This document shows positions 1-64,000 of a DNA stretch of 64,000 nt, piece by piece. The notes beneath the pieces are model-generated. The model was not told the DNA's origin. It did no database searches and saw only the letters and a program-made list of their open reading frames with translations. Origin of the DNA: Ensifer oleiphilus (GTDB taxonomy: Bacteria; Pseudomonadota; Alphaproteobacteria; Rhizobiales; Rhizobiaceae); assembly GCF_013371465.1 (NCBI RefSeq), contig NZ_JABWDU010000004.1:1-64000 (forward strand), given 5' to 3'. Position 1 is the first letter of the stretch; every line of letters begins with the position of its first letter. The position numbers were made by a program, and so were the translations under genes.

Positions 1-614
1 AGCCCCTTCGGCAGGCCGGCACGTTCGGCAAGAATGGCGATCGCAATGGCCGAGAACGGCGTCTGTGCCGCTGGCTTCAGCACCATGGCGCAGCCGGCGG
101 CAAAGGCCGGACCCGCCTTGCGGGTGATCATCGCATTGGGAAAGTTCCAGGGCGTGATCGCGGCGACGACGCCGATCGGCTGCTTCATTACCATGATGCG
201 CTTGTCCGGCTGGTGGCCGGGGATCAGATCGCCATAGATGCGGCGCCCCTCTTCGGCGAACCACTCGACGAAGCTGGCGCCATAGACGATTTCGCCGGTC
301 GCCTCGGCGAGCGGCTTGCCCTGTTCAAGCGTGAGGATGCGGCCGAGATCGTCCTTGTTCTCGATCATCAACTCGAACCAGCGGCGAAGCACGCCGGCGC
401 GGTCCTTGGCGGTGCGAGCAGCCCAGCCCTTCTGCGCCAGACGCGCCGCTTCGATCGCAGCCTTCGTCTCTTTGCCTCCAAGCTTCGGCACGCGCCCGAC
501 AAGTTCGCCCGTCGCCGGGTTGGTTACATCGATCGCATTGGCGGCATCCGCTTCGATCCATTCGCCACCAATCAGGGCAGCCTGGCGAAACAGTGACGGG
601 TCCTTAAAAGTCAT
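1..614 (-). CDS. gabD: NAD(P)-dependent succinate-semialdehyde dehydrogenase-like protein (N-terminal part only)
   Basis: The reading frame starts at the ATG at 614 and runs off the left edge, so about 204 N-terminal residues are visible. They show the aldehyde dehydrogenase fold start: IGGEWIEAD near residue 12, NPATGE near 30, and the cofactor-pocket motif ITPWNFP followed by KAGPAFAAGCAMVLKPA near 150-180. These are typical of GabD-type enzymes that oxidise succinate semialdehyde to succinate at the end of GABA breakdown. The catalytic Glu and Cys lie outside the window, so the exact substrate is not settled; another member of the aldehyde dehydrogenase superfamily is possible. The gene diverges from the nitroreductase at 891, and the 276-bp gap between them presumably holds both promoters. 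Confidence 0.8.
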   Translation of the reverse strand, partial: MTFKDPSLFRQAALIGGEWIEADAANAIDVTNPATGELVGRVPKLGGKETKAAIEAARLAQKGWAARTAKDRAGVLRRWFELMIENKDDLGRILTLEQGKPLAEATGEIVYGASFVEWFAEEGRRIYGDLIPGHQPDKRIMVMKQPIGVVAAITPWNFPNAMITRKAGPAFAAGCAMVLKPAAQTPFSAIAIAILAERAGLPKG

Positions 615-890
615 CGCACGTCCTCTCTCCGAAAAATCTACAGAACTTATACAACTTTTTTATCAAACTCGACAATCACCCGAAACACCGTTTCTGCATA
701 TTCCGTTATCAAGTAGCGGATCGAGCCGGAAAAACGATCAACGGTGCCGGCGCAAAGCCGGTTTCATCGGCGCATGAACCCATGTAGCGTCGGCCGCGAA
801 TCTCGCCAACCGCCTCGCTTTGCCGCCCGGTCGTCGTCAATGGCAGCGCTCCTCCCACGGGATTCCCGACACGATAAAAGAGGTATGTTC

Positions 891-1487
891 ATGACGGAAA
901 GCAACCATAGAACCGCCGACCACCCGATCGACACCATGTTCCTGAAACGCTGGTCGCCACGTGCGTTGACCCAGGAAGAAATCAGCGAGAAAGACTTGCT
1001 CTCACTGCTCGAAGCCGCCCGCTGGGCGCCGTCTGCGAGCAACAACCAGCCCTGGCGATTCGTCTATGCCCGCCGCGGGACGGAGCATTTCGCGCGCCTG
1101 CTGGATATCTTGAACGAGAGCAACCAGCGCTGGGCCAAGCATGCCGCCGCGCTGGTGATCGTCATCTCCAAGACCCACACCCAGGCGGCCACAGGCGAAA
1201 TGCGGGCCGCCTACACCCATGCCTTCGACACCGGCGCCGCATGGTTCAGCCTTGCGCTGCAGACGACCGTTTCCGGCTGGCACGCACACGCGATGGCCGG
1301 CATCGATCGTGACAAGGCAATGATCACCCTCGGCGTCCCCGAGCACCATCGGGTCGAAGCCGCGGTGGCCATCGGCCGGCTTGCCGACCCCTCGACGCTG
1401 CCGGACGATCTGCGCGAACGGGAGAAGCCGAGCCAGCGCAAACCGCTTGCGGAACTCGCCTTCGAAGGCCGCTTCAAGGCGGAATAG
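891..1487 (+). CDS. Nitroreductase family protein
   Basis: A 198-residue FMN-dependent nitroreductase-type oxidoreductase. Near the N terminus it carries RWSPRAL and then the flavin-binding stretch EAARWAPSASNNQPWRF (about residues 34-50), the hallmark of the family. Near the C terminus the segment following LGVPEHHRVEAAVAIG fits the usual end of the fold. The ATG at 891 was chosen over the in-frame ATG at 885 and over upstream starts because an AAAAGAGG purine run (876-883) sits 7 bases before it. The substrate cannot be read from sequence; family members reduce nitroaromatics, quinones or other electron acceptors. It converges with gyrB. Confidence 0.88.
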   Translation: MTESNHRTADHPIDTMFLKRWSPRALTQEEISEKDLLSLLEAARWAPSASNNQPWRFVYARRGTEHFARLLDILNESNQRWAKHAAALVIVISKTHTQAATGEMRAAYTHAFDTGAAWFSLALQTTVSGWHAHAMAGIDRDKAMITLGVPEHHRVEAAVAIGRLADPSTLPDDLREREKPSQRKPLAELAFEGRFKAE

Positions 1488-1494
1488 ACAAAAA

Positions 1495-1524
1495 AGACCC
1501 CGGTGCCTTGCGGCACCGGGGTCT
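1495..1524 (-). terminator. Rho-independent terminator of gyrB
   Basis: A perfect 13-bp inverted repeat (AGACCCCGGTGCC / GGCACCGGGGTCT) with the 4-base loop TTGC. On the minus strand the hairpin is followed by TCTTTTTTG, so it terminates gyrB, whose stop is 25 bases upstream. On the plus strand no T-run follows, so it is a weaker stop for the nitroreductase gene. Confidence 0.9.
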
Positions 1525-1549
1525 CAAGATATCGAAGATCGTGTCTCGA

Positions 1550-4057
<2,508 letters not shown>

Positions 4058-4120
4058 CTATAGAAAATTTGTCCACGGTTCCAAATCCCGGACCGCGCGG
4101 AGCGGCCGGAAAACAGCTGT

Positions 4121-4498
4121 TCATCCCCTGTCATTAGCAGGAAATGTGGCTTTTTCCAAAACATCTTCCAGGGCGCGTATCGTGTCGACGGACAAATCGC
4201 GGATTTGTCCGCTCAAGCGGTTGGCAAAGGCGGTATATTCGGGCGCCAGTCCCGACGTATCCAGCACCACCTTCGGGGCGGAGACATGGGCGATCTGGAA
4301 CAGTTCCTCCGCCTCGTCCCAGATGACGTTGAAATAGCCCGCCACCCTTTGCAGGAAATCGAAGCTCGGAGCGCCGCGTTTTCCATGCTCGAGCGCTGAG
4401 AGATAGGCGGCCGACACGCCAATCGCCGCGGCCATCTGTTTCTGCGACACGCCCTTCTTGCGCCGCAAATCTCGCACCGCCGCGCCGAAGGGGGTCAC
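4121..4498 (-). CDS. XRE-family helix-turn-helix transcriptional regulator
   Basis: A 125-residue protein whose first 60 residues form a Cro/C1-type HTH: LRRKKGVSQKQMAAAIGVS followed by AYLSALEHGKRGAPS is the classic recognition-helix pattern. The remaining half has no domain I can name. It starts with GTG at 4498, and this codon overlaps the stop of the upstream Smr gene (GTGA), which indicates translational coupling in the Tim44-like/mltA/smr/xre cluster. Target genes are unknown. The 135-bp gap to gyrB downstream contains the gyrB promoter region. Confidence 0.88.
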   Translation of the reverse strand: MTPFGAAVRDLRRKKGVSQKQMAAAIGVSAAYLSALEHGKRGAPSFDFLQRVAGYFNVIWDEAEELFQIAHVSAPKVVLDTSGLAPEYTAFANRLSGQIRDLSVDTIRALEDVLEKATFPANDRG

Positions 4499-5061
4499 GT
4501 CGCGCTCCCTTTGCGTGCCAGGCGGACATAAAGAGCGCCATCGCCACCATGGTTGCGCGCAGCCGGCTCGTAGCTCGAGATCAACGAACGGAACTCCGGC
4601 AGCGAGAACCAGAGCGGAACGGCGCGTTTCAAGGCGCCATCGCTGCCGATCGACGTTCCCTTGCCGGTGATAACAAGAACATGGCGCAGCCCGCGCTCAT
4701 GGGCTCTCAGAAGAAAATGCAGGAGGAAGCCATGGGCCTGGCTCTGGATCATGCCATGCAGATCGATCCGCGCTTCGAGCGCCAGATGCCCCTTCGACAG
4801 CTTGCGCTTGACCGGTTTCTCCAACGGGTAGTGGTGTCGGCCATTCGGAGTGTTGCTGAGAGCAATTCCCTGCTGTTCTTCGGCAGCGCCAGCGGGGGCT
4901 GCGACTTGCGGCTTTGGCAGTTCGTCCTTGGGCGAGACAGGCGCATCCTCACCGAGAAACTCCCGGAGATCGTCGAGGCGGCCGGGCATGGGCCTGGTCG
5001 TGCGTGCGACCTTTCCCCACAGTATCCGCTCTTCGGCTGAAAGCTTCTTGCCCCTAGCCAT
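4495..5061 (-). CDS. Smr/MutS2-type domain protein
   Basis: A 188-residue protein. The N-terminal 90 residues are charged and low in complexity; the C-terminal half is an Smr domain with the signature DLHG at about 100-103 and VLVITGKG near 127. Smr domains bind or nick nucleic acids; stand-alone forms in proteobacteria have been linked to RNA cleavage and ribosome rescue, which is only inference here. The start at ATG 5061 was chosen because it begins MARGKKLSAEE and overlaps the mltA stop by 8 bases; the longer open frame upstream lies wholly inside mltA. The stop overlaps the XRE start. Confidence 0.88.
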   Translation of the reverse strand: MARGKKLSAEERILWGKVARTTRPMPGRLDDLREFLGEDAPVSPKDELPKPQVAAPAGAAEEQQGIALSNTPNGRHHYPLEKPVKRKLSKGHLALEARIDLHGMIQSQAHGFLLHFLLRAHERGLRHVLVITGKGTSIGSDGALKRAVPLWFSLPEFRSLISSYEPAARNHGGDGALYVRLARKGSAT

Positions 5062-6160
5062 TGCCGTATCTTGCCGCAGCCGCACGGGGAATGAAGATGT
5101 AAAAATCGGCGTCGTTGCGAACGGCACCCGCAAGCTCGCCTGCCGCGTCGCCCGATCCGGTGAAGATGTCGCCGCGAGCCGGGCCGACGATCGCCGATCC
5201 GGTGTCGAGCGCCAGCATCAGGTGCCTGAACGGCTGCCCGGCATCAAGACGCGTCAGGCTGTCACTGGAGATGAAGAACGGTACTCCGAATGTATGGATC
5301 AGCCGATCCACGGCAAGCGAGCGCCCCGGTTCCAGCGAAACCTTGGCGGCAGCGACCGGTCCCAGCCGCTCGTCATGCACATCAGCCTCGCGGAAGAAGA
5401 TGAAGGAGCGATTGTGCCAAAGCACCTCGTCGACCTGATCCGGATGGGCAGCCAGCCAACCGCGGATGCTCATCATTGAAACGGTGGCGGCATCGATCTC
5501 GCCGCGATCGATCAGCAGCTTGCCGATGGGGGAAAAATAATGGCCGGTCTTGGCGGCATAGGTAATGCGCCGGCGCGAACCGTCGGGATAGACGAGCCGG
5601 GCCGCTCCCTGAACATGCACGAAAAACACATCGACCTTGGATCTGGCATAGGCGATTTCCAGACCGCGTCCCGCCAGAAAACCCTGCTCGATCGCGGGGC
5701 GATCGGGATACTCGCCGACCACTCCATCATGCAGGCGACCGAAGGCGAAATAGGGATCCATGTCCGTGGGCCGGTTGGTATCGTCGATATCGACGAGATC
5801 AATCGGACGGCGGTAGATCGGGTATCGGAAGACATCGTCAGGTGTCGCCTGCACCTCGATCTCGGGCTCGTAGAACGCGGTCACGAAACCGGTCTTGCCC
5901 GTTTCAGGCCGGATCCTGAAGGCGACGAACTGTTGCTCGAAAAATGCACGCGCCGAAGCAGCATCGGCTACGTTCACGCTCGCAGCCGAAAATGCCGGCA
6001 TCAAATCATCGACGGAAATGCCAAGCGAACCAGTGCGATACGGCTTTGCCGTGGAGACATGGTGATGACAGCGGCGTAGCGCTTCAATCACCGCAGTCGG
6101 ATCGTCGTCCTGCCACCCCGGTACATCGGAGAAGGTGACAGGCTCAAGTCGAAGCGTCAT
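5054..6160 (-). CDS. mltA: MltA-type murein transglycosylase
   Basis: A 368-residue lytic transglycosylase of the MltA family, which cleaves the glycan strand of peptidoglycan with 1,6-anhydro product formation. The MltA barrel region shows GFVTAFYEPEIEVQ near 95 and AKTGHYFSPIGKLL near 220. The C-terminal 3D domain contains LALDTGSAIVGPARGDIFTG with its conserved aspartates. The start at 6160 follows a good ribosome-binding site (GGAAGGGG). Unusually for a cell-wall enzyme, residues 1-30 show no hydrophobic signal segment or lipobox, so how it reaches the periplasm is unclear. It follows the Tim44-like gene by 15 bases and overlaps the smr start. Confidence 0.9.
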   Translation of the reverse strand: MTLRLEPVTFSDVPGWQDDDPTAVIEALRRCHHHVSTAKPYRTGSLGISVDDLMPAFSAASVNVADAASARAFFEQQFVAFRIRPETGKTGFVTAFYEPEIEVQATPDDVFRYPIYRRPIDLVDIDDTNRPTDMDPYFAFGRLHDGVVGEYPDRPAIEQGFLAGRGLEIAYARSKVDVFFVHVQGAARLVYPDGSRRRITYAAKTGHYFSPIGKLLIDRGEIDAATVSMMSIRGWLAAHPDQVDEVLWHNRSFIFFREADVHDERLGPVAAAKVSLEPGRSLAVDRLIHTFGVPFFISSDSLTRLDAGQPFRHLMLALDTGSAIVGPARGDIFTGSGDAAGELAGAVRNDADFYIFIPRAAAARYGNG

Positions 6161-6175
6161 GGTCGCCCCTTCCGA

Positions 6176-6880
6176 TCAGTTTTCGGATTCGGTCGCGATC
6201 AGCTTCCAGTTCGGGTCCCGCGAGCGAATGTCGCGCGAGAAGGTCCAGAGATCGTTGACTTCGGCCACCGACTCCGCGTCGCCATCGATGATGGCGCCTT
6301 GCTTGTCGTAGGTCGCCGAGATCAGCTGGCTGACGATCCGGATCGTGATGTTTTCTTCACTGTCCCTGACTTCGGCGTGGACGATGTCGGCCTTCTCGAT
6401 GCCGACGAAGGTGGATTTCACCACTTCGCCCTTGCGCTCGCGCTCGGCAATCGCGGCGTCGAAGCCTTCATAGACCTCGCGCGACAGAAGGTTTTTCAGC
6501 GTCTTGCGGTCGCCGTCGGCAAAAGCCATGACGATCATCTCGTAGGCCATCTTCGCGCCGTTGACGAACTCTTTCGGGTCGAAGCCATTGTCGGCGTCAG
6601 TCAGCGAACGGAGCTGATCGTTGAGCGGCGTTCCCGCCTTGGCGAAGGCGTCGATCGCTGCGTAGCGCGCCGAATCATCCTCGACATTGTCGCGGCGCGG
6701 CAGTTGGACGACCTTGCCATTGTCGGCCTTTTCCGGCCCTTGGCTCATGTCCCGCGGAGAATAGGGATCAAACGGTGGCCGCTCGCTGCCGGTCCGGCGA
6801 CCGAGAACGCTGCGCAACTGCAGGAAAATGACCACTGCGGCGATCAAGAAAAAAAACGTGATGAAGTCGAAAGAGCCCAT
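6176..6880 (-). CDS. Tim44/TimA-like membrane-anchored protein
   Basis: A protein of 234 residues. A single N-terminal membrane helix (FDFITFFFLIAAVVIFLQL, about residues 4-22) is followed by a polar linker and a C-terminal Tim44-like domain from about residue 85 to the end, including FVNGAKMAYEMIVMAFADGD. In mitochondria this fold tethers the import motor; bacterial TimA-like proteins are inner-membrane proteins of uncertain function. The ATG at 6880 is preferred over the GTG at 6886 because the AGG ribosome-binding element at 6887-6889 would be too close to the GTG. It is first in a cluster with mltA, smr and xre, and diverges from fxsA. Confidence 0.88.
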   Translation of the reverse strand: MGSFDFITFFFLIAAVVIFLQLRSVLGRRTGSERPPFDPYSPRDMSQGPEKADNGKVVQLPRRDNVEDDSARYAAIDAFAKAGTPLNDQLRSLTDADNGFDPKEFVNGAKMAYEMIVMAFADGDRKTLKNLLSREVYEGFDAAIAERERKGEVVKSTFVGIEKADIVHAEVRDSEENITIRIVSQLISATYDKQGAIIDGDAESVAEVNDLWTFSRDIRSRDPNWKLIATESEN

Positions 6881-6983
6881 TTCCACCTGAAACCGCTGTT
6901 AGAATTTCTCGTAGCCATTCCATATAGTCCGCAAGGATAGATCATTCAAACTGCGTTGTCGCACCCTTAGATCGGAGGTGACG

Positions 6984-7517
6984 ATGCGAAGACCCTTTCA
7001 GGCACCGATAATGCGCTCAATTTTCATTCCCCTGGTCATTCTTGGACTGCCCCTTGCCGAGATTGCCGGCTTCGTCATCGTCGGCCGCGAGATCGGTCTC
7101 GCCATGACGCTTTTGCTCGTCCTGTTGAGCGCGATTGCCGGGGTCATTCTGCTTCGCTTTCAGGGCTTTGCCGTGATCAGGCGTGTTCAGGAAGCAACGC
7201 GCACCGGCAGCGATCCCGGACGCGAGGTCATCAGCGGCGCCTTGATGTTCGTCGCGGCACTTTTGCTCATGGTGCCGGGCTTCATCAGCGACATCTTCGG
7301 TCTACTTCTGTTCGTGCCACCAGTCCGGCAGGCGATCGCCGGCTATCTCCGGTCAAGAATGACTGTCGTGACCGCCGCTTCGAGCCAGTCGTGGCGCGGG
7401 CCGAGCCATGCGCCGCAGGAGCGCAGCCAACCACGCGTCATCGACCTTGGCGAGGGCGAGTTCTCAAGGGCCGACGACGACGAAACCAACCCCTCCGAAG
7501 AGCGCCGGCAGCAATAG
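6984..7517 (+). CDS. fxsA: FxsA family membrane protein
   Basis: A 177-residue inner-membrane protein. Three hydrophobic segments are visible: about 12-32, 35-55 and 78-105, the last containing ALLLMVPGFISDIFGLLLF, the family signature. The C-terminal 60 residues are hydrophilic. In E. coli FxsA counteracts phage T7 exclusion by the F plasmid when overproduced; its native role is unclear. The ATG at 6984 is chosen because GGAGG (6974-6978) lies 5 bases upstream; another ATG at 7011 begins closer to the first helix. It precedes secB by 80 bp on the same strand. Confidence 0.9.
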   Translation: MRRPFQAPIMRSIFIPLVILGLPLAEIAGFVIVGREIGLAMTLLLVLLSAIAGVILLRFQGFAVIRRVQEATRTGSDPGREVISGALMFVAALLLMVPGFISDIFGLLLFVPPVRQAIAGYLRSRMTVVTAASSQSWRGPSHAPQERSQPRVIDLGEGEFSRADDDETNPSEERRQQ

Positions 7518-7597
7518 CAAAGGCCTGTGGCGCAGGGTTGTAAGCCCTATGACGAAATGCTAGATGGCCTCACCGAATTGAAGTCGAGGAAACCCTT

Positions 7598-8101
7598 ATG
7601 ACGACTGATACCGCATCCAACGGCAACGGCAGCGCGCAGCAGAGCCCGTCGCTCAACATCCTCGCCCAGTATGTCAAGGATCTCTCTTTCGAGAACCCGG
7701 GCGCACCGCGTTCGCTGCAGGCCCGCGACAACGCACCGTCGATCAACATCAACGTCAACGTCAACGCCAACCCGCTTGCCGAGAACGATTTCGACGTCGT
7801 GCTTTCGCTGAACGCGGAAGCCAAGGATGGCGAGCGCGTCCTGTTCAACGTCGAGCTTTCCTACGGCGGCGTTTTCCGTGTTGCCGGCTTCCCGCAGGAA
7901 CACATGCTGCCGCTGCTCTTCATCGAGTGCCCGCGTCTGCTGTTCCCGTTCGCGCGCCAGATCGTTGCCGACGCGACCCGCAACGGCGGCTTCCCGCCGC
8001 TGATGATCGACCCGATCGATTTCGCTCAGATGTTCGCCCAGCGCATGGCCGAAGAAAAGGTCCGCTCGCAGGTGGCAAACGCCAATGAGACCGCCAACTG
8101 A
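7598..8101 (+). CDS. secB: Protein-export chaperone SecB
   Basis: A 167-residue SecB, the tetrameric cytosolic chaperone that keeps precursor proteins unfolded and hands them to SecA. Recognisable segments are [16 protein letters not shown] (about 23-38), [39 protein letters not shown] and the terminal [13 protein letters not shown]. Length and motif order are standard for alphaproteobacteria. The ATG at 7598 is preceded by GAGGA at a 9-base spacing. It ends just before a shared terminator and converges with dnaQ. Confidence 0.97.
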
Positions 8102-8130
8102 TCTCTCTTCAGTCTGGATCGTCATCAGGA

Positions 8131-8157
8131 AAAAGCCCGGAAAAACCGGGCTTTTTT
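8131..8157. terminator. Bidirectional terminator between secB and dnaQ
   Basis: AGCCCGG / CCGGGCT (8134-8140, 8146-8152) with an A5 loop, preceded by an A-run and followed by six Ts. T-rich tracts follow on both strands, so it can stop secB (plus) and dnaQ (minus), whose stop codon abuts it. Confidence 0.88.
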
Positions 8158-8864
8158 CATTTCGGCGGGTCGTATTTGGCCCAGATCGCCTTGGCCCCCA
8201 TCTTGGCGACCAGCGCGGCATGCGCCGCTTCATCGGCCTGCGACAGACGGTTGGGCAATGGCCGCGGGCGTTGCGCGATGGCGATCGGCGCATCGTCGTG
8301 CTCGACGGTTTGTCCCACCACCTTGTTGCTCGACACCAGGCCGAGGGCCGCCTGGCGACCGCCGAGCATCTCGATATAAACTTCCGCAAGAAGCTCTGAG
8401 TCGAGAAGCGCGCCGTGCTTGGCGCGATGGGAATTGTCGATACCGTAACGCCGGCAGAGCGCATCGAGCGAGTTCGGGCCCATCGGGTTTTTGCGCCGGG
8501 CAAGTGCCAGCGTATCCGTCACCCGGTCGCCGGCAATGGCGGGAAGCCCGATGCGGCCGAATTCGGCATTGATGAAGCCCATGTCGAAGGTCGCATTGTG
8601 CGCCACCCAGCGGGCATCACCAAAGAAGTCGATGATCTGCTGGGCCACATCGGCAAAAGGCGGCTTGTCCTTCAGGAACTCGTCCGTGATGCCGTGAATG
8701 GCAAGCGCATCCGGATGAACCTTGCGATTGCCGGGATTGATGAAGATGTGCAGCGTGCGGCCGGTCGGAAACTGGTTTTCCAGCTCGACGCCCCCGATTT
8801 CGATCACCCTGTCCTCGCGGTTGTCGAGGCCGGTCGTTTCCGTATCGAAGATGATCTCACGCAT
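8157..8864 (-). CDS. dnaQ: DNA polymerase III subunit epsilon
   Basis: A 235-residue proofreading 3'-5' exonuclease of the replicative polymerase, DEDDh family. Exo I is FDTETTGL (residues 5-12), Exo II is [13 protein letters not shown] near 97-109, and Exo III is [17 protein letters not shown] near 157-173. The ATG at 8864 gives the usual [13 protein letters not shown] start; the in-frame ATG at 8876 would add four residues and overlaps its own ribosome-binding sequence. It overlaps the coaE stop by 8 bases and is last in the ppsR-maf-aroE-coaE-dnaQ series. In this series the replication gene lies next to the predicted origin. Confidence 0.95.
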
Positions 8865-9456
8865 CGAGCGCTCCATTTTTGGTGAGATCGTCGACGACTG
8901 CCCTCACCTGTTGGCGTGTGTTGTCGAAGCTGTGGCTGGTATCGACGATGTAATCGGCGCGTTCGCGCTTCTGGCTGTCCGGCACCTGACGCGCCAGGAT
9001 CATGGCAAATTTCTCTTCGGTCATCCCTGGACGTTTCATCGCCCGCTCTCTTTGAAGGTCGGGTGCGCAGCTGACCACGACCACCCGATCGACACGCGCC
9101 TCGGCCCCCGTCTCAAACAACAGGGGAATATCGAGCACGACAAAGGGGACATTGGCCGCGGCATTCCTGTCAAGGAACTCGCGTTCCTTCTGACGAACAA
9201 GTGGGTGCACGATGCTTTCGAGCTCGCGCAGCCTTTCCGGTGTTGCCAGGAGCTGACGTGACAGCTCGGCCCTATCGATCGCCCCATCCTTCACTGTTCC
9301 CGGAAAAGCTGCCTCGACAGGAGCAACGGCCTCATCACGATAGAGCGCATGCACCACTTCATCGGCGTCGTTGACCGGCACCCCGAACTCGCGAAACATC
9401 TGCGCCGTCGTCGACTTGCCCATGGCGATCGATCCGGTCAGGCCGACGATCATCAT
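8857..9456 (-). CDS. coaE: Dephospho-CoA kinase
   Basis: A 199-residue kinase that phosphorylates the 3' hydroxyl of dephospho-CoA, the last step of coenzyme A synthesis. The P-loop is [12 protein letters not shown] (residues 5-16), followed by the conserved [10 protein letters not shown] and, mid-protein, [12 protein letters not shown] and the lid region containing [17 protein letters not shown]. The ATG at 9456 overlaps the aroE stop as ATGA, and its own stop overlaps dnaQ, so expression is probably coupled. Confidence 0.96.
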
Positions 9457-10313
9457 GCGTGCGACCCCATGTCATCGATGACGAGTTGGCGAAGGTTGGC
9501 GTCGACGACAGGCCGGCGGCCGAACCAGAGTTCGAAGCCGGGCACTGCCTGGTGCAGCAACATGCCAAGCCCATCGACGATGGCAAAGCCCTGTTGCTCG
9601 GCCTGGCGAAGCAAAGGCGTCTTCAACGGCACATAGACGATATCGGTGACCACGGCATCGCTCGCCATGACGGTGAAATCGATCTGCGGCGCTTCCTGTC
9701 CGTCCATGCCGAGCGATGTTGTGTTGATGAAGAGGCCGGCGCCCCTCATCACTTCGCCCAATGCCTCCATTGGATGGGCGTGCACGGTCGATCCAAAACG
9801 GTCGGACAGCTCTTTCGCCCTTGCCACCGTACGGTTGACGACATGGATCGTCTTGACGCCCCGGTCGCGCACGGCCTGGATGACGGCGCGGCTGGCGCCG
9901 CCGGCGCCGAGCACCACCGCGGTCGAACAGTGGTCCCAACGATCAGCGCGCTCGTCGAGATTGGCGACGAACCCGCGGCCATCGGTATTGGTCGCGTGAA
10001 CTTGGCCGGCTTCGATCCACAGCGTGTTGGCAGCGCCGAGTTCCAGACAGAGATCATCGGGGCGGTCAGCCAGGCGATGGGCAACTTCCTTGTGCGGAAT
10101 GGTGACGTTGCCGCCGCAAAAGCCTGACGTGCCTTGTTTCAACTCCGCGATGAAGGCGGAAAAATCTTCCGGCTTCACTTCATGTGCGCGATAGCTGCCC
10201 TCGATCCCGAGCTGTTTCAGCCAATAACCATGGATCAGCGGCGACCTCGAATGCTTGACCGGGTAACCGGTGACGAAGGCGTGGTTAACAAATGTTTCAC
10301 GTGAATCACGCAT
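9453..10313 (-). CDS. aroE: Shikimate dehydrogenase
   Basis: A 286-residue NADPH-dependent enzyme that reduces 3-dehydroshikimate to shikimate in aromatic amino acid synthesis. The substrate domain shows [15 protein letters not shown] near residues 16-30 and [10 protein letters not shown] near 65; NTDGRGF and the nucleotide-binding GAGGASRAV follow. The start ATG at 10313 overlaps the maf stop by 8 bases. Its first codons lie in a parS-like palindrome (10293-10308) and encode D-S-R-E-T-F, a peptide not expected from the enzyme fold itself. Confidence 0.96.
10293..10308. promoter_or_regulatory. parS: parS-like site 1 (in aroE start / maf stop)
   Basis: TGTTTCACGTGAATCA matches the widely conserved ParB-binding consensus TGTTTCACGTGAAACA at 15 of 16 positions. 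It overlaps the first codons of aroE and the maf stop, about 1.5 kb left of the predicted origin. Confidence 0.85.
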
Positions 10314-10908
10314 CGATCGTTCCCAATTCCCGGAGTTTTGCGAGCAGCGGCAGCATCGGAAGACCGAGGATGGTGAAGTAGTCGCCGTCGATCTTTTCGA
10401 ACAACTGGATGCCCTCGCCCTCCAATTGATAGGCGCCGACGCTGGACAAGGCCTTGATGCCGACACGCTGCAGATGGCGATCGACGAATTCCGGCGTCAG
10501 CGCGCGCACAGACATCTGTGCTGACGAGACGTGGCGCCAGAGAACCGCGTCGTCGCGGATGAGGACGACCGCACTGTTCAGGCGATGGGTCTTGCCCGAA
10601 AGCGACAGGAGATGTTGTCCGGCTTCCGCCATGTCCTTCGGCTTGTGGTAGACCCTTTGGCCCAGAGACATGGTCTGGTCGGAGCCGATCACCAATGCTC
10701 CGGGGAAATGCCCGGCGACATCTCTCGCCTTGGCTTCGGCGAGACGCATCGCCACCTCTTCAGGTGCAGAACCCGCTTCCTCGAGTGGCTTTTCAAGCGC
10801 GCGCTCGTCAATCTCGGCAGCGCGTGCGGCAAAAACCAACCCTGCATTTTCCAGAAGCGCGCGACGGAACGGGCTTGCCGAAGCCAGGACGAGTGAAGGT
10901 GTCATCAT
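10306..10908 (-). CDS. maf: Maf family nucleotide pyrophosphatase
   Basis: A protein of about 200 residues of the Maf/YhdE family, which hydrolyses non-canonical or canonical nucleoside triphosphates to monophosphates and is linked to septum formation. The N-terminal signature [19 protein letters not shown] is followed by the conserved [20 protein letters not shown], and later [27 protein letters not shown]. The start is one of two tandem ATGs at 10908 and 10905. It lies 28 bases downstream of ppsR and overlaps aroE. Confidence 0.93.
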
Positions 10909-10936
10909 CGAAGTTCCCGAATTGTTCGGATTCGCT

Positions 10937-11758
10937 CTATCGCAGCCGCGGACGCAGGGCAACAATGGCAGCGGCGGTTTCCTCGATCGAGCGTCGGGTC
11001 ACGTCGATCAGCGGCCAGTTGTTGCGCGCGCAGAGCGCGCGAGCATATTTCAGCTCTTCGGCGATGGCGGCCCGATCCGTATATTGATCGCCGTGAAAGC
11101 CCTGCGTGGTGCCCAGCACCCGATGTTGACGAACCTGCGAAATGCGATCGGCGGTCGCGATCAGGCCGACGACCAAAGGCTTGGTGGCCGCCAACAGTCG
11201 ATCGGGAAGCGGCACGCCCGGAACGATCGGAATGTTGGCCGTCTTGATGCCGCGGTTGGCCAGATAGATCGATGTCGGTGTCTTCGAGGTGCGGCTGATG
11301 CCGATCAGGACCACATCGGCGTCATCGAAGTCGGCCGGCAGCTGACCGTCGTCATGATCCATGGTGAAATTCAAAGCGTCGATCCGCGCGAAGTAATCGG
11401 CGTCCATCACATGCTGCGCGCCGGAACGGCGCCGCGACGGCGAGCCGAGATAGGACTGGAACAGTTCGATGATCGGATCGAGCACCGACACGCACGGCAC
11501 GCCCATCTCACGGCAGCGCTGGTCAATGATGCCGGCCAGCTCGCGATCGACGATCGTGTAGAGCACAATGCCGGGGGCTCCATCGATGGCGTCGAGAACC
11601 TGCAGCAGCTGTCGGCGATTTCTGATCAGCGGATAGACGTGTTCGAGCGCATGCGACGCCTGGAATTGCGCGGCGGCCGCGCGCCCCGCGGCGATCAACG
11701 TCTCCCCTGTCGAATCGGAGATCAGATGCAGGTGGAAGTAGTTTTTCTTGTTCTCCAC
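10937..11758 (-). CDS. ppsR: Pyruvate, phosphate dikinase regulatory protein (PSRP)
   Basis: A 273-residue DUF299/PSRP protein: a bifunctional ADP-dependent kinase and phosphate-dependent phosphorylase that switches off or on pyruvate-phosphate dikinase or PEP synthetase. The N-terminal [13 protein letters not shown] and the P-loop-like [19 protein letters not shown] near 150 are diagnostic. It starts with GTG at 11758, 7 bases after GGAGA. It is the first gene left of the predicted origin and is transcribed away from it. Confidence 0.95.
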
Positions 11759-12164
11759 GCTATTCTCCGGGTGCTGTTGATAAACCGGGATAAGAACCGC
11801 CGATGACGCGCCGTCGGCTCCGGCGACGGGAAAACCTCTGACTTATTCACAATTGGTCCAGCGCGGAAGAAAGCTTCGCGGAGCTTGTGGACAAGACTCA
11901 TGGCGATGACAAAGTGTCACGTGTTTCCGTTCGTTGTCCACAGGTATGCGCACTTTTTCGAACGCAGCAATCGCCTGATTCCCATCGGCTTTTTGTACTT
12001 ATCCACGAGATGCGGGCGGCTGTGCGGTACTGGCTCCCGCCCGGCTCTCTCCGATCGGGTCGCCGTGGATGACGTGTGGTCATCTTTTAATCCTTGATAC
12101 CCACCGACTCTAAGAAATAGAAAGAGTCTAAATACCTTTGTTTATATATTGGGAGAGACCATCC
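11759..12164. other. oriC: Probable chromosomal origin of replication (oriC)
   Basis: A 406-bp non-coding gap between ppsR (leftward) and hemE (rightward). It holds four 9-mers within one mismatch of the DnaA box TTATCCACA: TTATTCACA (11843-11851), TTGTCCACA on the minus strand (11886-11894), TTGTCCACA (11934-11942) and TTATCCACG (11999-12007). An AT-rich stretch (about 12080-12150) lies beside hemE. Four GANTC sites occur at 11895, 11977, 12106 and 12124. Adjacency of oriC to hemE is established for Caulobacter and reported for Sinorhizobium meliloti. The location is strongly suggested, but no replication data are available. The hemE and ppsR promoters must also be here. Confidence 0.8.
12106..12128. 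repeat. Inverted repeat with paired GANTC sites in the AT-rich part of oriC
   Basis: GACTCT and AGAGTC flank an 11-base A-rich spacer. Both arms contain a GANTC sequence. It lies 37 bases before the hemE start and could affect origin function or hemE transcription through CcrM methylation; that role is inferred. Confidence 0.45.
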
Positions 12165-13196
12165 GTGGCCGAGACACGAAGGAAAGTTCTGGAGGTTTTG
12201 GACGGGAAGACAGTCAGTCCCCCTCCCATCTGGCTCATGCGCCAGGCCGGTCGCTACCTTCCGGAATATCGGGCAACGCGCGCGGTTGCGGGAAGCTTCC
12301 TCGATCTCTGTTATACGCCGGATCTGGCCGTCGAAGTGACGCTGCAGCCGATCCGACGTTATGCTTTTGATGCAGCCATTCTCTTTTCCGATATCCTCGT
12401 GATCCCAGATGCCCTGAAGCGGAATGTTCGCTTTGAAGAGGGTCACGGACCGAAGATGGATCCGATCGATGTCGACGGCATCAGGGCTCTGAAGGCTGAC
12501 GGTATCTCCAATTATCTGAAACCGGTGTTCGAAACGGTGTCCCGTTTGCGCGCCGAACTCCCGCGGGAAACGACGCTGCTCGGTTTCTGCGGTGCCCCCT
12601 GGACGGTCGCGACATACATGATCGCCGGTCATGGAACGCCCGACCAGGCCCCTGCCCGGCTGTTCGCCTATCGGAACCCGGAAGCCTTCCAACGGCTTTT
12701 GACGTTCCTCGCCGAGGTGTCCGCCGACTATCTGGTCGAACAGATCGATGCCGGCGCCGACGCGGTGCAGATTTTCGATTCCTGGGCCGGGGTTCTCGGC
12801 GAGGAGGAATTCGAGCGTTTTGCGGTCAAGCCCGTCGCCCGAATGATTGCGTCGGTGAGAGCACGACGTCCACAGGCGAAGATAATCGCCTTTGCCAAGG
12901 GCGCAGGGCTTCTCCTGAAGCAGTATCGCCAGAAAACGGGTGCCGACGCCATCGGCCTCGATTGGACCGTCCCCTTGTCCTTCGCTGTCGATTTGCAGAA
13001 GGACGGACCGGTGCAGGGCAATCTCGATCCGATGCGGGTCGTTTCCGGCGGCGCTGCGCTGGATCAGGGGATCGATCGTATTCTCGATGCGCTCGGCAAT
13101 GGGCCGCTGATTTTCAACCTTGGACACGGGATTACGCCGCAGGCTGATCCGGAAAACGTCTCGGCCCTTGTGTCGCGGGTTCGCGGGGAACCCTGA
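12165..13196 (+). CDS. hemE: Uroporphyrinogen decarboxylase
   Basis: A 343-residue cytosolic enzyme that decarboxylates the four acetate side chains of uroporphyrinogen III to give coproporphyrinogen III in haem synthesis. The N-terminal signature [17 protein letters not shown] (about 20-36) and [14 protein letters not shown] near 138 are diagnostic, as is the terminal FNLGHGI. The GTG at 12165 is chosen because GGGAGAG (12151-12157) lies 7 bases upstream; a TTG at 12138 is open but has no such site. Its stop overlaps the hemJ start by one base. Confidence 0.97.
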
Positions 13197-13735
13197 TGAG
13201 CGAACGCCAGACGGATAGCGCTCCCGGAAACAGGGCGCGGCTGAGGGCGATGATCGCGCTTGGCGGTTTTACCGCGCTGCTCGTCGGGCTTTTCGTCTGG
13301 CAGCCGGAGAGCCTCTACCTCTGGATCAAGGCGCTGCACGTGATTGCGGTGATGTCGTGGATGGCAGCGCTGCTCTACATGCCGCGGCTGTTCATCTACC
13401 ACACTGACGCAGCGCCTGGATCGGAACAGTCCGAGACGTTCAAGATGATGGAACAGCGTCTGCTGAAGGTCATCATGAACCCAGCGATGATGATTTCCTG
13501 GGTGCTCGGGCTCTACCTCGCCTGGAGCGTCTATGGTTTTCAGGGCGGCTGGCTTCACGCCAAACTCCTGTTCGTGGTGATGCTGACCGTGGTCCATGTG
13601 GGCTTCAGCCGGGCGGTGCGGACCTTCCAGAGGGATGAGAATCGTCGCACTGCACGGTATTGGCGCTTGATGAACGAGGCCCCGACGCTGCTGATGATCC
13701 TGATCGTCATCATGGTCGTGGTGAAGCCGTTTTGA
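13196..13735 (+). CDS. hemJ: Protoporphyrinogen oxidase HemJ
   Basis: A 179-residue multi-pass membrane protein of the HemJ/UPF0093 family, which oxidises protoporphyrinogen IX to protoporphyrin IX. Four or five hydrophobic helices are visible (about 18-37, 44-64, 95-115, 122-140, 158-176). The family histidine motif is in KALHVIAVMSWMAALLYMPRLFIYH, cited here by its start at about residue 44. Translational coupling to hemE (shared A of TGATG) supports a haem role. Confidence 0.93.
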   Translation: MSERQTDSAPGNRARLRAMIALGGFTALLVGLFVWQPESLYLWIKALHVIAVMSWMAALLYMPRLFIYHTDAAPGSEQSETFKMMEQRLLKVIMNPAMMISWVLGLYLAWSVYGFQGGWLHAKLLFVVMLTVVHVGFSRAVRTFQRDENRRTARYWRLMNEAPTLLMILIVIMVVVKPF

Positions 13736-13791
13736 ATTTTATCGATTGCTAATTGTAAGAGTTGTCGCTAATTTTCGACAACCCCTTGCGG

Positions 13792-13807
13792 CGTTTCACG
13801 TGAATCG
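13792..13807. promoter_or_regulatory. parS: parS-like site 2 (hemJ-rho gap)
   Basis: CGTTTCACGTGAATCG. The 12-base core GTTTCACGTGAA is intact and the outer bases deviate at three positions from the parS consensus. It lies in the 189-bp non-coding gap before rho. Confidence 0.75.
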
Positions 13808-13924
13808 CTATTTTCTGCCATCTCCTCTTCATGGCTTGTGACAAAGACCAGAGCCTGCCCCCTGCCGCAGCTCCCTTCAGAAAACACGCCGTCTTCCCAT
13901 TCCCGTACGAAACATGGATCCTTC

Positions 13925-15190
<1,266 letters not shown>

Positions 15191-15219
15191 TACGGTCAGG
15201 CTACCTCATGACAATCAAG

Positions 15220-15247
15220 ACCGGGCAATCAGCTTGCCCGGTTTTTT
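15220..15247 (+). terminator. Rho-independent terminator after rho
   Basis: CCGGGCAA / TTGCCCGG (15221-15228 and 15234-15241) with a 5-base loop and six Ts immediately after. It lies 30 bases past the rho stop. Confidence 0.92.
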
Positions 15248-15590
15248 CGTTTCTACCGACTATTTCATTAGCCGGATTCGCTCGACGACGGCCGGTCAGA
15301 ACGCGATTTTTGATTCGCCATCGCAACGATTTTGAGCGGCTCGTCTCGAGGCCATCTGGCTGTGTTTGGTGATTCACGTGAAACACAATCGCCGAGCGGC
15401 CTCAGACTTGATCTTTCCATGACTATTCGGCATAAGCTCGCAACCGCTCTTAACCTCTGCGCTTTCGGGGAACGCGACTGTCGCGTCTCATCCCGCTACC
15501 GACAAAGAGGGTCAGAAGAACACGCCTGAACCATTTCCGGGGCCGGGCGTGCACAGAGCGATCAGTCTCATTTGGGCCCAGGTGAAAACA
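15248..15590. other. Non-coding gap before mnmE
   Basis: After the rho terminator there is about 340 bp without a convincing gene. It contains one parS-like site (15370-15385) and, near the end, the mnmE ribosome-binding site AGGTGA (15580-15585). The mnmE promoter must lie here, but I cannot place it with confidence. Confidence 0.7.
15370..15385. promoter_or_regulatory. parS: parS-like site 3 (upstream of mnmE)
   Basis: TGATTCACGTGAAACA differs from the parS consensus at one of 16 positions and is the exact reverse complement of site 1. It is in non-coding DNA 206 bases before mnmE. Confidence 0.85.
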
Positions 15591-16916
15591 ATGCCATCCG
15601 TGGATACGATCTATGCGCTTTCCAGTGGGGCGTTGCCGGCAGGCGTGGCGGTCATCCGCATCAGTGGAACACGGACGATAGAAGTCGTCGAGTCCTTGTG
15701 TGGCGCAGTTCCGGCGCCGCGCGTTGCGTCATTGAAACCGATTCGGGCCCGCAACGGTTTGACGATCGACAGCGGCCTGGTCATCTACTTCAGCGGCCCT
15801 GCCTCCTTTACCGGCGAAGATTGCGCCGAACTGCAGGTCCATGGCAGCCGTGCCGTCGTCCAAATGCTGTTGCACGAATTGTCCGGCTTCCATGGCTTGC
15901 GTCACGCGGAGGCTGGAGAGTTTTCACGGCGTGCCTTCCAGAACGGGAAGATGGATCTCGTCGAAATCGAGGGCTTGTCGGACCTCATCGTTGCCGAGAC
16001 GGAAATGCAGCGTCGTTTGGCGCTGGAGCATTCCGAGGGTGGCCAGTCGAAGGTCTATGACGGTTGGGCGAAGCGCTTGATCCACGCGCGGGCGATGATC
16101 GAAGCGGAGCTCGATTTCGCTGACGAGGAAGATGTCCCGGGCTCGGTCAGTGAACGGATCTGGAACGACATGGAACTGCTGCGCGATGAGATCGACGCCC
16201 ATATCGCCCAGGCGCCTATCGGCGAGATTATTCGCGACGGCCTGAAGATCGTTATTGCCGGCGAACCCAATGCGGGCAAATCCAGTTTGCTCAATGCACT
16301 GGCAAAACGGGATATCGCCATCGTCACCGAAATTGCCGGGACCACGCGCGACGTGCTTTCGGTCGATCTTTCCTTAGCCGGATTCTCTGTCAAGTTGTTC
16401 GACACTGCCGGCCTGCGCGAGACTGACGAGACGGTTGAGCGCGAGGGCATTCGCCGTGCCCGCGACGTGATCTCGCGGGCCGACCTCGTTCTTCTCCTGT
16501 CGGAAACGAAGATGGGCTTTGATACTCTGCAGGAACTCAATCTGGCCGAGATTCCAGTATTGAAGGTTGCAACGAAGTCTGACAGGGAAGACATCGATAG
16601 CGATGTCGGCGCCGATGTCGCGATTTCGACCAGGACTGGCGCGGGAATGGACCATCTCTTGCATGCTATTGCCAGTTATCTCCCTGATTTATCTGGTGTA
16701 ACGGCGCTTTCCATCCCCTCACGGCGCAGGCATGTGGATGCCCTGCGCCAAGCCAGTATCGCGCTATCGGACAGCCTGACACTCGACCAGCACGGACTGG
16801 ACATACGTGCGGAGCTGCTCCGCGTCGCCGGGGATGCGATCGGCCGCATCACTGGCCGAGTGGATGTTGAAAACCTGTTGGATGTGATATTTTCCGAATT
16901 CTGTATCGGTAAATGA
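15591..16916 (+). CDS. mnmE: tRNA modification GTPase MnmE
   Basis: A 441-residue GTPase that with MnmG installs the 5-(carboxymethyl)aminomethyl group on wobble uridine 34 of certain tRNAs. The N-terminal folate-binding domain starts DTIYALSSGALPAGVAVIRISG (start residue 5). The G domain carries GEPNAGKSSLLNAL near 224-237, the switch GTTRD, and DTAGLRE. The C-terminal catalytic motif FCIGK is complete. The ATG at 15591 follows AGGTGA at 5 bases. The partner gene mnmG follows within 100 bp. Confidence 0.97.
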   Translation: MPSVDTIYALSSGALPAGVAVIRISGTRTIEVVESLCGAVPAPRVASLKPIRARNGLTIDSGLVIYFSGPASFTGEDCAELQVHGSRAVVQMLLHELSGFHGLRHAEAGEFSRRAFQNGKMDLVEIEGLSDLIVAETEMQRRLALEHSEGGQSKVYDGWAKRLIHARAMIEAELDFADEEDVPGSVSERIWNDMELLRDEIDAHIAQAPIGEIIRDGLKIVIAGEPNAGKSSLLNALAKRDIAIVTEIAGTTRDVLSVDLSLAGFSVKLFDTAGLRETDETVEREGIRRARDVISRADLVLLLSETKMGFDTLQELNLAEIPVLKVATKSDREDIDSDVGADVAISTRTGAGMDHLLHAIASYLPDLSGVTALSIPSRRRHVDALRQASIALSDSLTLDQHGLDIRAELLRVAGDAIGRITGRVDVENLLDVIFSEFCIGK

Positions 16917-16957
16917 CGCCTGACTAAAACAATGCAACGCTAGCGAGTCATGCGACG

Positions 16958-16973
16958 TGTTTCACGTGAAACG
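16958..16973. promoter_or_regulatory. parS: parS-like site 4 (mnmE-mnmG gap)
   Basis: TGTTTCACGTGAAACG matches the consensus at 15 of 16 positions, with a perfect 14-base palindromic core. It lies 39 bases before the mnmG start. Confidence 0.9.
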
Positions 16974-17011
16974 ATTCGAAGCCGGAATGCGTTTGATCGG
17001 AGAGTGCAACA

Positions 17012-18895
17012 ATGGTCCATTTTGACGTCATCGTCATTGGTGGTGGTCACGCCGGCTGCGAGGCTGCAGCCGCTTCCGCGCGTCTTGGAGCACGAACCGC
17101 TCTGATCACACACAAGGCATCGACGATCGGCGTGATGTCCTGCAATCCCGCGATCGGTGGACTTGGCAAGGGGCATCTCGTGCGTGAGATCGATGCGCTT
17201 GACGGTCTCATGGGGCGGATGGCAGATGCTGCCGGTATCCAGTTTCGCCTGCTCAATCGACGCAAGGGTCCTGCCGTTCGCGGCCCTCGCACCCAGGCCG
17301 ACCGCAAACTCTATCGCGAAGCCATGCAGCGCGAGATTGCGGTTACGGAAAACCTGAGCGTGATCGAGGGTGACGCCTTCGATCTCATAGAGCAGAACGG
17401 ACAGATTGCCGGCGTCGTCATGAAGGACGGTCGGTCCTTCAGCGCCACCGGCGTGGTGCTGACAACAGGCACCTTTCTGAAAGGGCTGATCCATATTGGC
17501 GATCAAAAGATACCGGCTGGCCGTGTCGGTGAAGAGCCATCCCTTGGTCTCTCCGCCACCCTAGCGCGCTTTGGTCTTCGCTTGGGACGACTGAAGACCG
17601 GGACCCCGGCGCGCTTGGACGGCAAGACAATCGATTGGGATCGTGTCGGCCGGCAGGGTCCGGATGAGGATCCGGTGCCCTTCTCCTTCATGACCGATCG
17701 GATCACCAACCGGCAGATCGATTGTGGCGTCACGCGCACGACAGACGCGACACACAAGATTATCGCCGATAACATCGGCAAGTCGGCGATGTATTCCGGG
17801 CAGATTGAAGGGGTCGGTCCGCGCTATTGTCCTTCGATCGAAGACAAGATCGTTCGCTTCGGCGAACGAGACGGCCATCAGATCTTCCTTGAGCCGGAAG
17901 GCCTGGATGACGACACGGTCTACCCAAATGGTATTTCAACGTCTTTGCCGGCGGATGTCCAGGATGCGTTCATCCGGACAATCCCTGGTCTCGAGGATGT
18001 GTCGATCCTGCAACCGGGTTACGCGATCGAATATGACCATGTCGATCCACGTGAACTGGATGCGACACTGGCGGTGCGCAAGATGCCGGGTCTGTTCCTC
18101 GCAGGCCAGATCAATGGCACCACCGGCTATGAGGAGGCTGGCGCTCAAGGTCTGGTCGCTGGCCTGAATGCCGCAAAAGCCGCGATGGGACGCGAGGCGG
18201 TCTTATTCAGTCGTACCGATTCCTACATCGGTGTGATGGTCGACGACCTGACCTCGCGAGGCATCACCGAGCCCTATCGGATGTTTACGTCGCGAGCCGA
18301 ATACCGCTTGTCACTGCGGGCCGACAATGCGGACATGCGCCTGACGCCCAAGGCGATCGAGATCGGTTGTGTCTCTGAAGCGCGACGGGAACGCTTTGAA
18401 GAATGGAAAACACAGTTTGACAGCGGACGAGCGTTGCTCAAGCAATTGTCCGTCACGCCCGCCGAAGGAAACCGCCACGGGCTCAAGCTGAACCAGGATG
18501 GCCAGCGGCGAACCGCGTTTGAGATCCTGTCCTACCCGGACCAGACAATCGATGCGCTCATGCCGCTGTGGCCCGAGCTGAAGGACATTCCGCGTGCGGT
18601 GGTCGAACCACTCGAAATCGATGCAGCCTACGCCGTCTACATGGATCGCCAGACATCGGACATTGCTGGGATCCGTCGCGAGGAGACGATGGTCATTCCT
18701 GCGGATTTTGACTTTGCATCCCTCGCTGGCCTGTCGAATGAACTGAAGCAGAAGCTGACGTTGCACGCGCCACGAAACCTGGCACAAGCGCTCAAGGTCG
18801 ACGGAATGACCCCCGCCGCGGCCTCGTTGATCTTGGCTTGGTTGAAACGAATGAACCGCTCAGCGGGACGAGACGAGAAGGTAAGTGCGCAATGA
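17012..18895 (+). CDS. mnmG: tRNA uridine-5-carboxymethylaminomethyl modification enzyme MnmG (GidA)
   Basis: A 627-residue FAD-dependent partner of MnmE. The dinucleotide-binding loop is [12 protein letters not shown] (residues 8-19), followed by [20 protein letters not shown] near 44-63 and the conserved cysteine-bearing segments further on, including the [17 protein letters not shown] stretch near 370. The C-terminal helical domain (ending [12 protein letters not shown]) is intact. The start is the ATG at 17012. It overlaps rsmG by 4 bases (ATGA), so the two are translationally coupled. Confidence 0.97.
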
Positions 18896-19533
18896 AAACG
18901 AGTCCTTTCGTTGGCTTGAACGGACTGCGTGTTTCACGTGAAACGCATGAACGTCTTGAGCACTTCGCTATGCTGTTCCAGAAGTGGGCGAAGTCGATCA
19001 ATCTCATTGCCCCCTCGACCCTCGATGACCTATGGCGTCGCCACATCGTCGATAGCCTTCAGCTGGTGCAGCTGTCGCCGGGTCCGAAGACCTGGGTCGA
19101 CCTTGGCAGCGGTGGCGGATTTCCTGGTGTCATTACGGCCATCTATCTTTCCGATTTTTCCGACGGCTGGGTGCATCTGATCGAGAGCAACAACAAGAAG
19201 GCTGCATTCTTGCGTGTCGCGCTGATGGAAACCGGTGCGCGCGGGTCCGTTCATCCGATTCGAATCGAAGACGCGAGTTCCGTTGCGCCGAAATGTGATG
19301 CGATTTCGGCGCGTGCGCTGGCTGACCTCAGCCTGTTGCTTGACTATTCGTCGCCCTGGATGATGGCCGAAGGCGGCAAAACAGTCGCTTACTTCCATAA
19401 AGGGCGGGATTACCAGCGCGAGATCGACAAAGCCGTTGGCCGCTACGACTTTGATCTGGTAAAACACCCAAGCATTGTCGAGCCAGATTCTGTCGTGCTC
19501 GAGATCGCAAATCTTTCGCGAAGAACTCAGTGA
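18892..19533 (+). CDS. rsmG: 16S rRNA (guanine-527-N7)-methyltransferase
   Basis: A 213-residue SAM-dependent methyltransferase that modifies G527 of 16S rRNA. The SAM-binding core is [19 protein letters not shown] near 66-84 and the downstream [38 protein letters not shown] near 30 and [11 protein letters not shown] are standard. The ATG at 18892 overlaps the mnmG stop. Codons 13-18 lie in a perfect-core parS site (18930-18945) and encode V-S-R-E-T. Next gene is parA. Confidence 0.95.
18930..18945. promoter_or_regulatory. parS: parS-like site 5 (inside rsmG)
   Basis: TGTTTCACGTGAAACG, 15 of 16 matches to the consensus, located within the rsmG coding sequence 0.6 kb upstream of parA. Confidence 0.9.
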
Positions 19534-19548
19534 TTGGCGAGCGGAAAC

Positions 19549-20343
19549 ATGTTTGGCGCAAAAAACCGGATCATCACGATAGCAAACCAGAAGGGTGGTG
19601 TCGGCAAAACGACGACCGCGATCAATCTGGCAACCGCTCTGGCGGCCATTGGCGAGAAGGTTCTGATCGTTGACCTGGACCCGCAGGGCAATGCGAGCAC
19701 GGGTCTCGGCATTCAGCGCCGCGACCGCCATCTTTCGTCCTATGAGCTGATGGTCGGATCGCATTCGATCGCCGAGATCGTTCAGCAGACAGCCGTGCCG
19801 AACCTAGCTATCGTTCCGTCGACGATGGACTTGCTCGGCGTCGAGATGGAGATCTCAAAGGAAGCCGATCGCGCCTTTCGTTTGCGCAAGGCCTTGGCCA
19901 GCCCGGAGGCGCTGGAATACTCCTACGTTCTCGTCGACTGCCCGCCGTCGTTCAACCTCCTGACGATGAACGCCATGGCGGCCGCGCATTCGGTGCTGGT
20001 GCCGCTGCAGTGTGAGTTCTTCGCACTGGAAGGCCTTAGCCAACTGCTGGAGACGGTCGATCAGGTGCGCAGAACCGTCAATCCCAGCCTCGATATCCAG
20101 GGCATCGTCCTGACGATGTTCGATTCGCGTAACAATCTGGCGCAGCAGGTGGTGAGCGATGTTCGCACCCACCTTGGGGATAAGGTCTACCACACGCTCA
20201 TTCCGCGCAATGTTCGTGTCTCCGAGGCGCCATCTTATGGTAAGCCGGCCATCCTTTACGATCTGAAATGCGCCGGTAGCCAGGCTTATCTTCAGTTGGC
20301 ATCGGAAGTGATCCAGCGCGAGCGGCAGCGCAAGGCTGCATAA
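19549..20343 (+). CDS. parA: Chromosome partitioning ATPase ParA
   Basis: A protein of about 264 residues in the ParA/Soj family, which moves ParB-parS complexes by ATP-driven DNA binding. The deviant Walker A loop KGGVGKTTTAINLA is near residues 14-27, with both lysines of the ParA type. VDLDPQGNASTGLG and the Walker B segment YVLVDCPPSFNLLT follow. The ATG at 19549 is preferred (GCGGAAAC upstream); a TTG at 19534 directly after the rsmG stop is also open. It is 35 bases from parB and forms the last part of the rsmG-parA-parB run. Confidence 0.97.
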   Translation: MFGAKNRIITIANQKGGVGKTTTAINLATALAAIGEKVLIVDLDPQGNASTGLGIQRRDRHLSSYELMVGSHSIAEIVQQTAVPNLAIVPSTMDLLGVEMEISKEADRAFRLRKALASPEALEYSYVLVDCPPSFNLLTMNAMAAAHSVLVPLQCEFFALEGLSQLLETVDQVRRTVNPSLDIQGIVLTMFDSRNNLAQQVVSDVRTHLGDKVYHTLIPRNVRVSEAPSYGKPAILYDLKCAGSQAYLQLASEVIQRERQRKAA

Positions 20344-20378
20344 TTGTTTCGGTACCGGAATTAAAATCGGGTGATACT

Positions 20379-21266
20379 ATGAACGACGATAGCTCGAAGA
20401 GACGGCTTGGTCGCGGACTGGCTGCATTGATCGGCGAGATGGACCAACCGATCCAGGCGGGCGCTGCCCCTGCCCCAGTCAACCCTGATCGGCGGGTGCC
20501 GATCGAGTTCGTGTCGCGAAACCCGAGAAACCCCCGTCGGCAGTTCGATGAAGGTGAGTTGCAGGACCTCGCCAACTCTATCCGGCAGCACGGCATCGTT
20601 CAGCCGGTCGTTGCCCGCACGATTGGCACGGACCGCTACGAGATCATCGCCGGCGAACGCCGTTGGCGCGCAGCGCAGCTGGCGGGCTTTACCGAAATCC
20701 CGGTTATTATCCGCGATGTTGACGATCGGACGGCGCTGGAGATCGCCATCGTCGAGAACGTGCAGCGCTCAGACCTCAATCCACTCGATGAAGCGCTTGG
20801 CTACGAGCAACTGATTGCCGAGCACGGCTACACACAGAACGATCTCGGTGAGATCATCGGCAAGAGCCGCAGCCATGTGGCCAACAGCCTGCGGCTGTTG
20901 AAGCTGCCCGAGCCCGTGCGCGACATGCTGTCCGAAGGAAGCCTTTCGGCCGGCCATGCGCGCGCATTGATCCCGACATCGGACCCTGCAACGCTGGCCC
21001 GCAACATCGTCGCAAAGGGCCTTTCGGTCCGCGACGCGGAACGACTGGCGCAGAACGATATTCGTGCCCAGAACGACCCCAACTACGCCAAGGCCGCGCG
21101 CCGGGACGAGAAGGACGCCGATACGCTGGCGCTTGAGCGGACGTTGTCCGATAGCCTCGGGCTCGAAGTCACTGTCAGCCACAAGGCTTCCGGGGGCCAC
21201 CTCAGGATTTCCTACAAGACCCTTGATCAGCTCGAAGAGATCTGCCGGCTGCTTGAACGCCGCTGA
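20379..21266 (+). CDS. parB: Chromosome partitioning protein ParB
   Basis: A 295-residue CTPase and DNA-clamp protein that loads at parS and spreads. The N terminus RRLGRGLAALIGEMD is the ParA-interacting peptide. The CTP-binding and parS-loading boxes are RNPRRQF near 49 and GERRWRAAQLAG near 92-103. The helix-turn-helix is in YTQNDLGEIIGKSRSHVANSLRLL near 149, cited by its start. A C-terminal dimerisation domain is present. It converges with holA, 66 bases away. Confidence 0.97.
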   Translation: MNDDSSKRRLGRGLAALIGEMDQPIQAGAAPAPVNPDRRVPIEFVSRNPRNPRRQFDEGELQDLANSIRQHGIVQPVVARTIGTDRYEIIAGERRWRAAQLAGFTEIPVIIRDVDDRTALEIAIVENVQRSDLNPLDEALGYEQLIAEHGYTQNDLGEIIGKSRSHVANSLRLLKLPEPVRDMLSEGSLSAGHARALIPTSDPATLARNIVAKGLSVRDAERLAQNDIRAQNDPNYAKAARRDEKDADTLALERTLSDSLGLEVTVSHKASGGHLRISYKTLDQLEEICRLLERR

Positions 21267-21332
21267 GCGCGCGCAGCTTCTACAGGCAACGATCATTTTT
21301 CCATGAAGGTGTTGACCCGCGGATGCGCGCGC

Positions 21333-22367
21333 TCAACGTCTGGCTGACTGCACGGCGATCGCCATCAGGTTCTGCAGCACCATGCTCTCCTCTAGGCTCT
21401 GGCGGGTGCGGCTCTGAAAAATCGTATTCTGCAACCGCGTCAGCTCGCGGCGGATCGCCGGCGAAGACCAATGCCGAAGCGCTGCCTCGATGATGGGTTT
21501 GCGGCGAAAGTGCAGGTGCCGACCCATGGTCGCGATCACCTGACCGGCCTGCTGGCGCGATGAATCCATCTCGGCGCGCATCAGATCGAGCTGCTGAAAC
21601 TGCCGCAAGCACCCTTGCAAAACAAGGAAAGCCGGTGTTTTCGACGTGGTAATCTTCTGCATTGCGTGCAGAAGGCCGTCAAGATCACCTTTCAACACGG
21701 CATCGACCGCATCATCAACGGAGATAGCGCTGGCATCGCCAACGATGTCGGTGACATCCGATTCATCGACGGTCGTCTTGCCTCGGCAATAGAGCGCCAG
21801 CTTGCGGACTTCGTTGCGCGAGGCCAGCCGGTCACCGCCCAGCGCCTCCATCAGTCTTTCGCGTGCAGCCGGTGTTATGCCGAGCTTTTCCTCGCCGAGT
21901 TCCTTGTCGATCAGGGTCTGCAGACTGCGGGCATCGTCGCTATAACAGGCGATGGTCGCGATGGAACGGGCGGTCTCGGCGACCTTGCGCAGCGCCGATC
22001 CCTTCTTGAGATCCCCCGCTTCGACGAGGACGTAGCTACCGGTGGGAAGTTCGCCGGCCAGGATCTGCAACGCATCGACGAGCGCCTTCTCGTTGGCGGC
22101 TCCGCGCACCCAGACGAGCTTTTCACCGCCGAATAGGCCGATCGAGTTGACCTCGTCGAGAAGACGGCCGGGGCTCTGCTGCAGATCCCCGGCGTCGAGC
22201 TTGGTGATTGAGAAAGGGTCGTCGAGCGGAACGCCGCTGAGCGACGCGATCGCCCCTGCCCGCTCCGAGACCAGACCGCGGTCCGGACCGTAGAGGACAA
22301 AGAGGCGATAGAGGCCCGCTGACTTCTGAAGGAAAGAGTCGAACTCGTGCGACTTGACTTCGCTCAT
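21333..22367 (-). CDS. holA: DNA polymerase III subunit delta
   Basis: A 344-residue clamp-loader wrench subunit that opens the beta sliding clamp. The N-terminal segment FLQKSAGLYRLFVLYGPDRG and the beta-binding region FSITKLDAGDLQQSPGRLLDEVNSIGLFGGEK (quoted in two parts: start at about 53, end at about 84) match the family. The middle AAA-like domain and C-terminal collar helices complete the length. It follows lptE on the minus strand with an 11-base gap. Confidence 0.92.
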   Translation of the reverse strand: MSEVKSHEFDSFLQKSAGLYRLFVLYGPDRGLVSERAGAIASLSGVPLDDPFSITKLDAGDLQQSPGRLLDEVNSIGLFGGEKLVWVRGAANEKALVDALQILAGELPTGSYVLVEAGDLKKGSALRKVAETARSIATIACYSDDARSLQTLIDKELGEEKLGITPAARERLMEALGGDRLASRNEVRKLALYCRGKTTVDESDVTDIVGDASAISVDDAVDAVLKGDLDGLLHAMQKITTSKTPAFLVLQGCLRQFQQLDLMRAEMDSSRQQAGQVIATMGRHLHFRRKPIIEAALRHWSSPAIRRELTRLQNTIFQSRTRQSLEESMVLQNLMAIAVQSARR

Positions 22368-22378
22368 TCCAGCACCGC

Positions 22379-22903
22379 CTAGCGGCTGAGGGCCGCGGCG
22401 ATGTCAGCCCGGATCAGCTCTGCCAGTTCCTTTGCAGCGCGGTTTTCGCCGTCGCGCACGGCGCGAACCTTGGCGAACTCCTGCACCGGGAAGTCGACAA
22501 GTGCGACAGCGGTGCGATTGCCCGACTTAATGGTCTCGCCGGTTCCGATCTTGGAGAGATTGTAGTCGGCCTTGACGACGATACGGCCAGCTCCTGCCCG
22601 ATCCCGCGCCTGATCGTAGAGTACGCCCATAGTGCGGCTCGTAACCGTCAACGCCAGATGATACTGCGGGTTGACCGGTTCTCCCTGGCCGCCGGCGACG
22701 AGGAAGATCAGGGCATTGCGCACTTCCTGCTCGACGCGCTCTTCGGCGTCGGAGATTTCGATCGACGCCAGCGCCGCGGGTGTGCCGACTGCATCGGAAT
22801 AAAGCGGCCTGACCTGGCAGCCGGCGAGCGCGGTCAACATAAGAACACCAGCCAGCATCGGGATCGACCGGATGCGGGAGCCAGCTCTATCAGACAACGA
22901 CAT
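22379..22903 (-). CDS. lptE: LPS-assembly lipoprotein LptE
   Basis: A 174-residue outer-membrane lipoprotein that plugs LptD during lipopolysaccharide insertion. The signal peptide ends in the lipobox LAGC, with the lipidated Cys at about residue 29. The following QVRPLY is the family start and the body contains [11 protein letters not shown]. The ATG at 22903 overlaps the leuS stop by 14 bases, so a longer upstream frame is unlikely. The leuS-lptE-holA order is the common arrangement in proteobacteria and supports the call. Confidence 0.88.
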
Positions 22904-25520
22904 TGACGATCCTCTGAGGCACGACGATGATTTTCTTGGGGCTGCTGCCGTTGAGTATGGTCTTGACGGCATCGAGAGCGAGAACTGCATTTTCGATTGC
23001 AGTCTGATCTGCATCGCGCGCGATTGTCAAATCCGCGCGCTTCTTGCCGTTGACCTGAACCGGGAGCGTGACTTCATTCTCGACGACGAGCGCGGCATCG
23101 AATTTCGGCCAGCCGCTTTCAGCGATCAGGCCCTTGCCGCCGATCGCCTGCCAGCACTCCTCGGCCAGGTGCGGCATCATCGGCGCGATCAGGCTGATCA
23201 GGATCGACGTTGCATCCTTCGCCGCACCGGCGAGCGCTGCATCGGCCTTGCCGGTGGCGACCTGGGTCAGCGGGGCTGCAAGCACGTTGACGAGTTCATA
23301 GATGCGCGCCACGGCCTTGTTGAAGGCCAGCTTGTCGTAATCGGCCTCGACAGCGCGCAGCGTCCGGTGGGCCGCCTGCGAGACCGCCAGGCCGGCACCG
23401 TCATGTGCCGGTGCTGCCTCGAACGTGCGAAGCGTGTCCGCCGCCTCGCCGATCAGGCGCCAGACGCGCTGAACGAAGCGATGGGCACCTTCGACACCGG
23501 CCTCGGACCAGATGACGTCGCGGTCGGGCGGTGAGTCGGACAGCACGAAGAAGCGTGCCGTGTCGGCGCCGTAGGAGGCGATGATATCGTCGGGATCGAC
23601 GACATTCTTCTTCGACTTCGACATCTTCTCGATCGAGCCGATGGTGATGTCCTCGCCGGTTTCGAGCAGCACGGCGCGGCGCTGTCCATCGACTTCGTCG
23701 ATGCGGATTTCCGCCGGCGTGATCCACTCGCGCTGGGCGCCCTCGCCACGGCTGTAGGTCTCGTGCACGACCATGCCTTGCGTGAACAGGCCCTTGAACG
23801 GCTCGTCCAGCGCAACGTGACCGGTCGCCCTCATCGCGCGGGTGAAGAAGCGCGAATAGAGCAGGTGCAGGATCGCGTGCTCGATGCCGCCGATATACTG
23901 ATCGACGGGCAGCCAGTGGTTGGCCGCCTTCGGATCGGTGGGGTTGTCCTCCCAAGGTGCTGTGAAGCGCGTGAAGTACCAGGACGAATCGACGAAGGTG
24001 TCCATGGTGTCGGTTTCGCGACGGGCGTCCTTGCCGCAATGCGGGCAGGCCACGTGCCGCCAGGTCGGATGGCGGTCGAGCGGGTTGCCCGGCTTGTCGA
24101 AGGTGACATCCGGCGGCAGGACGACCGGCAGGTCGGCCTTGGGAACGGGAACGACGCCGCAGTCATCGCAATGAATGACCGGGATAGGGCAGCCCCAATA
24201 GCGCTGACGGGAAATGCCCCAGTCGCGCAGGCGGAAATTGACCTTGCGTTCGGCGCGCGGCGAACCGGCCAGCTGTTCTTTCTCCAGCTTCGACGCCACT
24301 TTTTCGAAGGCGTCTTCCGTTGACAGGCCATCGAGGTCGCGCGAATTGATCATCACGCCGTCGCCGATATAGGCCTCGTCGCCGATCGCAAAGCTCGCCG
24401 CGTCGCCGTCGCGCGGCATGACCACCGGAACGACCGGAAGGCCATACTTGCGGGCGAAGTCGAGGTCGCGCTGGTCGCCGGACGGGCAGCCGAAGATCGC
24501 ACCCGTGCCGTAGTCCATCAGCACGAAGTTGGCGACGTAAACCGGCAGTTCCCAGCTCTCGTCGAGCGGGTGTCTGGCGCGGATGCCGGTGTCCATGCCC
24601 TTCTTTTCAGCGGTCTCGAGCGCTGCGAGCGACGTGCCGGCGCGGCGGCACTCCTCGCAGAATGCTTCGATTGCCGGATCCTTTGCCGCAGCCTGACGGG
24701 CCAGCGGGTGATCGGCGGAAATCGCCAGGAACGACGCGCCGAACAGCGTGTCCGGACGGGTCGTGTAAACAGTCAGCTCGGTGGCATCCGCGTCGGCGGT
24801 GCCTTCGACGATCTGCCAGCGGATGGACAGGCCCTCCGAGCGGCCGATCCAGTTCTTCTGCATCAGACGGACTTTTTCCGGCCACTGGTCGAGCGTATCC
24901 AGGGCGTCCAGCAGCTCCTGGCTGAAGTCGGTAATGCGGAAGAACCATTGTGTCAGCTCGCGCTGTTCAACGAGCGCGCCGGAACGCCAGCCGCGGCCAT
25001 CGATGACCTGCTCGTTTGCGAGAACGGTGTTGTCGACCGGGTCCCAATTGACCTTGGATTGCTTGCGATAGACCAGGCCCTTCTCGAGGAAATCGATGAA
25101 CAGGTGCTGCTGGCGCTGGTAGTATTCAGGATCGCAGGTCGCAAATTCGCGGTTCCAGTCGAGCGACAGGCCCATGACCTTCAGCTGCGCCTTCATCGAG
25201 GCAATGTTCTGGTAGGTCCAGGTCGCCGGATGTACGCCGCGCTCCATGGCGGCGTTTTCCGCCGGCATGCCGAAGGCATCCCATCCCATCGGGTGAAGCA
25301 CGTTGAAACCGCGGGCCCGCTTGTAGCGGGCAACGACGTCGCCCATCGTGTAGTTGCGCACATGGCCCATGTGGATGCGCCCGGACGGATAGGGAAACAT
25401 CTCGAGCACGTAATATTTTTCGCGCGGGTCGTCGTTCTCGGTCTGGAAGACCTGGCCGTTTTCCCATTCCTGCTGCCAACGCGGCTCGGCATCACGCGGA
25501 TTATATCGTTCGGTAGACAT
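22890..25520 (-). CDS. leuS: Leucyl-tRNA synthetase
   Basis: An 876-residue class I aminoacyl-tRNA synthetase that charges tRNA-Leu. The HIGH-type motif is [16 protein letters not shown] near residues 44-59, and the KMSKS loop is [13 protein letters not shown] near 639-651. Between them lie the CP1 editing domain (including TTRPDTLFG) and a zinc-binding segment with CDDCG and CPHCG. The ATG at 25520 gives [17 protein letters not shown], the usual start. It precedes lptE and holA and diverges from the YggS gene. Confidence 0.97.
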
Positions 25521-25726
25521 GTCTTTTAGGTGTTCCGGAAGTTCTGCGGGGCAAGGAAGCGCCCTCATGATAGTTGGGGTGACCTTCATCATGAAACCGC
25601 TTGATGGTCAAGTTTTCGAAGGGTTTGGCGCGACACTTTGGCGGATTTGAGCCGGGGCGTGCGGTGATGGCCTTGGCAAGGCGCCCAAGTTTGCCTAATC
25701 CGCTAGATATCGTCCGAAAGGTCGTC

Positions 25727-26404
25727 ATGTCGGAGAATAGGTCAATGGAAGTTCAAGAGCGGTTGCAGGATGTCGTGAGCCGGATTCACGCGGCGGAGAA
25801 GGCGGCAAAGCGTCCGAAACATGCCGTCAGCCTCGTTGCCGTTTCCAAGACATTCGACGCGGATGCGATCCGTCCGGTAATCGAGGCCGGCCAACGTGTG
25901 TTTGGCGAGAACCGCGTGCAGGAAGCCCAGGGCAAGTGGCCGTCGCTGAAGAGCGAAACGTCGGATCTCGTGCTGCATCTGATCGGGCCGTTGCAGTCCA
26001 ACAAGGCGGCCGAAGCCGTTGCCCTTTTTGACGTGATCGAGACCGTCGACCGCGAGAAGATTGCCCGGGCGATCTCGGCGGAAATGAAGCGTCAAGGCAA
26101 AACGCTTCGTCTCTATGTCCAGGTCAACACCGGGCTGGAGCCGCAGAAGGCCGGCATTGCGCCCAAGGAAACCGTTTCCTTCGTGACCTTCTGCCGTGAA
26201 GAACTCGATATGGCGATCGACGGGCTGATGTGCATTCCGCCGGTCGAGGAGAATCCCGGCCCGCATTTTGCGCTGCTGGCGAAGCTTGGCCGCGAGTGCA
26301 AACTCGACCGGCTTTCGATGGGCATGTCCGGGGATTTCGAAACGGCGGTGCAGTTCGGCGCCACCAGTGTTCGGGTCGGCTCGGCGATCTTCGGCTCGCG
26401 TTGA
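25727..26404 (+). CDS. YggS/PLPBP family pyridoxal phosphate-binding protein
   Basis: A protein of about 225 residues with the alanine-racemase-like barrel of PLP homeostasis proteins. The PLP lysine lies in LVAVSKTFDADAIRP near 34-48, followed by VFGENRVQEAQ and LHLIGPLQSNKAAEAV, then GLMCIPPVEENPG and the phosphate-binding LSMGMSGDFETAVQFGAT. These proteins buffer PLP and affect amino-acid and keto-acid balance. The start is either ATG 25727 (AAAGG upstream) or ATG 25745 (MEVQERL); both fit. It is a single-domain protein of normal length. Confidence 0.93.
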   Translation: MSENRSMEVQERLQDVVSRIHAAEKAAKRPKHAVSLVAVSKTFDADAIRPVIEAGQRVFGENRVQEAQGKWPSLKSETSDLVLHLIGPLQSNKAAEAVALFDVIETVDREKIARAISAEMKRQGKTLRLYVQVNTGLEPQKAGIAPKETVSFVTFCREELDMAIDGLMCIPPVEENPGPHFALLAKLGRECKLDRLSMGMSGDFETAVQFGATSVRVGSAIFGSR

Positions 26405-26517
26405 GGGCGAAAACGCCGCATTACGCTTTCGTCGGGGTTCACCTTCGTTCTCATTAGCCTATCCTTGTGCATGAGGAGGCCGGGCATTGCCTGGCATGCA
26501 TTGGGAGGAGAACGGAT

Positions 26518-28425
26518 ATGGCGAGCCGCTATTCCGAAGTGTACGGCGCGTGGAAGACGGATCCGGAGAGGTTCTGGTCAGAGGCGGCCGAGGCGATCGA
26601 CTGGTTCGAGAGGCCCGAGCGGGCTTTCGACGCAGAACGCGGCATCTATGGCCAATGGTTTCCCGATGGGCTGACCAACAGCTGCTACAACTGCCTCGAC
26701 CGGCATGTCGAATCCGGTCGCGGCGAGCAGACAGCCTTCATTTACGACAGCCCGGTGACCAACACCATCGAGCACATCTCCTATGGTGCGCTGCTCGACG
26801 ACGTTAAGGCATTGGCGGCGGTCTACCGCAAGCTCGGCATCGACAAGGGCGACCGCATCATTATCTACATGCCGATGATCCCGCAGGCGGCCGTCGCGAT
26901 GCTCGCGGCCGCGCGCATCGGCGCTGTGCATTCGGTGGTGTTTGGCGGCTTTGCCGCCAATGAACTTGCCGTTCGCATCGAGGATTGCCGCGCCAAGCTC
27001 ATCGTTTCCGCCAGTTGCGGCATCGAGCCCGGCCGGACGGTCGCCTACAAGCCACTGCTCGACGCCGCGATAACGATCGCCGAACACAAGCCGGCGCATT
27101 GCCTCGTTTACCAGCGCGACATGCTCACGGCCGAGATGGTGCCGGTGCGCGACATCGACTACGCCGCAGCCCTTACGGCGGCGAAGGAGGCCGGCGACGA
27201 AGCCGGCTGCACGCCTGTGGCCTCCACCGATCCGCTTTACGTTCTCTATACGTCAGGCACCACCGGCCAGCCTAAGGGCGTGGTGCGCGACAATGGCGGC
27301 CATATGGTTGCGCTGAAATGGTCCATGCAGAATTTCTTCGGCGTTCAGCCGGGTGAGGTGTTCTGGGCCGCATCCGACATCGGCTGGGTCGTGGGGCATT
27401 CCTTCATCGTCTACGGCCCGCTTCTCAACGGCAATACCTCCATCCTGTTCGAAGGCAAGCCCGTCGGTACGCCGGATCCCGGCACCTACTGGCGCATCAT
27501 TGCGGAGCACGGCGTGTCCGTGATGTTCACGGCGCCGACGGCGCTGCGCGCTATCCGCAAGGAAGATCCAGACGCGGCGCTGGTGGCGAAATATGATCTT
27601 TCCGGCTTTCGCGCATTGTTTCTCGCTGGTGAGCGCGCCAATCCCGATACGATCCGCTGGGCCGAGAAGGCTCTGGGCGTTCCGATCATCGACCATTGGT
27701 GGCAAACGGAAACGGGGTGGCCGGTCGCCGGCAATCCACTCGGGCTCGGGCTTTTGCCAGTAAAGTATGGCTCTCCCGCCGTGCCGTTACCCGGCTACGA
27801 TGTTCAAATCCTCGACGACGCCGGTCACCCGGTCGAGGCGGAGATACTGGGCAATGTCGTGGTCAAGCTGCCCCTGCCCCCCGGATGCCTGCCGACGCTG
27901 TGGAATGCCGATCACCGCTTTCGTGCCGCCTATCTCGACGAATTTCCCGGCTACTACAAGACGGCCGATGCCGGCTATCTCGACGAAGATGGTTATGTGT
28001 TCATCATGGCGCGCACTGACGACATCATCAATGTCGCCGGCCACAGGCTATCGACGGGCGCCATGGAGGAAGTCTGCGCCAGCCACCCGGATGTGGCGGA
28101 ATGCGCCGTCATCGGCATCGCCGATGCGCTGAAGGGCCAGATCCCGGCCGGATTTCTGGTCATCAACTCGAATGTTTCACGGGAAACATCCGAGATCGAG
28201 CGGGAGGTGATCAGCCTCGTGCGTGATCGTATCGGCCCGGTTGCCGCATTCCGAACGGCCATGTGCGTCAAGCGGCTGCCGAAGACTCGATCCGGCAAGA
28301 TCCTGCGCGCCACGATCCAGAAGATTGCCGATCGCCAGCCCTGGAAGATGCCGGCCACGATCGACGATCCCGCGATCCTCGACGAGATCGCGGCCGTACT
28401 TCACGCCAAGGGCATCGGCATCTGA
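26518..28425 (+). CDS. prpE: Propionyl-CoA synthetase (acyl-CoA synthetase family)
   Basis: A 635-residue AMP-forming acyl-CoA ligase. The P-loop LYTSGTTGQPKGVVRDNGGH (about 242-261) has the RDNGGH tail of propionyl-CoA synthetases rather than the HTTGGY of acetyl-CoA synthetases. WWQTETGWPV, the hinge region YKTADAGYLDEDGYVFIMARTDD (position about 478-500) and the acetylatable lysine motif PKTRSGKIL near 591 are intact. GGAGGAG lies 7 bases before the ATG at 26518. A parS-like site lies within it and encodes N-V-S-R-E-T. A bidirectional terminator follows. Acetyl-CoA synthetase activity cannot be excluded. Confidence 0.85.
   Translation: MASRYSEVYGAWKTDPERFWSEAAEAIDWFERPERAFDAERGIYGQWFPDGLTNSCYNCLDRHVESGRGEQTAFIYDSPVTNTIEHISYGALLDDVKALAAVYRKLGIDKGDRIIIYMPMIPQAAVAMLAAARIGAVHSVVFGGFAANELAVRIEDCRAKLIVSASCGIEPGRTVAYKPLLDAAITIAEHKPAHCLVYQRDMLTAEMVPVRDIDYAAALTAAKEAGDEAGCTPVASTDPLYVLYTSGTTGQPKGVVRDNGGHMVALKWSMQNFFGVQPGEVFWAASDIGWVVGHSFIVYGPLLNGNTSILFEGKPVGTPDPGTYWRIIAEHGVSVMFTAPTALRAIRKEDPDAALVAKYDLSGFRALFLAGERANPDTIRWAEKALGVPIIDHWWQTETGWPVAGNPLGLGLLPVKYGSPAVPLPGYDVQILDDAGHPVEAEILGNVVVKLPLPPGCLPTLWNADHRFRAAYLDEFPGYYKTADAGYLDEDGYVFIMARTDDIINVAGHRLSTGAMEEVCASHPDVAECAVIGIADALKGQIPAGFLVINSNVSRETSEIEREVISLVRDRIGPVAAFRTAMCVKRLPKTRSGKILRATIQKIADRQPWKMPATIDDPAILDEIAAVLHAKGIGI
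28173..28188. promoter_or_regulatory. parS: parS-like site 6 (inside prpE)
   Basis: TGTTTCACGGGAAACA: 15 of 16 matches, but the mismatch is in the central CGTG, so binding may be weaker. It is in the prpE coding sequence, 7 kb right of parB. Confidence 0.65.
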
Positions 28426-28483
28426 ACGCGCCGACCGGGTGCTTTTGTCGAACCAGCGTCCAGGCCGGTTCCACCACAAACAA

Positions 28484-28513
28484 AAAAGCCCGGATCGAGC
28501 GATCCGGGCTTTT
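28484..28513. terminator. Bidirectional terminator between prpE and trcR
   Basis: A perfect 13-bp inverted repeat (AAAAGCCCGGATC / GATCCGGGCTTTT) with loop GAGC, A-run before and T-run within the arm. Suited to stop transcription from both converging genes. Confidence 0.9.
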
Positions 28514-28534
28514 CATCATCTCATGACAAGGCGA

Positions 28535-29236
28535 TCAATACTGATCGTCTTCGTCCTCGTCCTTGCGATCCGACTTAAGTGACTTGAGCTTGGCGAAGAC
28601 GGCATCGGCATCGATTTCCTTCTCTTCTTCGCGCTCGTAGCTGAAGTTGAGCTTTTCGGTCTCCTGTGCGGCTTCGAGCGTCGCGCCGAGTTCGGCGGCT
28701 GTCGGCAGCGGGCGGCCCTTGGCAGCGCGTTCGACCTCGAGGTCGAGATCGATCTGCGAGCACAGGCCGAGCGTAACCGGATCCATCGGTGTCAGGTTGG
28801 TCGAGTTCCAGTGGGTGCGCTCGCGGATCTGCTCGATCGTCGACTTGGTGGTGCCGACAAGACGGGAGATCTGCGCGTCCTTCAGCTCGGGATGGTTGCG
28901 AACCAGCCAGAGAATGGCGTTCGGGCGATCCTGGCGCTTGGAGACCGGCGTGTAGCGCGGGCCCTTGCGCTTGCTGTCAGGCACACGGACCTTCGGCTCC
29001 GAAAGCTTCAGCTTGTGGTTCGGATTTCCCTCTGCGCGGGCGATCTCGTCGCGCGAAAGCTGACCGGTTGCGATCGGATCTAGACCCTTGATGCCCTGCG
29101 CCGATTCACCGTCGGCAATCGCCTTCACTTCGAGCGGGTGCAGCTTGCAGAATGTGGCAATCTGTTCGAACGAGAGTGCGGTATTGTCAACGAGCCAGAC
29201 GGCTGTTGCCTTGGGCATAAGCAGTTGCTGAGCCAT
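28535..29236 (-). CDS. trcR: Cell-cycle transcriptional regulator TrcR (DUF1013 family)
   Basis: A 233-residue protein restricted to alphaproteobacteria. It begins MAQQLLMPKATAVWLVDNTA, with an HTH-like helix set further on: LKDAQISRLVGTTKSTIEQIR near residues 116-136, then WNSTNLTPMDPVTLGLC. The C-terminal 50 residues are strongly acidic and end in EDEDDQY. Family members are annotated as TrcR, a proposed cell-cycle regulator; the function is known mainly by that annotation. The ATG at 29236 gives the conserved start. It diverges from acsA. Confidence 0.88.
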   Translation of the reverse strand: MAQQLLMPKATAVWLVDNTALSFEQIATFCKLHPLEVKAIADGESAQGIKGLDPIATGQLSRDEIARAEGNPNHKLKLSEPKVRVPDSKRKGPRYTPVSKRQDRPNAILWLVRNHPELKDAQISRLVGTTKSTIEQIRERTHWNSTNLTPMDPVTLGLCSQIDLDLEVERAAKGRPLPTAAELGATLEAAQETEKLNFSYEREEEKEIDADAVFAKLKSLKSDRKDEDEDDQY

Positions 29237-29460
29237 GGATATAGTCCTTTTGTCCGCCGCGCCGGTGTCGCGGGCCGTGGAGTCTACCACTGATTTCCGG
29301 GAATTGAGCGCCTCTATAACGTCGTTGTCTCAAAATTGCAATTCTCCAGTTCCAAATGTCCTTTTGTCTAATTGCGGCGTGGCTTTGACCTGCTATGTAT
29401 CGTCGCCGAGGCGGGGTGACCCGGAGGGAACCCCAGACAGGAATGCGCAGGGAGGAAAGA

Positions 29461-31410
29461 ATGTCCGCCAAGATCTATCCGGTGTTGAAGTCTGCCAAGA
29501 GCCGGACGCTGCTCGACAACACGACCTATCTGAAGTGGTACGAGGAGAGCGTCTCCGACCCCGCCAAGTTCTGGGGTAAACACGGCAAACGGATCGACTG
29601 GTTCAAGCCCTATACCAAGGTCAAGAACACCTCCTTCAAGGGCAAGGTCTCGATAAAGTGGTATGAGGACGGCCTCACCAACGTCTCCTACAACTGCATC
29701 GACCGCCACCTGAAGACGCACGGCGAAAAGACGGCGATCATCTGGGAAGGCGACAACCCCTATATCGACAAGAAAATCACCTACAACCAGCTTTACGAGC
29801 AAGTTTGTCGCCTGGCCAACGTGCTGAAGAAGCACGGCGTCAAGAAGGGCGATCGCGTCACCATCTACATGCCGATGATCCCGGAAGCATCCTATGCGAT
29901 GCTGGCCTGTGCGCGCATCGGCGCCATCCATTCGGTCGTCTTCGGCGGCTTCTCGCCGGACGCGCTTGCCGGCCGCATCGTCGACTGCGAGAGCACTTTC
30001 GTCATCACTTGTGACGAGGGCGTGCGCGGCGGCAAGCCGGTGCCGCTGAAGGAAAACACCGACACAGCCATCGATATCGCCGCCAAGCAGCACGTGATCG
30101 TCAACAAGGTTCTGGTCGTGCGCCGTACCGGCGGCAAGACCGCCTGGGCCCCCGGCCGCGACCTCTGGTATCACCAGGAAATCGCCACCGTGAAGCCGCA
30201 TTGCGAGCCGGCGAAGATGAAGGCGGAAGACCCGCTGTTCATCCTCTACACCTCTGGTTCCACCGGCAAGCCGAAGGGCGTGCTGCACACCACCGGCGGC
30301 TACCTCGTCTACGCCTCGATGACCCACGAATACGTCTTCGACTATCGCGACGGCGATATCTATTGGTGCACGGCGGATGTGGGCTGGGTGACCGGCCATT
30401 CCTACATCGTCTATGGTCCGCTCGCCAATGCGGCGACCACAGTGATGTTCGAGGGCGTGCCGAATTTCCCCGACGCCGGCCGCTTCTGGGAAGTCATCGA
30501 CAAGCACAAGGTCAATGTCTTCTACACCGCGCCAACCGCGATTCGCTCGCTGATGGGCGCCGGTGACGATTTCGTCAAGCGCGCTTCGCGCTCGTCGCTG
30601 CGCCTGCTCGGCTCGGTCGGCGAACCGATCAATCCCGAAGCCTGGGAGTGGTACTACAACGTCGTCGGTGATCAGAAATCGCCGATCGTCGATACTTGGT
30701 GGCAGACGGAAACCGGCGGTATCCTGATCACGCCGCTGCCGGGCGCGACCGACCTGAAGCCCGGTTCGGCAACCCGTCCCTTCTTCGGCGTCCAGCCACA
30801 GCTGGTCGACAACGAAGGCAACGTGCTCGAAGGGGCGGCCGACGGCAATCTCTGCATCATCGATAGCTGGCCGGGCCAGATGCGCACGATCTATGGCGAT
30901 CATGCGCGCTTCGGCCAGACCTACTTCGCCACCTACAAGGGCAAGTACTTTACCGGCGACGGCTGCCGCCGCGACGAGGACGGCTACTACTGGATCACCG
31001 GCCGCGTCGACGACGTGCTCAACGTTTCGGGCCATCGCCTCGGCACAGCCGAAGTCGAATCGGCGCTGGTCTCGCACCATCTGGTGTCGGAAGCCGCCGT
31101 CGTCGGCTATCCGCATCCGATCAAGGGGCAGGGCATCTATTGCTACGTTTCGCTGATGGCGGGTGAAGTCGGAAACGACGAGCTGCGCCAGGCCCTGGTC
31201 AAGCACGTCCGCTCGGAAATCGGACCGATCGCCACGCCGGACAAGATCCAGTTTGCCCCAGGCCTGCCGAAGACGCGTTCGGGCAAGATCATGCGCCGCA
31301 TCCTGCGCAAGATCGCCGAGGACGATTTCGGCGCGCTCGGTGACACCTCCACGCTCGCCGATCCGGCGGTTGTGGACGACCTGATCGCCAACCGGCAGAA
31401 CAAGGCTTAA
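29461..31410 (+). CDS. acsA: Acetyl-CoA synthetase
   Basis: A 649-residue AMP-forming ligase making acetyl-CoA from acetate. The P-loop is [20 protein letters not shown] (about 263-282), whose HTTGGY tail is the acetyl-CoA synthetase form. [30 protein letters not shown] (near 500, quoted only in part: [17 protein letters not shown]) and the acetylation-site motif [17 protein letters not shown] near 605 are intact. GGAGGAAAGA directly precedes the ATG at 29461. It is a second acyl-CoA synthetase 1 kb from prpE, with trcR in between, and ends in a strong terminator. Confidence 0.96.
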
Positions 31411-31426
31411 CAAGCGACAGATTGCG

Positions 31427-31454
31427 AAAAGGGCGGCATCGGCCGCCCTTTTTG
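31427..31454. terminator. Terminator after acsA
   Basis: GGGCGGC / GCCGCCC (31431-31437, 31442-31448) with loop ATCG, an A-run before and six Ts after. It can act in both directions between the converging acsA and the small SDHAF4-type gene. Confidence 0.9.
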
Positions 31455-31632
31455 ATTCATGCTCTCTTCCGACCGCGGCCTTGAACGCGGCCGAAGATCA
31501 AATCACCGCTCGACTTTCTGAGCCGGATTCCAATTACAAATGTCGAACGAAAACAGGCGTGCGTTGCGGCAGGCATTGTCTGCCTGCGGGCAGAAGAAGG
31601 AAAATATTCCACAAGCCTAAACCGGCGAGATT

Positions 31633-31833
31633 TCAGAAATCGATCGCCCGTCCCTTGATTTCCCAGTCGCCGAAGCGTGCCGGGTCGGCGCCGCCGCGGC
31701 CGCCGATTTCTGTCGGCAGCACCTTATCCGCTTCTGCCTGCCGCCGTTCCTCGGCTTCCTTCAGCGCGCGCAGGGCAGCGGCCGGTAGCGGCTTTTTCGG
31801 GCGGTCGGTGGCATTGTCGTTGTCGTTCTGCAT
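31633..31833 (-). CDS. SDHAF4-type small protein (DUF1674)
   Basis: A 66-residue protein. The C-terminal half EIGGRGGADPARFGDWEIKG with the final RAIDF is the signature of DUF1674, the family of mitochondrial SDHAF4, a chaperone for the flavinylated succinate dehydrogenase subunit. The N-terminal part is charged and probably helical. The role in succinate dehydrogenase assembly is inferred from the mitochondrial relative. Two hundred bases of DNA without other features separate it from acsA. Confidence 0.88.
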   Translation of the reverse strand: MQNDNDNATDRPKKPLPAAALRALKEAEERRQAEADKVLPTEIGGRGGADPARFGDWEIKGRAIDF

Positions 31834-31921
31834 CTCGCCAGTATCCGGATTCGTGCATCTGTATTGAAGAACGGGGCATTTGCACCCATCATATAAGGCG
31901 CCGTTGCCTCAACGGAAACCC

Positions 31922-31937
31922 TGATTCACGTGAAACG
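31922..31937. promoter_or_regulatory. parS: parS-like site 7 (upstream of htpX)
   Basis: TGATTCACGTGAAACG: the core TTCACGTGAAAC is intact and two of 16 positions deviate from consensus. It ends 20 bases before the htpX start, where bound ParB could interfere with htpX transcription. Confidence 0.8.
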
Positions 31938-31957
31938 TAGACGACCCGGAGCCCACC

Positions 31958-32920
31958 ATGAACCTCGTTCGCACCGCCATGCTGCTCGCAGTGATGACCG
32001 CTTTGTTCATGGCGGTCGGCTTTGCCATCGGCGGACGTGGCGGCATGATGATTGCCTTCGTCATGGCGGCCGGTATGAATTTTTTCTCCTACTGGAATTC
32101 CGACCGCATGGTGCTGCGCATGTACCGGGCGCAGGAAGTCGATGAACGCAGCGCGCCGGAATACTACGGCATCGTGCGCGATCTCGCCGCCAATGCCGGC
32201 CTGCCGATGCCCCGGGTCTATGTGATCGACAGCCCGCAGCCGAACGCCTTTGCCACCGGGCGCAACCCGGAGAATGCCGCCGTTGCCGCCTCGACCGGCC
32301 TGCTCCAGGCCCTTAACTATGACGAGGTAGCAGGCGTCATGGCGCATGAACTGGCGCACGTCCAGAACCGCGACACCCTGACGATGACGTTGACGGCGAC
32401 ACTTGCCGGCGCGATCTCGATGCTCGGCAATTTCGCCTTCCTGTTCAGCGGCAATCGCGAAAACAACAATAATCCTCTGGGGTTCGTCGGCGTGCTGATC
32501 GCGATGATCGTCGCGCCGATTGCGGCCATGCTGGTGCAGATGGCGATCAGCCGCACGCGAGAGTATTCCGCCGACCGCCGTGGCGCCGAGATTTGCGGCA
32601 AGCCTTTGGCTCTGGCTTCGGCTTTGCAGAAAATCGCCGGCGCCGCGCACCGGATTCACAATGACGATGCTGAGCGCAACCCGGCGACTGCCCATATGTT
32701 CATCATCAATCCGCTCTCCGGTGAGCGCATGGACAACCTGTTTTCCACCCATCCGGACACCGAAAACCGGATCGCCGCCCTGCAACAGATGGCCCAGGAC
32801 ATGTCCATGGGGTCGACGCCGCCGGTTCGGGCTGATAATCCCGTGCGCAAATCGCGCTCTGTTCCCTCTACCGGTTGGGGTCGCGGTGGTTCCGAACCGC
32901 CGAAAGGTCCCTGGTCCTGA
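31958..32920 (+). CDS. htpX: Membrane-bound zinc metalloprotease HtpX
   Basis: A 320-residue M48-family protease for quality control of inner-membrane proteins. Two hydrophobic helices lie at about 6-24 and 28-46, the zinc-binding HELAH motif at about 130-134, and two more helices at about 144-165 and 175-195. The third zinc ligand is in [13 protein letters not shown] near 203. Residues after 290 form a disordered, glycine- and proline-rich tail. Its stop overlaps the rsmB start by one base. Confidence 0.95.
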
Positions 32921-34332
32921 TGTCTGCCGAAAACAACAACGATTCACGTCCGAAACAAAACCGCTCGCACAAGCAGCCGGTCAGGTCGAAAAGGCCTGCA
33001 CAACAGGAGCGCGGCCCTGAAAAGCCCGGTCTGCGTACGCGGCAGGCGGCAGCCAAGATTCTCGGCGCGGTCGTCGATCGCAAGACCTCGCTCGATGGCA
33101 TGCTCGATCATGAGCACGGAAATCCGGCCTATCGCGAGTTGAACGAGGCCGATCGGGCGTTGGTGCGCGCCATTCTCAATTCCGCATTGCGCCACCTGCC
33201 ACGCATCCAGGCGGCAATCGGTTCGATGCTGCAGACCCCCCTTCCGGAAGGCGCACGCGCTCTCGACCATGTTCTGGCGGTGGCTGCCGCACAGATCCTC
33301 TATCTCGACGTTCCCGACCATTCCGCCGTCGACCTTGCGGTCGAGCAGGCGCAGGCCGACCCGCGCAACCGTCGTTTTGCCAATCTGGTCAATGCGGTGC
33401 TACGCCGCCTGTCGCGGGAGAAGGATGCAATCCTCGAAAGCCAGCGCACCCTTCCAGCAATGCCGGACTGGTTCTTCGACAGGTTGGTCGAGCGTTATGG
33501 GCGCGAGCAGGCCAATCTTATCGCCGAAGCGCAACTGACGCCGGCGGCGATCGACCTCACTGTCAAGTCGGACGCCAACGGCTGGGCTGCCCGGCTTGGC
33601 GGGACGGTCCTGCCGACAGGGTCTGTCCGCCTTGCCGAATTCTCCGGCTCTATCCCTTCCTTAGCCGGATTCTCCGATGGCGAATGGTGGGTTCAGGACG
33701 CGGCCGCATCGATCCCGGCCCGCCTGTTCGGATCGCTTGCCGGCAAGAGTGTCGTCGATCTCTGTGCCGCGCCCGGTGGCAAGACGGCGCAACTCATCCT
33801 GGCCGGCGCCAACGTCATGGCGCTTGATCAGTCCTCAAGCCGCCTGAGACGCCTGAAGGGCAATCTCGAGCGTCTGGGCCTGGAGGCACAGACGAAGGAA
33901 ACCAACATGGCCGACTTCCGGCCGGACGAACTCTTCGATGCCGCCTTGCTCGATGCTCCCTGTTCGTCGACCGGAACGACCCGCCGCCACCCGGACGTGC
34001 TTTGGACCAAGGGGCCGGAAGACATCGAGAAGCTCGCGCTTCTGCAGGAGCGTTTGCTGCGCCACGCGCTGACGGTGGTCAAGCCTGACGGCATCGTCGT
34101 CTTCTCAAATTGCTCGCTTGACCCGCGCGAAGGCGAGGAAGTGGTTGCCCGGGTGGTTGGGGCCGGCGCTGACTATGAACGTGTTCCGGTTCTGGCCAAG
34201 GATTGGCCGGGGCTGGAAGATGCGATCACGCCGCTCGGTGAGGTGCGCACCACTCCGTCGATGTTCCCGCTCGATCCGCCTTTCGCCGGTGGGCTCGACG
34301 GTTTCTACGCCGCCGTGATTCGCCGCAAATAA
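32920..34332 (+). CDS. rsmB: 16S rRNA (cytosine-967-C5)-methyltransferase family protein
   Basis: A 470-residue RsmB/NOL1-type methyltransferase. A basic N terminus is followed by a NusB-like RNA-binding domain (about 48-180, including LNEADRALVRAILNSALRHL). The SAM-binding motif VDLCAAPGGKTAQL is near 279, and the two catalytic cysteines are in DAPCSSTGTTRRHPD near 346 and FSNCSLDPREGEEV near 395. The start ATG at 32920 shares a base with the htpX stop. The rRNA position it modifies is taken from the family. Confidence 0.9.
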   Translation: MSAENNNDSRPKQNRSHKQPVRSKRPAQQERGPEKPGLRTRQAAAKILGAVVDRKTSLDGMLDHEHGNPAYRELNEADRALVRAILNSALRHLPRIQAAIGSMLQTPLPEGARALDHVLAVAAAQILYLDVPDHSAVDLAVEQAQADPRNRRFANLVNAVLRRLSREKDAILESQRTLPAMPDWFFDRLVERYGREQANLIAEAQLTPAAIDLTVKSDANGWAARLGGTVLPTGSVRLAEFSGSIPSLAGFSDGEWWVQDAAASIPARLFGSLAGKSVVDLCAAPGGKTAQLILAGANVMALDQSSSRLRRLKGNLERLGLEAQTKETNMADFRPDELFDAALLDAPCSSTGTTRRHPDVLWTKGPEDIEKLALLQERLLRHALTVVKPDGIVVFSNCSLDPREGEEVVARVVGAGADYERVPVLAKDWPGLEDAITPLGEVRTTPSMFPLDPPFAGGLDGFYAAVIRRK

Positions 34333-34667
34333 GTCTGCAAAAGTGGAATTGCCTTCCGGAATGCCTCGGATGCAGGCTGTTTTGTCGCGTCAATTGACGC
34401 TTTAAGGCCACAAGCCTATCAAAGGCGACATAATTGATAAAAGTTTAATGATCTTTCCGGCACCATACGGAGTTGACGCTGAGCGCCGCCTGACCATTGG
34501 GACAGACAAAGACGCTCTGACATTTTGAAACGGCGCATGGTGCGTCCCGAAAATCGAACACGGATCTTCGGGAGGCGCTTGCGTTATCGATACTGGCGCG
34601 AAGCCGACGCATCCGTTCGACGAACTCGCACGGCTTGCTTCAGGAATGAGGAAACCGGCGGGCGTTG
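34333..34667. other. Non-coding gap between rsmB and the heparinase-like gene
   Basis: A 335-bp stretch without a convincing gene. It contains a 14-bp perfect palindrome (34387-34400) and an AT-rich segment (about 34425-34450). A 43-codon open frame from 34537 has no family features and I do not call it. Some regulatory DNA for the downstream gene is probably here. Confidence 0.6.
34387..34400. repeat. 14-bp perfect palindrome
   Basis: GCGTCAATTGACGC, in the gap upstream of the heparinase-like gene. The symmetry fits a dimeric regulator's operator, but no binding protein can be named. Confidence 0.4.
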
Positions 34668-36353
34668 ATGGTGTTTTCCGGCAGGCGAAGGCTTTCCTAT
34701 CTGTATGCGCGTGAGGGTTGGCGCCGCGTGTCGCGCCGGCTTTCGGTCGGCCGCGTCTCGTCGCTGCGCTTTACCGGTTCGACGCCCAGCCGCCTGATCG
34801 TCGCACCGACGGACCTCAGGGCTGTCGATCCCTTCGTTGCCGAAGAGATCCTCGAGGGCCGTTTTCCGCTGGCCGGCCGCGTGCTCGACACTGAAGGTGA
34901 ATCGCCTTTTGAAATCGATCTGCCGTCGCTTGAATTCGCCGTCCGGCTGCATTCGTTCGGCTGGCTCCGGCATTTGCGGGCAATCCGGGAAGATGCCGGC
35001 TTTGTGCGCCTGCGACAGATCGTTGACGACTGGATCGCCACTCACGGTCGCAACTTGGGCGGCATTGCCTGGGATGCCGATGTCATTGCCCAGCGCATCA
35101 TCGCGTGGCTCTCGCACTCGCCGGTGGTCCTGCGCAATGCGGAGCATGGCTTCTATCGCCGTTTCCTGAAAAGCCTGGCTTTCCAGGTCCGTTATCTCCG
35201 CCACATTGCCGAAACGGTCAGCGATGGCGAGGCGCGCCTGCGTGTCCGGATGGCGCTTGCCATGGCGTCGGTCTCGATGCCGTCGACGCCCTCGGCCATT
35301 CGCAAGGCGTCGCGCCATCTCGATTTCGAACTCGACCGGCAGATCCTTGCCGATGGCAGTCATTTCTCGCGCAGCCCGCGCGCCGGGCTCGAACTGCTGC
35401 TCGACCTGCTGCCGCTGCGCCAGACCTATGTCAATCTCGGACATGACGTGCCGTCGCGCCTCATTCCCTGCATCGACCGGATGTATCCGGCCTTGCGCTT
35501 CTTCCGCCACCAGGGCGGCGAACTGGCGCTTTTCAACGGTGCGACCTCGGTGTTGGCGCATGAACTGGCTTCGGTGCTGCGCTACGACGAAACAGCCGGC
35601 GAGCCGTTCCGTTCACTGCCGCTTGCCCATTACGAGCGCCTGTCGATCGAAAATACCGTCGTCATCGTCGATACCGGTCGGCCGCTTTCGGTCGATCTGT
35701 CGCGCAGCGCTCATGCGGGTTGCCTTTCGTTCGAAATGTCCTCCGGCAAGACGCGGTTCGTGATCAATTCGGGCGCGCCGAAGTTTGCCGGCGAACGATT
35801 CCGCCAGATGGCGCGGATGACTGCCGCACACTCCACCGTCACCGTCAACGACACGTCGTCCTCGCGCTTTTCGCAGTCACGGTTTCTGGGACCGATCATG
35901 ACCAGCGGCGTCTCGCGCGTCGTGGTCGAGCGGAAGGACGAACCGGGGCGCCTCGAATCCGTCACGGCAAATCATGACGGTTATCTCGCGTCGTTCGGGC
36001 TCCTGCATGAGCGCGACATCGGTGTGCTGAACGGCGGCCGGATGATCCGCGGGCGCGACCGGCTTTCGCGCGCCGACGGCAGCGATCCCGAGGAAACCAA
36101 CACGGCCGTGGCTGTCGCCCGCTTCCATATCCACCCGGCCGTCACTATTCGCCAGAACAATGGTCGCGAGATCTACCTCACCGCACCCGATGGCGAGGTC
36201 TGGCTGTTTGCCTGCCAGGACGGCGAGCTGGCGGTCGAGGAAGACATCTTCTTTGCCGATCCCTCGGGCATCCGCGCCTCGTCACAGCTGACGGTCACCT
36301 TTGCCGTTGCCAGGCAGCCCGAGATCCAGTGGACCTTCTCGCGCACAAACTGA
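34668..36353 (+). CDS. Heparinase II/III family protein
   Basis: A protein of about 561 residues. The N-terminal alpha/alpha-barrel region shows FEIDLPSLEFAVRLHSFGWL near 84 and RYLRHIAETVSDGEARLRV near 180. The C-terminal heparinase II/III-like beta domain has HAGCLSFEMSSGKTRFVINSG near 349 and AAHSTVTVNDTSSSRF near 385, with the conserved asparagine and histidine residues. Such enzymes eliminate uronic-acid polysaccharides, but the substrate in rhizobia is not established. No signal peptide is obvious. The start could be ATG 34668 or TTG 34665. It precedes purH by 121 bp. Confidence 0.85.
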   Translation: MVFSGRRRLSYLYAREGWRRVSRRLSVGRVSSLRFTGSTPSRLIVAPTDLRAVDPFVAEEILEGRFPLAGRVLDTEGESPFEIDLPSLEFAVRLHSFGWLRHLRAIREDAGFVRLRQIVDDWIATHGRNLGGIAWDADVIAQRIIAWLSHSPVVLRNAEHGFYRRFLKSLAFQVRYLRHIAETVSDGEARLRVRMALAMASVSMPSTPSAIRKASRHLDFELDRQILADGSHFSRSPRAGLELLLDLLPLRQTYVNLGHDVPSRLIPCIDRMYPALRFFRHQGGELALFNGATSVLAHELASVLRYDETAGEPFRSLPLAHYERLSIENTVVIVDTGRPLSVDLSRSAHAGCLSFEMSSGKTRFVINSGAPKFAGERFRQMARMTAAHSTVTVNDTSSSRFSQSRFLGPIMTSGVSRVVVERKDEPGRLESVTANHDGYLASFGLLHERDIGVLNGGRMIRGRDRLSRADGSDPEETNTAVAVARFHIHPAVTIRQNNGREIYLTAPDGEVWLFACQDGELAVEEDIFFADPSGIRASSQLTVTFAVARQPEIQWTFSRTN

Positions 36354-36474
36354 GCTTATTTTAGGATGTGGGCTTACCGAGGTTTCTTCGGCCGGCAAGC
36401 TATGCTAACGGGCAGCCATCCCAATGCCGGAGCATCCTCCCCGCGCGTCCGGCGCCGCCACAGGAGCATGGTTG

Positions 36475-38085
36475 ATGGCTGTCGCCTCCAAGAAAATTCC
36501 CGCCCCGAACGAGGTTCCAGTTCGGACCGCCCTCCTCTCCGTGTCCGACAAGACGGGCGTCGTCGAGCTTGCCCGGGCGCTGCATGAAAAAGGCGTACGC
36601 CTGGTTTCGACCGGCGGCACGCACAAGGCGCTGGCGCAGGCAGGCCTTCCGGTCAGCGACGTTTCGGAGCTGACGGGCTTCCCCGAGGTCATGGACGGTC
36701 GGGTCAAGACCCTTCACCCGGGTGTCCACGGCGGCCTGTTGGCGATCCGCGACGATGCCGAGCACCAGGCGGCGATGTCGGCGCACGGCATTACCGCGAT
36801 CGATCTGGCGGTGATCAATCTCTATCCCTTCGAGGAAGTTCGCGCGCAGGGCGGTGACTATCCGACGACGGTCGAAAACATCGATATCGGCGGCCCGGCC
36901 ATGATCCGCGCATCGGCCAAGAACCACGCCTATGTCACGATCGTCACCGATCCGGCGGATTATCCGGTCCTCATCGAAGAGTTGGCGTCGGGTACCACGA
37001 CCTACGCGTTCCGCCAGAAGATGGCTGCCAAGGCCTATGCCCGCACGTCCGCCTATGACGCTGCCATCTCCAATTGGTTTGCCGAGGCGCTCGACACGCC
37101 CATGCCGCGTCACCGCGTTCTCGGCGGCGTCTTGAAGGAAGAGATGCGCTACGGCGAAAACCCGCACCAGAAGGCGGGGTTCTACGTCACCGGCGAAAAC
37201 CGCCCGGGTGTTGCCACCGCTCAACTGCTGCAGGGCAAGCAGCTTTCGTACAACAACATCAACGACACCGATGCAGCTTTCGAACTGGTGGCCGAGTTCC
37301 TGCCGGAAAAGGCACCGGCCGTTGCCATCATCAAGCATGCCAACCCGTGCGGTGTAGCGACGGCCCCGACGCTGGTGGAGGCCTATCGGCGGGCGCTTGC
37401 CTGTGATTCCACCTCCGCCTTCGGCGGCATCATCGCGCTCAACCAGATGCTCGATGCCGAGACCGCCGAAGAGATCGTCAAGCTCTTCACCGAGGTCATC
37501 ATCGCGCCTGAGGTCAGTGACGAGGCGAAGGCGGTTATTGCACGCAAGCCGAACCTGCGGCTGTTGACCACCGGCGCCCTGCCCGATCCGCGCATCCCCG
37601 GCCTGTCGGCCAAGACCGTGTCGGGCGGTCTTCTCGTCCAGACCCGCGACAACGGCATGGTCGAGGACCTGGAGCTGAAGGTGGTGACCAAGCGCGCACC
37701 GACCGCACAGGAACTGGAAGACATGAAGTTTGCCTTCAAGGTGGCAAAACATGTGAAGTCGAACGCCGTCGTCTACGCCAAGGACGGCCAGACGGCCGGT
37801 ATCGGCGCCGGACAGATGAGCCGCGTCGATTCCGCCCGCATCGCCGCGATCAAGGCGGAAGAAGCTGCCAAGGCGCTGGGCCTGGCAACGCCGCTGACGC
37901 GCGGCTCGGCCGTCGCCTCCGAAGCTTTCCTGCCGTTTGCCGATGGATTGCTCTCGGCGATTGCTGCAGGCGCCACCGCCGTGATCCAGCCGGGTGGCTC
38001 AATGCGCGACGAGGAGGTCATTGCCGCCGCCGACGCTCATGGCGTTGCCATGGTGTTTACCGGCATGCGCCACTTCCGCCACTAG
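36475..38085 (+). CDS. purH: Bifunctional AICAR transformylase / IMP cyclohydrolase
   Basis: A 536-residue enzyme for the last two steps of IMP synthesis. The N-terminal MGS-like cyclohydrolase domain begins [20 protein letters not shown] and contains STGGTHKAL and [16 protein letters not shown]. The C-terminal transformylase domain has [15 protein letters not shown] [15 protein letters not shown] near 224 and the catalytic [11 protein letters not shown] near 284, ending FTGMRHFRH. The ATG at 36475 follows AGGAG at 8 bases. It is 120 bp after the heparinase gene and is followed by a terminator. Confidence 0.97.
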
Positions 38086-38091
38086 CATAGT

Positions 38092-38124
38092 CCGGGACGG
38101 GCGCTTCACGCCGGTCCCGGTTTT
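38092..38124 (+). terminator. Terminator after purH
   Basis: CCGGGAC / GTCCCGG (38092-38098 and 38114-38120) with a partly paired inner loop, followed by TTTT. It begins 6 bases after the purH stop. Confidence 0.78.
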
Positions 38125-38143
38125 CAAAGCGGACCTGAGACTA

Positions 38144-39571
38144 TCAGAAGCCGTCGCGTCCCCAGGATGCGGCGGCTTTTTTGCGCCCGTCATCCGCCGG
38201 ATAAGGCGTGCGCAGCAGGATCAGGAGGCCGACGACCAGAAAGGCGATAAGCGCCATCATGCCGATGCGTGCCGAACCGGTGGCAAGCGTGATCGTAGCG
38301 ACCGATGCAGGCGCAAGGAACGATGTCGCCCGACCCGAAAGCGCATAGAGCCCAAAATAGCGGCCGGCCTCGTCAAGGCTGACGCTGCGGGCGAGATAGG
38401 AGCGCGATGAGGCCTGAACCGGGCCGAAGGCGATGCCGACCAGCAGACCGTAGAGGATGTATGCCTTCTCGGCAGCGGTGCCGAACAGCCCGCCGGAATC
38501 GTCTGTCGATAGCGGCATGAGGCCGAACAGAGTGAAACCCGGTCCGGTCGAGACGATGCCGATGGTGGCCAGTGTCAGGCAGACCAGGCTGGCGGTGACG
38601 ATGACCTTGGAGCCGAGACGCGTGTCGAGCCGGCTTGCATAGAGGCAGCCGCCGATGGCGACGACGTTGAGGATAATGCCGTAGATGCCCAGTTCCAGGG
38701 TTCGCCAACCGAACATGGCCGCGGCGAAGGTGCCGCCGAGCGCCAGCAGTCCGTTGACGCCGTCCTGGAAGATCATGCGCGCGATCAGGAAGCGCAGGAT
38801 GCCCAATCTTTCCTTGAGTTCGCCGAGTGTGCCTTTCAGTTCGCGAAGACCGGTGACGGTCGCCTTTCGCAGCGACATGGTCGCCTTGGTGGCGTCGGGT
38901 GTGAAGAGGAACATCGGAATGATGAAGATGAAGTACCAGAGCGCCGATATCGGCCCGGTGATGCGCGCATCTTCGCCCTTGGCGGGATCGAGGCCGAAGA
39001 GCGGGTCGATGCCTGCGGCAGTCTTGCCGGTTTCCGGATTTGCAGCCAGAAGCGCCACAACGGCGATCAGCACGATCATGCCGCCGAGATAACCGAGCCC
39101 CCAGGCAACGTTGGAAATGCGGCCGACATCCTTCTCGTCCACCAGCCGCGTCATCATCGAATCATTGAAGACGATCGAAAACTCGGCGGCGACCGTCGCC
39201 AGCACGATGAAAAAGGCGGCGTAGATGATCGGCGATCCGGGGGCGGCAAACCAGAGCATCGCCAGCGAGATGATCTTGATGACGGCGAAAAAGCCGATCC
39301 AGGGTTTACGCGGCCCGGTGGCGTCGGCGATCGAGCCAAGAACGGGCGAGAGAATGGCGATGATGATGCCGGAAACGGTCAGCGTATAGCCCCACATCGC
39401 CTGGCCGACGGCATGGTCCTCCGTCAGTCGCGAGACAAAATAGGGTCCGAAGATGAAGGTGGTGATGACCGTGAAGAAGGGTTGCGCCGCCCAGTCGAAC
39501 AGCATCCAGCCGGCAATGCCCGCGCGCGACACGCGCGGCCGTTCGTCAGTCCTGTCGGCTGAAATCTGCAA
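38144..39571 (-). CDS. UMF1-type MFS transporter
   Basis: A 475-residue membrane protein with about 12 hydrophobic segments. It starts with the family-typical AGIAGWMLFDWAAQPFFTVI, followed by SPVLGSIADATGPRKPW, the MFS loop between helices 2 and 3. The family (UMF1, related to fungal Atg22) comprises uncharacterised MFS carriers in bacteria; the fungal proteins export amino acids from the vacuole. The substrate here is unknown. It is downstream of gdh on the same strand, but a terminator hairpin separates them. Confidence 0.85.
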   Translation of the reverse strand: MQISADRTDERPRVSRAGIAGWMLFDWAAQPFFTVITTFIFGPYFVSRLTEDHAVGQAMWGYTLTVSGIIIAILSPVLGSIADATGPRKPWIGFFAVIKIISLAMLWFAAPGSPIIYAAFFIVLATVAAEFSIVFNDSMMTRLVDEKDVGRISNVAWGLGYLGGMIVLIAVVALLAANPETGKTAAGIDPLFGLDPAKGEDARITGPISALWYFIFIIPMFLFTPDATKATMSLRKATVTGLRELKGTLGELKERLGILRFLIARMIFQDGVNGLLALGGTFAAAMFGWRTLELGIYGIILNVVAIGGCLYASRLDTRLGSKVIVTASLVCLTLATIGIVSTGPGFTLFGLMPLSTDDSGGLFGTAAEKAYILYGLLVGIAFGPVQASSRSYLARSVSLDEAGRYFGLYALSGRATSFLAPASVATITLATGSARIGMMALIAFLVVGLLILLRTPYPADDGRKKAAASWGRDGF

Positions 39572-39583
39572 GTGCCCCTCCCG

Positions 39584-39624
39584 AAAAAGACTGCGCCGCG
39601 CATCCCCTCGAACGCGCGGCGCAG
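39584..39624 (-). terminator. Terminator after the NAD-glutamate dehydrogenase gene
   Basis: CTGCGCCGCGC / GCGCGGCGCAG (39591-39601, 39614-39624) with a 12-base loop. On the minus strand it is followed by AGTCTTTTTCGG. It lies 104 bases past the gdh stop and just before the UMF1 start. Confidence 0.78.
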
Positions 39625-39727
39625 ACTATCTTCATTCCGATCGATTCCAAAAGGCCCGGAGCGACACACGGGCGAAAAAACTGCCCGCATGTTGCTGCCT
39701 ACTGTCGATCAATTCCGCAACAAGAGC

Positions 39728-42700
39728 TCACCTCGCCCTTCCGCGTGCCAGGTCGTTCAGAAGGCCCGCGGCAACCGTGATCTTGGCAAGTGTCGTCTCG
39801 CCCTTCTCGGTCAACAGGCGCAACTGGCTCGTTGCCTGCGCGACGCGCTCGCGCTCGTTTTCCTCCCAGGCCGCGACCGGATTGCGTTCCTTCTTCTGCT
39901 CGCGCAGCGCTGCCGCGGTGATATCGCGCCGGGCGGCGGCGATATCGGAGACGGCCCGCGAAAGAGCCATCGCTTCGAACTGCTCGGTTGCCGGCACACG
40001 ATCGGAGGCGGCGAGCAGCCGGTTGATCCGAAGCGTGTCGGTGACGGCAAAGTAGCCCTGCGCAGTGCGGCTCAGCGTCTCGCCGGTTTCGGCGGATATC
40101 TGCATGATTTCCGGCACCAGCGTCATCAGCGCCAGTTCAGAAATCTCCTCGGCGAGCTTGGCCGGCACGCCACCCTCGACGAAGGCAGCGGTCTTCAGCT
40201 GTGCCTCGTCGGCGCTCTCGCCGGACACGGCAGTCCGCATCGTGCCGCGCAACTTCTGTAGACCGTCGCGCAGCCGCGACACGGCTTCGGAAACCGAGCC
40301 GGTTGCAGCATGGGTGCGCAGCGCCCGCTCGGTCACGAGCGTGAAGATGCGGCCGACCTCCTGGTAGAGGACGTTCTGCAGGCCGCCGCCAATCTTGTTG
40401 TCGAGCGCGTCGATCTCGTCATAGATCCGCGGCAGATCGAAGCCGTCAAGCGCCAGAACCGCCGCCTTGACCACGTCAGCCGAGAGGAAGCCCGTCGCAT
40501 CCGTCAAGGTCGAGACGAAGGCAGGGCCGCCACGGTTGATGACCTCGTTGGCAAGGATGGTCGCGATGATCTCGCGGCGCAGCCGGTGGCCATGGATATC
40601 GCCGGCATAGGTCTTGCGCATCTTGCCGGGGAAGTAGCGCTCCAGTGTTGCCGTGAAATACGGGTCATCGGGAAGCTCGCTGGCGATCAGCTCGTCGAAC
40701 AGAACCAGCTTGGAGTAGGAGAGCAGCACGCCGATTTCCGCGCGGGTCAAGGGCTTGCCCGCCTGGTAACGCTCGGTCATCGCCTGGTCTGTCGGCAGCG
40801 TCTCGACCTTGCGGTTGAGATGACCGTCCGCCTCCAGCCGCGTCATCAGTCGGCCAAGCGTCGTGCGATTGCCGGCTCCCTGCATGGCGGTCAGCGAGAT
40901 CGCCAGGGACTGCTCGTAGTTGTTGCGCAGGACGAGATGGCCGACTTCTTCGGTCATCGACGCCAGCAACGTATTGCGCTTCGGCCGGGTCAGGCGGCCG
41001 TCGCGCATGGCAGACGCCAGCGCGATCTTGATGTTGACCTCGACGTCGGACGAGTTGACGCCCGCCGAGTTGTCGATGGCGTCGGAGTTGCAGCGACCGC
41101 CGTTGAGGCCGAAGCCGATGCGGCCCTTTTGGGTGACGCCCAGGTTTGCGCCCTCGCCGATGACACGGGCGCGGACCTCTTCGGCGGCGACGCGGATCGC
41201 GTCATTGGCGCGGTCGCCGACTTCGGCATCCGTCTCATTGCTGCCGCGCACATAGGTGCCGATGCCGCCGAACCAGAGCAGATCCACCTGGCTCTTCAAG
41301 ATCGCGTTCATGATCTCGAACGGCGTCGCCTTCTGCTTGTCGATGCCGATCGCCGCCATCGCTTCCGGCGTCAGCGTCACCGATTTTTCGGCGCGGGAAA
41401 TGATCATGCCGCCTTCCGACAGCGTCTTGCGGTCGTAATCCTGCCAGCTCGAACGCGGCAGCGCGAACATGCGCTTGCGCTCGGCGAAGGACACGTCGGT
41501 ATCCGGATTGGGATCGATGAAGATGTCGCGGTGGTCGAAGGCTGCAAGCAGTCGGATCTTTTCCGACAGCAGCATGCCGTTGCCGAAGACGTCACCCGAC
41601 ATGTCGCCGACGCCGGCGACGGTGAAGGGGGTCGTCTGGATGTCGATGTCCATCTCGCGGAAGTGGCGCTTGGCTGTTTCCCAGGCGCCGCGGGCGGTGA
41701 TGCCCATCTTCTTGTGGTCGTAACCGGCCGATCCGCCCGACGCGAACGCGTCGTCAAGCCAGAAGCCGGCTTCCTGGGCAAGGCCATTGGCGGTGTCGGA
41801 GAACGTCGCCGTGCCCTTGTCGGCGGCGACAACGAAGTAGGGATCGTCACCGTCGCGGCGCAGCGTGTCCACCGGCGGCACGACATCCTGGCCGACAATG
41901 TTGTCGGTGACCGACAGCATGGTACGGATGAAGGTCTTGTAGGCTTCGGTACCGGCCTTGAACACCTCGTCGCGATTGCCGCCGACCGGCAGCTGTTTCG
42001 GATAGAAGCCGCCCTTGGCGCCGACGGGCACGATGACGGCGTTCTTGACCTGCTGTGCCTTTACCAGACCGAGCACTTCGGTGCGGTAGTCCTGTGCCCG
42101 GTCGGACCAGCGAAGACCGCCGCGCGCGACCTTGCCGAAGCGCAGGTGCACGCCTTCGACCTCGGTGCCGTAGACGAAGATTTCGCGGAACGGACGCGGC
42201 TCGGGGAGGCCCTCGAGCTGCTTGGGGTCGAGCTTGAGGGCAAGCACCGCACGCGGCTTTCCGTCGGCGTCCTTCTGGAAGTAGTTGGTCCTGAGCGTCG
42301 CCTCGATGGCGTTGACGTAACGGCGCAGGATCCGGTCCTCGTCGAGACTCGGGACAGAGGACAGCGCGGTCTCGATCGAGGCGATGAGCGTGTTGCACTT
42401 CTTGGCCCGTGGCTTCTCTTCGAGCGCCGGGTCCATGCGGGTGACGAACAGCTTGAAGATATCGGCGGCAATCGCCGGATACTTGTTCAGCGTGTCGGCG
42501 ATGTACCCTTGAGAATAGGTGATGCCGGCCTGGCGGAGGTAGCGGGCATAGGCGCGCAGCACCGTCACTTCGCGGGCGTTGAGGCCCGAAAGCAGGATCA
42601 GCCGGTTGAAGTTGTCGTCCTCGATCGTGCCGTTCCAGGCGGCGAGGAAGGCTTCTTCGAGTGCTGCACCCGACTTGTCGAGATTGAGCGCAAGGCCGTC

Positions 42701-44521
42701 GCGATGGATCAGCTCCATGTCGTGCAGCACGACGCGGTGCTTGTCTTCGCCGTGCTTGCCGACATTGAGGTCGTAAGTCTGTTCGCTGATGACGCGGAAA
42801 CCGAGGTTTTCGAGCAGCGGCACGCGGCGCGACAGCGACACGGGCTCGCCGGCATGGAAGATCTTCAGCTCGGCCGTGTCCGGACGGTTGATCGGGCGGT
42901 TGTAGTTGTAGAACGAGATCCGGATCGGATCTTCCGCCTTGCAGGCAGCGATGTCAGCGAGGTCCGCATAGGCTTCGGCCGGCGTGAAGAACGATTGGTA
43001 GGCGCCGTCGACATCAAGCTCGATGCCGTCCTTGCGGGCAAGCAGGTCGAACCGATCGATCCAGCGCGTGACGATGCCGCGCACGGCTTCTTCGAGCTTG
43101 GCCTGCGGGATGCGCGGGGTCTTGCCGCTGGTGCGGCCGATGATGAAGTGCACGCGCGCCAGACCGCCTTCCGGGAACGCCGGGTAGTAGGCCGAAACGC
43201 GGCCGTCATAGGCCGTCTTCAGGTAATCGCCGATCTTTTCGCGCACGTCGGAATCGTATTGTTCGCGCGGCACGAAGACTATGACCGAAACGAAACGGTC
43301 GAAATGGTCGATGCGCGGCAGCACGCGGATGCGCGGGCGGTCGCCCAGCTCGTTGATCTGTTCGCAGAAGGCGGCCAGCAGTCCGACATCGATCTGGAAG
43401 AGATCGTCTCGCGGGTAGGATTCGAGCGTGTTATCCAGCATCTTGCCGGAGTGGCTCTGCGGATCGTAGCCGAAGTGGTCGACGATCTTCTCGATCTTGT
43501 GGCGCAGCAGCGGGATTTCCGCGGCCTGGCGGGTATAGGCCGACGAGGTGAACAGGCCGACGATGCGCAGCTCGCCGGCGACATTGCCGTCGGCATCGAA
43601 ACGCTTAACGCCGATATAGTCCATATAGGCGCGGCGGTGCACTACCGATTTCACGTTGGCCTTGGTGACGATCAGGAAATCCGGGCTTTCGAGGAAGGCC
43701 AGAATTTCCGGAGTCGTCAGAACCGCGTCCTTGCCCTGGCGCAGTACGCGCACATCGGGGTTGGAAAGGATGCCGAGGCCCCTGCCTGTGCCGCGCTCGA
43801 CGGAGGCTTTCCCGCCCTTGCCCGAATAGGTGTACTCGCGCATGCCGAGGAAGGTGAAGTTGTTGTCCCGGAGCCAGCGGAGGAAGGCGAGCGCTTCGTC
43901 GCGGTCGCTTTTCTTGCGCGAGGCATTGTAGTCCTCGAGTTCCTGCATCGCCTGATCGAGCAGCGTCGTCATCGCCGGCCAGTCGTGCACGGCCTGATGA
44001 ACCTGCTCCAGAACGTCGCGGATACGGTTGCTCAGCGACTGCGCCTCGACCGGCGTCAACTTGTCCAGGTGGATCTGGATATGGCTGACCCGGTGCGCCG
44101 GGTCGCTCGGTTCGTCTGGATCGAACAGCTTGGCGGGCTTGCCCGGCTCCTGGACCAGAATGGGATGGATCGCGAGATGGATGTCGCGGTGCGTGCTTGT
44201 CACTTCGCCCATGACCGAATCATAGAGGAACGGCATGTTGTGTTCGGTGACGGCGATGATCGAAACCTCCGTGCCGCCAGGCGCGACGCCGGGCACGATT
44301 TCGACCGAAACCTGAGGTTTTCCGCCGTCCCAGCGTGCGAGTTCGCTTCTCGCATGGGCCGCAGTCAGTGCCAGCATGTCCGCCGAATAGAGATCGAGGT
44401 CGTCGTTGCTGGCCCCGCCGAAGAGGATCTCCGGCGCCAGCGCGTCGGTGCCCAGTTTGATGGCGGCCGCCTTCGCTGCGTCGATGTGTCTGTCCCGCTT
44501 CGGATTGTATTTCACGCCCAT
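39728..44521 (-). CDS. gdhB: Large NAD-dependent glutamate dehydrogenase (180-kDa class)
   Basis: A 1597-residue enzyme of the L-180 class that deaminates glutamate to 2-oxoglutarate with NAD. Long N-terminal regulatory domains contain FTFLGMREYTYSG near 220 and SYPRDDLFQIDVG near 370. The catalytic core includes LRWSDRAQDYRTEVLGLVKA near 805, the substrate-binding GAKGGFYPKQLP near 840, and GGSAGYDHKKMGITARGAWE near 925. The ATG at 44521 is preferred because GGGAGAA sits 5-6 bases upstream; the ATG at 44539 would swallow this site. The symbol is provisional. The gene is followed by a terminator. Confidence 0.95.
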   Translation of the reverse strand: MGVKYNPKRDRHIDAAKAAAIKLGTDALAPEILFGGASNDDLDLYSADMLALTAAHARSELARWDGGKPQVSVEIVPGVAPGGTEVSIIAVTEHNMPFLYDSVMGEVTSTHRDIHLAIHPILVQEPGKPAKLFDPDEPSDPAHRVSHIQIHLDKLTPVEAQSLSNRIRDVLEQVHQAVHDWPAMTTLLDQAMQELEDYNASRKKSDRDEALAFLRWLRDNNFTFLGMREYTYSGKGGKASVERGTGRGLGILSNPDVRVLRQGKDAVLTTPEILAFLESPDFLIVTKANVKSVVHRRAYMDYIGVKRFDADGNVAGELRIVGLFTSSAYTRQAAEIPLLRHKIEKIVDHFGYDPQSHSGKMLDNTLESYPRDDLFQIDVGLLAAFCEQINELGDRPRIRVLPRIDHFDRFVSVIVFVPREQYDSDVREKIGDYLKTAYDGRVSAYYPAFPEGGLARVHFIIGRTSGKTPRIPQAKLEEAVRGIVTRWIDRFDLLARKDGIELDVDGAYQSFFTPAEAYADLADIAACKAEDPIRISFYNYNRPINRPDTAELKIFHAGEPVSLSRRVPLLENLGFRVISEQTYDLNVGKHGEDKHRVVLHDMELIHRDGLALNLDKSGAALEEAFLAAWNGTIEDDNFNRLILLSGLNAREVTVLRAYARYLRQAGITYSQGYIADTLNKYPAIAADIFKLFVTRMDPALEEKPRAKKCNTLIASIETALSSVPSLDEDRILRRYVNAIEATLRTNYFQKDADGKPRAVLALKLDPKQLEGLPEPRPFREIFVYGTEVEGVHLRFGKVARGGLRWSDRAQDYRTEVLGLVKAQQVKNAVIVPVGAKGGFYPKQLPVGGNRDEVFKAGTEAYKTFIRTMLSVTDNIVGQDVVPPVDTLRRDGDDPYFVVAADKGTATFSDTANGLAQEAGFWLDDAFASGGSAGYDHKKMGITARGAWETAKRHFREMDIDIQTTPFTVAGVGDMSGDVFGNGMLLSEKIRLLAAFDHRDIFIDPNPDTDVSFAERKRMFALPRSSWQDYDRKTLSEGGMIISRAEKSVTLTPEAMAAIGIDKQKATPFEIMNAILKSQVDLLWFGGIGTYVRGSNETDAEVGDRANDAIRVAAEEVRARVIGEGANLGVTQKGRIGFGLNGGRCNSDAIDNSAGVNSSDVEVNIKIALASAMRDGRLTRPKRNTLLASMTEEVGHLVLRNNYEQSLAISLTAMQGAGNRTTLGRLMTRLEADGHLNRKVETLPTDQAMTERYQAGKPLTRAEIGVLLSYSKLVLFDELIASELPDDPYFTATLERYFPGKMRKTYAGDIHGHRLRREIIATILANEVINRGGPAFVSTLTDATGFLSADVVKAAVLALDGFDLPRIYDEIDALDNKIGGGLQNVLYQEVGRIFTLVTERALRTHAATGSVSEAVSRLRDGLQKLRGTMRTAVSGESADEAQLKTAAFVEGGVPAKLAEEISELALMTLVPEIMQISAETGETLSRTAQGYFAVTDTLRINRLLAASDRVPATEQFEAMALSRAVSDIAAARRDITAAALREQKKERNPVAAWEENERERVAQATSQLRLLTEKGETTLAKITVAAGLLNDLARGRAR

Positions 44522-44803
44522 GAAGTTTCTCCCATTCATGATAGGCTAGACCCTATCAGAACCATGGCTAATGGCGACCGCTTTTTATGACGATTTCGGC
44601 AAAAACGAGCCCAAAATCGGAGAATCTCACGCGAAAACAGCTTAAATCCATTTAAATCGAAGGCAAATTGGCGAAAATTGCTCGAATTTCGATGAAAAAG
44701 CACGAAAACGCCAGCGGCTTGTGCGGAACCTGTCTGGCATAGGCTGTTGACATGGCGGTGACAGTCGGTGATCAGAGGTCAAATCGAAGGATTGGACTGG
44801 CCG

Positions 44804-45685
44804 ATGCCCGAAATGCCCTCCTTGCCTGGTGCCGTCATCGTCATTTCCAGTCACGTGGTGCGTGGTACCGTCGGCAATCGGGCGGTTGTCTTCGCCCTGG
44901 AGACGCTTGGGCATCCCGTATGGGCGCTGCCGACCGTCATCCTGCCCTGGCATCCCGGCCATGGCCGCTCGACCCGTATCACCATCCCCGATGCCGAATT
45001 CCAGTCGGTCATCGACGATCTCGCTCAGGCGCCTTGGGCCTGCGAGGTCCGGGCGGTGCTCTCAGGCTATCTTGGCTCGGCGGGACAGGCGGACGGCGTT
45101 GCCCGGCTGGTGACTGCGCTTCGCGCCCGCAACCCCGATCTCGTCTATGCCTGCGATCCTGTTATCGGCGACGCCGAAGGGCTCTATGTGCCAGAAGCGA
45201 CGGCTTCTGCCATCCGTGACCGACTGCTGCCGCTGGCAAGCCTTGCCACGCCCAACCGCTTCGAACTGGCCTGGCTCGCCGGCGCTGCGCTCGAGACGAA
45301 CGCGGCCATCCTCGACGCGGCGCTCGGGCTTGGCCCATCACGAATGTTGGTGACATCGGCAATCCCGATGATGAATGGCGGCACGGGAAACCTGTATCTC
45401 TCCGGCAACCATGCGCTTCTTGCCGAACATCGGCTGATCGAGAACCCGCCGAACGGCACGGGCGATCTGCTGACGGCGGTGTTCCTGGCGCGATTGCTCG
45501 AAGGGCTTTCGGAGGAGCGTGCGCTGCAGATGGCGACGGCCAGCGTCTTTGAAATCATCGCACGCACGGTGAAGCGCGGTGCCGATGAGCTGACGCTGGA
45601 ACAGGATGCGTCGAGCCTCTCGACGCCGATGGCGATGGTCCAGATGCGGCGCTTGCTGCATCCGAGCCAGATGCGCCGGAAATAG
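44804..45685 (+). CDS. pdxY: Pyridoxal kinase
   Basis: A protein of 290-300 residues of the ribokinase/PfkB-like fold that phosphorylates pyridoxal. Typical features are VIVISSHVVRGTVGNRAVVF near the start, LVYACDPVIGDAEGLYVPEA in the middle, TPNRFELAWLAG, and the catalytic-anion-hole region NPPNGTGDLLTAVFLARLL near 220-238. The start is uncertain: ATG 44804, ATG 44813 and a GTG at 44768 are all in frame and none has a strong ribosome-binding site. It diverges from gdh across a gap of about 280 bp. The carbonic anhydrase gene follows 69 bases later. Confidence 0.88.
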   Translation: MPEMPSLPGAVIVISSHVVRGTVGNRAVVFALETLGHPVWALPTVILPWHPGHGRSTRITIPDAEFQSVIDDLAQAPWACEVRAVLSGYLGSAGQADGVARLVTALRARNPDLVYACDPVIGDAEGLYVPEATASAIRDRLLPLASLATPNRFELAWLAGAALETNAAILDAALGLGPSRMLVTSAIPMMNGGTGNLYLSGNHALLAEHRLIENPPNGTGDLLTAVFLARLLEGLSEERALQMATASVFEIIARTVKRGADELTLEQDASSLSTPMAMVQMRRLLHPSQMRRK

Positions 45686-45754
45686 AAGAAGCTGTTCACG
45701 GCTTGCCGTCGAATGGCTTGGTGGATTGAAATCTCGACAACAGCGGGGTAACCG

Positions 45755-46402
45755 ATGGATATGCAGCGTTTTCCGGACCACCTTCTGAACGGCTATCATA
45801 ACTTCATGAATGGCCGCTTCAGCGAACAGCAGCAACGTTACAAGACATTGGCCGACAGCGGGCAGAAGCCCAAGACCATGGTCATTGCCTGTTGCGATTC
45901 CCGGGCAGCCCCCGAGACGATCTTCGACAGCGGCCCCGGCGAACTTTTTGTCGTGCGCAACGTCGCCAATCTGATGCCACCCTACGAACCGGACGGCCAT
46001 TATCATTCGACCTCGGCAGCCCTCGAATTTGCCGTGCAGTCGCTGCGCGTCACCGACATCGTCGTCATGGGGCATGGACGCTGCGGCGGCATCAAGGCGG
46101 CACTCGATCTCGACGCCGAACCCTTGTCGCCGGGCGATTTCATCGGCCGCTGGATGCACCTCTTGAAGCCTTCGGCCGAGCAGATCCAGAGCAACGAGGT
46201 GATGACCCAGGCCGAGCGTCAGCGGGCGCTGGAACGCGTCTCCATCCGCAACTCGATCGCCAATCTGCGCACCTTTCCCTGTGTCCAGATCCTCGAAGCG
46301 AAGGGCAAGCTCAACCTGCACGGTGCATGGTTCGACATTTCGACCGGCGAGCTCTGGGTGATGGATCCGAAGACCGGCGATTTTGCCCGACCCGGCATGT
46401 GA
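45755..46402 (+). CDS. Beta-class carbonic anhydrase
   Basis: A 215-residue zinc enzyme that interconverts CO2 and bicarbonate. The zinc ligands are in ACCDSRAAPE (Cys46, with Asp48 and Arg50 as the catalytic dyad) and VVMGHGRCGG (His and Cys near 106-109). FVVRNVANLMPPYEPDG lies between them. The ATG at 45755 follows GGGGTAA. Length and motif spacing are standard. A terminator hairpin follows, oriented mainly for the converging transglycosylase gene. Confidence 0.95.
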   Translation: MDMQRFPDHLLNGYHNFMNGRFSEQQQRYKTLADSGQKPKTMVIACCDSRAAPETIFDSGPGELFVVRNVANLMPPYEPDGHYHSTSAALEFAVQSLRVTDIVVMGHGRCGGIKAALDLDAEPLSPGDFIGRWMHLLKPSAEQIQSNEVMTQAERQRALERVSIRNSIANLRTFPCVQILEAKGKLNLHGAWFDISTGELWVMDPKTGDFARPGM

Positions 46403-46418
46403 CGGCAGCCACAGCAAA

Positions 46419-46444
46419 AAGCCCGGTCCTTTCGAACCGGGCTT
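46419..46444 (-). terminator. Terminator of the lytic transglycosylase gene
   Basis: AAGCCCGGT / ACCGGGCTT with an 8-base loop. On the minus strand it is followed by a T-run (TTTGC after the arm); on the plus strand no T-run follows. Confidence 0.82.
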
Positions 46445-46473
46445 CCAAATCTGCAGTCTTGTAACGGTCGCGA

Positions 46474-47295
46474 TCAGTCGCCGTCGATTTCTGCGCCGAT
46501 GATGGCGATTGCCTGCTGGTAGACGCTGGCGGCGTTCCAGCCCTGGATCGCGCCAAAATTCGCCTGTCCCTGCTGGTATCCGGCGCCCGGCTGCCAGCCG
46601 TGGCCACGCAGGAAGTTTGCGGTCGACGCAAGCGCGTCGGCCTTCGAGCGGACCATGTCGACGTGGCCGTTGCCGTCGCCGTCGACGCCGTACTTCAAGA
46701 CGTTTGCCGGAAGGAACTGGGTCTGTCCGATTTCGCCATGGGCAGCGCCGCGCGCGTCCGGGCTCAGGTCGCCGCGCTGGACGAGCTGGAGTGCGGCGTA
46801 GAGCTGGTTGGTGAAGTAGTCGGAACGGCGGCAGTCATAGGCGAGCGTCGAAACGGCAGAGAGCGTGTGCTCCTTGCCCATGAAGCCGCCGAAGCCGGTT
46901 TCCATGCCCCAGATGGCAATCAGCGGGCCGGCCGGCACGCCATAGCGCTGCTCGATGCTGTTGAAGAGCGCCGCGTTCTGGGCCTTCATCTTCTTGCCGC
47001 GCGAAATGATCGTCTGGCCGCCACGCTTCTGCATGAACTGGCTGAGTGAAAGCTTGAAGCTCTTCTGGCCGCGGTCGGCGCGGATCGTCGCCTTGTTGTA
47101 GGAAACGTTAGAGAGCGCCTTGTTCAGCACCGCAGGGCTGATGCCGTTGCCGGCGGCTTCCTGCTTGAACTGCGTCATCCAGGCGGCAAAGCCGCTGCCG
47201 TCGTTGCCGCACTGTGCCGCGGAAGCAGTCGCCGGAAGGACTGCCGTTGAAATCAGGGCCGCAAGCCCAATAGCTACGCACTTTGCCGTGTGCAT
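46474..47295 (-). CDS. Lytic murein transglycosylase (MltB/SLT_2 type)
   Basis: A 273-residue secreted protein with an N-terminal signal peptide (KCVAIGLAALISTAVLPATA, cleavage expected after ASA near residue 25). The catalytic Glu is in IAIWGMETGFGGFMG near 121, and EIGQTQFLPANVLKYGVDGD near 190 is the second family signature, followed by a calcium-like DGDGNGHVD loop. Such enzymes cleave peptidoglycan with anhydro-muramyl product. The ATG at 47295 gives the signal peptide; further upstream codons are not needed. It lies between carbonic anhydrase and asd. Confidence 0.92.
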   Translation of the reverse strand: MHTAKCVAIGLAALISTAVLPATASAAQCGNDGSGFAAWMTQFKQEAAGNGISPAVLNKALSNVSYNKATIRADRGQKSFKLSLSQFMQKRGGQTIISRGKKMKAQNAALFNSIEQRYGVPAGPLIAIWGMETGFGGFMGKEHTLSAVSTLAYDCRRSDYFTNQLYAALQLVQRGDLSPDARGAAHGEIGQTQFLPANVLKYGVDGDGNGHVDMVRSKADALASTANFLRGHGWQPGAGYQQGQANFGAIQGWNAASVYQQAIAIIGAEIDGD

Positions 47296-47392
47296 GAAAA
47301 ACCCCGTGATTGCCCGAATCTGGTTGCCGTTACAAAGATGCCAGCCTTTGCCGGCACTGTCACCCGCCACTCAATGGCGGAAAATACCTAAC

Positions 47393-47408
47393 GGTTTCAC
47401 GTGAATCC
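47393..47408. promoter_or_regulatory. parS: parS-like site 8 (between the transglycosylase gene and asd)
   Basis: GGTTTCACGTGAATCC. The 12-base core GTTTCACGTGAA is intact and three outer positions deviate from consensus. It is the most distant site, 26 kb right of parB, and non-coding. Confidence 0.7.
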
Positions 47409-47441
47409 GATCAATTCTTCACACGGATCCGTGAAACAGCA

Positions 47442-47475
47442 AACCCCGCAGGCCGATAACGGGCCAGGCGGGGTT
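47442..47475 (-). terminator. Probable terminator of asd
   Basis: AACCCCGC / GCGGGGTT with an internal GGCC pair, 28 bases beyond the asd stop. The T-tract on the minus strand is weak (TTGCTGTTTC), so this call is less certain. Confidence 0.6.
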
Positions 47476-47502
47476 CTTATTTGTGTCTTACCGTCTGTTT
47501 GT

Positions 47503-48537
47503 TCAGGCGGCCTGCTTCTTGGCGCGGATCAGGCCGCGGTTGATGAGCAGCTCGGCGATCTGGATCGCGTTGAGTGCCGCACCCTTGCGCAAGTTGTCGG
47601 AAACGACCCAGATGTTGAGGCCGTTCTCGACCGTTGCGTCTTCGCGGATGCGCGAGATGTAGGTGGCATCTTCGCCGGCGCACTCGTATGGCGTGACGTA
47701 GCCGCCGTTCTCGTGCTTGTCGACAACCAGGCAACCCGGCGCTTCGCGCAGGATATCGCGCGCCTCGTCAGCGGTGATCTCGTTTTCGAACTCGATGTTG
47801 ACCGATTCCGAATGGCCGATGAAGACGGGAACGCGCACGGCCGTGCAGGTCACCTTGATCTTCGGATCGAGCATCTTCTTGGTCTCGGCCAGAACCTTCC
47901 ACTCTTCCTTGGTGTAGCCGTCTTCCATGAAGACGTCGATATGCGGAATGACGTTGAAGGCGATGCGCTTGGTGAACTTCTTCGATTCGATCGGGTCGGC
48001 AACAAAGACTGCCCGGGTCTGGTTGAAGAGTTCGTCCATGCCGTCCTTGCCGGCGCCGGAAACCGACTGGTAGGTCGACACGACGACGCGCTTGATCTTG
48101 GCGTAGTCATGCAGCGGCTTCAGCGCGACGACGAGCTGCGCGGTCGAGCAATTCGGGTTGGCGATGATGTTCTTCTTGGTGAAGAGCGAGATCGCGTCGG
48201 GGTTCACTTCCGGCACGATCAGCGGCACTTCGGAATCGTAGCGCCAGGCCGAGGAGTTGTCGATGACGACGCAACCCTGCTGGCCGATCTTCGGCGAATA
48301 CTTCAGCGAAACCGCGCCGCCGGCCGACATCAGGCAGATATCGGTGTCGGAGAAGTCGTAGTTTTCGAGGTTCTTGACCTTGAGCGTCTTGTCGCCGAAG
48401 GAAACTTCCGTGCCCTGGGAACGGGCGGAAGCAAGGGCGACCACCTCATCGGCGGGAAAGCCGCGTTCCGAAAGGATGTTCAGCATCTCCCGGCCGACAT
48501 TGCCGGTAGCGCCTGCGACTGCAATCTTGAAACCCAT
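47503..48537 (-). CDS. asd: Aspartate-semialdehyde dehydrogenase
   Basis: A 344-residue NADPH enzyme that reduces aspartyl phosphate to aspartate semialdehyde for lysine, threonine, methionine and diaminopimelate synthesis. The nucleotide loop is VAGATGNVGREML (residues 7-19). The catalytic Cys is in IANPNCSTAQLVVAL near 132, and the later His is in RVPVFIGHSESVNIEF near 243. The start at ATG 48537 gives MGFKIAVAGATG. Upstream is a 388-bp gap shared with phoA. Confidence 0.96.
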   Translation of the reverse strand: MGFKIAVAGATGNVGREMLNILSERGFPADEVVALASARSQGTEVSFGDKTLKVKNLENYDFSDTDICLMSAGGAVSLKYSPKIGQQGCVVIDNSSAWRYDSEVPLIVPEVNPDAISLFTKKNIIANPNCSTAQLVVALKPLHDYAKIKRVVVSTYQSVSGAGKDGMDELFNQTRAVFVADPIESKKFTKRIAFNVIPHIDVFMEDGYTKEEWKVLAETKKMLDPKIKVTCTAVRVPVFIGHSESVNIEFENEITADEARDILREAPGCLVVDKHENGGYVTPYECAGEDATYISRIREDATVENGLNIWVVSDNLRKGAALNAIQIAELLINRGLIRAKKQAA

Positions 48538-48925
48538 GATCTAAGCTCTCTTTTCTGTCTCTCCTCGTCGGGTGGAGGGGGAAACCGCGCGATCCGCCGC
48601 GAGGGTTCCTGTCCCCGGCCAAACCGGGGAGAGAGCGGAGGGCCAGAGACGTCAGACGGTTTTCGTCGTCGTTTTGGCCGTTGTTTTGAAGGAAGCTGGG
48701 AAACGCATATTCCGCCCGGCGATTTCTGCCAGGATGCTGCTGTCAGCGAAGTTATGTTCGCGGCGAAGCATGGAATGCCTTCCTTTCCGAGGCTCCTAAT
48801 AATTGTTTCTATCGGCGAGTCAAGCGTACGATGCTCGGCGCCCGCAAACGTGATCGTTATGTCACGTCGCTGTCATCGCCGGGCGTTAGGACCGCGACAT
48901 CCGACACCTCAAAGGGACGATCGCC
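48538..48925. promoter_or_regulatory. Divergent control region of asd and the alkaline phosphatase gene
   Basis: A 388-bp gap without a convincing gene. A Pho box lies at 48859-48876, close to the phosphatase start. The rest shows GC-rich and T-rich patches but no feature I can name; the asd promoter should be in its left part. Confidence 0.6.
48859..48876 (+). promoter_or_regulatory. Pho box (PhoB binding site)
   Basis: ATGTCAC-GTCG-CTGTCAT: two 7-base direct repeats with a 4-base spacer, matching CTGTCAT-N4-CTGTCAT with two deviations in the first half. It ends 49 bases before the alkaline phosphatase start, a normal position for PhoB activation. Confidence 0.8.
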
Positions 48926-50677
48926 ATGCGCACGCTTCTTGTAACCCTCTTTGCCACAACGGTTCTGGCCCAGGCAGCCCAGGCTGCGGACGTCTATCCG
49001 ATTGATCGTGCAACGATTCTCGCCGGCTCGCCGTTTGATTTCAAGGTCGAGCTGAAGGGAGCCGTGAAGGCGGAAGACATCACGGTGACCGTCAACGGTC
49101 AGGACTACAAGGCAGCGCTCGGCTCCGAGGCCACCTATGTCGCGATGGAAAAGGGCAAGGAAGACAAGGACCTCGGTTCGGCCCTGCTCTTGCGCAATGC
49201 CGTCATCGGCGCGCCGGGCAGCTACGAGGTCAGGGTGACGGCGGGCGAACAGACGAAGACCGTGACCTGGGACGTCTTTGCCACCGCTGAACAGCCGAAG
49301 GCCAAGAATATTATCTTCCTGCTTGGCGATGGCCTTTCGGTCGCCCATCGCACCGCTGCGCGCATCATGTCGAAGGGCATGACCGAGGGGAAGGCCAATG
49401 GCCGCCTCAACATGGACGATCTCGAGCGCATGGCCTTTATCGGCACGTCGGCCACCAACTCGATCGATACCGACAGCGCCAACACCATGTCGGCCTATAT
49501 GACTGGCCACAAGACCGTGATCAACGCCGTCGGCGTCTATGGCGACCGCACGCCCGACAGCCTCGATGATCCGCGTGTCGAAACCATTGCCGAAGCGCTG
49601 CGCCGCCAGACGCAGAAGTCGATCGGCCTCGTCACCACCTCGGAAATCGAGGATGCGACGCCTGCCGCCGTCGTCTCCCACACCCGCAACCGCAACGACA
49701 AGGCCGAAATCGTCGGCATGATCTACGACGTCAAGCCGGAGGTGATCCTTGGCGGCGGCTCGGCCTATTTCCTCGGCAAGGAGACGCCCGGCTCCAAGCG
49801 AAAGGACAATCAGGACTATATAAAGCTGTTCCAGAACGCCGGCTACGCGCTTGCCACCGACAAGACCGAGCTTGCCAATGCACCTGCCGACGGCAAGCTT
49901 CTCGGCCTGTTCCACACCGGCAACATGGACGTGACGCTCGACCGTGAGTTCCTGAAGAAGGGCACGGCCGAAAAGTTCCCGGGCCAGCCCGGGCTCGTCG
50001 AGATGACCAAGACGGCGCTCGACCGGCTGTCCAAGAACGAAAACGGCTTCTTCCTGATGGTCGAGGGTGCCTCGATCGACAAGATGAGCCATCCGCTCGA
50101 CATGGAGCGCGCCGTGGTCGAGACCATCGAGTTCGACCAGGCGATCGGCGTTGCCCGCGAATTTGCCAAGAACAACGCGGATACGCTTGTTGTCGTCACC
50201 GGCGACCATACCCACGGCGTCTCGCTGCTCGGCATCATCGACGACACGGTCGAGGGCAAGGAAGGCCGCGACAAGGTCAAGACAGGCGCTTCGGCAGGCT
50301 TCCCGAACTACACCGACGAAAACAAGGACGGCTTCCCCGACAAGATCGATGCCAGCCGCCGTCTGGCGATGTTCGTCTCCAATTTCCCCGACTACTACGA
50401 AACCTTCAGCCCCAAGCTGGATGGCCCGTTCGAGCCGGCGGTGAAGAACGAGAAGGACGAGTATGTCGCCAACGAAGCCTACAAGGACATGCCGGGCGCC
50501 GTGTTGCGTGTCGGCATCCTGCCGAAGGACGAAAGCACCGGCCAGCACACGGTCGATGATGTCGTGCTGCAGTCGGAAGGTCCTGGCAGTGAAGGCTTCA
50601 GGGGCTATATGGAGCAGAGCGACGTCTATCGCGTTCTCGTCGACGCGCTCGCTCTCGGCGTGAAGCAGACCAACTGA
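48926..50677 (+). CDS. phoA: Alkaline phosphatase
   Basis: A 583-residue secreted phosphomonoesterase. The signal peptide (LLVTLFATTVLAQAAQA) is followed by an extra N-terminal beta domain of about 100 residues. The metal-binding and catalytic segments are IIFLLGDGLSVAHRTAARI near 129, the phosphorylated serine in DTDSANTMSAYMTGHKT near 181, VEGASIDKMSHPLD near 378, and VVVTGDHTHGVS near 424. The Pho box upstream indicates induction by phosphate starvation. It is larger than E. coli PhoA, mainly by the N-terminal domain and a C-terminal insertion with EF-hand-like DENKDGFPDKID. The symbol is provisional. Confidence 0.92.
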   Translation: MRTLLVTLFATTVLAQAAQAADVYPIDRATILAGSPFDFKVELKGAVKAEDITVTVNGQDYKAALGSEATYVAMEKGKEDKDLGSALLLRNAVIGAPGSYEVRVTAGEQTKTVTWDVFATAEQPKAKNIIFLLGDGLSVAHRTAARIMSKGMTEGKANGRLNMDDLERMAFIGTSATNSIDTDSANTMSAYMTGHKTVINAVGVYGDRTPDSLDDPRVETIAEALRRQTQKSIGLVTTSEIEDATPAAVVSHTRNRNDKAEIVGMIYDVKPEVILGGGSAYFLGKETPGSKRKDNQDYIKLFQNAGYALATDKTELANAPADGKLLGLFHTGNMDVTLDREFLKKGTAEKFPGQPGLVEMTKTALDRLSKNENGFFLMVEGASIDKMSHPLDMERAVVETIEFDQAIGVAREFAKNNADTLVVVTGDHTHGVSLLGIIDDTVEGKEGRDKVKTGASAGFPNYTDENKDGFPDKIDASRRLAMFVSNFPDYYETFSPKLDGPFEPAVKNEKDEYVANEAYKDMPGAVLRVGILPKDESTGQHTVDDVVLQSEGPGSEGFRGYMEQSDVYRVLVDALALGVKQTN

Positions 50678-50690
50678 TGGCTCGAAATCT

Positions 50691-50717
50691 GCCTCCTCCC
50701 TGCAAAGGGGAGGAGGC
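50691..50717. repeat. Strong hairpin downstream of the alkaline phosphatase gene
   Basis: GCCTCCTCCC / GGGAGGAGGC, a 10-bp stem with a 7-base loop, 13 bases past the stop. There is no T-run, so it could stabilise the mRNA 3' end or act as a weak terminator. Confidence 0.55.
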
Positions 50718-50784
50718 ATCGCGCTGACGTTTCTTCCCGGCCTTTTGCCGATGCGCTGCCGGGATACCAAATAGCGATAAGACG

Positions 50785-51249
50785 ATGTCCCTATCGAGCC
50801 CCATCTCCCTCAGTCGACGCGCCCTGCTTGGCCTGATCGCCGGCGCGGCCGTTGCGATCGACGGGCGTGTTGCCCAGGCGGACGCCAGCCTCACCTTCGA
50901 TGAGCTTTATGGCAAGGTCAGTGTACTCGGTCTCGAATTCTCGCAGAAGGCAAAGAGCCTTGCCGGCCAGAAGGTGCGCATGCGCGGCTTCATGGCGCCG
51001 CCGCTCAAAGCCGAGGCTGCCTTCTTCGTCCTGACGGAAATTCCGATGGCGCTTTGCCCATTTTGTTCGTCGGATTCCGATTGGCCTGATAACATCGTCG
51101 TCGTCTATCTCGGCGAGAAGCAGACCTTCGTACCGCCCGGCCAGACGATCGAGGTGCGCGGGACGCTGGAGATCGGCTCCTGGACTGATCCGGAGACCGG
51201 TTTTGTCAGCCTGCTGCGCCTTAGGTCATCCGAGTTTTATACGGTCTAG
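50785..51249 (+). CDS. Putative exported protein of a metal-linked ABC module
   Basis: A 154-residue protein. The N terminus has a Tat-like signal: SRRALLGLIAG followed by AAVAIDGRVAQA. The mature part contains VRMRGFMAPPLKAEAAFFVL and a CPFC pair near 92-95 (ALCPFCSSDSDW), then an OB-like EVRGTLEIGSW segment. This resembles the DUF3299 family, whose members occur beside MacB-like ABC genes. The CxxC could bind metal or be redox active. The next gene starts 3 bases after its stop, so the three genes form an operon. The function is not established. Confidence 0.7.
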   Translation: MSLSSPISLSRRALLGLIAGAAVAIDGRVAQADASLTFDELYGKVSVLGLEFSQKAKSLAGQKVRMRGFMAPPLKAEAAFFVLTEIPMALCPFCSSDSDWPDNIVVVYLGEKQTFVPPGQTIEVRGTLEIGSWTDPETGFVSLLRLRSSEFYTV

Positions 51250-51252
51250 CCA

Positions 51253-51942
51253 ATGCTCGGTCTTCAGCTTCAAGGGATCGACGTGCGCTTCCCCGGATTG
51301 GCCGCCCCTGCCCTTGCGATCGACAACCTCAGTATCGCCGCCGGCAGCCGCGTGGCGCTCACCGGTGCGTCCGGATCCGGCAAGAGCACGCTGATCAGTA
51401 TCCTGACCGGGCTGGAACGGGTCGGACAGGGCCGCGTGCTTTGGGGCGATATCGACATCTGCACGCTCTCCGAAGGCGGTCGTGACCGTTGGCGTGGCGC
51501 CAATATCGGCCTCGTCCTCCAGGATTTTCATCTCTTTCCCGGTTTGAGCGCGCTGGAAAACGTGCTGCTGCCGGCAAGGCTTGCCGGCGCCCTGACCCGC
51601 GACATCGGCGCCCGAGCGCTGGATCTGCTGTTGCGCGTCGGACTTGCCCGGCCAACGCAGATGATCGAGACCATGTCGCGCGGCGAGATGCAGCGCGTGG
51701 CGATTGCCCGGGCGCTCTTGCGCCGGCCCGGCGTGGTCATTGCCGATGAGCCGACCGCCAGTCTCGACAGCGAGGCCGGCGATGCCGTTGGCGACCTGCT
51801 GCTTGAGCTTTCCCGCGAAAGCGGCTGCACGCTTGTTGTGGCGACGCATGACCTGGCGCTCTCGCGGCGTCTGGACCGCCGCATCCGGCTTGCCGCCGGG
51901 CGCATCGTCGAAGACGGGACGATTGCGGAGCGCGCGGCATGA
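51253..51942 (+). CDS. ABC transporter ATP-binding protein (MacB/LolD-like)
   Basis: A 229-residue ATPase. The Walker A loop is GASGSGKST near 38-46, the Q-loop is VLQDFHLFPGLSALENVLLP near 92, and the Walker B segment is GVVIADEPTASLDSEAGDAV. The signature helix reads MSRGEMQRVAIARAL instead of the usual LSGGQ, a clear deviation. The H-loop His is in VVATHDLAL. It follows the exported protein by 3 bases and overlaps the permease start by 4 bases, so it forms one complex with that permease. Confidence 0.92.
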   Translation: MLGLQLQGIDVRFPGLAAPALAIDNLSIAAGSRVALTGASGSGKSTLISILTGLERVGQGRVLWGDIDICTLSEGGRDRWRGANIGLVLQDFHLFPGLSALENVLLPARLAGALTRDIGARALDLLLRVGLARPTQMIETMSRGEMQRVAIARALLRRPGVVIADEPTASLDSEAGDAVGDLLLELSRESGCTLVVATHDLALSRRLDRRIRLAAGRIVEDGTIAERAA

Positions 51943-53198
51943 TCGGCTTTATCCTTGCGGATCTGCGGCGTCTGTGGGCCGGCTCGCTCGTCGTCGTGCT
52001 CTTGGTGGCGCTGGCAACGGCGCTCGGCGTTGCCGTCACCTTGCAGGAGCGCGCGCTGCGACTTGGCAGCGCACGCGCTGCCGACAAGTTCGATCTCGTG
52101 ATCGGCGCCCCCGGCAGCGAGACGCAGCTCGTGTTGTCCTCGATCTTTCTGCAGCCCTCGCCGCTGCCGTTGATGGCCGGTACGGTTCTGCCGCGTCTTC
52201 TTGCCGATCCGCGCGTCGCCTCCGCTGCACCCGTCGGCTTCGGCGACAGTTTTGGCGGCTATGCCGTGGTCGGCACGTCCACGGGCATGGTCCGCGAACT
52301 TGAACAGCTTTCCGAGGGCCGCGTCTTTACCGTCCTCGGCGAGGCGGTTGTCGGTTCTGCCGTCGATCTGCCGCTCGGCTATGCGGTGAAGCCGACCCAT
52401 GGGCTTGCCGAACTCGGCGGCCACGCCCACACGGAGCTCGCCTACCGCATCGTCGGGCGCCTCAAGCCGACCGGCACCGCCTGGGACCGCGCCATTCTCG
52501 TGCCGATGCAGGCCGTCTGGGCGCTGCATGGAATGGAAGTCGAGCACGACGAGGCCGAGGCACGCCACGACCACGCTCATGACGAGGCGGCATCCGGTGG
52601 CGAAGCCGGTCCTAAGCATATCGATGCGGATGCGGCGCTGAACGAGGATTGGAGCAAAGTCACGCCCGGCCTGCCGGCGATCCTCGTCAGACCGAAATCG
52701 ATCGCCGACGCCTACAAGCTCCGGCAGGATTATCGCGATAGTACGACGCTGGCGGTTTTTCCGGGCGAGGTGCTGACGAACCTCTATGCCACGCTCGGTG
52801 ATGCCAAGCGGGTGCTCGTCGGCGTGACGACAGGCGCCCAGGTTCTGGTCGCAGCCGCGATCCTGCTCGTCACCATCCTGCATGTCGGCCAGCGCCGGCG
52901 GCAGATCGGGGCGCTTCGGGCCTTCGGGGCACCGCGCAGGGCGGTGTTCATCATCGTGTGGAGCGAATTGTTTGCGCTGATCGCATCCGGCGTGCTTGTC
53001 GGTTTCGGGCTCGGCTTCGCTGCCGCGAAATTCATAGCTGGATATCTTTCCGGCGAGAGTGGTGTTGCCATGCCGGTGACGGTCGCGGCGGGCGATGGAC
53101 TCCTTGTCTCCATTCTTCTTACTTTTGCCGCCGGTCTTGCCGTTCTTCCGGCCATGCTTGCCTACATGCAATCGCCGGCAGCAGCGCTTCGCGCCTGA
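51939..53198 (+). CDS. FtsX/MacB-type ABC permease with His-rich periplasmic loop
   Basis: A 419-residue permease. One N-terminal helix (about 10-32) precedes a large periplasmic domain, and three helices close the protein (about 290-310, 335-358 and 382-405), the FtsX/MacB layout. The periplasmic domain contains a His/Asp/Glu-rich stretch near 196-215 (VEHDEAEARHDHAHDEA), a likely metal-binding loop. The gene is coupled to the ATPase (ATGA overlap). A metal-linked role is inferred from this loop and from a recalled resemblance to Zur-regulated Pseudomonas operons. Confidence 0.87.
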   Translation: MIGFILADLRRLWAGSLVVVLLVALATALGVAVTLQERALRLGSARAADKFDLVIGAPGSETQLVLSSIFLQPSPLPLMAGTVLPRLLADPRVASAAPVGFGDSFGGYAVVGTSTGMVRELEQLSEGRVFTVLGEAVVGSAVDLPLGYAVKPTHGLAELGGHAHTELAYRIVGRLKPTGTAWDRAILVPMQAVWALHGMEVEHDEAEARHDHAHDEAASGGEAGPKHIDADAALNEDWSKVTPGLPAILVRPKSIADAYKLRQDYRDSTTLAVFPGEVLTNLYATLGDAKRVLVGVTTGAQVLVAAAILLVTILHVGQRRRQIGALRAFGAPRRAVFIIVWSELFALIASGVLVGFGLGFAAAKFIAGYLSGESGVAMPVTVAAGDGLLVSILLTFAAGLAVLPAMLAYMQSPAAALRA

Positions 53199-53287
53199 GA
53201 TCCCGGGCTTTCTTAGACGAAAGTCATAAGCCCAAAGCATCCCTGCCTGCGGCCCTTGTTTTCTGACATCCTGTGATCAGGCGCACC

Positions 53288-53299
53288 ACGTTCGAACGT
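53288..53299. repeat. 12-bp palindrome upstream of the MFS gene
   Basis: ACGTTCGAACGT, a perfect palindrome 71 bases before the MFS start in the 171-bp gap. It could be an operator; the binding protein is unknown. Confidence 0.4.
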
Positions 53300-53369
53300 T
53301 CTTGGGAGGAATGTCCGAGCCAGCCAATGGGCGCTCCAATGGGCTGTTTTGGAGTGGAGGATAAACAAA

Positions 53370-55259
53370 ATGGCAAATGTCGCGACTGCGGACGACGCAA
53401 AAACGCGTCCGATGACCGGCGAGGAGAAGAAGGTCATCTTCGCCTCGTCGCTTGGTACCGTCTTCGAATGGTACGATTTCTATCTCTACGGTTCGCTCGC
53501 CGTTTACATCGGCGCGACCTTCTTCAGTTCCTACCCGGAAACGACGCGGAACATCTTCGCGCTTCTGGCATTTGCCGCGGGCTTCCTGGTTCGCCCGTTC
53601 GGCGCTCTGGTCTTCGGTCGCCTGGGTGACCTCGTCGGCCGCAAGTACACCTTCCTGGTGACCATCCTGATCATGGGTCTGTCGACCTTCCTGGTCGGCA
53701 TCCTGCCCGGCGCTGCCCAGATCGGCATTGCCGCACCGATCCTGCTCATCGTCCTGCGCATGCTGCAGGGCCTGGCGCTCGGCGGTGAATACGGCGGTGC
53801 TGCCACCTACGTGGCTGAACATGCGCCAAACGGGCGCCGCGGCTACTTCACCTCCTGGATCCAGACCACGGCGACGCTCGGTCTGTTCCTGTCGCTGGTG
53901 GTGATCCTGCTCGTGCAGTTCGCTCTCGGCAAGGAAGCCTTTGCGGCCTGGGGCTGGCGCATTCCGTTCCTGCTGTCGTGCGTGCTTCTCGGCATTTCCG
54001 TCTGGATCCGCCTGAAGATGAACGAATCGCCGGCCTTCAAGAAGATGAAGGAAGAGGGCAAGGGGTCCAAGGCTCCGCTGAAGGAAGCCTTCGGCCAGTG
54101 GAAGAACGCCAAGATCGCGCTTCTGGCACTGTTCGGCGCCGTCGTCGGTCAGGCCGTCGTCTGGTACTCGGGCCAGTTCTACGCCCTGTTCTTCCTGACG
54201 GGCGTGCTCAAGGTGGATGGTCAATCGGCCAACATCATGGTCGCCATTTCGCTGCTGCTCGGCACCGGCTTCTTCGTGTTCTTTGGCTGGCTCTCCGACA
54301 AGATCGGCCGCAAGCCGATCATCATGGCCGGCCTGCTGCTTGCCATGCTGACCTACTTCCCGCTGTTCAAGGCGCTGACCTGGGCCGGTAACCCGGCACT
54401 CGCACAGGCCCAGGCAACGGTACGGGCAACCGTGACCGCCGCACCCGATGACTGCAAGTTCCAGTTCAACCCGACCGGCACGGCGAAGTTCACGACCTCG
54501 TGCGACATCGCAACCGCGTTCCTCACCAGGAACTCGGTTCCCTATGACGTCGTCACGACGGCCGCCGCCGGTACCCCGGCAACGGTCAAGATCGGCGAAG
54601 CCACGATCAACAGTTACGATGCCATCGCTGCCGGTGATGGCGCCAAGGCTGCCGGCGCCGCCTTCGAAAAGCAGACCAACATGGCGCTTCACGATGCCGG
54701 CTACCCGCTGGTTCGTGGCGCGGCAAAGGTTCCTGAATCCAAGCTTGACGGCTTCGTTGCCGCCAACCCGGAACTGGCCCTTGATGCTGCCGCCGTTCGC
54801 GGTGGTGAAAAGACCGTGGTTCCGGCCGACAAGCTCATCGCCGACAAGCTCCTGACGAAGGATGAAGTCGGCGCTGCCACCGAAATGGCGGTCTATACGA
54901 TCGCTGGTGGCGGTACCTACGCAATGGTGGCGGATCCCGCCAACGTCAACTGGACGACGATCATCGCGGTCCTGACCGTTCTCGTCATCTACGTGACGAT
55001 GGTCTACGGCCCGATCGCAGCCCTGCTGGTCGAAATGTTCCCGACTCGCATCCGCTACACCGGCATGTCCCTGCCCTACCATATCGGCAACGGTTGGTTC
55101 GGCGGTCTGCTGCCGGCAACGGCCTTCGCGATGAGCGCGGCCCAGGGCGATATCTACTACGGTCTTTGGTACCCGATCATCTTCGCGGGCATCACCCTTG
55201 TGATCGGCATGCTGTTCCTGCCGGAAACGAAGGATCGCGACATCCACGCGATGGACTAA
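53370..55259 (+). CDS. MFS transporter of the metabolite:H+ symporter type with large insert
   Basis: A 629-residue carrier. Residues 1-345 are a normal MHS-family protein: SLGTVFEWYDFYLYGSLAVY, FGRLGDLVGRKYTF, and LRMLQGLALGGEYGGAATYV. From about 345 to 522 there is a hydrophilic insert with a Cys pair (DDCKFQF and TTSCDIA) and many Ala/Thr/Gly residues. The last helices then resume with TTIIAVLTVLVIYVTMVYGP and end in PETKDRD. Standard family members have about 430 residues. The ATG at 53370 follows GGAGG at 9 bases. The substrate (dicarboxylate-like in many relatives) is unknown. Confidence 0.88.
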   Translation: MANVATADDAKTRPMTGEEKKVIFASSLGTVFEWYDFYLYGSLAVYIGATFFSSYPETTRNIFALLAFAAGFLVRPFGALVFGRLGDLVGRKYTFLVTILIMGLSTFLVGILPGAAQIGIAAPILLIVLRMLQGLALGGEYGGAATYVAEHAPNGRRGYFTSWIQTTATLGLFLSLVVILLVQFALGKEAFAAWGWRIPFLLSCVLLGISVWIRLKMNESPAFKKMKEEGKGSKAPLKEAFGQWKNAKIALLALFGAVVGQAVVWYSGQFYALFFLTGVLKVDGQSANIMVAISLLLGTGFFVFFGWLSDKIGRKPIIMAGLLLAMLTYFPLFKALTWAGNPALAQAQATVRATVTAAPDDCKFQFNPTGTAKFTTSCDIATAFLTRNSVPYDVVTTAAAGTPATVKIGEATINSYDAIAAGDGAKAAGAAFEKQTNMALHDAGYPLVRGAAKVPESKLDGFVAANPELALDAAAVRGGEKTVVPADKLIADKLLTKDEVGAATEMAVYTIAGGGTYAMVADPANVNWTTIIAVLTVLVIYVTMVYGPIAALLVEMFPTRIRYTGMSLPYHIGNGWFGGLLPATAFAMSAAQGDIYYGLWYPIIFAGITLVIGMLFLPETKDRDIHAMD

Positions 55260-55294
55260 AAACTTCCCCGAGAGGCATCACGGCTCTCCTGACT

Positions 55295-55323
55295 CCGGCG
55301 CGGTCTTCCGCGCCGGCTTTTTT
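55295..55323 (+). terminator. Terminator after the MFS gene
   Basis: CCGGCGCGG / CCGCGCCGG (55295-55303, 55308-55316) with loop TCTT, followed by C and seven Ts. It overlaps the stop region of the converging PAP2 gene. Confidence 0.9.
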
Positions 55324-56011
55324 ATGGGCGGGTGCCCGAGCGTTTGGGGATCGGCCAGCCCCCCTCGTCGGCGCGGAAAAGCCAACCGCGCTTGGCGAAC
55401 AGAAACGCCACCATGAGCGAGGTCCACAGGCCCAGCAGCAGCCCGGCGGCAACGTCGCTCGGATAGTGGGCGCCGACGATGACACGCGAGATCCCGATCA
55501 CCAGCGCCAAAGCGAAAAAGACCGGACGAAGCCTGGGTAACAGCATGGCAAAGACGCCGAAGAAGGCGCCGGCTGCGGTCGAATGGCCCGACGGAAAACT
55601 CTCGAACAGATTGTCGCCGGTAAACGGCGTCAGGCTGTAGGCGCCGAGATCGACCAGAAGTTCGGGCCTTGCCCGTCCGATCAGGAATTTTAGCGCATGC
55701 ACGAGCACGCTGGCGGTGCCGATCGTCAGCAGGAAATAGGCGGCAAGATTGCGCACCGTGCGAGCCCTGCGCTGAAGTGGCGCCTGGCGAACGAAGCGCC
55801 GCAGGATGAAGGCGCTGGCGAGCACCAACCCTGAGAGATAGATCATCCACCCGAAGGTGCCGAAGTCGGTGATCAGGCGGTTGAACTCGACGACGCTTTC
55901 CGGCAGGGCCTGCGCCCGTGTCGAAAGAAACGGATCGAGCGGGATGAAGGCGAGCACGAGGATCAGCGTCGTGACAAGGATCCATCCGGTTGATGCGAGC
56001 GGTCGATTCAT
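55322..56011 (-). CDS. PAP2-family membrane phosphatase
   Basis: A 229-residue membrane protein of the type 2 phosphatidic acid phosphatase family. The three active-site motifs are present: KFLIGRARP near 114, FPSGHST near 145, and SRVIVGAHYPSD near 187. Five to six hydrophobic segments surround them. Such enzymes act on lipid phosphates, undecaprenyl pyrophosphate, or lipid A phosphates. The ATG at 56011 begins the first helix (STGWILVTTLILVLAFI); the upstream open frame has no membrane or domain features. The leuB terminator lies upstream. Confidence 0.87.
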   Translation of the reverse strand: MNRPLASTGWILVTTLILVLAFIPLDPFLSTRAQALPESVVEFNRLITDFGTFGWMIYLSGLVLASAFILRRFVRQAPLQRRARTVRNLAAYFLLTIGTASVLVHALKFLIGRARPELLVDLGAYSLTPFTGDNLFESFPSGHSTAAGAFFGVFAMLLPRLRPVFFALALVIGISRVIVGAHYPSDVAAGLLLGLWTSLMVAFLFAKRGWLFRADEGGWPIPKRSGTRP

Positions 56012-56142
56012 GTTTGCCTTTCCAAGCGGTCTGCATGCGCAAATGCGCCTCGACGTGGCGCGGTCCTTCTCCACACCGATGGCTCGCGGCGGATTTGCCT
56101 GCATGTGTCGGTTCGGCGGCCAAATTCAAGGCCGCCGAACGC

Positions 56143-56171
56143 AAAACACCTCCGGATCGCTCCGGAGGTGT
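56143..56171 (-). terminator. Terminator of leuB
   Basis: ACACCTCCGGA / TCCGGAGGTGT (56146-56156, 56161-56171), a perfect 11-bp stem with loop TCGC, followed on the minus strand by TTTG. It is 42 bases past the leuB stop. Confidence 0.82.
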
Positions 56172-56212
56172 CGTAAAAAATGCGCCGCCCGTGGGCGCGC
56201 GCCCTTCGCAGG

Positions 56213-57325
56213 TCAGGCCGAAAGTGCCTTGAACTCTGTGAGGATGGCTTCGCCCATCTCGATGGTTCCGACCTGGCGGGCGCCTTCGGCCATGATGTCG
56301 CCGGTGCGGATGCCCTTGTCGAGCACGGTGGCGATCGCCTTTTCCAGATTGTCGGCTTCCTTCGTAAGGTTGAAGGAGTAGCGCAGGCACATGGCAAAGG
56401 AGGCGATCATGGCGATCGGGTTGGCGATGCCCTTGCCGGCAATGTCGGGCGCCGAGCCGTGCACCGGCTCATAGAGCGCCTTGCGCTTGCCGGTAACGGC
56501 ATCCGGTGCCCCGAGCGAGGCCGAAGGCAGCATGCCGAGCGAGCCGGTCAGCATCGCCGCCACGTCCGACAGCATGTCGCCGAACAGGTTGTCGGTGACG
56601 ATGACGTCGAACTGCTTGGGTTGGCGCACCAGCTGCATGCCGCCGGCGTCCGCCAGCATATGCTCGAGCTGAACGTCGGAGTATTTTGCCTTGTGGGTCT
56701 CGGTCACTACCTGGTTCCACAACACGCCCGACTTCATGACGTTGCGCTTTTCCATCGAGCAGACGCGGTTGTTGCGGGTGCGCGCCAGTTCGAAGGCAAC
56801 ACCGGCGATGCGCTCGATCTCGTAGGTATCGTAGACTTGGGTATCGATGCCGCGCTTCTGGCCGTTGCCGAGGTCGATGATTTCTTTCGGCTCGCCGAAA
56901 TAGACGCCGCCGGTCAGCTCGCGCACGATCAGGATGTCGAGGCCCTCGACCAGTTCGGGTTTGAGCGACGATGCGGCGGAAAGGGCGGGGTAGCAGATCG
57001 CCGGGCGCAGGTTTGCGAAGAGCTGCAGGTCCTTGCGCAGCCGGAGAAGGCCGGCTTCGGGGCGAACCTCGTAAGGAACGGCATCCCACTTCGGACCACC
57101 GACGGCGCCGAACAGCACGGCGTCGGCGGCAAGCGCCTTTGCCATGTCCCCTTCCGAAATCGCCTGGCCGTGGGCATCATAGGCCGAGCCGCCGACAAGG
57201 CCTTCGTCCGTCACGAAGCCGGCGCCAAGCTCGGCGTTCATGTAGGCAATGATTTTGCGGACTTCCGCCATGGCTTCCGGGCCGATGCCGTCGCCGGGCA
57301 GAAGGAAGAGATTGCGCACTGTCAT
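56213..57325 (-). CDS. leuB: 3-isopropylmalate dehydrogenase
   Basis: A 370-residue NAD-dependent enzyme that oxidatively decarboxylates 3-isopropylmalate in leucine synthesis. The start is [19 protein letters not shown] near 7; [24 protein letters not shown], and the Mg-binding [17 protein letters not shown] with [12 protein letters not shown] follow. [18 protein letters not shown] is the C-terminal signature. The ATG at 57325 follows AAGGA. It is a single gene with its own terminator; the upstream 444-bp gap holds its promoter. Confidence 0.97.
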
Positions 57326-57769
57326 GGAAAGTCCTTCTCGCGGGGAAAACTCGCGCGCGTCTTAGCGCAACTTCGTATCGAGGGAAATGATCGCAACGAA
57401 AGAATTGTGCGTCGCCGTCTCTGTCCTGCGCCCGTTACCGGAGAAACAGCACGCAGACCGAAAGGATGGAATTCTCACATCCACGGCCTGAAGCCGCCAA
57501 CGCCGAACACCCGGCCCTAACACCCGGAAGGACCTGGACCATGCGTACTTTCACTCACGAGATCACCGCACTTCTCGGCGCCAGCATCAACACCCTTATC
57601 TTCGGCAACCGCCGGAAGGAGGCCCTCCATCGCTGACGCTGTTTCTTCGCGCGGCCACTCTTCGGACGAAGCCCATTTTCGTTTCGACATTCGCCAACGC
57701 CTTGCCTTTCCGCTTGACGGAATCGATGGCGGGGGATCGAATGGCCGCTGAAACAATCGGGGACCTGCC
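57326..57769. other. Gap between leuB and the LysE-type gene
   Basis: A 444-bp stretch. The left part must contain the leuB promoter. A 31-codon frame at 57541-57636 may be a small gene (listed separately). From 57637 to 57769 I see only the control region of the LysE-type gene, with no recognised motif. Confidence 0.6.
57541..57636 (+). CDS. Possible small protein (31 residues)
   Basis: An ATG-to-TGA frame of 31 codons starting MRTFTHEITALLGASINTL and ending KEALHR. An AAGGA element sits about 9 bases before the ATG. The predicted peptide is helical and amphipathic with a basic tail. I do not recognise a family. It may be a real short gene in the leuB-lysE gap or chance; codon use is normal for the genome. 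Confidence 0.35.
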   Translation: MRTFTHEITALLGASINTLIFGNRRKEALHR

Positions 57770-58411
57770 ATGTCCGAGACGCTGTTGATCGGTGCCTTTC
57801 TCGCCGCCCTTTCCTATACGCTCATTCCCGGGCCGGCCTTTCTCGCCTTGCTCGGCATCGGCGCTGGCCAAGGGCGCAAGGCAGGGGCGCTGTTCATGGG
57901 TGGGCACCTCGCCGGCGACATCCTCTGGTCGGGGCTGGCGCTGGTCGCCATCATTGGCGCGCGTTCCGTCGGCACGACGGTCTTCGATATTCTCGGCCTC
58001 TTCTGCGGCCTCTATCTCGGGTGTATCGGCTGGACCGCCCTGCGTGCCCGGCCGAAAGCCGATAACCGGGCGCTGATCACCGTAGAAAAGCCGCTTCGGC
58101 GCGGGCTGATCTTCGGCCTGACCAATCCCAAGGGATATCCGGTGGCGCTCGCCACCTTCACCGCCCTGCTCGCAGGCTCGGCCAACGCCTTGGAATTCGA
58201 CGCCCTGCCGATGCTGCTCGGTGTCTCGCTCGTCGGCTTTCTCGTCGCCGACCTGATCCTGATCGTCATCATCGGTGCTTCCGTCGTCAGGCGCTTCTAC
58301 CGTCGGCATGAGCTGGCCATCGTCCGGCTGTCGGGCCTGCTGTTCATCGGCTTTGCCGTCCAGGCCGTGTGGCATGCCGCGCCCGGTCTTCTCGGTTTGC
58401 GCAAGCCCTGA
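57770..58411 (+). CDS. LysE/RhtB-family amino-acid exporter
   Basis: A 213-residue membrane protein with six hydrophobic segments. The N-terminal signature is LSYTLIPGPAFLALLGIGAGQGRKAGAL near 14 (quoted start LSYTLIPGPAFLALLGIG), followed by FGLTNPKGYPVALATFTALL near 118, the conserved Asn-Pro-Lys of the family. These proteins export amino acids such as lysine, threonine or homoserine lactone; the substrate cannot be told from sequence. Its stop lies inside a 14-bp tandem repeat. Confidence 0.9.
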   Translation: MSETLLIGAFLAALSYTLIPGPAFLALLGIGAGQGRKAGALFMGGHLAGDILWSGLALVAIIGARSVGTTVFDILGLFCGLYLGCIGWTALRARPKADNRALITVEKPLRRGLIFGLTNPKGYPVALATFTALLAGSANALEFDALPMLLGVSLVGFLVADLILIVIIGASVVRRFYRRHELAIVRLSGLLFIGFAVQAVWHAAPGLLGLRKP

Positions 58412-58460
58412 CGTCAATGCCTTGACGCCCAAGCCCTGACACTCGAGCCTTGACGGCGGG
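58405..58460. repeat. Four tandem 14-bp repeats
   Basis: Units of 14 bases, GCCCTGACGTCAAT, GCCTTGACGCCCAA, GCCCTGACACTCGA and GCCTTGACGGCGGG, share GCC(C/T)TGAC. The first contains the LysE-type stop codon. The array lies between that gene and the M3 peptidase gene. Confidence 0.7.
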
Positions 58461-58565
58461 GCCGTCAGCGACCACCTCAAGCTCTTCCGCCTGACATGCC
58501 CGACAGCTTTTCAGGCGCTTCCCTCCCCGGCCTTGGGCCGGCATCCCCATGCGAAAGGATCCTTG

Positions 58566-60629
58566 ATGACCGCCAGCACCCCGCTCAATCCTGCCCTGAC
58601 GACCTGGACCGGGCATGAGGGCTTGCCCCGCTTCGATCTGGTGAAGGACACGGATTTCGCGCCGGCCTTCGAAGCTGCCTTCAAGGCGCATGAGGCGGAG
58701 ATCGACGAAATCGCTGCAAACCATGAGGCGCCGACCTTCGACAACACCGTGATTGCGCTCGAGATCGCCGGCGACGCGCTGTCGCGCATTTCCTCGATCT
58801 TCTGGAACAAGGCCGGTGCAGACACCAACGAAACCATCCAGGCGCTGGAACGCGACATCGCACCAAAAATGTCGCGGCATTATTCGAAGATCGGGATGAA
58901 TGCGGCACTGTTCAAGCGGATCGACACGCTCTGGGAAAACCGCGACAGCCTCGGTCTCGACCTCGAGGCGACGCGTGTCCTTGAGCGGCACTGGAAGGGT
59001 TTCGTCAAATCCGGCGCCAAGCTTGCCAAGGACGATCAGGAGCGGCTGGCGGCGATCAACGAGACGCTCGCCGGCCTCGGCGCCAAGTTCGGCCAGAACG
59101 TGCTTGCCGACGAGAAGAGCTGGGCGCTGTTCCTTCAGAGCGAAGAGGATCTGGCCGGCGTTCCCGATTTCCTGCGCGACGCGATGGCCGCTGCCGCCAG
59201 CGACCGTGGCGAAAAGGGCAAATACGCGGTGACGCTGTCGCGCTCGATCATCGAGCCGTTCCTCACCTTCTCCGACAATCGCGAGCTTCGGGAAAAGGCC
59301 TTCCGCGCCTGGATCGCCCGTGGCGAGAATGGCGGCGAAACCGACAATCGCGGCCTCATTGCGGAAACTCTGGCGCTCAGGGCCGAGAAGGCCAAGCTGC
59401 TCGGCTATGCCAACTACGCGGCGCTGAAACTCGACAATACCATGGCCAAGACGCCGGAAGCGGTGAACGGACTGTTGATGCAGGTCTGGGAAAAAGCCGC
59501 TGCCCGCGCCCGGGAGGAAGAGGCCGATCTTGCCAAGCTGGTTGCCGCCGAGGGGCGCAATCACGACGTCATGCCTTGGGATTGGCGCCACTATGCAGAG
59601 AAGCTGCGCGCCGAAAAGTTCAATTTCTCCGAAGGCGAACTCAAGCCCTACCTGCAGCTCGAAAAGATCATCGATGCCTGCTTCGATGTCGCCCAGCGGC
59701 TGTTCGGTATCACCGCGACCGAGAAGAAGGGCATTGCCGGCTATCATCCTGACGTGCGCGTCTTCGAGATCCGCGATGCCGGCGGAAAGTTGGTGGCACT
59801 GTTCCTCGGTGATTACTTCGCACGGTCGTCGAAGCGTTCCGGCGCCTGGATGAGCGCCTTCCAGTCGCAGCACAAGCTGACGCTGAAGAACGGTGCCGTC
59901 GGCGAGCTGCCGATCATCTACAACGTCTGCAACTTTGCCAAACCCGCCGAAGGCAAGCCGGCGCTGCTGTCGCTGGACGACGCGCGCACCCTCTTCCACG
60001 AGTTCGGGCATGCGTTGCATGGCATGCTATCCAACGTCACCTACCCCTCGGTCTCCGGAACGGGCGTGTCGCGCGATTTCGTCGAACTGCCGTCGCAGCT
60101 CTACGAACACTGGCTGACGGTGCCGGATATCCTGAAGCGCTATGCGGTGCACTATCAGACCGGCGAACCGATGCCCGAGGCGTTGCTCGACAAGGTGCTT
60201 GCCGCGCGCACCTTCAACTCCGGCTTTGCGACCGTCGAGTTCACCTCGTCTGCCCTGGTCGATATGGCCTATCATACGGCTGAAACGCAGAGCGAGCCGA
60301 TGGCGCTCGAAGCGGCGACGCTTGAAAAGATCGGCATGCCCCAGTCGATCGTCATGCGCCACCGCAGCCCGCATTTCCTGCATGTGTTCTCCGGCGACGG
60401 CTACTCCGCCGGCTACTATTCCTACATGTGGTCGGAAGTTCTGGATGCGGATGCGTTCGCTGCCTTCGAGGAGACGGGCAATCCGTTCGATCCCGGTATG
60501 GCGCAGAAGCTCAAGGACAATGTCTATTCGGTCGGCGGTTCGATCGATCCGGAAGACGCCTACAAGGGGTTCCGCGGCAAGCTGCCGAGCCCGGATGCCA
60601 TGCTCGCCAAGAAGGGGCTGGCGGCCTGA
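58566..60629 (+). CDS. dcp: M3-family metallopeptidase (peptidyl-dipeptidase Dcp / oligopeptidase A type)
   Basis: A 687-residue cytosolic zinc peptidase that degrades oligopeptides. The zinc motif HEFGHALHGMLS (near 478-489) is complete, with the third ligand in the following helix (DFVELPSQLYEHW, near 508). The C-terminal segment SGDGYSAGYYSYMWSEVLDAD near 613 is typical. The N-terminal 300 residues form the helical cap. The ATG at 58566 follows AAAGGAT at 6 bases. It converges with the fusion regulator. The choice between Dcp and oligopeptidase A is not certain. Confidence 0.9.
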   Translation: MTASTPLNPALTTWTGHEGLPRFDLVKDTDFAPAFEAAFKAHEAEIDEIAANHEAPTFDNTVIALEIAGDALSRISSIFWNKAGADTNETIQALERDIAPKMSRHYSKIGMNAALFKRIDTLWENRDSLGLDLEATRVLERHWKGFVKSGAKLAKDDQERLAAINETLAGLGAKFGQNVLADEKSWALFLQSEEDLAGVPDFLRDAMAAAASDRGEKGKYAVTLSRSIIEPFLTFSDNRELREKAFRAWIARGENGGETDNRGLIAETLALRAEKAKLLGYANYAALKLDNTMAKTPEAVNGLLMQVWEKAAARAREEEADLAKLVAAEGRNHDVMPWDWRHYAEKLRAEKFNFSEGELKPYLQLEKIIDACFDVAQRLFGITATEKKGIAGYHPDVRVFEIRDAGGKLVALFLGDYFARSSKRSGAWMSAFQSQHKLTLKNGAVGELPIIYNVCNFAKPAEGKPALLSLDDARTLFHEFGHALHGMLSNVTYPSVSGTGVSRDFVELPSQLYEHWLTVPDILKRYAVHYQTGEPMPEALLDKVLAARTFNSGFATVEFTSSALVDMAYHTAETQSEPMALEAATLEKIGMPQSIVMRHRSPHFLHVFSGDGYSAGYYSYMWSEVLDADAFAAFEETGNPFDPGMAQKLKDNVYSVGGSIDPEDAYKGFRGKLPSPDAMLAKKGLAA

Positions 60630-60644
60630 GCTTCGTCGAAAGGT

Positions 60645-62105
60645 TTATCGCGCCATCTGGCGCGAGCGGCCTGTCCAAAGCGCCCGCGCCGCCTCGCAGG
60701 CGGTCTCGAAGTCAGAGGTATTGCCCAGGCTGAGAAGGGCTGCGGCTGTCGTGGTGAGGATCGTCGTCTCGGCACGTTCGTCGCGGGCCGCCCCGGTCCA
60801 GACCGCCTCCCAATATTCGCGGGTACTGAGGCCTGTGCGTGCCTCGGCGGGTGGTGTCGGCAAGGCGGGAACGACGAGGTCGGCGGGCTCGCCGCCGACC
60901 AGGCGAAACAAGGGCGTCTGGCGATAGGGCGTGAACTCCGCATGGTCGCGGGTGTTGCCGAGGATCGTCAGATCCTTCACCCCCAGCAAAAGCGCAATGT
61001 CCCGGCTCAGCGTCCGGGCAGCTGAGTTCGCGACCCCAAGCAGGCTCGTGCGTGCGCCTAAGGGATTGATCAGATGCACGGCGGAACCGAGCGGGATGCG
61101 CATCTCCATCAACCCGTAAAGACCGAGCAGTCGGAAGATTTGCGGCGACAGTGCCGGTAACGGCAGATAGGCGATCCCGGTCCTTGCCAGCACCGCGTTG
61201 GCATCCTCAAGCGATGCGCAGACGGTGATCCCGTTGCGTGCGGCGGCGATTTCGAGCTTGCCGCGCTCGGCGCTCTCCTGGCCATAATGTCCATGCAGCA
61301 TCACGCGGTAGCCCGCACGTGCCACCAGCCTTGCCGCGTGCAGGAACCATGGCGCGGTCTTCAGTTTCGGCGAGAGATAACACGGCCAGTCGAGATCTGC
61401 CGCACCGCTGCCGGCGGCCACTGCGCCGACATGGCGACGGATCGCGCGCACGAAGCCGGCGATCTCGACCGCGGTCGCACCGCGATATTGCAGCGCCGCC
61501 ATCAGGGCGCCGATCTGCACCGGATCCGCCTCACCGGCAAGGATGATCGTCAAGGCATCTTCGGCTTCCGCCTCGCTCAAGGGGCGGCTGCGGCCGGCGC
61601 CGGTGCCGATGGTCGCGATGCTGCGGGCAAGCCGGCGTTGCGGGGCGGCATCGTCGCCGATGCGCGCCAGCTTGGCGGCAAAGGCTTCCGGTGTCGGTTC
61701 GCCGTCCAGCATCAGGCTCGGTCGAACGGCGAGCGGCGGCGCTGCGATCAGCCCTGCCCCCTCCCAGCCGCTAGGCTCCTGCGGATTGGCCGCTGTGGCC
61801 GGACCTGTTCGTTCGAAAAGCGCCTCCGTCTCTGCGGCAAGGGCGCGCACCCGCAGTCTCAGCGTTTCGGCAAAAGGCGTTGGGCGCAGGCCGTGTCCTG
61901 TGCGCAGGAACAGCGGGTCGCCATATTCTTCGCGCAGCTGGGACAGCAGCCGGCTCATTGCGGAGGGCTGCAGGCCGACGCTTGCAGCGGCCCGGCTGAC
62001 GCTGTTTTCGCGCAACAGCGTATCGAGCGCCAGCAGCAGGCGCAGCCTGCCCATATCGGTCTGCCGTTCGTGCGGGGGTAAAGACGCTTGCGCTTGAACC
62101 TTCAT
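60645..62105 (-). CDS. LysR-type HTH fused to a TrpD-like (glycosyltransferase family 3) domain
   Basis: A 486-residue two-domain protein. Residues about 18-80 are a LysR-type winged HTH: LLLALDTLLRENSVSRAAAS, then LQPSAMSRLLSQLREEYGDP, then LFLRTGHGLRPT. A linker of about 80 residues follows. From about 155 to the end the sequence resembles the anthranilate phosphoribosyltransferase-like fold: ILAGEADPVQIGALMAALQY, then HVGAVAAGSGAADLDWPCYL, then RVMLHGHYGQES and INPLGARTSLLGVANSAA. The usual LysR effector domain is missing. It diverges from the TonB-receptor gene, which it may control. ATG 62105 follows GGGGA; a TTG at 62126 is less likely. Confidence 0.85.
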   Translation of the reverse strand: MKVQAQASLPPHERQTDMGRLRLLLALDTLLRENSVSRAAASVGLQPSAMSRLLSQLREEYGDPLFLRTGHGLRPTPFAETLRLRVRALAAETEALFERTGPATAANPQEPSGWEGAGLIAAPPLAVRPSLMLDGEPTPEAFAAKLARIGDDAAPQRRLARSIATIGTGAGRSRPLSEAEAEDALTIILAGEADPVQIGALMAALQYRGATAVEIAGFVRAIRRHVGAVAAGSGAADLDWPCYLSPKLKTAPWFLHAARLVARAGYRVMLHGHYGQESAERGKLEIAAARNGITVCASLEDANAVLARTGIAYLPLPALSPQIFRLLGLYGLMEMRIPLGSAVHLINPLGARTSLLGVANSAARTLSRDIALLLGVKDLTILGNTRDHAEFTPYRQTPLFRLVGGEPADLVVPALPTPPAEARTGLSTREYWEAVWTGAARDERAETTILTTTAAALLSLGNTSDFETACEAARALWTGRSRQMAR

Positions 62106-62168
62106 CGCTGCCGTCCCCTCAATCAAGGCTCCGGCATATTCGAAACCTGTGTTTTGCGCTCATTCACA

Positions 62169-62185
62169 TTTAGAGCAGTTCTAAA
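62169..62185. promoter_or_regulatory. Irr-type iron control element (ICE box)
   Basis: TTTAGAGCAGTTCTAAA matches the rhizobial Irr motif TTTAGAA-N3-TTCTAAA at 13 of 14 fixed positions. It lies 72 bases upstream of the TonB-receptor start and 64 bases upstream of the divergent regulator start. Confidence 0.72.
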
Positions 62186-62257
62186 ACAGTGTCGTTGTCA
62201 CCCATGCCGCCAATAACTAAGTGGATCAAAATACTCAAGTTATTTGTGGGGACAGAA

Positions 62258-64000
62258 ATGAGCATTGAGGCACGCGGCCTGGTGGATAAAGGCACTGAGC
62301 GACACACATTCGCGTTACCGGTTGGGCGCAAGTCCGCGCAGCGCTCGTCGGAGCGTCGTCGGCACTTCGTCTACGCCTGCCTGGCGGGCGCGGCGCTGAC
62401 GGTGCCGATGGAAGCGCAGGCGCAGAAAGCCAAGGACAAGGAGAAAGACACCGAGCTGGAACAGATCGTCGTCACCGCGACCGGCTTCGAGCAGAACGTC
62501 AAGGATGCGCCGGCCAGCATCACCGTGGTGACCGGTGAAGAACTGGAAAAAGGCTCGTTCCGCGACCTGACCGACGCGCTACGCGATGCTCAAGGTGTGG
62601 CGGTAACGGGCGTTGCCAACGAGCGCGACATCTTCATCCGCGGCCTGCCCGGCTCCTACACGCTGATCCTCGTCGACGGAAAGCGCCAGAGCACGCGCGA
62701 CGCCCGCACCAATGGCAATTCCGGCTTCGAGCAGAGTTTCGTGCCGCCGGCCGCCGCAATCGAGCGCATCGAAATCGTGCGCGGGCCGATGTCGTCGCTC
62801 TATGGCTCGGATGCGATGGGCGGCGTCATCAACATCATCACCCGCAAGGTCTCCGATACCTGGAACGGCTCGATCACCACCGACGCGACGGTGCAGCAGC
62901 ATCAGCGTTACGGCAATTCCGGCCAGCTGTCGTTCTATGCCAACGGCCCAATCCTGAAGGACACGCTCGGCATGCAGATCTGGGGGCGTGGGCTGAAGCG
63001 CGGTGAGGATAAGTTCCTGTCCGGCATCACCGGCGCGCGCGAGCATGACCTCACCGCGCGGCTTGCCTATACGCCGAACGAGGACCACGACTTCTACCTC
63101 GAGGGCGGAACGGCGAGGCTGCGGCGCGAGGCCAATGTCGGCAAGACGATCGAAACAGGTCCAAGGGCCGTCAGCACCTACAACGACAATGATCGCGACC
63201 ACTGGTCGTTTTCCCACACCGGCCGCTGGGGACCGACCACATCCGATTTCTCGATCCTGCAGGAATGGGCAGAGCGCCGGAACTACAACTACAATGCAGC
63301 GCAAGGCCGCTTCGAAAAGCAGGCCCGGGCGCCCGAGGTTCGCAACACAGTGATCGATGGCAAGTTCACGACGCCGTTCGACCTCGGCGGCAGCCACACA
63401 CTGGTAACGGGCGGCCAATTCTTCGAAGCGCGTCTGTCAGACCAGAACCCCGGACGGCGCACCGGTCTCACCGAAAAATTCTCGGCGACACAGTGGGCGC
63501 TGTTTGCCGAGGACGAATGGCGCATGATCGACACCTTCGCATTGACGGGCGGCCTGCGCCTCGATCATCACGAAGAATATGGCTATCACCTCAGCCCACG
63601 CCTCTACGGTGTCTGGAATGCAACCGACAGCCTGACGGTCAAGGGCGGCATCTCCACCGGCTTCCGCGCGCCAGACATCCGCAGCATTGCGCCGGGCTAT
63701 GCCTACACGACGGGCGGCGGCGGTTGCTCCTATGGCCCGGCCGGTACCTGCGGCGTGATCATCGCCGACCCGAACCTCAAGGCAGAATCGAGCACGAGTT
63801 ATGAAATCGGCGCCGTCTGGGACAATGGTGACGTCATCCTGGGCGGCACCTATTTCTACACCGACTTCAAGGACAAGATCTCAAACTCGCTCGTGCTCGA
63901 CGCGGCAGGAAATCCGGTGCGCTGGAGCGAGGATCCGAACTATCGGCTCTGGTACAACTACAATATCGACGATGCCGTCATCCAGGGCGTCGAACTGACG
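62258..64000 (+). CDS. TonB-dependent outer-membrane receptor (3' part beyond the window)
   Basis: A frame of 581 codons from ATG 62258 that is still open at the right edge. A long basic N terminus precedes the signal peptide core (HFVYACLAGAALTVPMEAQAQ, ending near residue 65, quoted in full at 21 residues only by its ends HFVYA and AQAQ). The TonB box is ELEQIVVTATG. The plug domain contains ASITVVTGEELEKGSFRDL, RDIFIRGLPGSYTLILVDGK and IERIEIVRGPMSSLYGSDAM, which leads into GGVINIITRKV. Barrel strands follow, including GGISTGFRAPDIRSIAPGYA. The type resembles catecholate siderophore receptors (FepA/CirA). The Irr box suggests iron control. Confidence 0.93.
   Translation, partial: MSIEARGLVDKGTERHTFALPVGRKSAQRSSERRRHFVYACLAGAALTVPMEAQAQKAKDKEKDTELEQIVVTATGFEQNVKDAPASITVVTGEELEKGSFRDLTDALRDAQGVAVTGVANERDIFIRGLPGSYTLILVDGKRQSTRDARTNGNSGFEQSFVPPAAAIERIEIVRGPMSSLYGSDAMGGVINIITRKVSDTWNGSITTDATVQQHQRYGNSGQLSFYANGPILKDTLGMQIWGRGLKRGEDKFLSGITGAREHDLTARLAYTPNEDHDFYLEGGTARLRREANVGKTIETGPRAVSTYNDNDRDHWSFSHTGRWGPTTSDFSILQEWAERRNYNYNAAQGRFEKQARAPEVRNTVIDGKFTTPFDLGGSHTLVTGGQFFEARLSDQNPGRRTGLTEKFSATQWALFAEDEWRMIDTFALTGGLRLDHHEEYGYHLSPRLYGVWNATDSLTVKGGISTGFRAPDIRSIAPGYAYTTGGGGCSYGPAGTCGVIIADPNLKAESSTSYEIGAVWDNGDVILGGTYFYTDFKDKISNSLVLDAAGNPVRWSEDPNYRLWYNYNIDDAVIQGVELT

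Follow-up and report, generated by a model that had tools for sequence, protein, structure and literature searches.

A 64,000-nucleotide stretch of the Ensifer oleiphilus genome (the window) encodes a protein in which a LysR-type helix-turn-helix is joined to a TrpD-like domain of the PRK09071 family, and the gene is transcribed divergently from that of a CirA-like TonB-dependent receptor (Table 1). From its placement, an operator-like dyad and iron boxes in the intervening promoter, we consider it reasonably likely that the fusion is a local, iron-gated one-component regulator of catecholate-siderophore uptake, with a dead PRK09071 TrpD-fold domain as its ligand-holding switch. The helix-turn-helix would bind the dyad in the promoter shared with the receptor gene, which in many relatives would also be common to a siderophore ABC operon, and would activate or repress the receptor gene; a small ligand held in the rebuilt active-site cleft of the catalytically dead domain would switch the helix-turn-helix. 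Cell iron would also gate transcription of the pair through Irr and RirA, each presumably binding its own box.

Table 1. Features of the fusion and receptor genes and of their shared promoter, in window positions
Feature	Position	Strand	Remarks
Gene for the putative fusion regulator of 486 aa (LysR-type HTH, linker helix, TrpD-like domain of PRK09071)	60645..62105	-	
LysR-type helix-turn-helix, HTH_1, residues 21-80	61866..62045	-	Pfam PF00126, E 2.3e-15
PRK09071-family TrpD-fold domain, residues about 150-484	60654..61658	-	
Shared divergent promoter region	62106..62257	.	Sequence
Candidate operator place	62152..62168	.	Keeps the TTGC half-site; the other half is degenerate in the window
ICE (Irr-type) box TTTAGAGCAGTTCTAAA	62169..62185	.	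1 mismatch to consensus; conserved in relatives
RirA/IRO-like box GGATCAAAATACTCAAGTT (GGA-N9-TCA)	62223..62241	+	54 bp from ICE box
CirA-like TonB-dependent receptor gene	62258..64000	+	Runs past window; 724 aa in genome, to C27:64432

The initial annotation had described a LysR helix-turn-helix with a TrpD-like domain in place of the LysR effector domain, and Pfam, family models and fold comparison agree. A domain search of the 486-residue protein returned HTH_1 and no normal LysR effector domain; no Pfam match was found to the LysR substrate-binding (PBP-like) domain at E values up to 1, nor to the molybdate-binding MOP/TOBE domain. The protein runs from a winged helix (residues 21–80) through a predicted linker helix (77–98) and a low-confidence linker to a TrpD-fold domain (139–486). 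VIA-align, applied to the chains ranked by Foldseek, identified the C-terminal part as a TrpD fold; since this comparison covers the TrpD-like part alone, the fold of the helix-turn-helix rests on Pfam. The NF006564/PRK09071 model ('glycosyl transferase family protein') scored 301.5 bits over residues 150–484, above its curated cut-off of 257, whereas the trpD model (59.4 against 199.05) fell short and the YbiB model (68.5 against 185) far short; by these models the C-terminal domain is a member of PRK09071, not of TrpD or YbiB.

The protein is probably a regulator that switches genes, of the known kind in which a LysR-type helix-turn-helix is joined to a foreign sensor. ModE, which we take to pair such a helix-turn-helix with molybdate-binding (MOP/TOBE) domains, is alike in this respect and differs in its sensor. 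LysR-type regulators such as IrgB of Vibrio cholerae, presumably encoded beside the siderophore receptor gene irgA, share with the fusion HTH_1, the linker helix and divergence from a siderophore receptor gene; the fusion, however, has no PBP-like effector domain and carries the TrpD fold there instead.

Conserved pairing with transport genes, anticipated when the gene was first described as a regulator of uptake, was borne out by a neighbourhood survey. Forty fusion loci were used: those of 39 of the 41 Rhizobiaceae genomes with a fusion-type match, plus one from the order sample (G116). The window itself and a fragment at a contig end (G751) were left out, and L175, where neither the helix-turn-helix nor a receptor was found, was kept as a miss. 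A TonB receptor gene was divergent, its start no more than 340 bp from that of the fusion, in 37 of the 40, and present somewhere in the 12–17.5 kb taken in 39; in L155 and L176 a binding-protein gene occupies the divergent place. The window is a further case of the adjacent divergent receptor. Of the 40 loci, 26 also had a CeuE-type ABC operon for siderophores, comprising binding-protein, permease and ATPase genes; one operon cut by a contig end (L163) was scored absent. Among plasmids (183 records with any match), all ten fusion records read had receptor or ABC genes within 7 kb, including those of Azospirillum, Cereibacter and Sulfitobacter, the ABC genes of L070 being found by search. On an Agrobacterium plasmid (L069 5287-6735) the fusion and the siderophore ABC operon are separated by a multicopper oxidase gene. 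The conserved pairing is observed directly; regulation of uptake by the protein is inferred.

The genome of the window, which holds 9 receptor plug domains and 111 HTH_1 matches, served as its own control: by coordinates, only the fusion adjoins a receptor, and the next-nearest HTH_1–receptor pairs are 4.7–4.9 kb apart. Of the reference set, nothing but the fusion and the receptor had a match in the 16 kb surrounding the fusion. The CeuE-type gene of this genome is unlinked, on another contig (L198/L201, G000:C29:347668-348549), shares 56% identity with its Shinella counterpart and is divergent from permease-like genes. Of the 41 fusion-type Rhizobiaceae genomes, 36 also contain a close relative of the receptor (E no higher than 1e-150), against 11/353 others (Fisher p 8e-36, not corrected for kinship); the 36 include G885, with the receptor match in two pieces, and G751, whose match has internal stop codons. 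The 11 genomes with the receptor and no fusion count against the regulator reading, as do the unlinked CeuE-type operon of this genome and the gaps in the dyad described below.

As to cargo, the nearest solved structure to the receptor is that of CirA, the colicin I receptor (E 2.6e-100), followed by ferric-enterobactin receptors. For the binding protein encoded in the Shinella operon, the closest solved entries are 8bf6, 8b7x, YclQ and the enterochelin-binding CeuE, the substrates of which we take to be catecholate siderophores. No NCBIfam receptor or binding-protein model reached its cut-off for either protein, so the assignment rests on these nearest solved structures, with which a catecholate siderophore as cargo of the receptor and ABC system fits.

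The intergenic regions of the window and of 39 loci (L175 had no neighbour match) made a set of 40, extended to 52 promoters by nine plasmid loci and L013, L015 and L016, with L070 left out. Scored against what we take to be the Irr-type consensus, an ICE box with at most three mismatches was present in 28/40 intergenics, whereas 200 shuffles averaged 0.34 (maximum 2). A relaxed ICE pattern allowing up to one mismatch hit six places in the window genome and none with the reversed control. The other five sites adjoin genes for mbfA, 5-aminolevulinate synthase, cysteine desulfurase, an nfuA-like protein and an iron-ABC-like binding protein (the first two called over cut-off, the last two read by eye); mbfA is reported to carry an Irr box in Rhodobacter (PMC3413700).

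A second conserved element, ACTCAAGTT, was first read as the operator and was re-read as a RirA-like box after a genome-wide search and recourse to the RirA literature. The pattern [GAC]GA-N9-TCA, obtained by motif search, occurs with at most three mismatches in 40/40 intergenics (shuffled mean 5.1, maximum 10), at 53–56 bp from the ICE box in 36/37. It resembles the RirA box, reported as TGA-N9-TCA (PMC8822346), except in the first base, which is T in just 1/40 and G in the window. As 39 of the 40 copies do not begin with T, the re-reading is tentative; it may be a site for RirA, for the fusion or for both. Searched across the genome with up to two mismatches allowed, the pattern gave 55 matches and its reversed control 79, and it therefore has no specificity of its own.

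Beside the ICE box lies a dyad, TTGC-N7-GCAA, which has the look expected of a LysR-type operator and is our candidate site for the fusion. It was found by motif search in 39/52 promoters with at most two mismatches (shuffled mean 2.8, maximum 9), and its TTGC half-site in 43/52 (shuffled 8.5); because both this and the RirA-like pattern were derived from the same, related promoters in which they were counted, the shuffles set a low bar and overstate significance. Promoters L068 and L176 carry the palindrome TTTGCG-N5-CGCAAA, L077 a differently lettered one (TTTGCT-N5-AGCAAA), and L013, from Novispirillum in another order, TTGC-N7-GCAA. T-N11-A occurs in 36/52 promoters and is absent from the window and its close kin. 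The window and its nearest kin (L137–L140) keep the first half-site only, the dyad is absent altogether in L141, and it was not found at the matching place in the Azospirillum, Cereibacter and Sulfitobacter promoters. None of ten views of the other five ICE sites in the window genome held TTGC-N7-GCAA with two mismatches or fewer, and nothing convincing was found before the unlinked CeuE-type ABC operon. An Rfam scan of positions 60000–64000 at gathering thresholds gave no match.

The nature of the switch was approached through an alignment of PRK09071 proteins with the window genome's own TrpD and E. coli YbiB, residues being counted over 64 fusions and eight stand-alone proteins, the latter all Rhodobacteraceae-type. 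Anthranilate phosphoribosyltransferase (TrpD) has its fold in common with the fusion; the motifs GTGGD, KHGN and the Mg loop, which we take to be its catalytic, PRPP and Mg motifs, are replaced. GTGGD lies opposite DLDWPxY and the residues that follow it in PRK09071 proteins, and KHGN opposite xHGx. In the 64 fusions counted, the columns of GTGGD, the K of KHGN and the Mg loop are occupied by different residues, the K being lost in 64/64 and the N kept in 10. The earlier suggestion of a PRPP-like ligand is not sustained by these replacements; PRPP sensing was set aside, and PRPP is an unlikely ligand of the domain.

Fusions and stand-alone proteins share D239, W240, P241, H271, G272, P393 and W436, invariant in all 64 and all 8. 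Stand-alone members, which match from about residue 150 on, have a KGGGGE loop (8/8; KGxGGE in most other stand-alone rows aligned) that the fusions lack; its counterpart is G-x-x-R386-D387-x-A389-[EQ], with R386 in 63, D387 in 64 and A389 in 62 of the 64. The fusions further have W253 (64/64; L in six and W in two stand-alone proteins), Y330 (56/64; R in 8/8) and E334 (59/64; G in 8/8). By alignment, the columns of W253, Y330, E334, R386 and D387 coincide with or adjoin what we take to be the PRPP-, Mg- and anthranilate-binding positions of TrpD. With the PRPP and Mg motifs replaced and yet other residues near-invariant there, the domain looks like a rebuilt rather than a decayed pseudo-enzyme; such fusion-specific conservation in the cleft is unexpected from simple decay and expected from a new binding job.

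That job might instead be the binding of nucleic acid or a partner protein, as in E. coli YbiB (TrpD2), the domain adding DNA affinity or a protein contact and not sensing a ligand. Like the fusion, YbiB has the TrpD fold without the TrpD motifs, and the counterpart (residue 247) of Arg92, one of its two groove arginines (Arg92 and Arg123; PMC10123104), is K or R in 58/64 fusions. YbiB, however, has no helix-turn-helix, the score against its model is far under cut-off, the counterpart of Arg123 (residue 281) is R in 14 and K in 2, thus basic in just 16/64, and the residues conserved specifically in the fusions are chiefly W, Y, E and R-D; pI says little here, YbiB's own calculated value being 6.4. 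The initial proposal of a YbiB-like nucleic-acid binder is thus weakened by score and Arg123 site, retains the mostly basic Arg92 site, and seems to us rather improbable. In E. coli K-12 the catecholate receptor gene fiu is some 3 kb away from ybiB (L197 3249-4211 and 7250-8001), a closeness that is probably coincidence.

It is more doubtful still that the domain is a scaffold that serves for dimerisation alone and carries no signal, and that Irr and RirA do all the regulation at the promoter: the fixed spacing of the ICE and RirA-like boxes would suit such an arrangement, as would the head-to-head dimer of YbiB (PMC10123104), but a scaffold has no need of near-invariant, fusion-specific cleft residues. 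That the domain is still an enzyme for some other phosphoribosyl or glycosyl transfer, its catalysis coupled to regulation (a trigger enzyme), is very improbable despite the highly conserved cleft and the annotation of homologues in their source records as glycosyl transferase family protein or anthranilate phosphoribosyltransferase, given the altered GTGGD columns, the lost K of KHGN, the replacement of KGGGGE by x-x-R-D-x-A and the low trpD score.

Under the preferred reading, in which the domain is a ligand-holding switch, we infer that it dimerises and senses a ligand that comes from the siderophore. One tentative version, which we regard as possible though on the unlikely side, is that the dead anthranilate phosphoribosyltransferase pocket has been rebuilt for an aromatic acid or catechol freed from the siderophore, such as 2,3-dihydroxybenzoate, with the receptor being made only when a usable foreign siderophore and low iron coincide. 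2,3-Dihydroxybenzoate is a look-alike of anthranilate, and a catechol or benzoate is attractive because anthranilate is the native ligand of the TrpD fold; it is a hypothesis because what we take to be the anthranilate-binding arginine of TrpD falls in the column of Tyr330 in the fusion.

The family was over cut-off in 29/297 genomes of an order sample, and a relative was present in 43/385 of a class sample, where among the matches listed only the window's covers the helix-turn-helix. In Rhizobiaceae a relative occurred in 46/394 genomes, five stand-alone by match range and 26–28% identity and 41 fusion-type; in a phylum sample it occurred in 81/398, with a match covering the helix-turn-helix in three, all Rhizobiaceae. 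In a tree of 114 domains (20 rows thinned out; stand-alone loci L036–L062 included here and absent from the neighbour survey), 53 fusions and the headless copy L175 formed one group with support 100/100 and a long stem (1.27), taking in Azospirillum, Novispirillum, Insolitispirillum, Cereibacter and Sulfitobacter; as a caution, the branches leading to the two outgroup rows and to that of Sulfitobacter (L073) are long. Since all fusions fall in this one group, by this tree the fusion would have arisen once and been kept in three alphaproteobacterial orders. The copy at L175 (G972), with neither helix-turn-helix in the locus nor receptor gene nearby, may have decayed, may be an artefact of the assembly or may have gone back to the stand-alone form. 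In Neorhizobium sp. NCHU2750 (L077 6899-8950) the reading frame of the fusion continues into an IalB domain, making 683 aa.

Stand-alone homologues keep other company. At 39 loci surveyed no TonB receptor of this kind was found, and 26 had nasA or nirB: a set of 20 gave receptor matches in 0/20 and nirB or nasA in 7/20 (L179, L181–L184, L190 and L193), and 19 Rhodobacteraceae-type loci (L017–L035) gave 0/19 for the receptor and 19/19 for nasA, with nirB also in 18/19. A plasmid copy of Sulfitobacter (L075) is annotated inside a nirB-nirD-nitrate reductase-cysG cluster, and one of Acinetobacter, by annotation, outside any such cluster. Many stand-alone genes thus lie inside or beside nirB-nirD-nasA-cysG nitrate-assimilation clusters, of which their products are unexplained members.

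Among open-licence PMC papers, judged by title and the start of the abstract, none on the fusion or its regulation was found. If the proposed reading is true, a group of proteins at present annotated as glycosyl transferases would gain a function, and there would be a case of an enzyme fold turned into the sensor of a LysR-type regulator. It would also raise a testable question about the ligand in siderophore uptake by soil bacteria, that of catechols resembling anthranilate.
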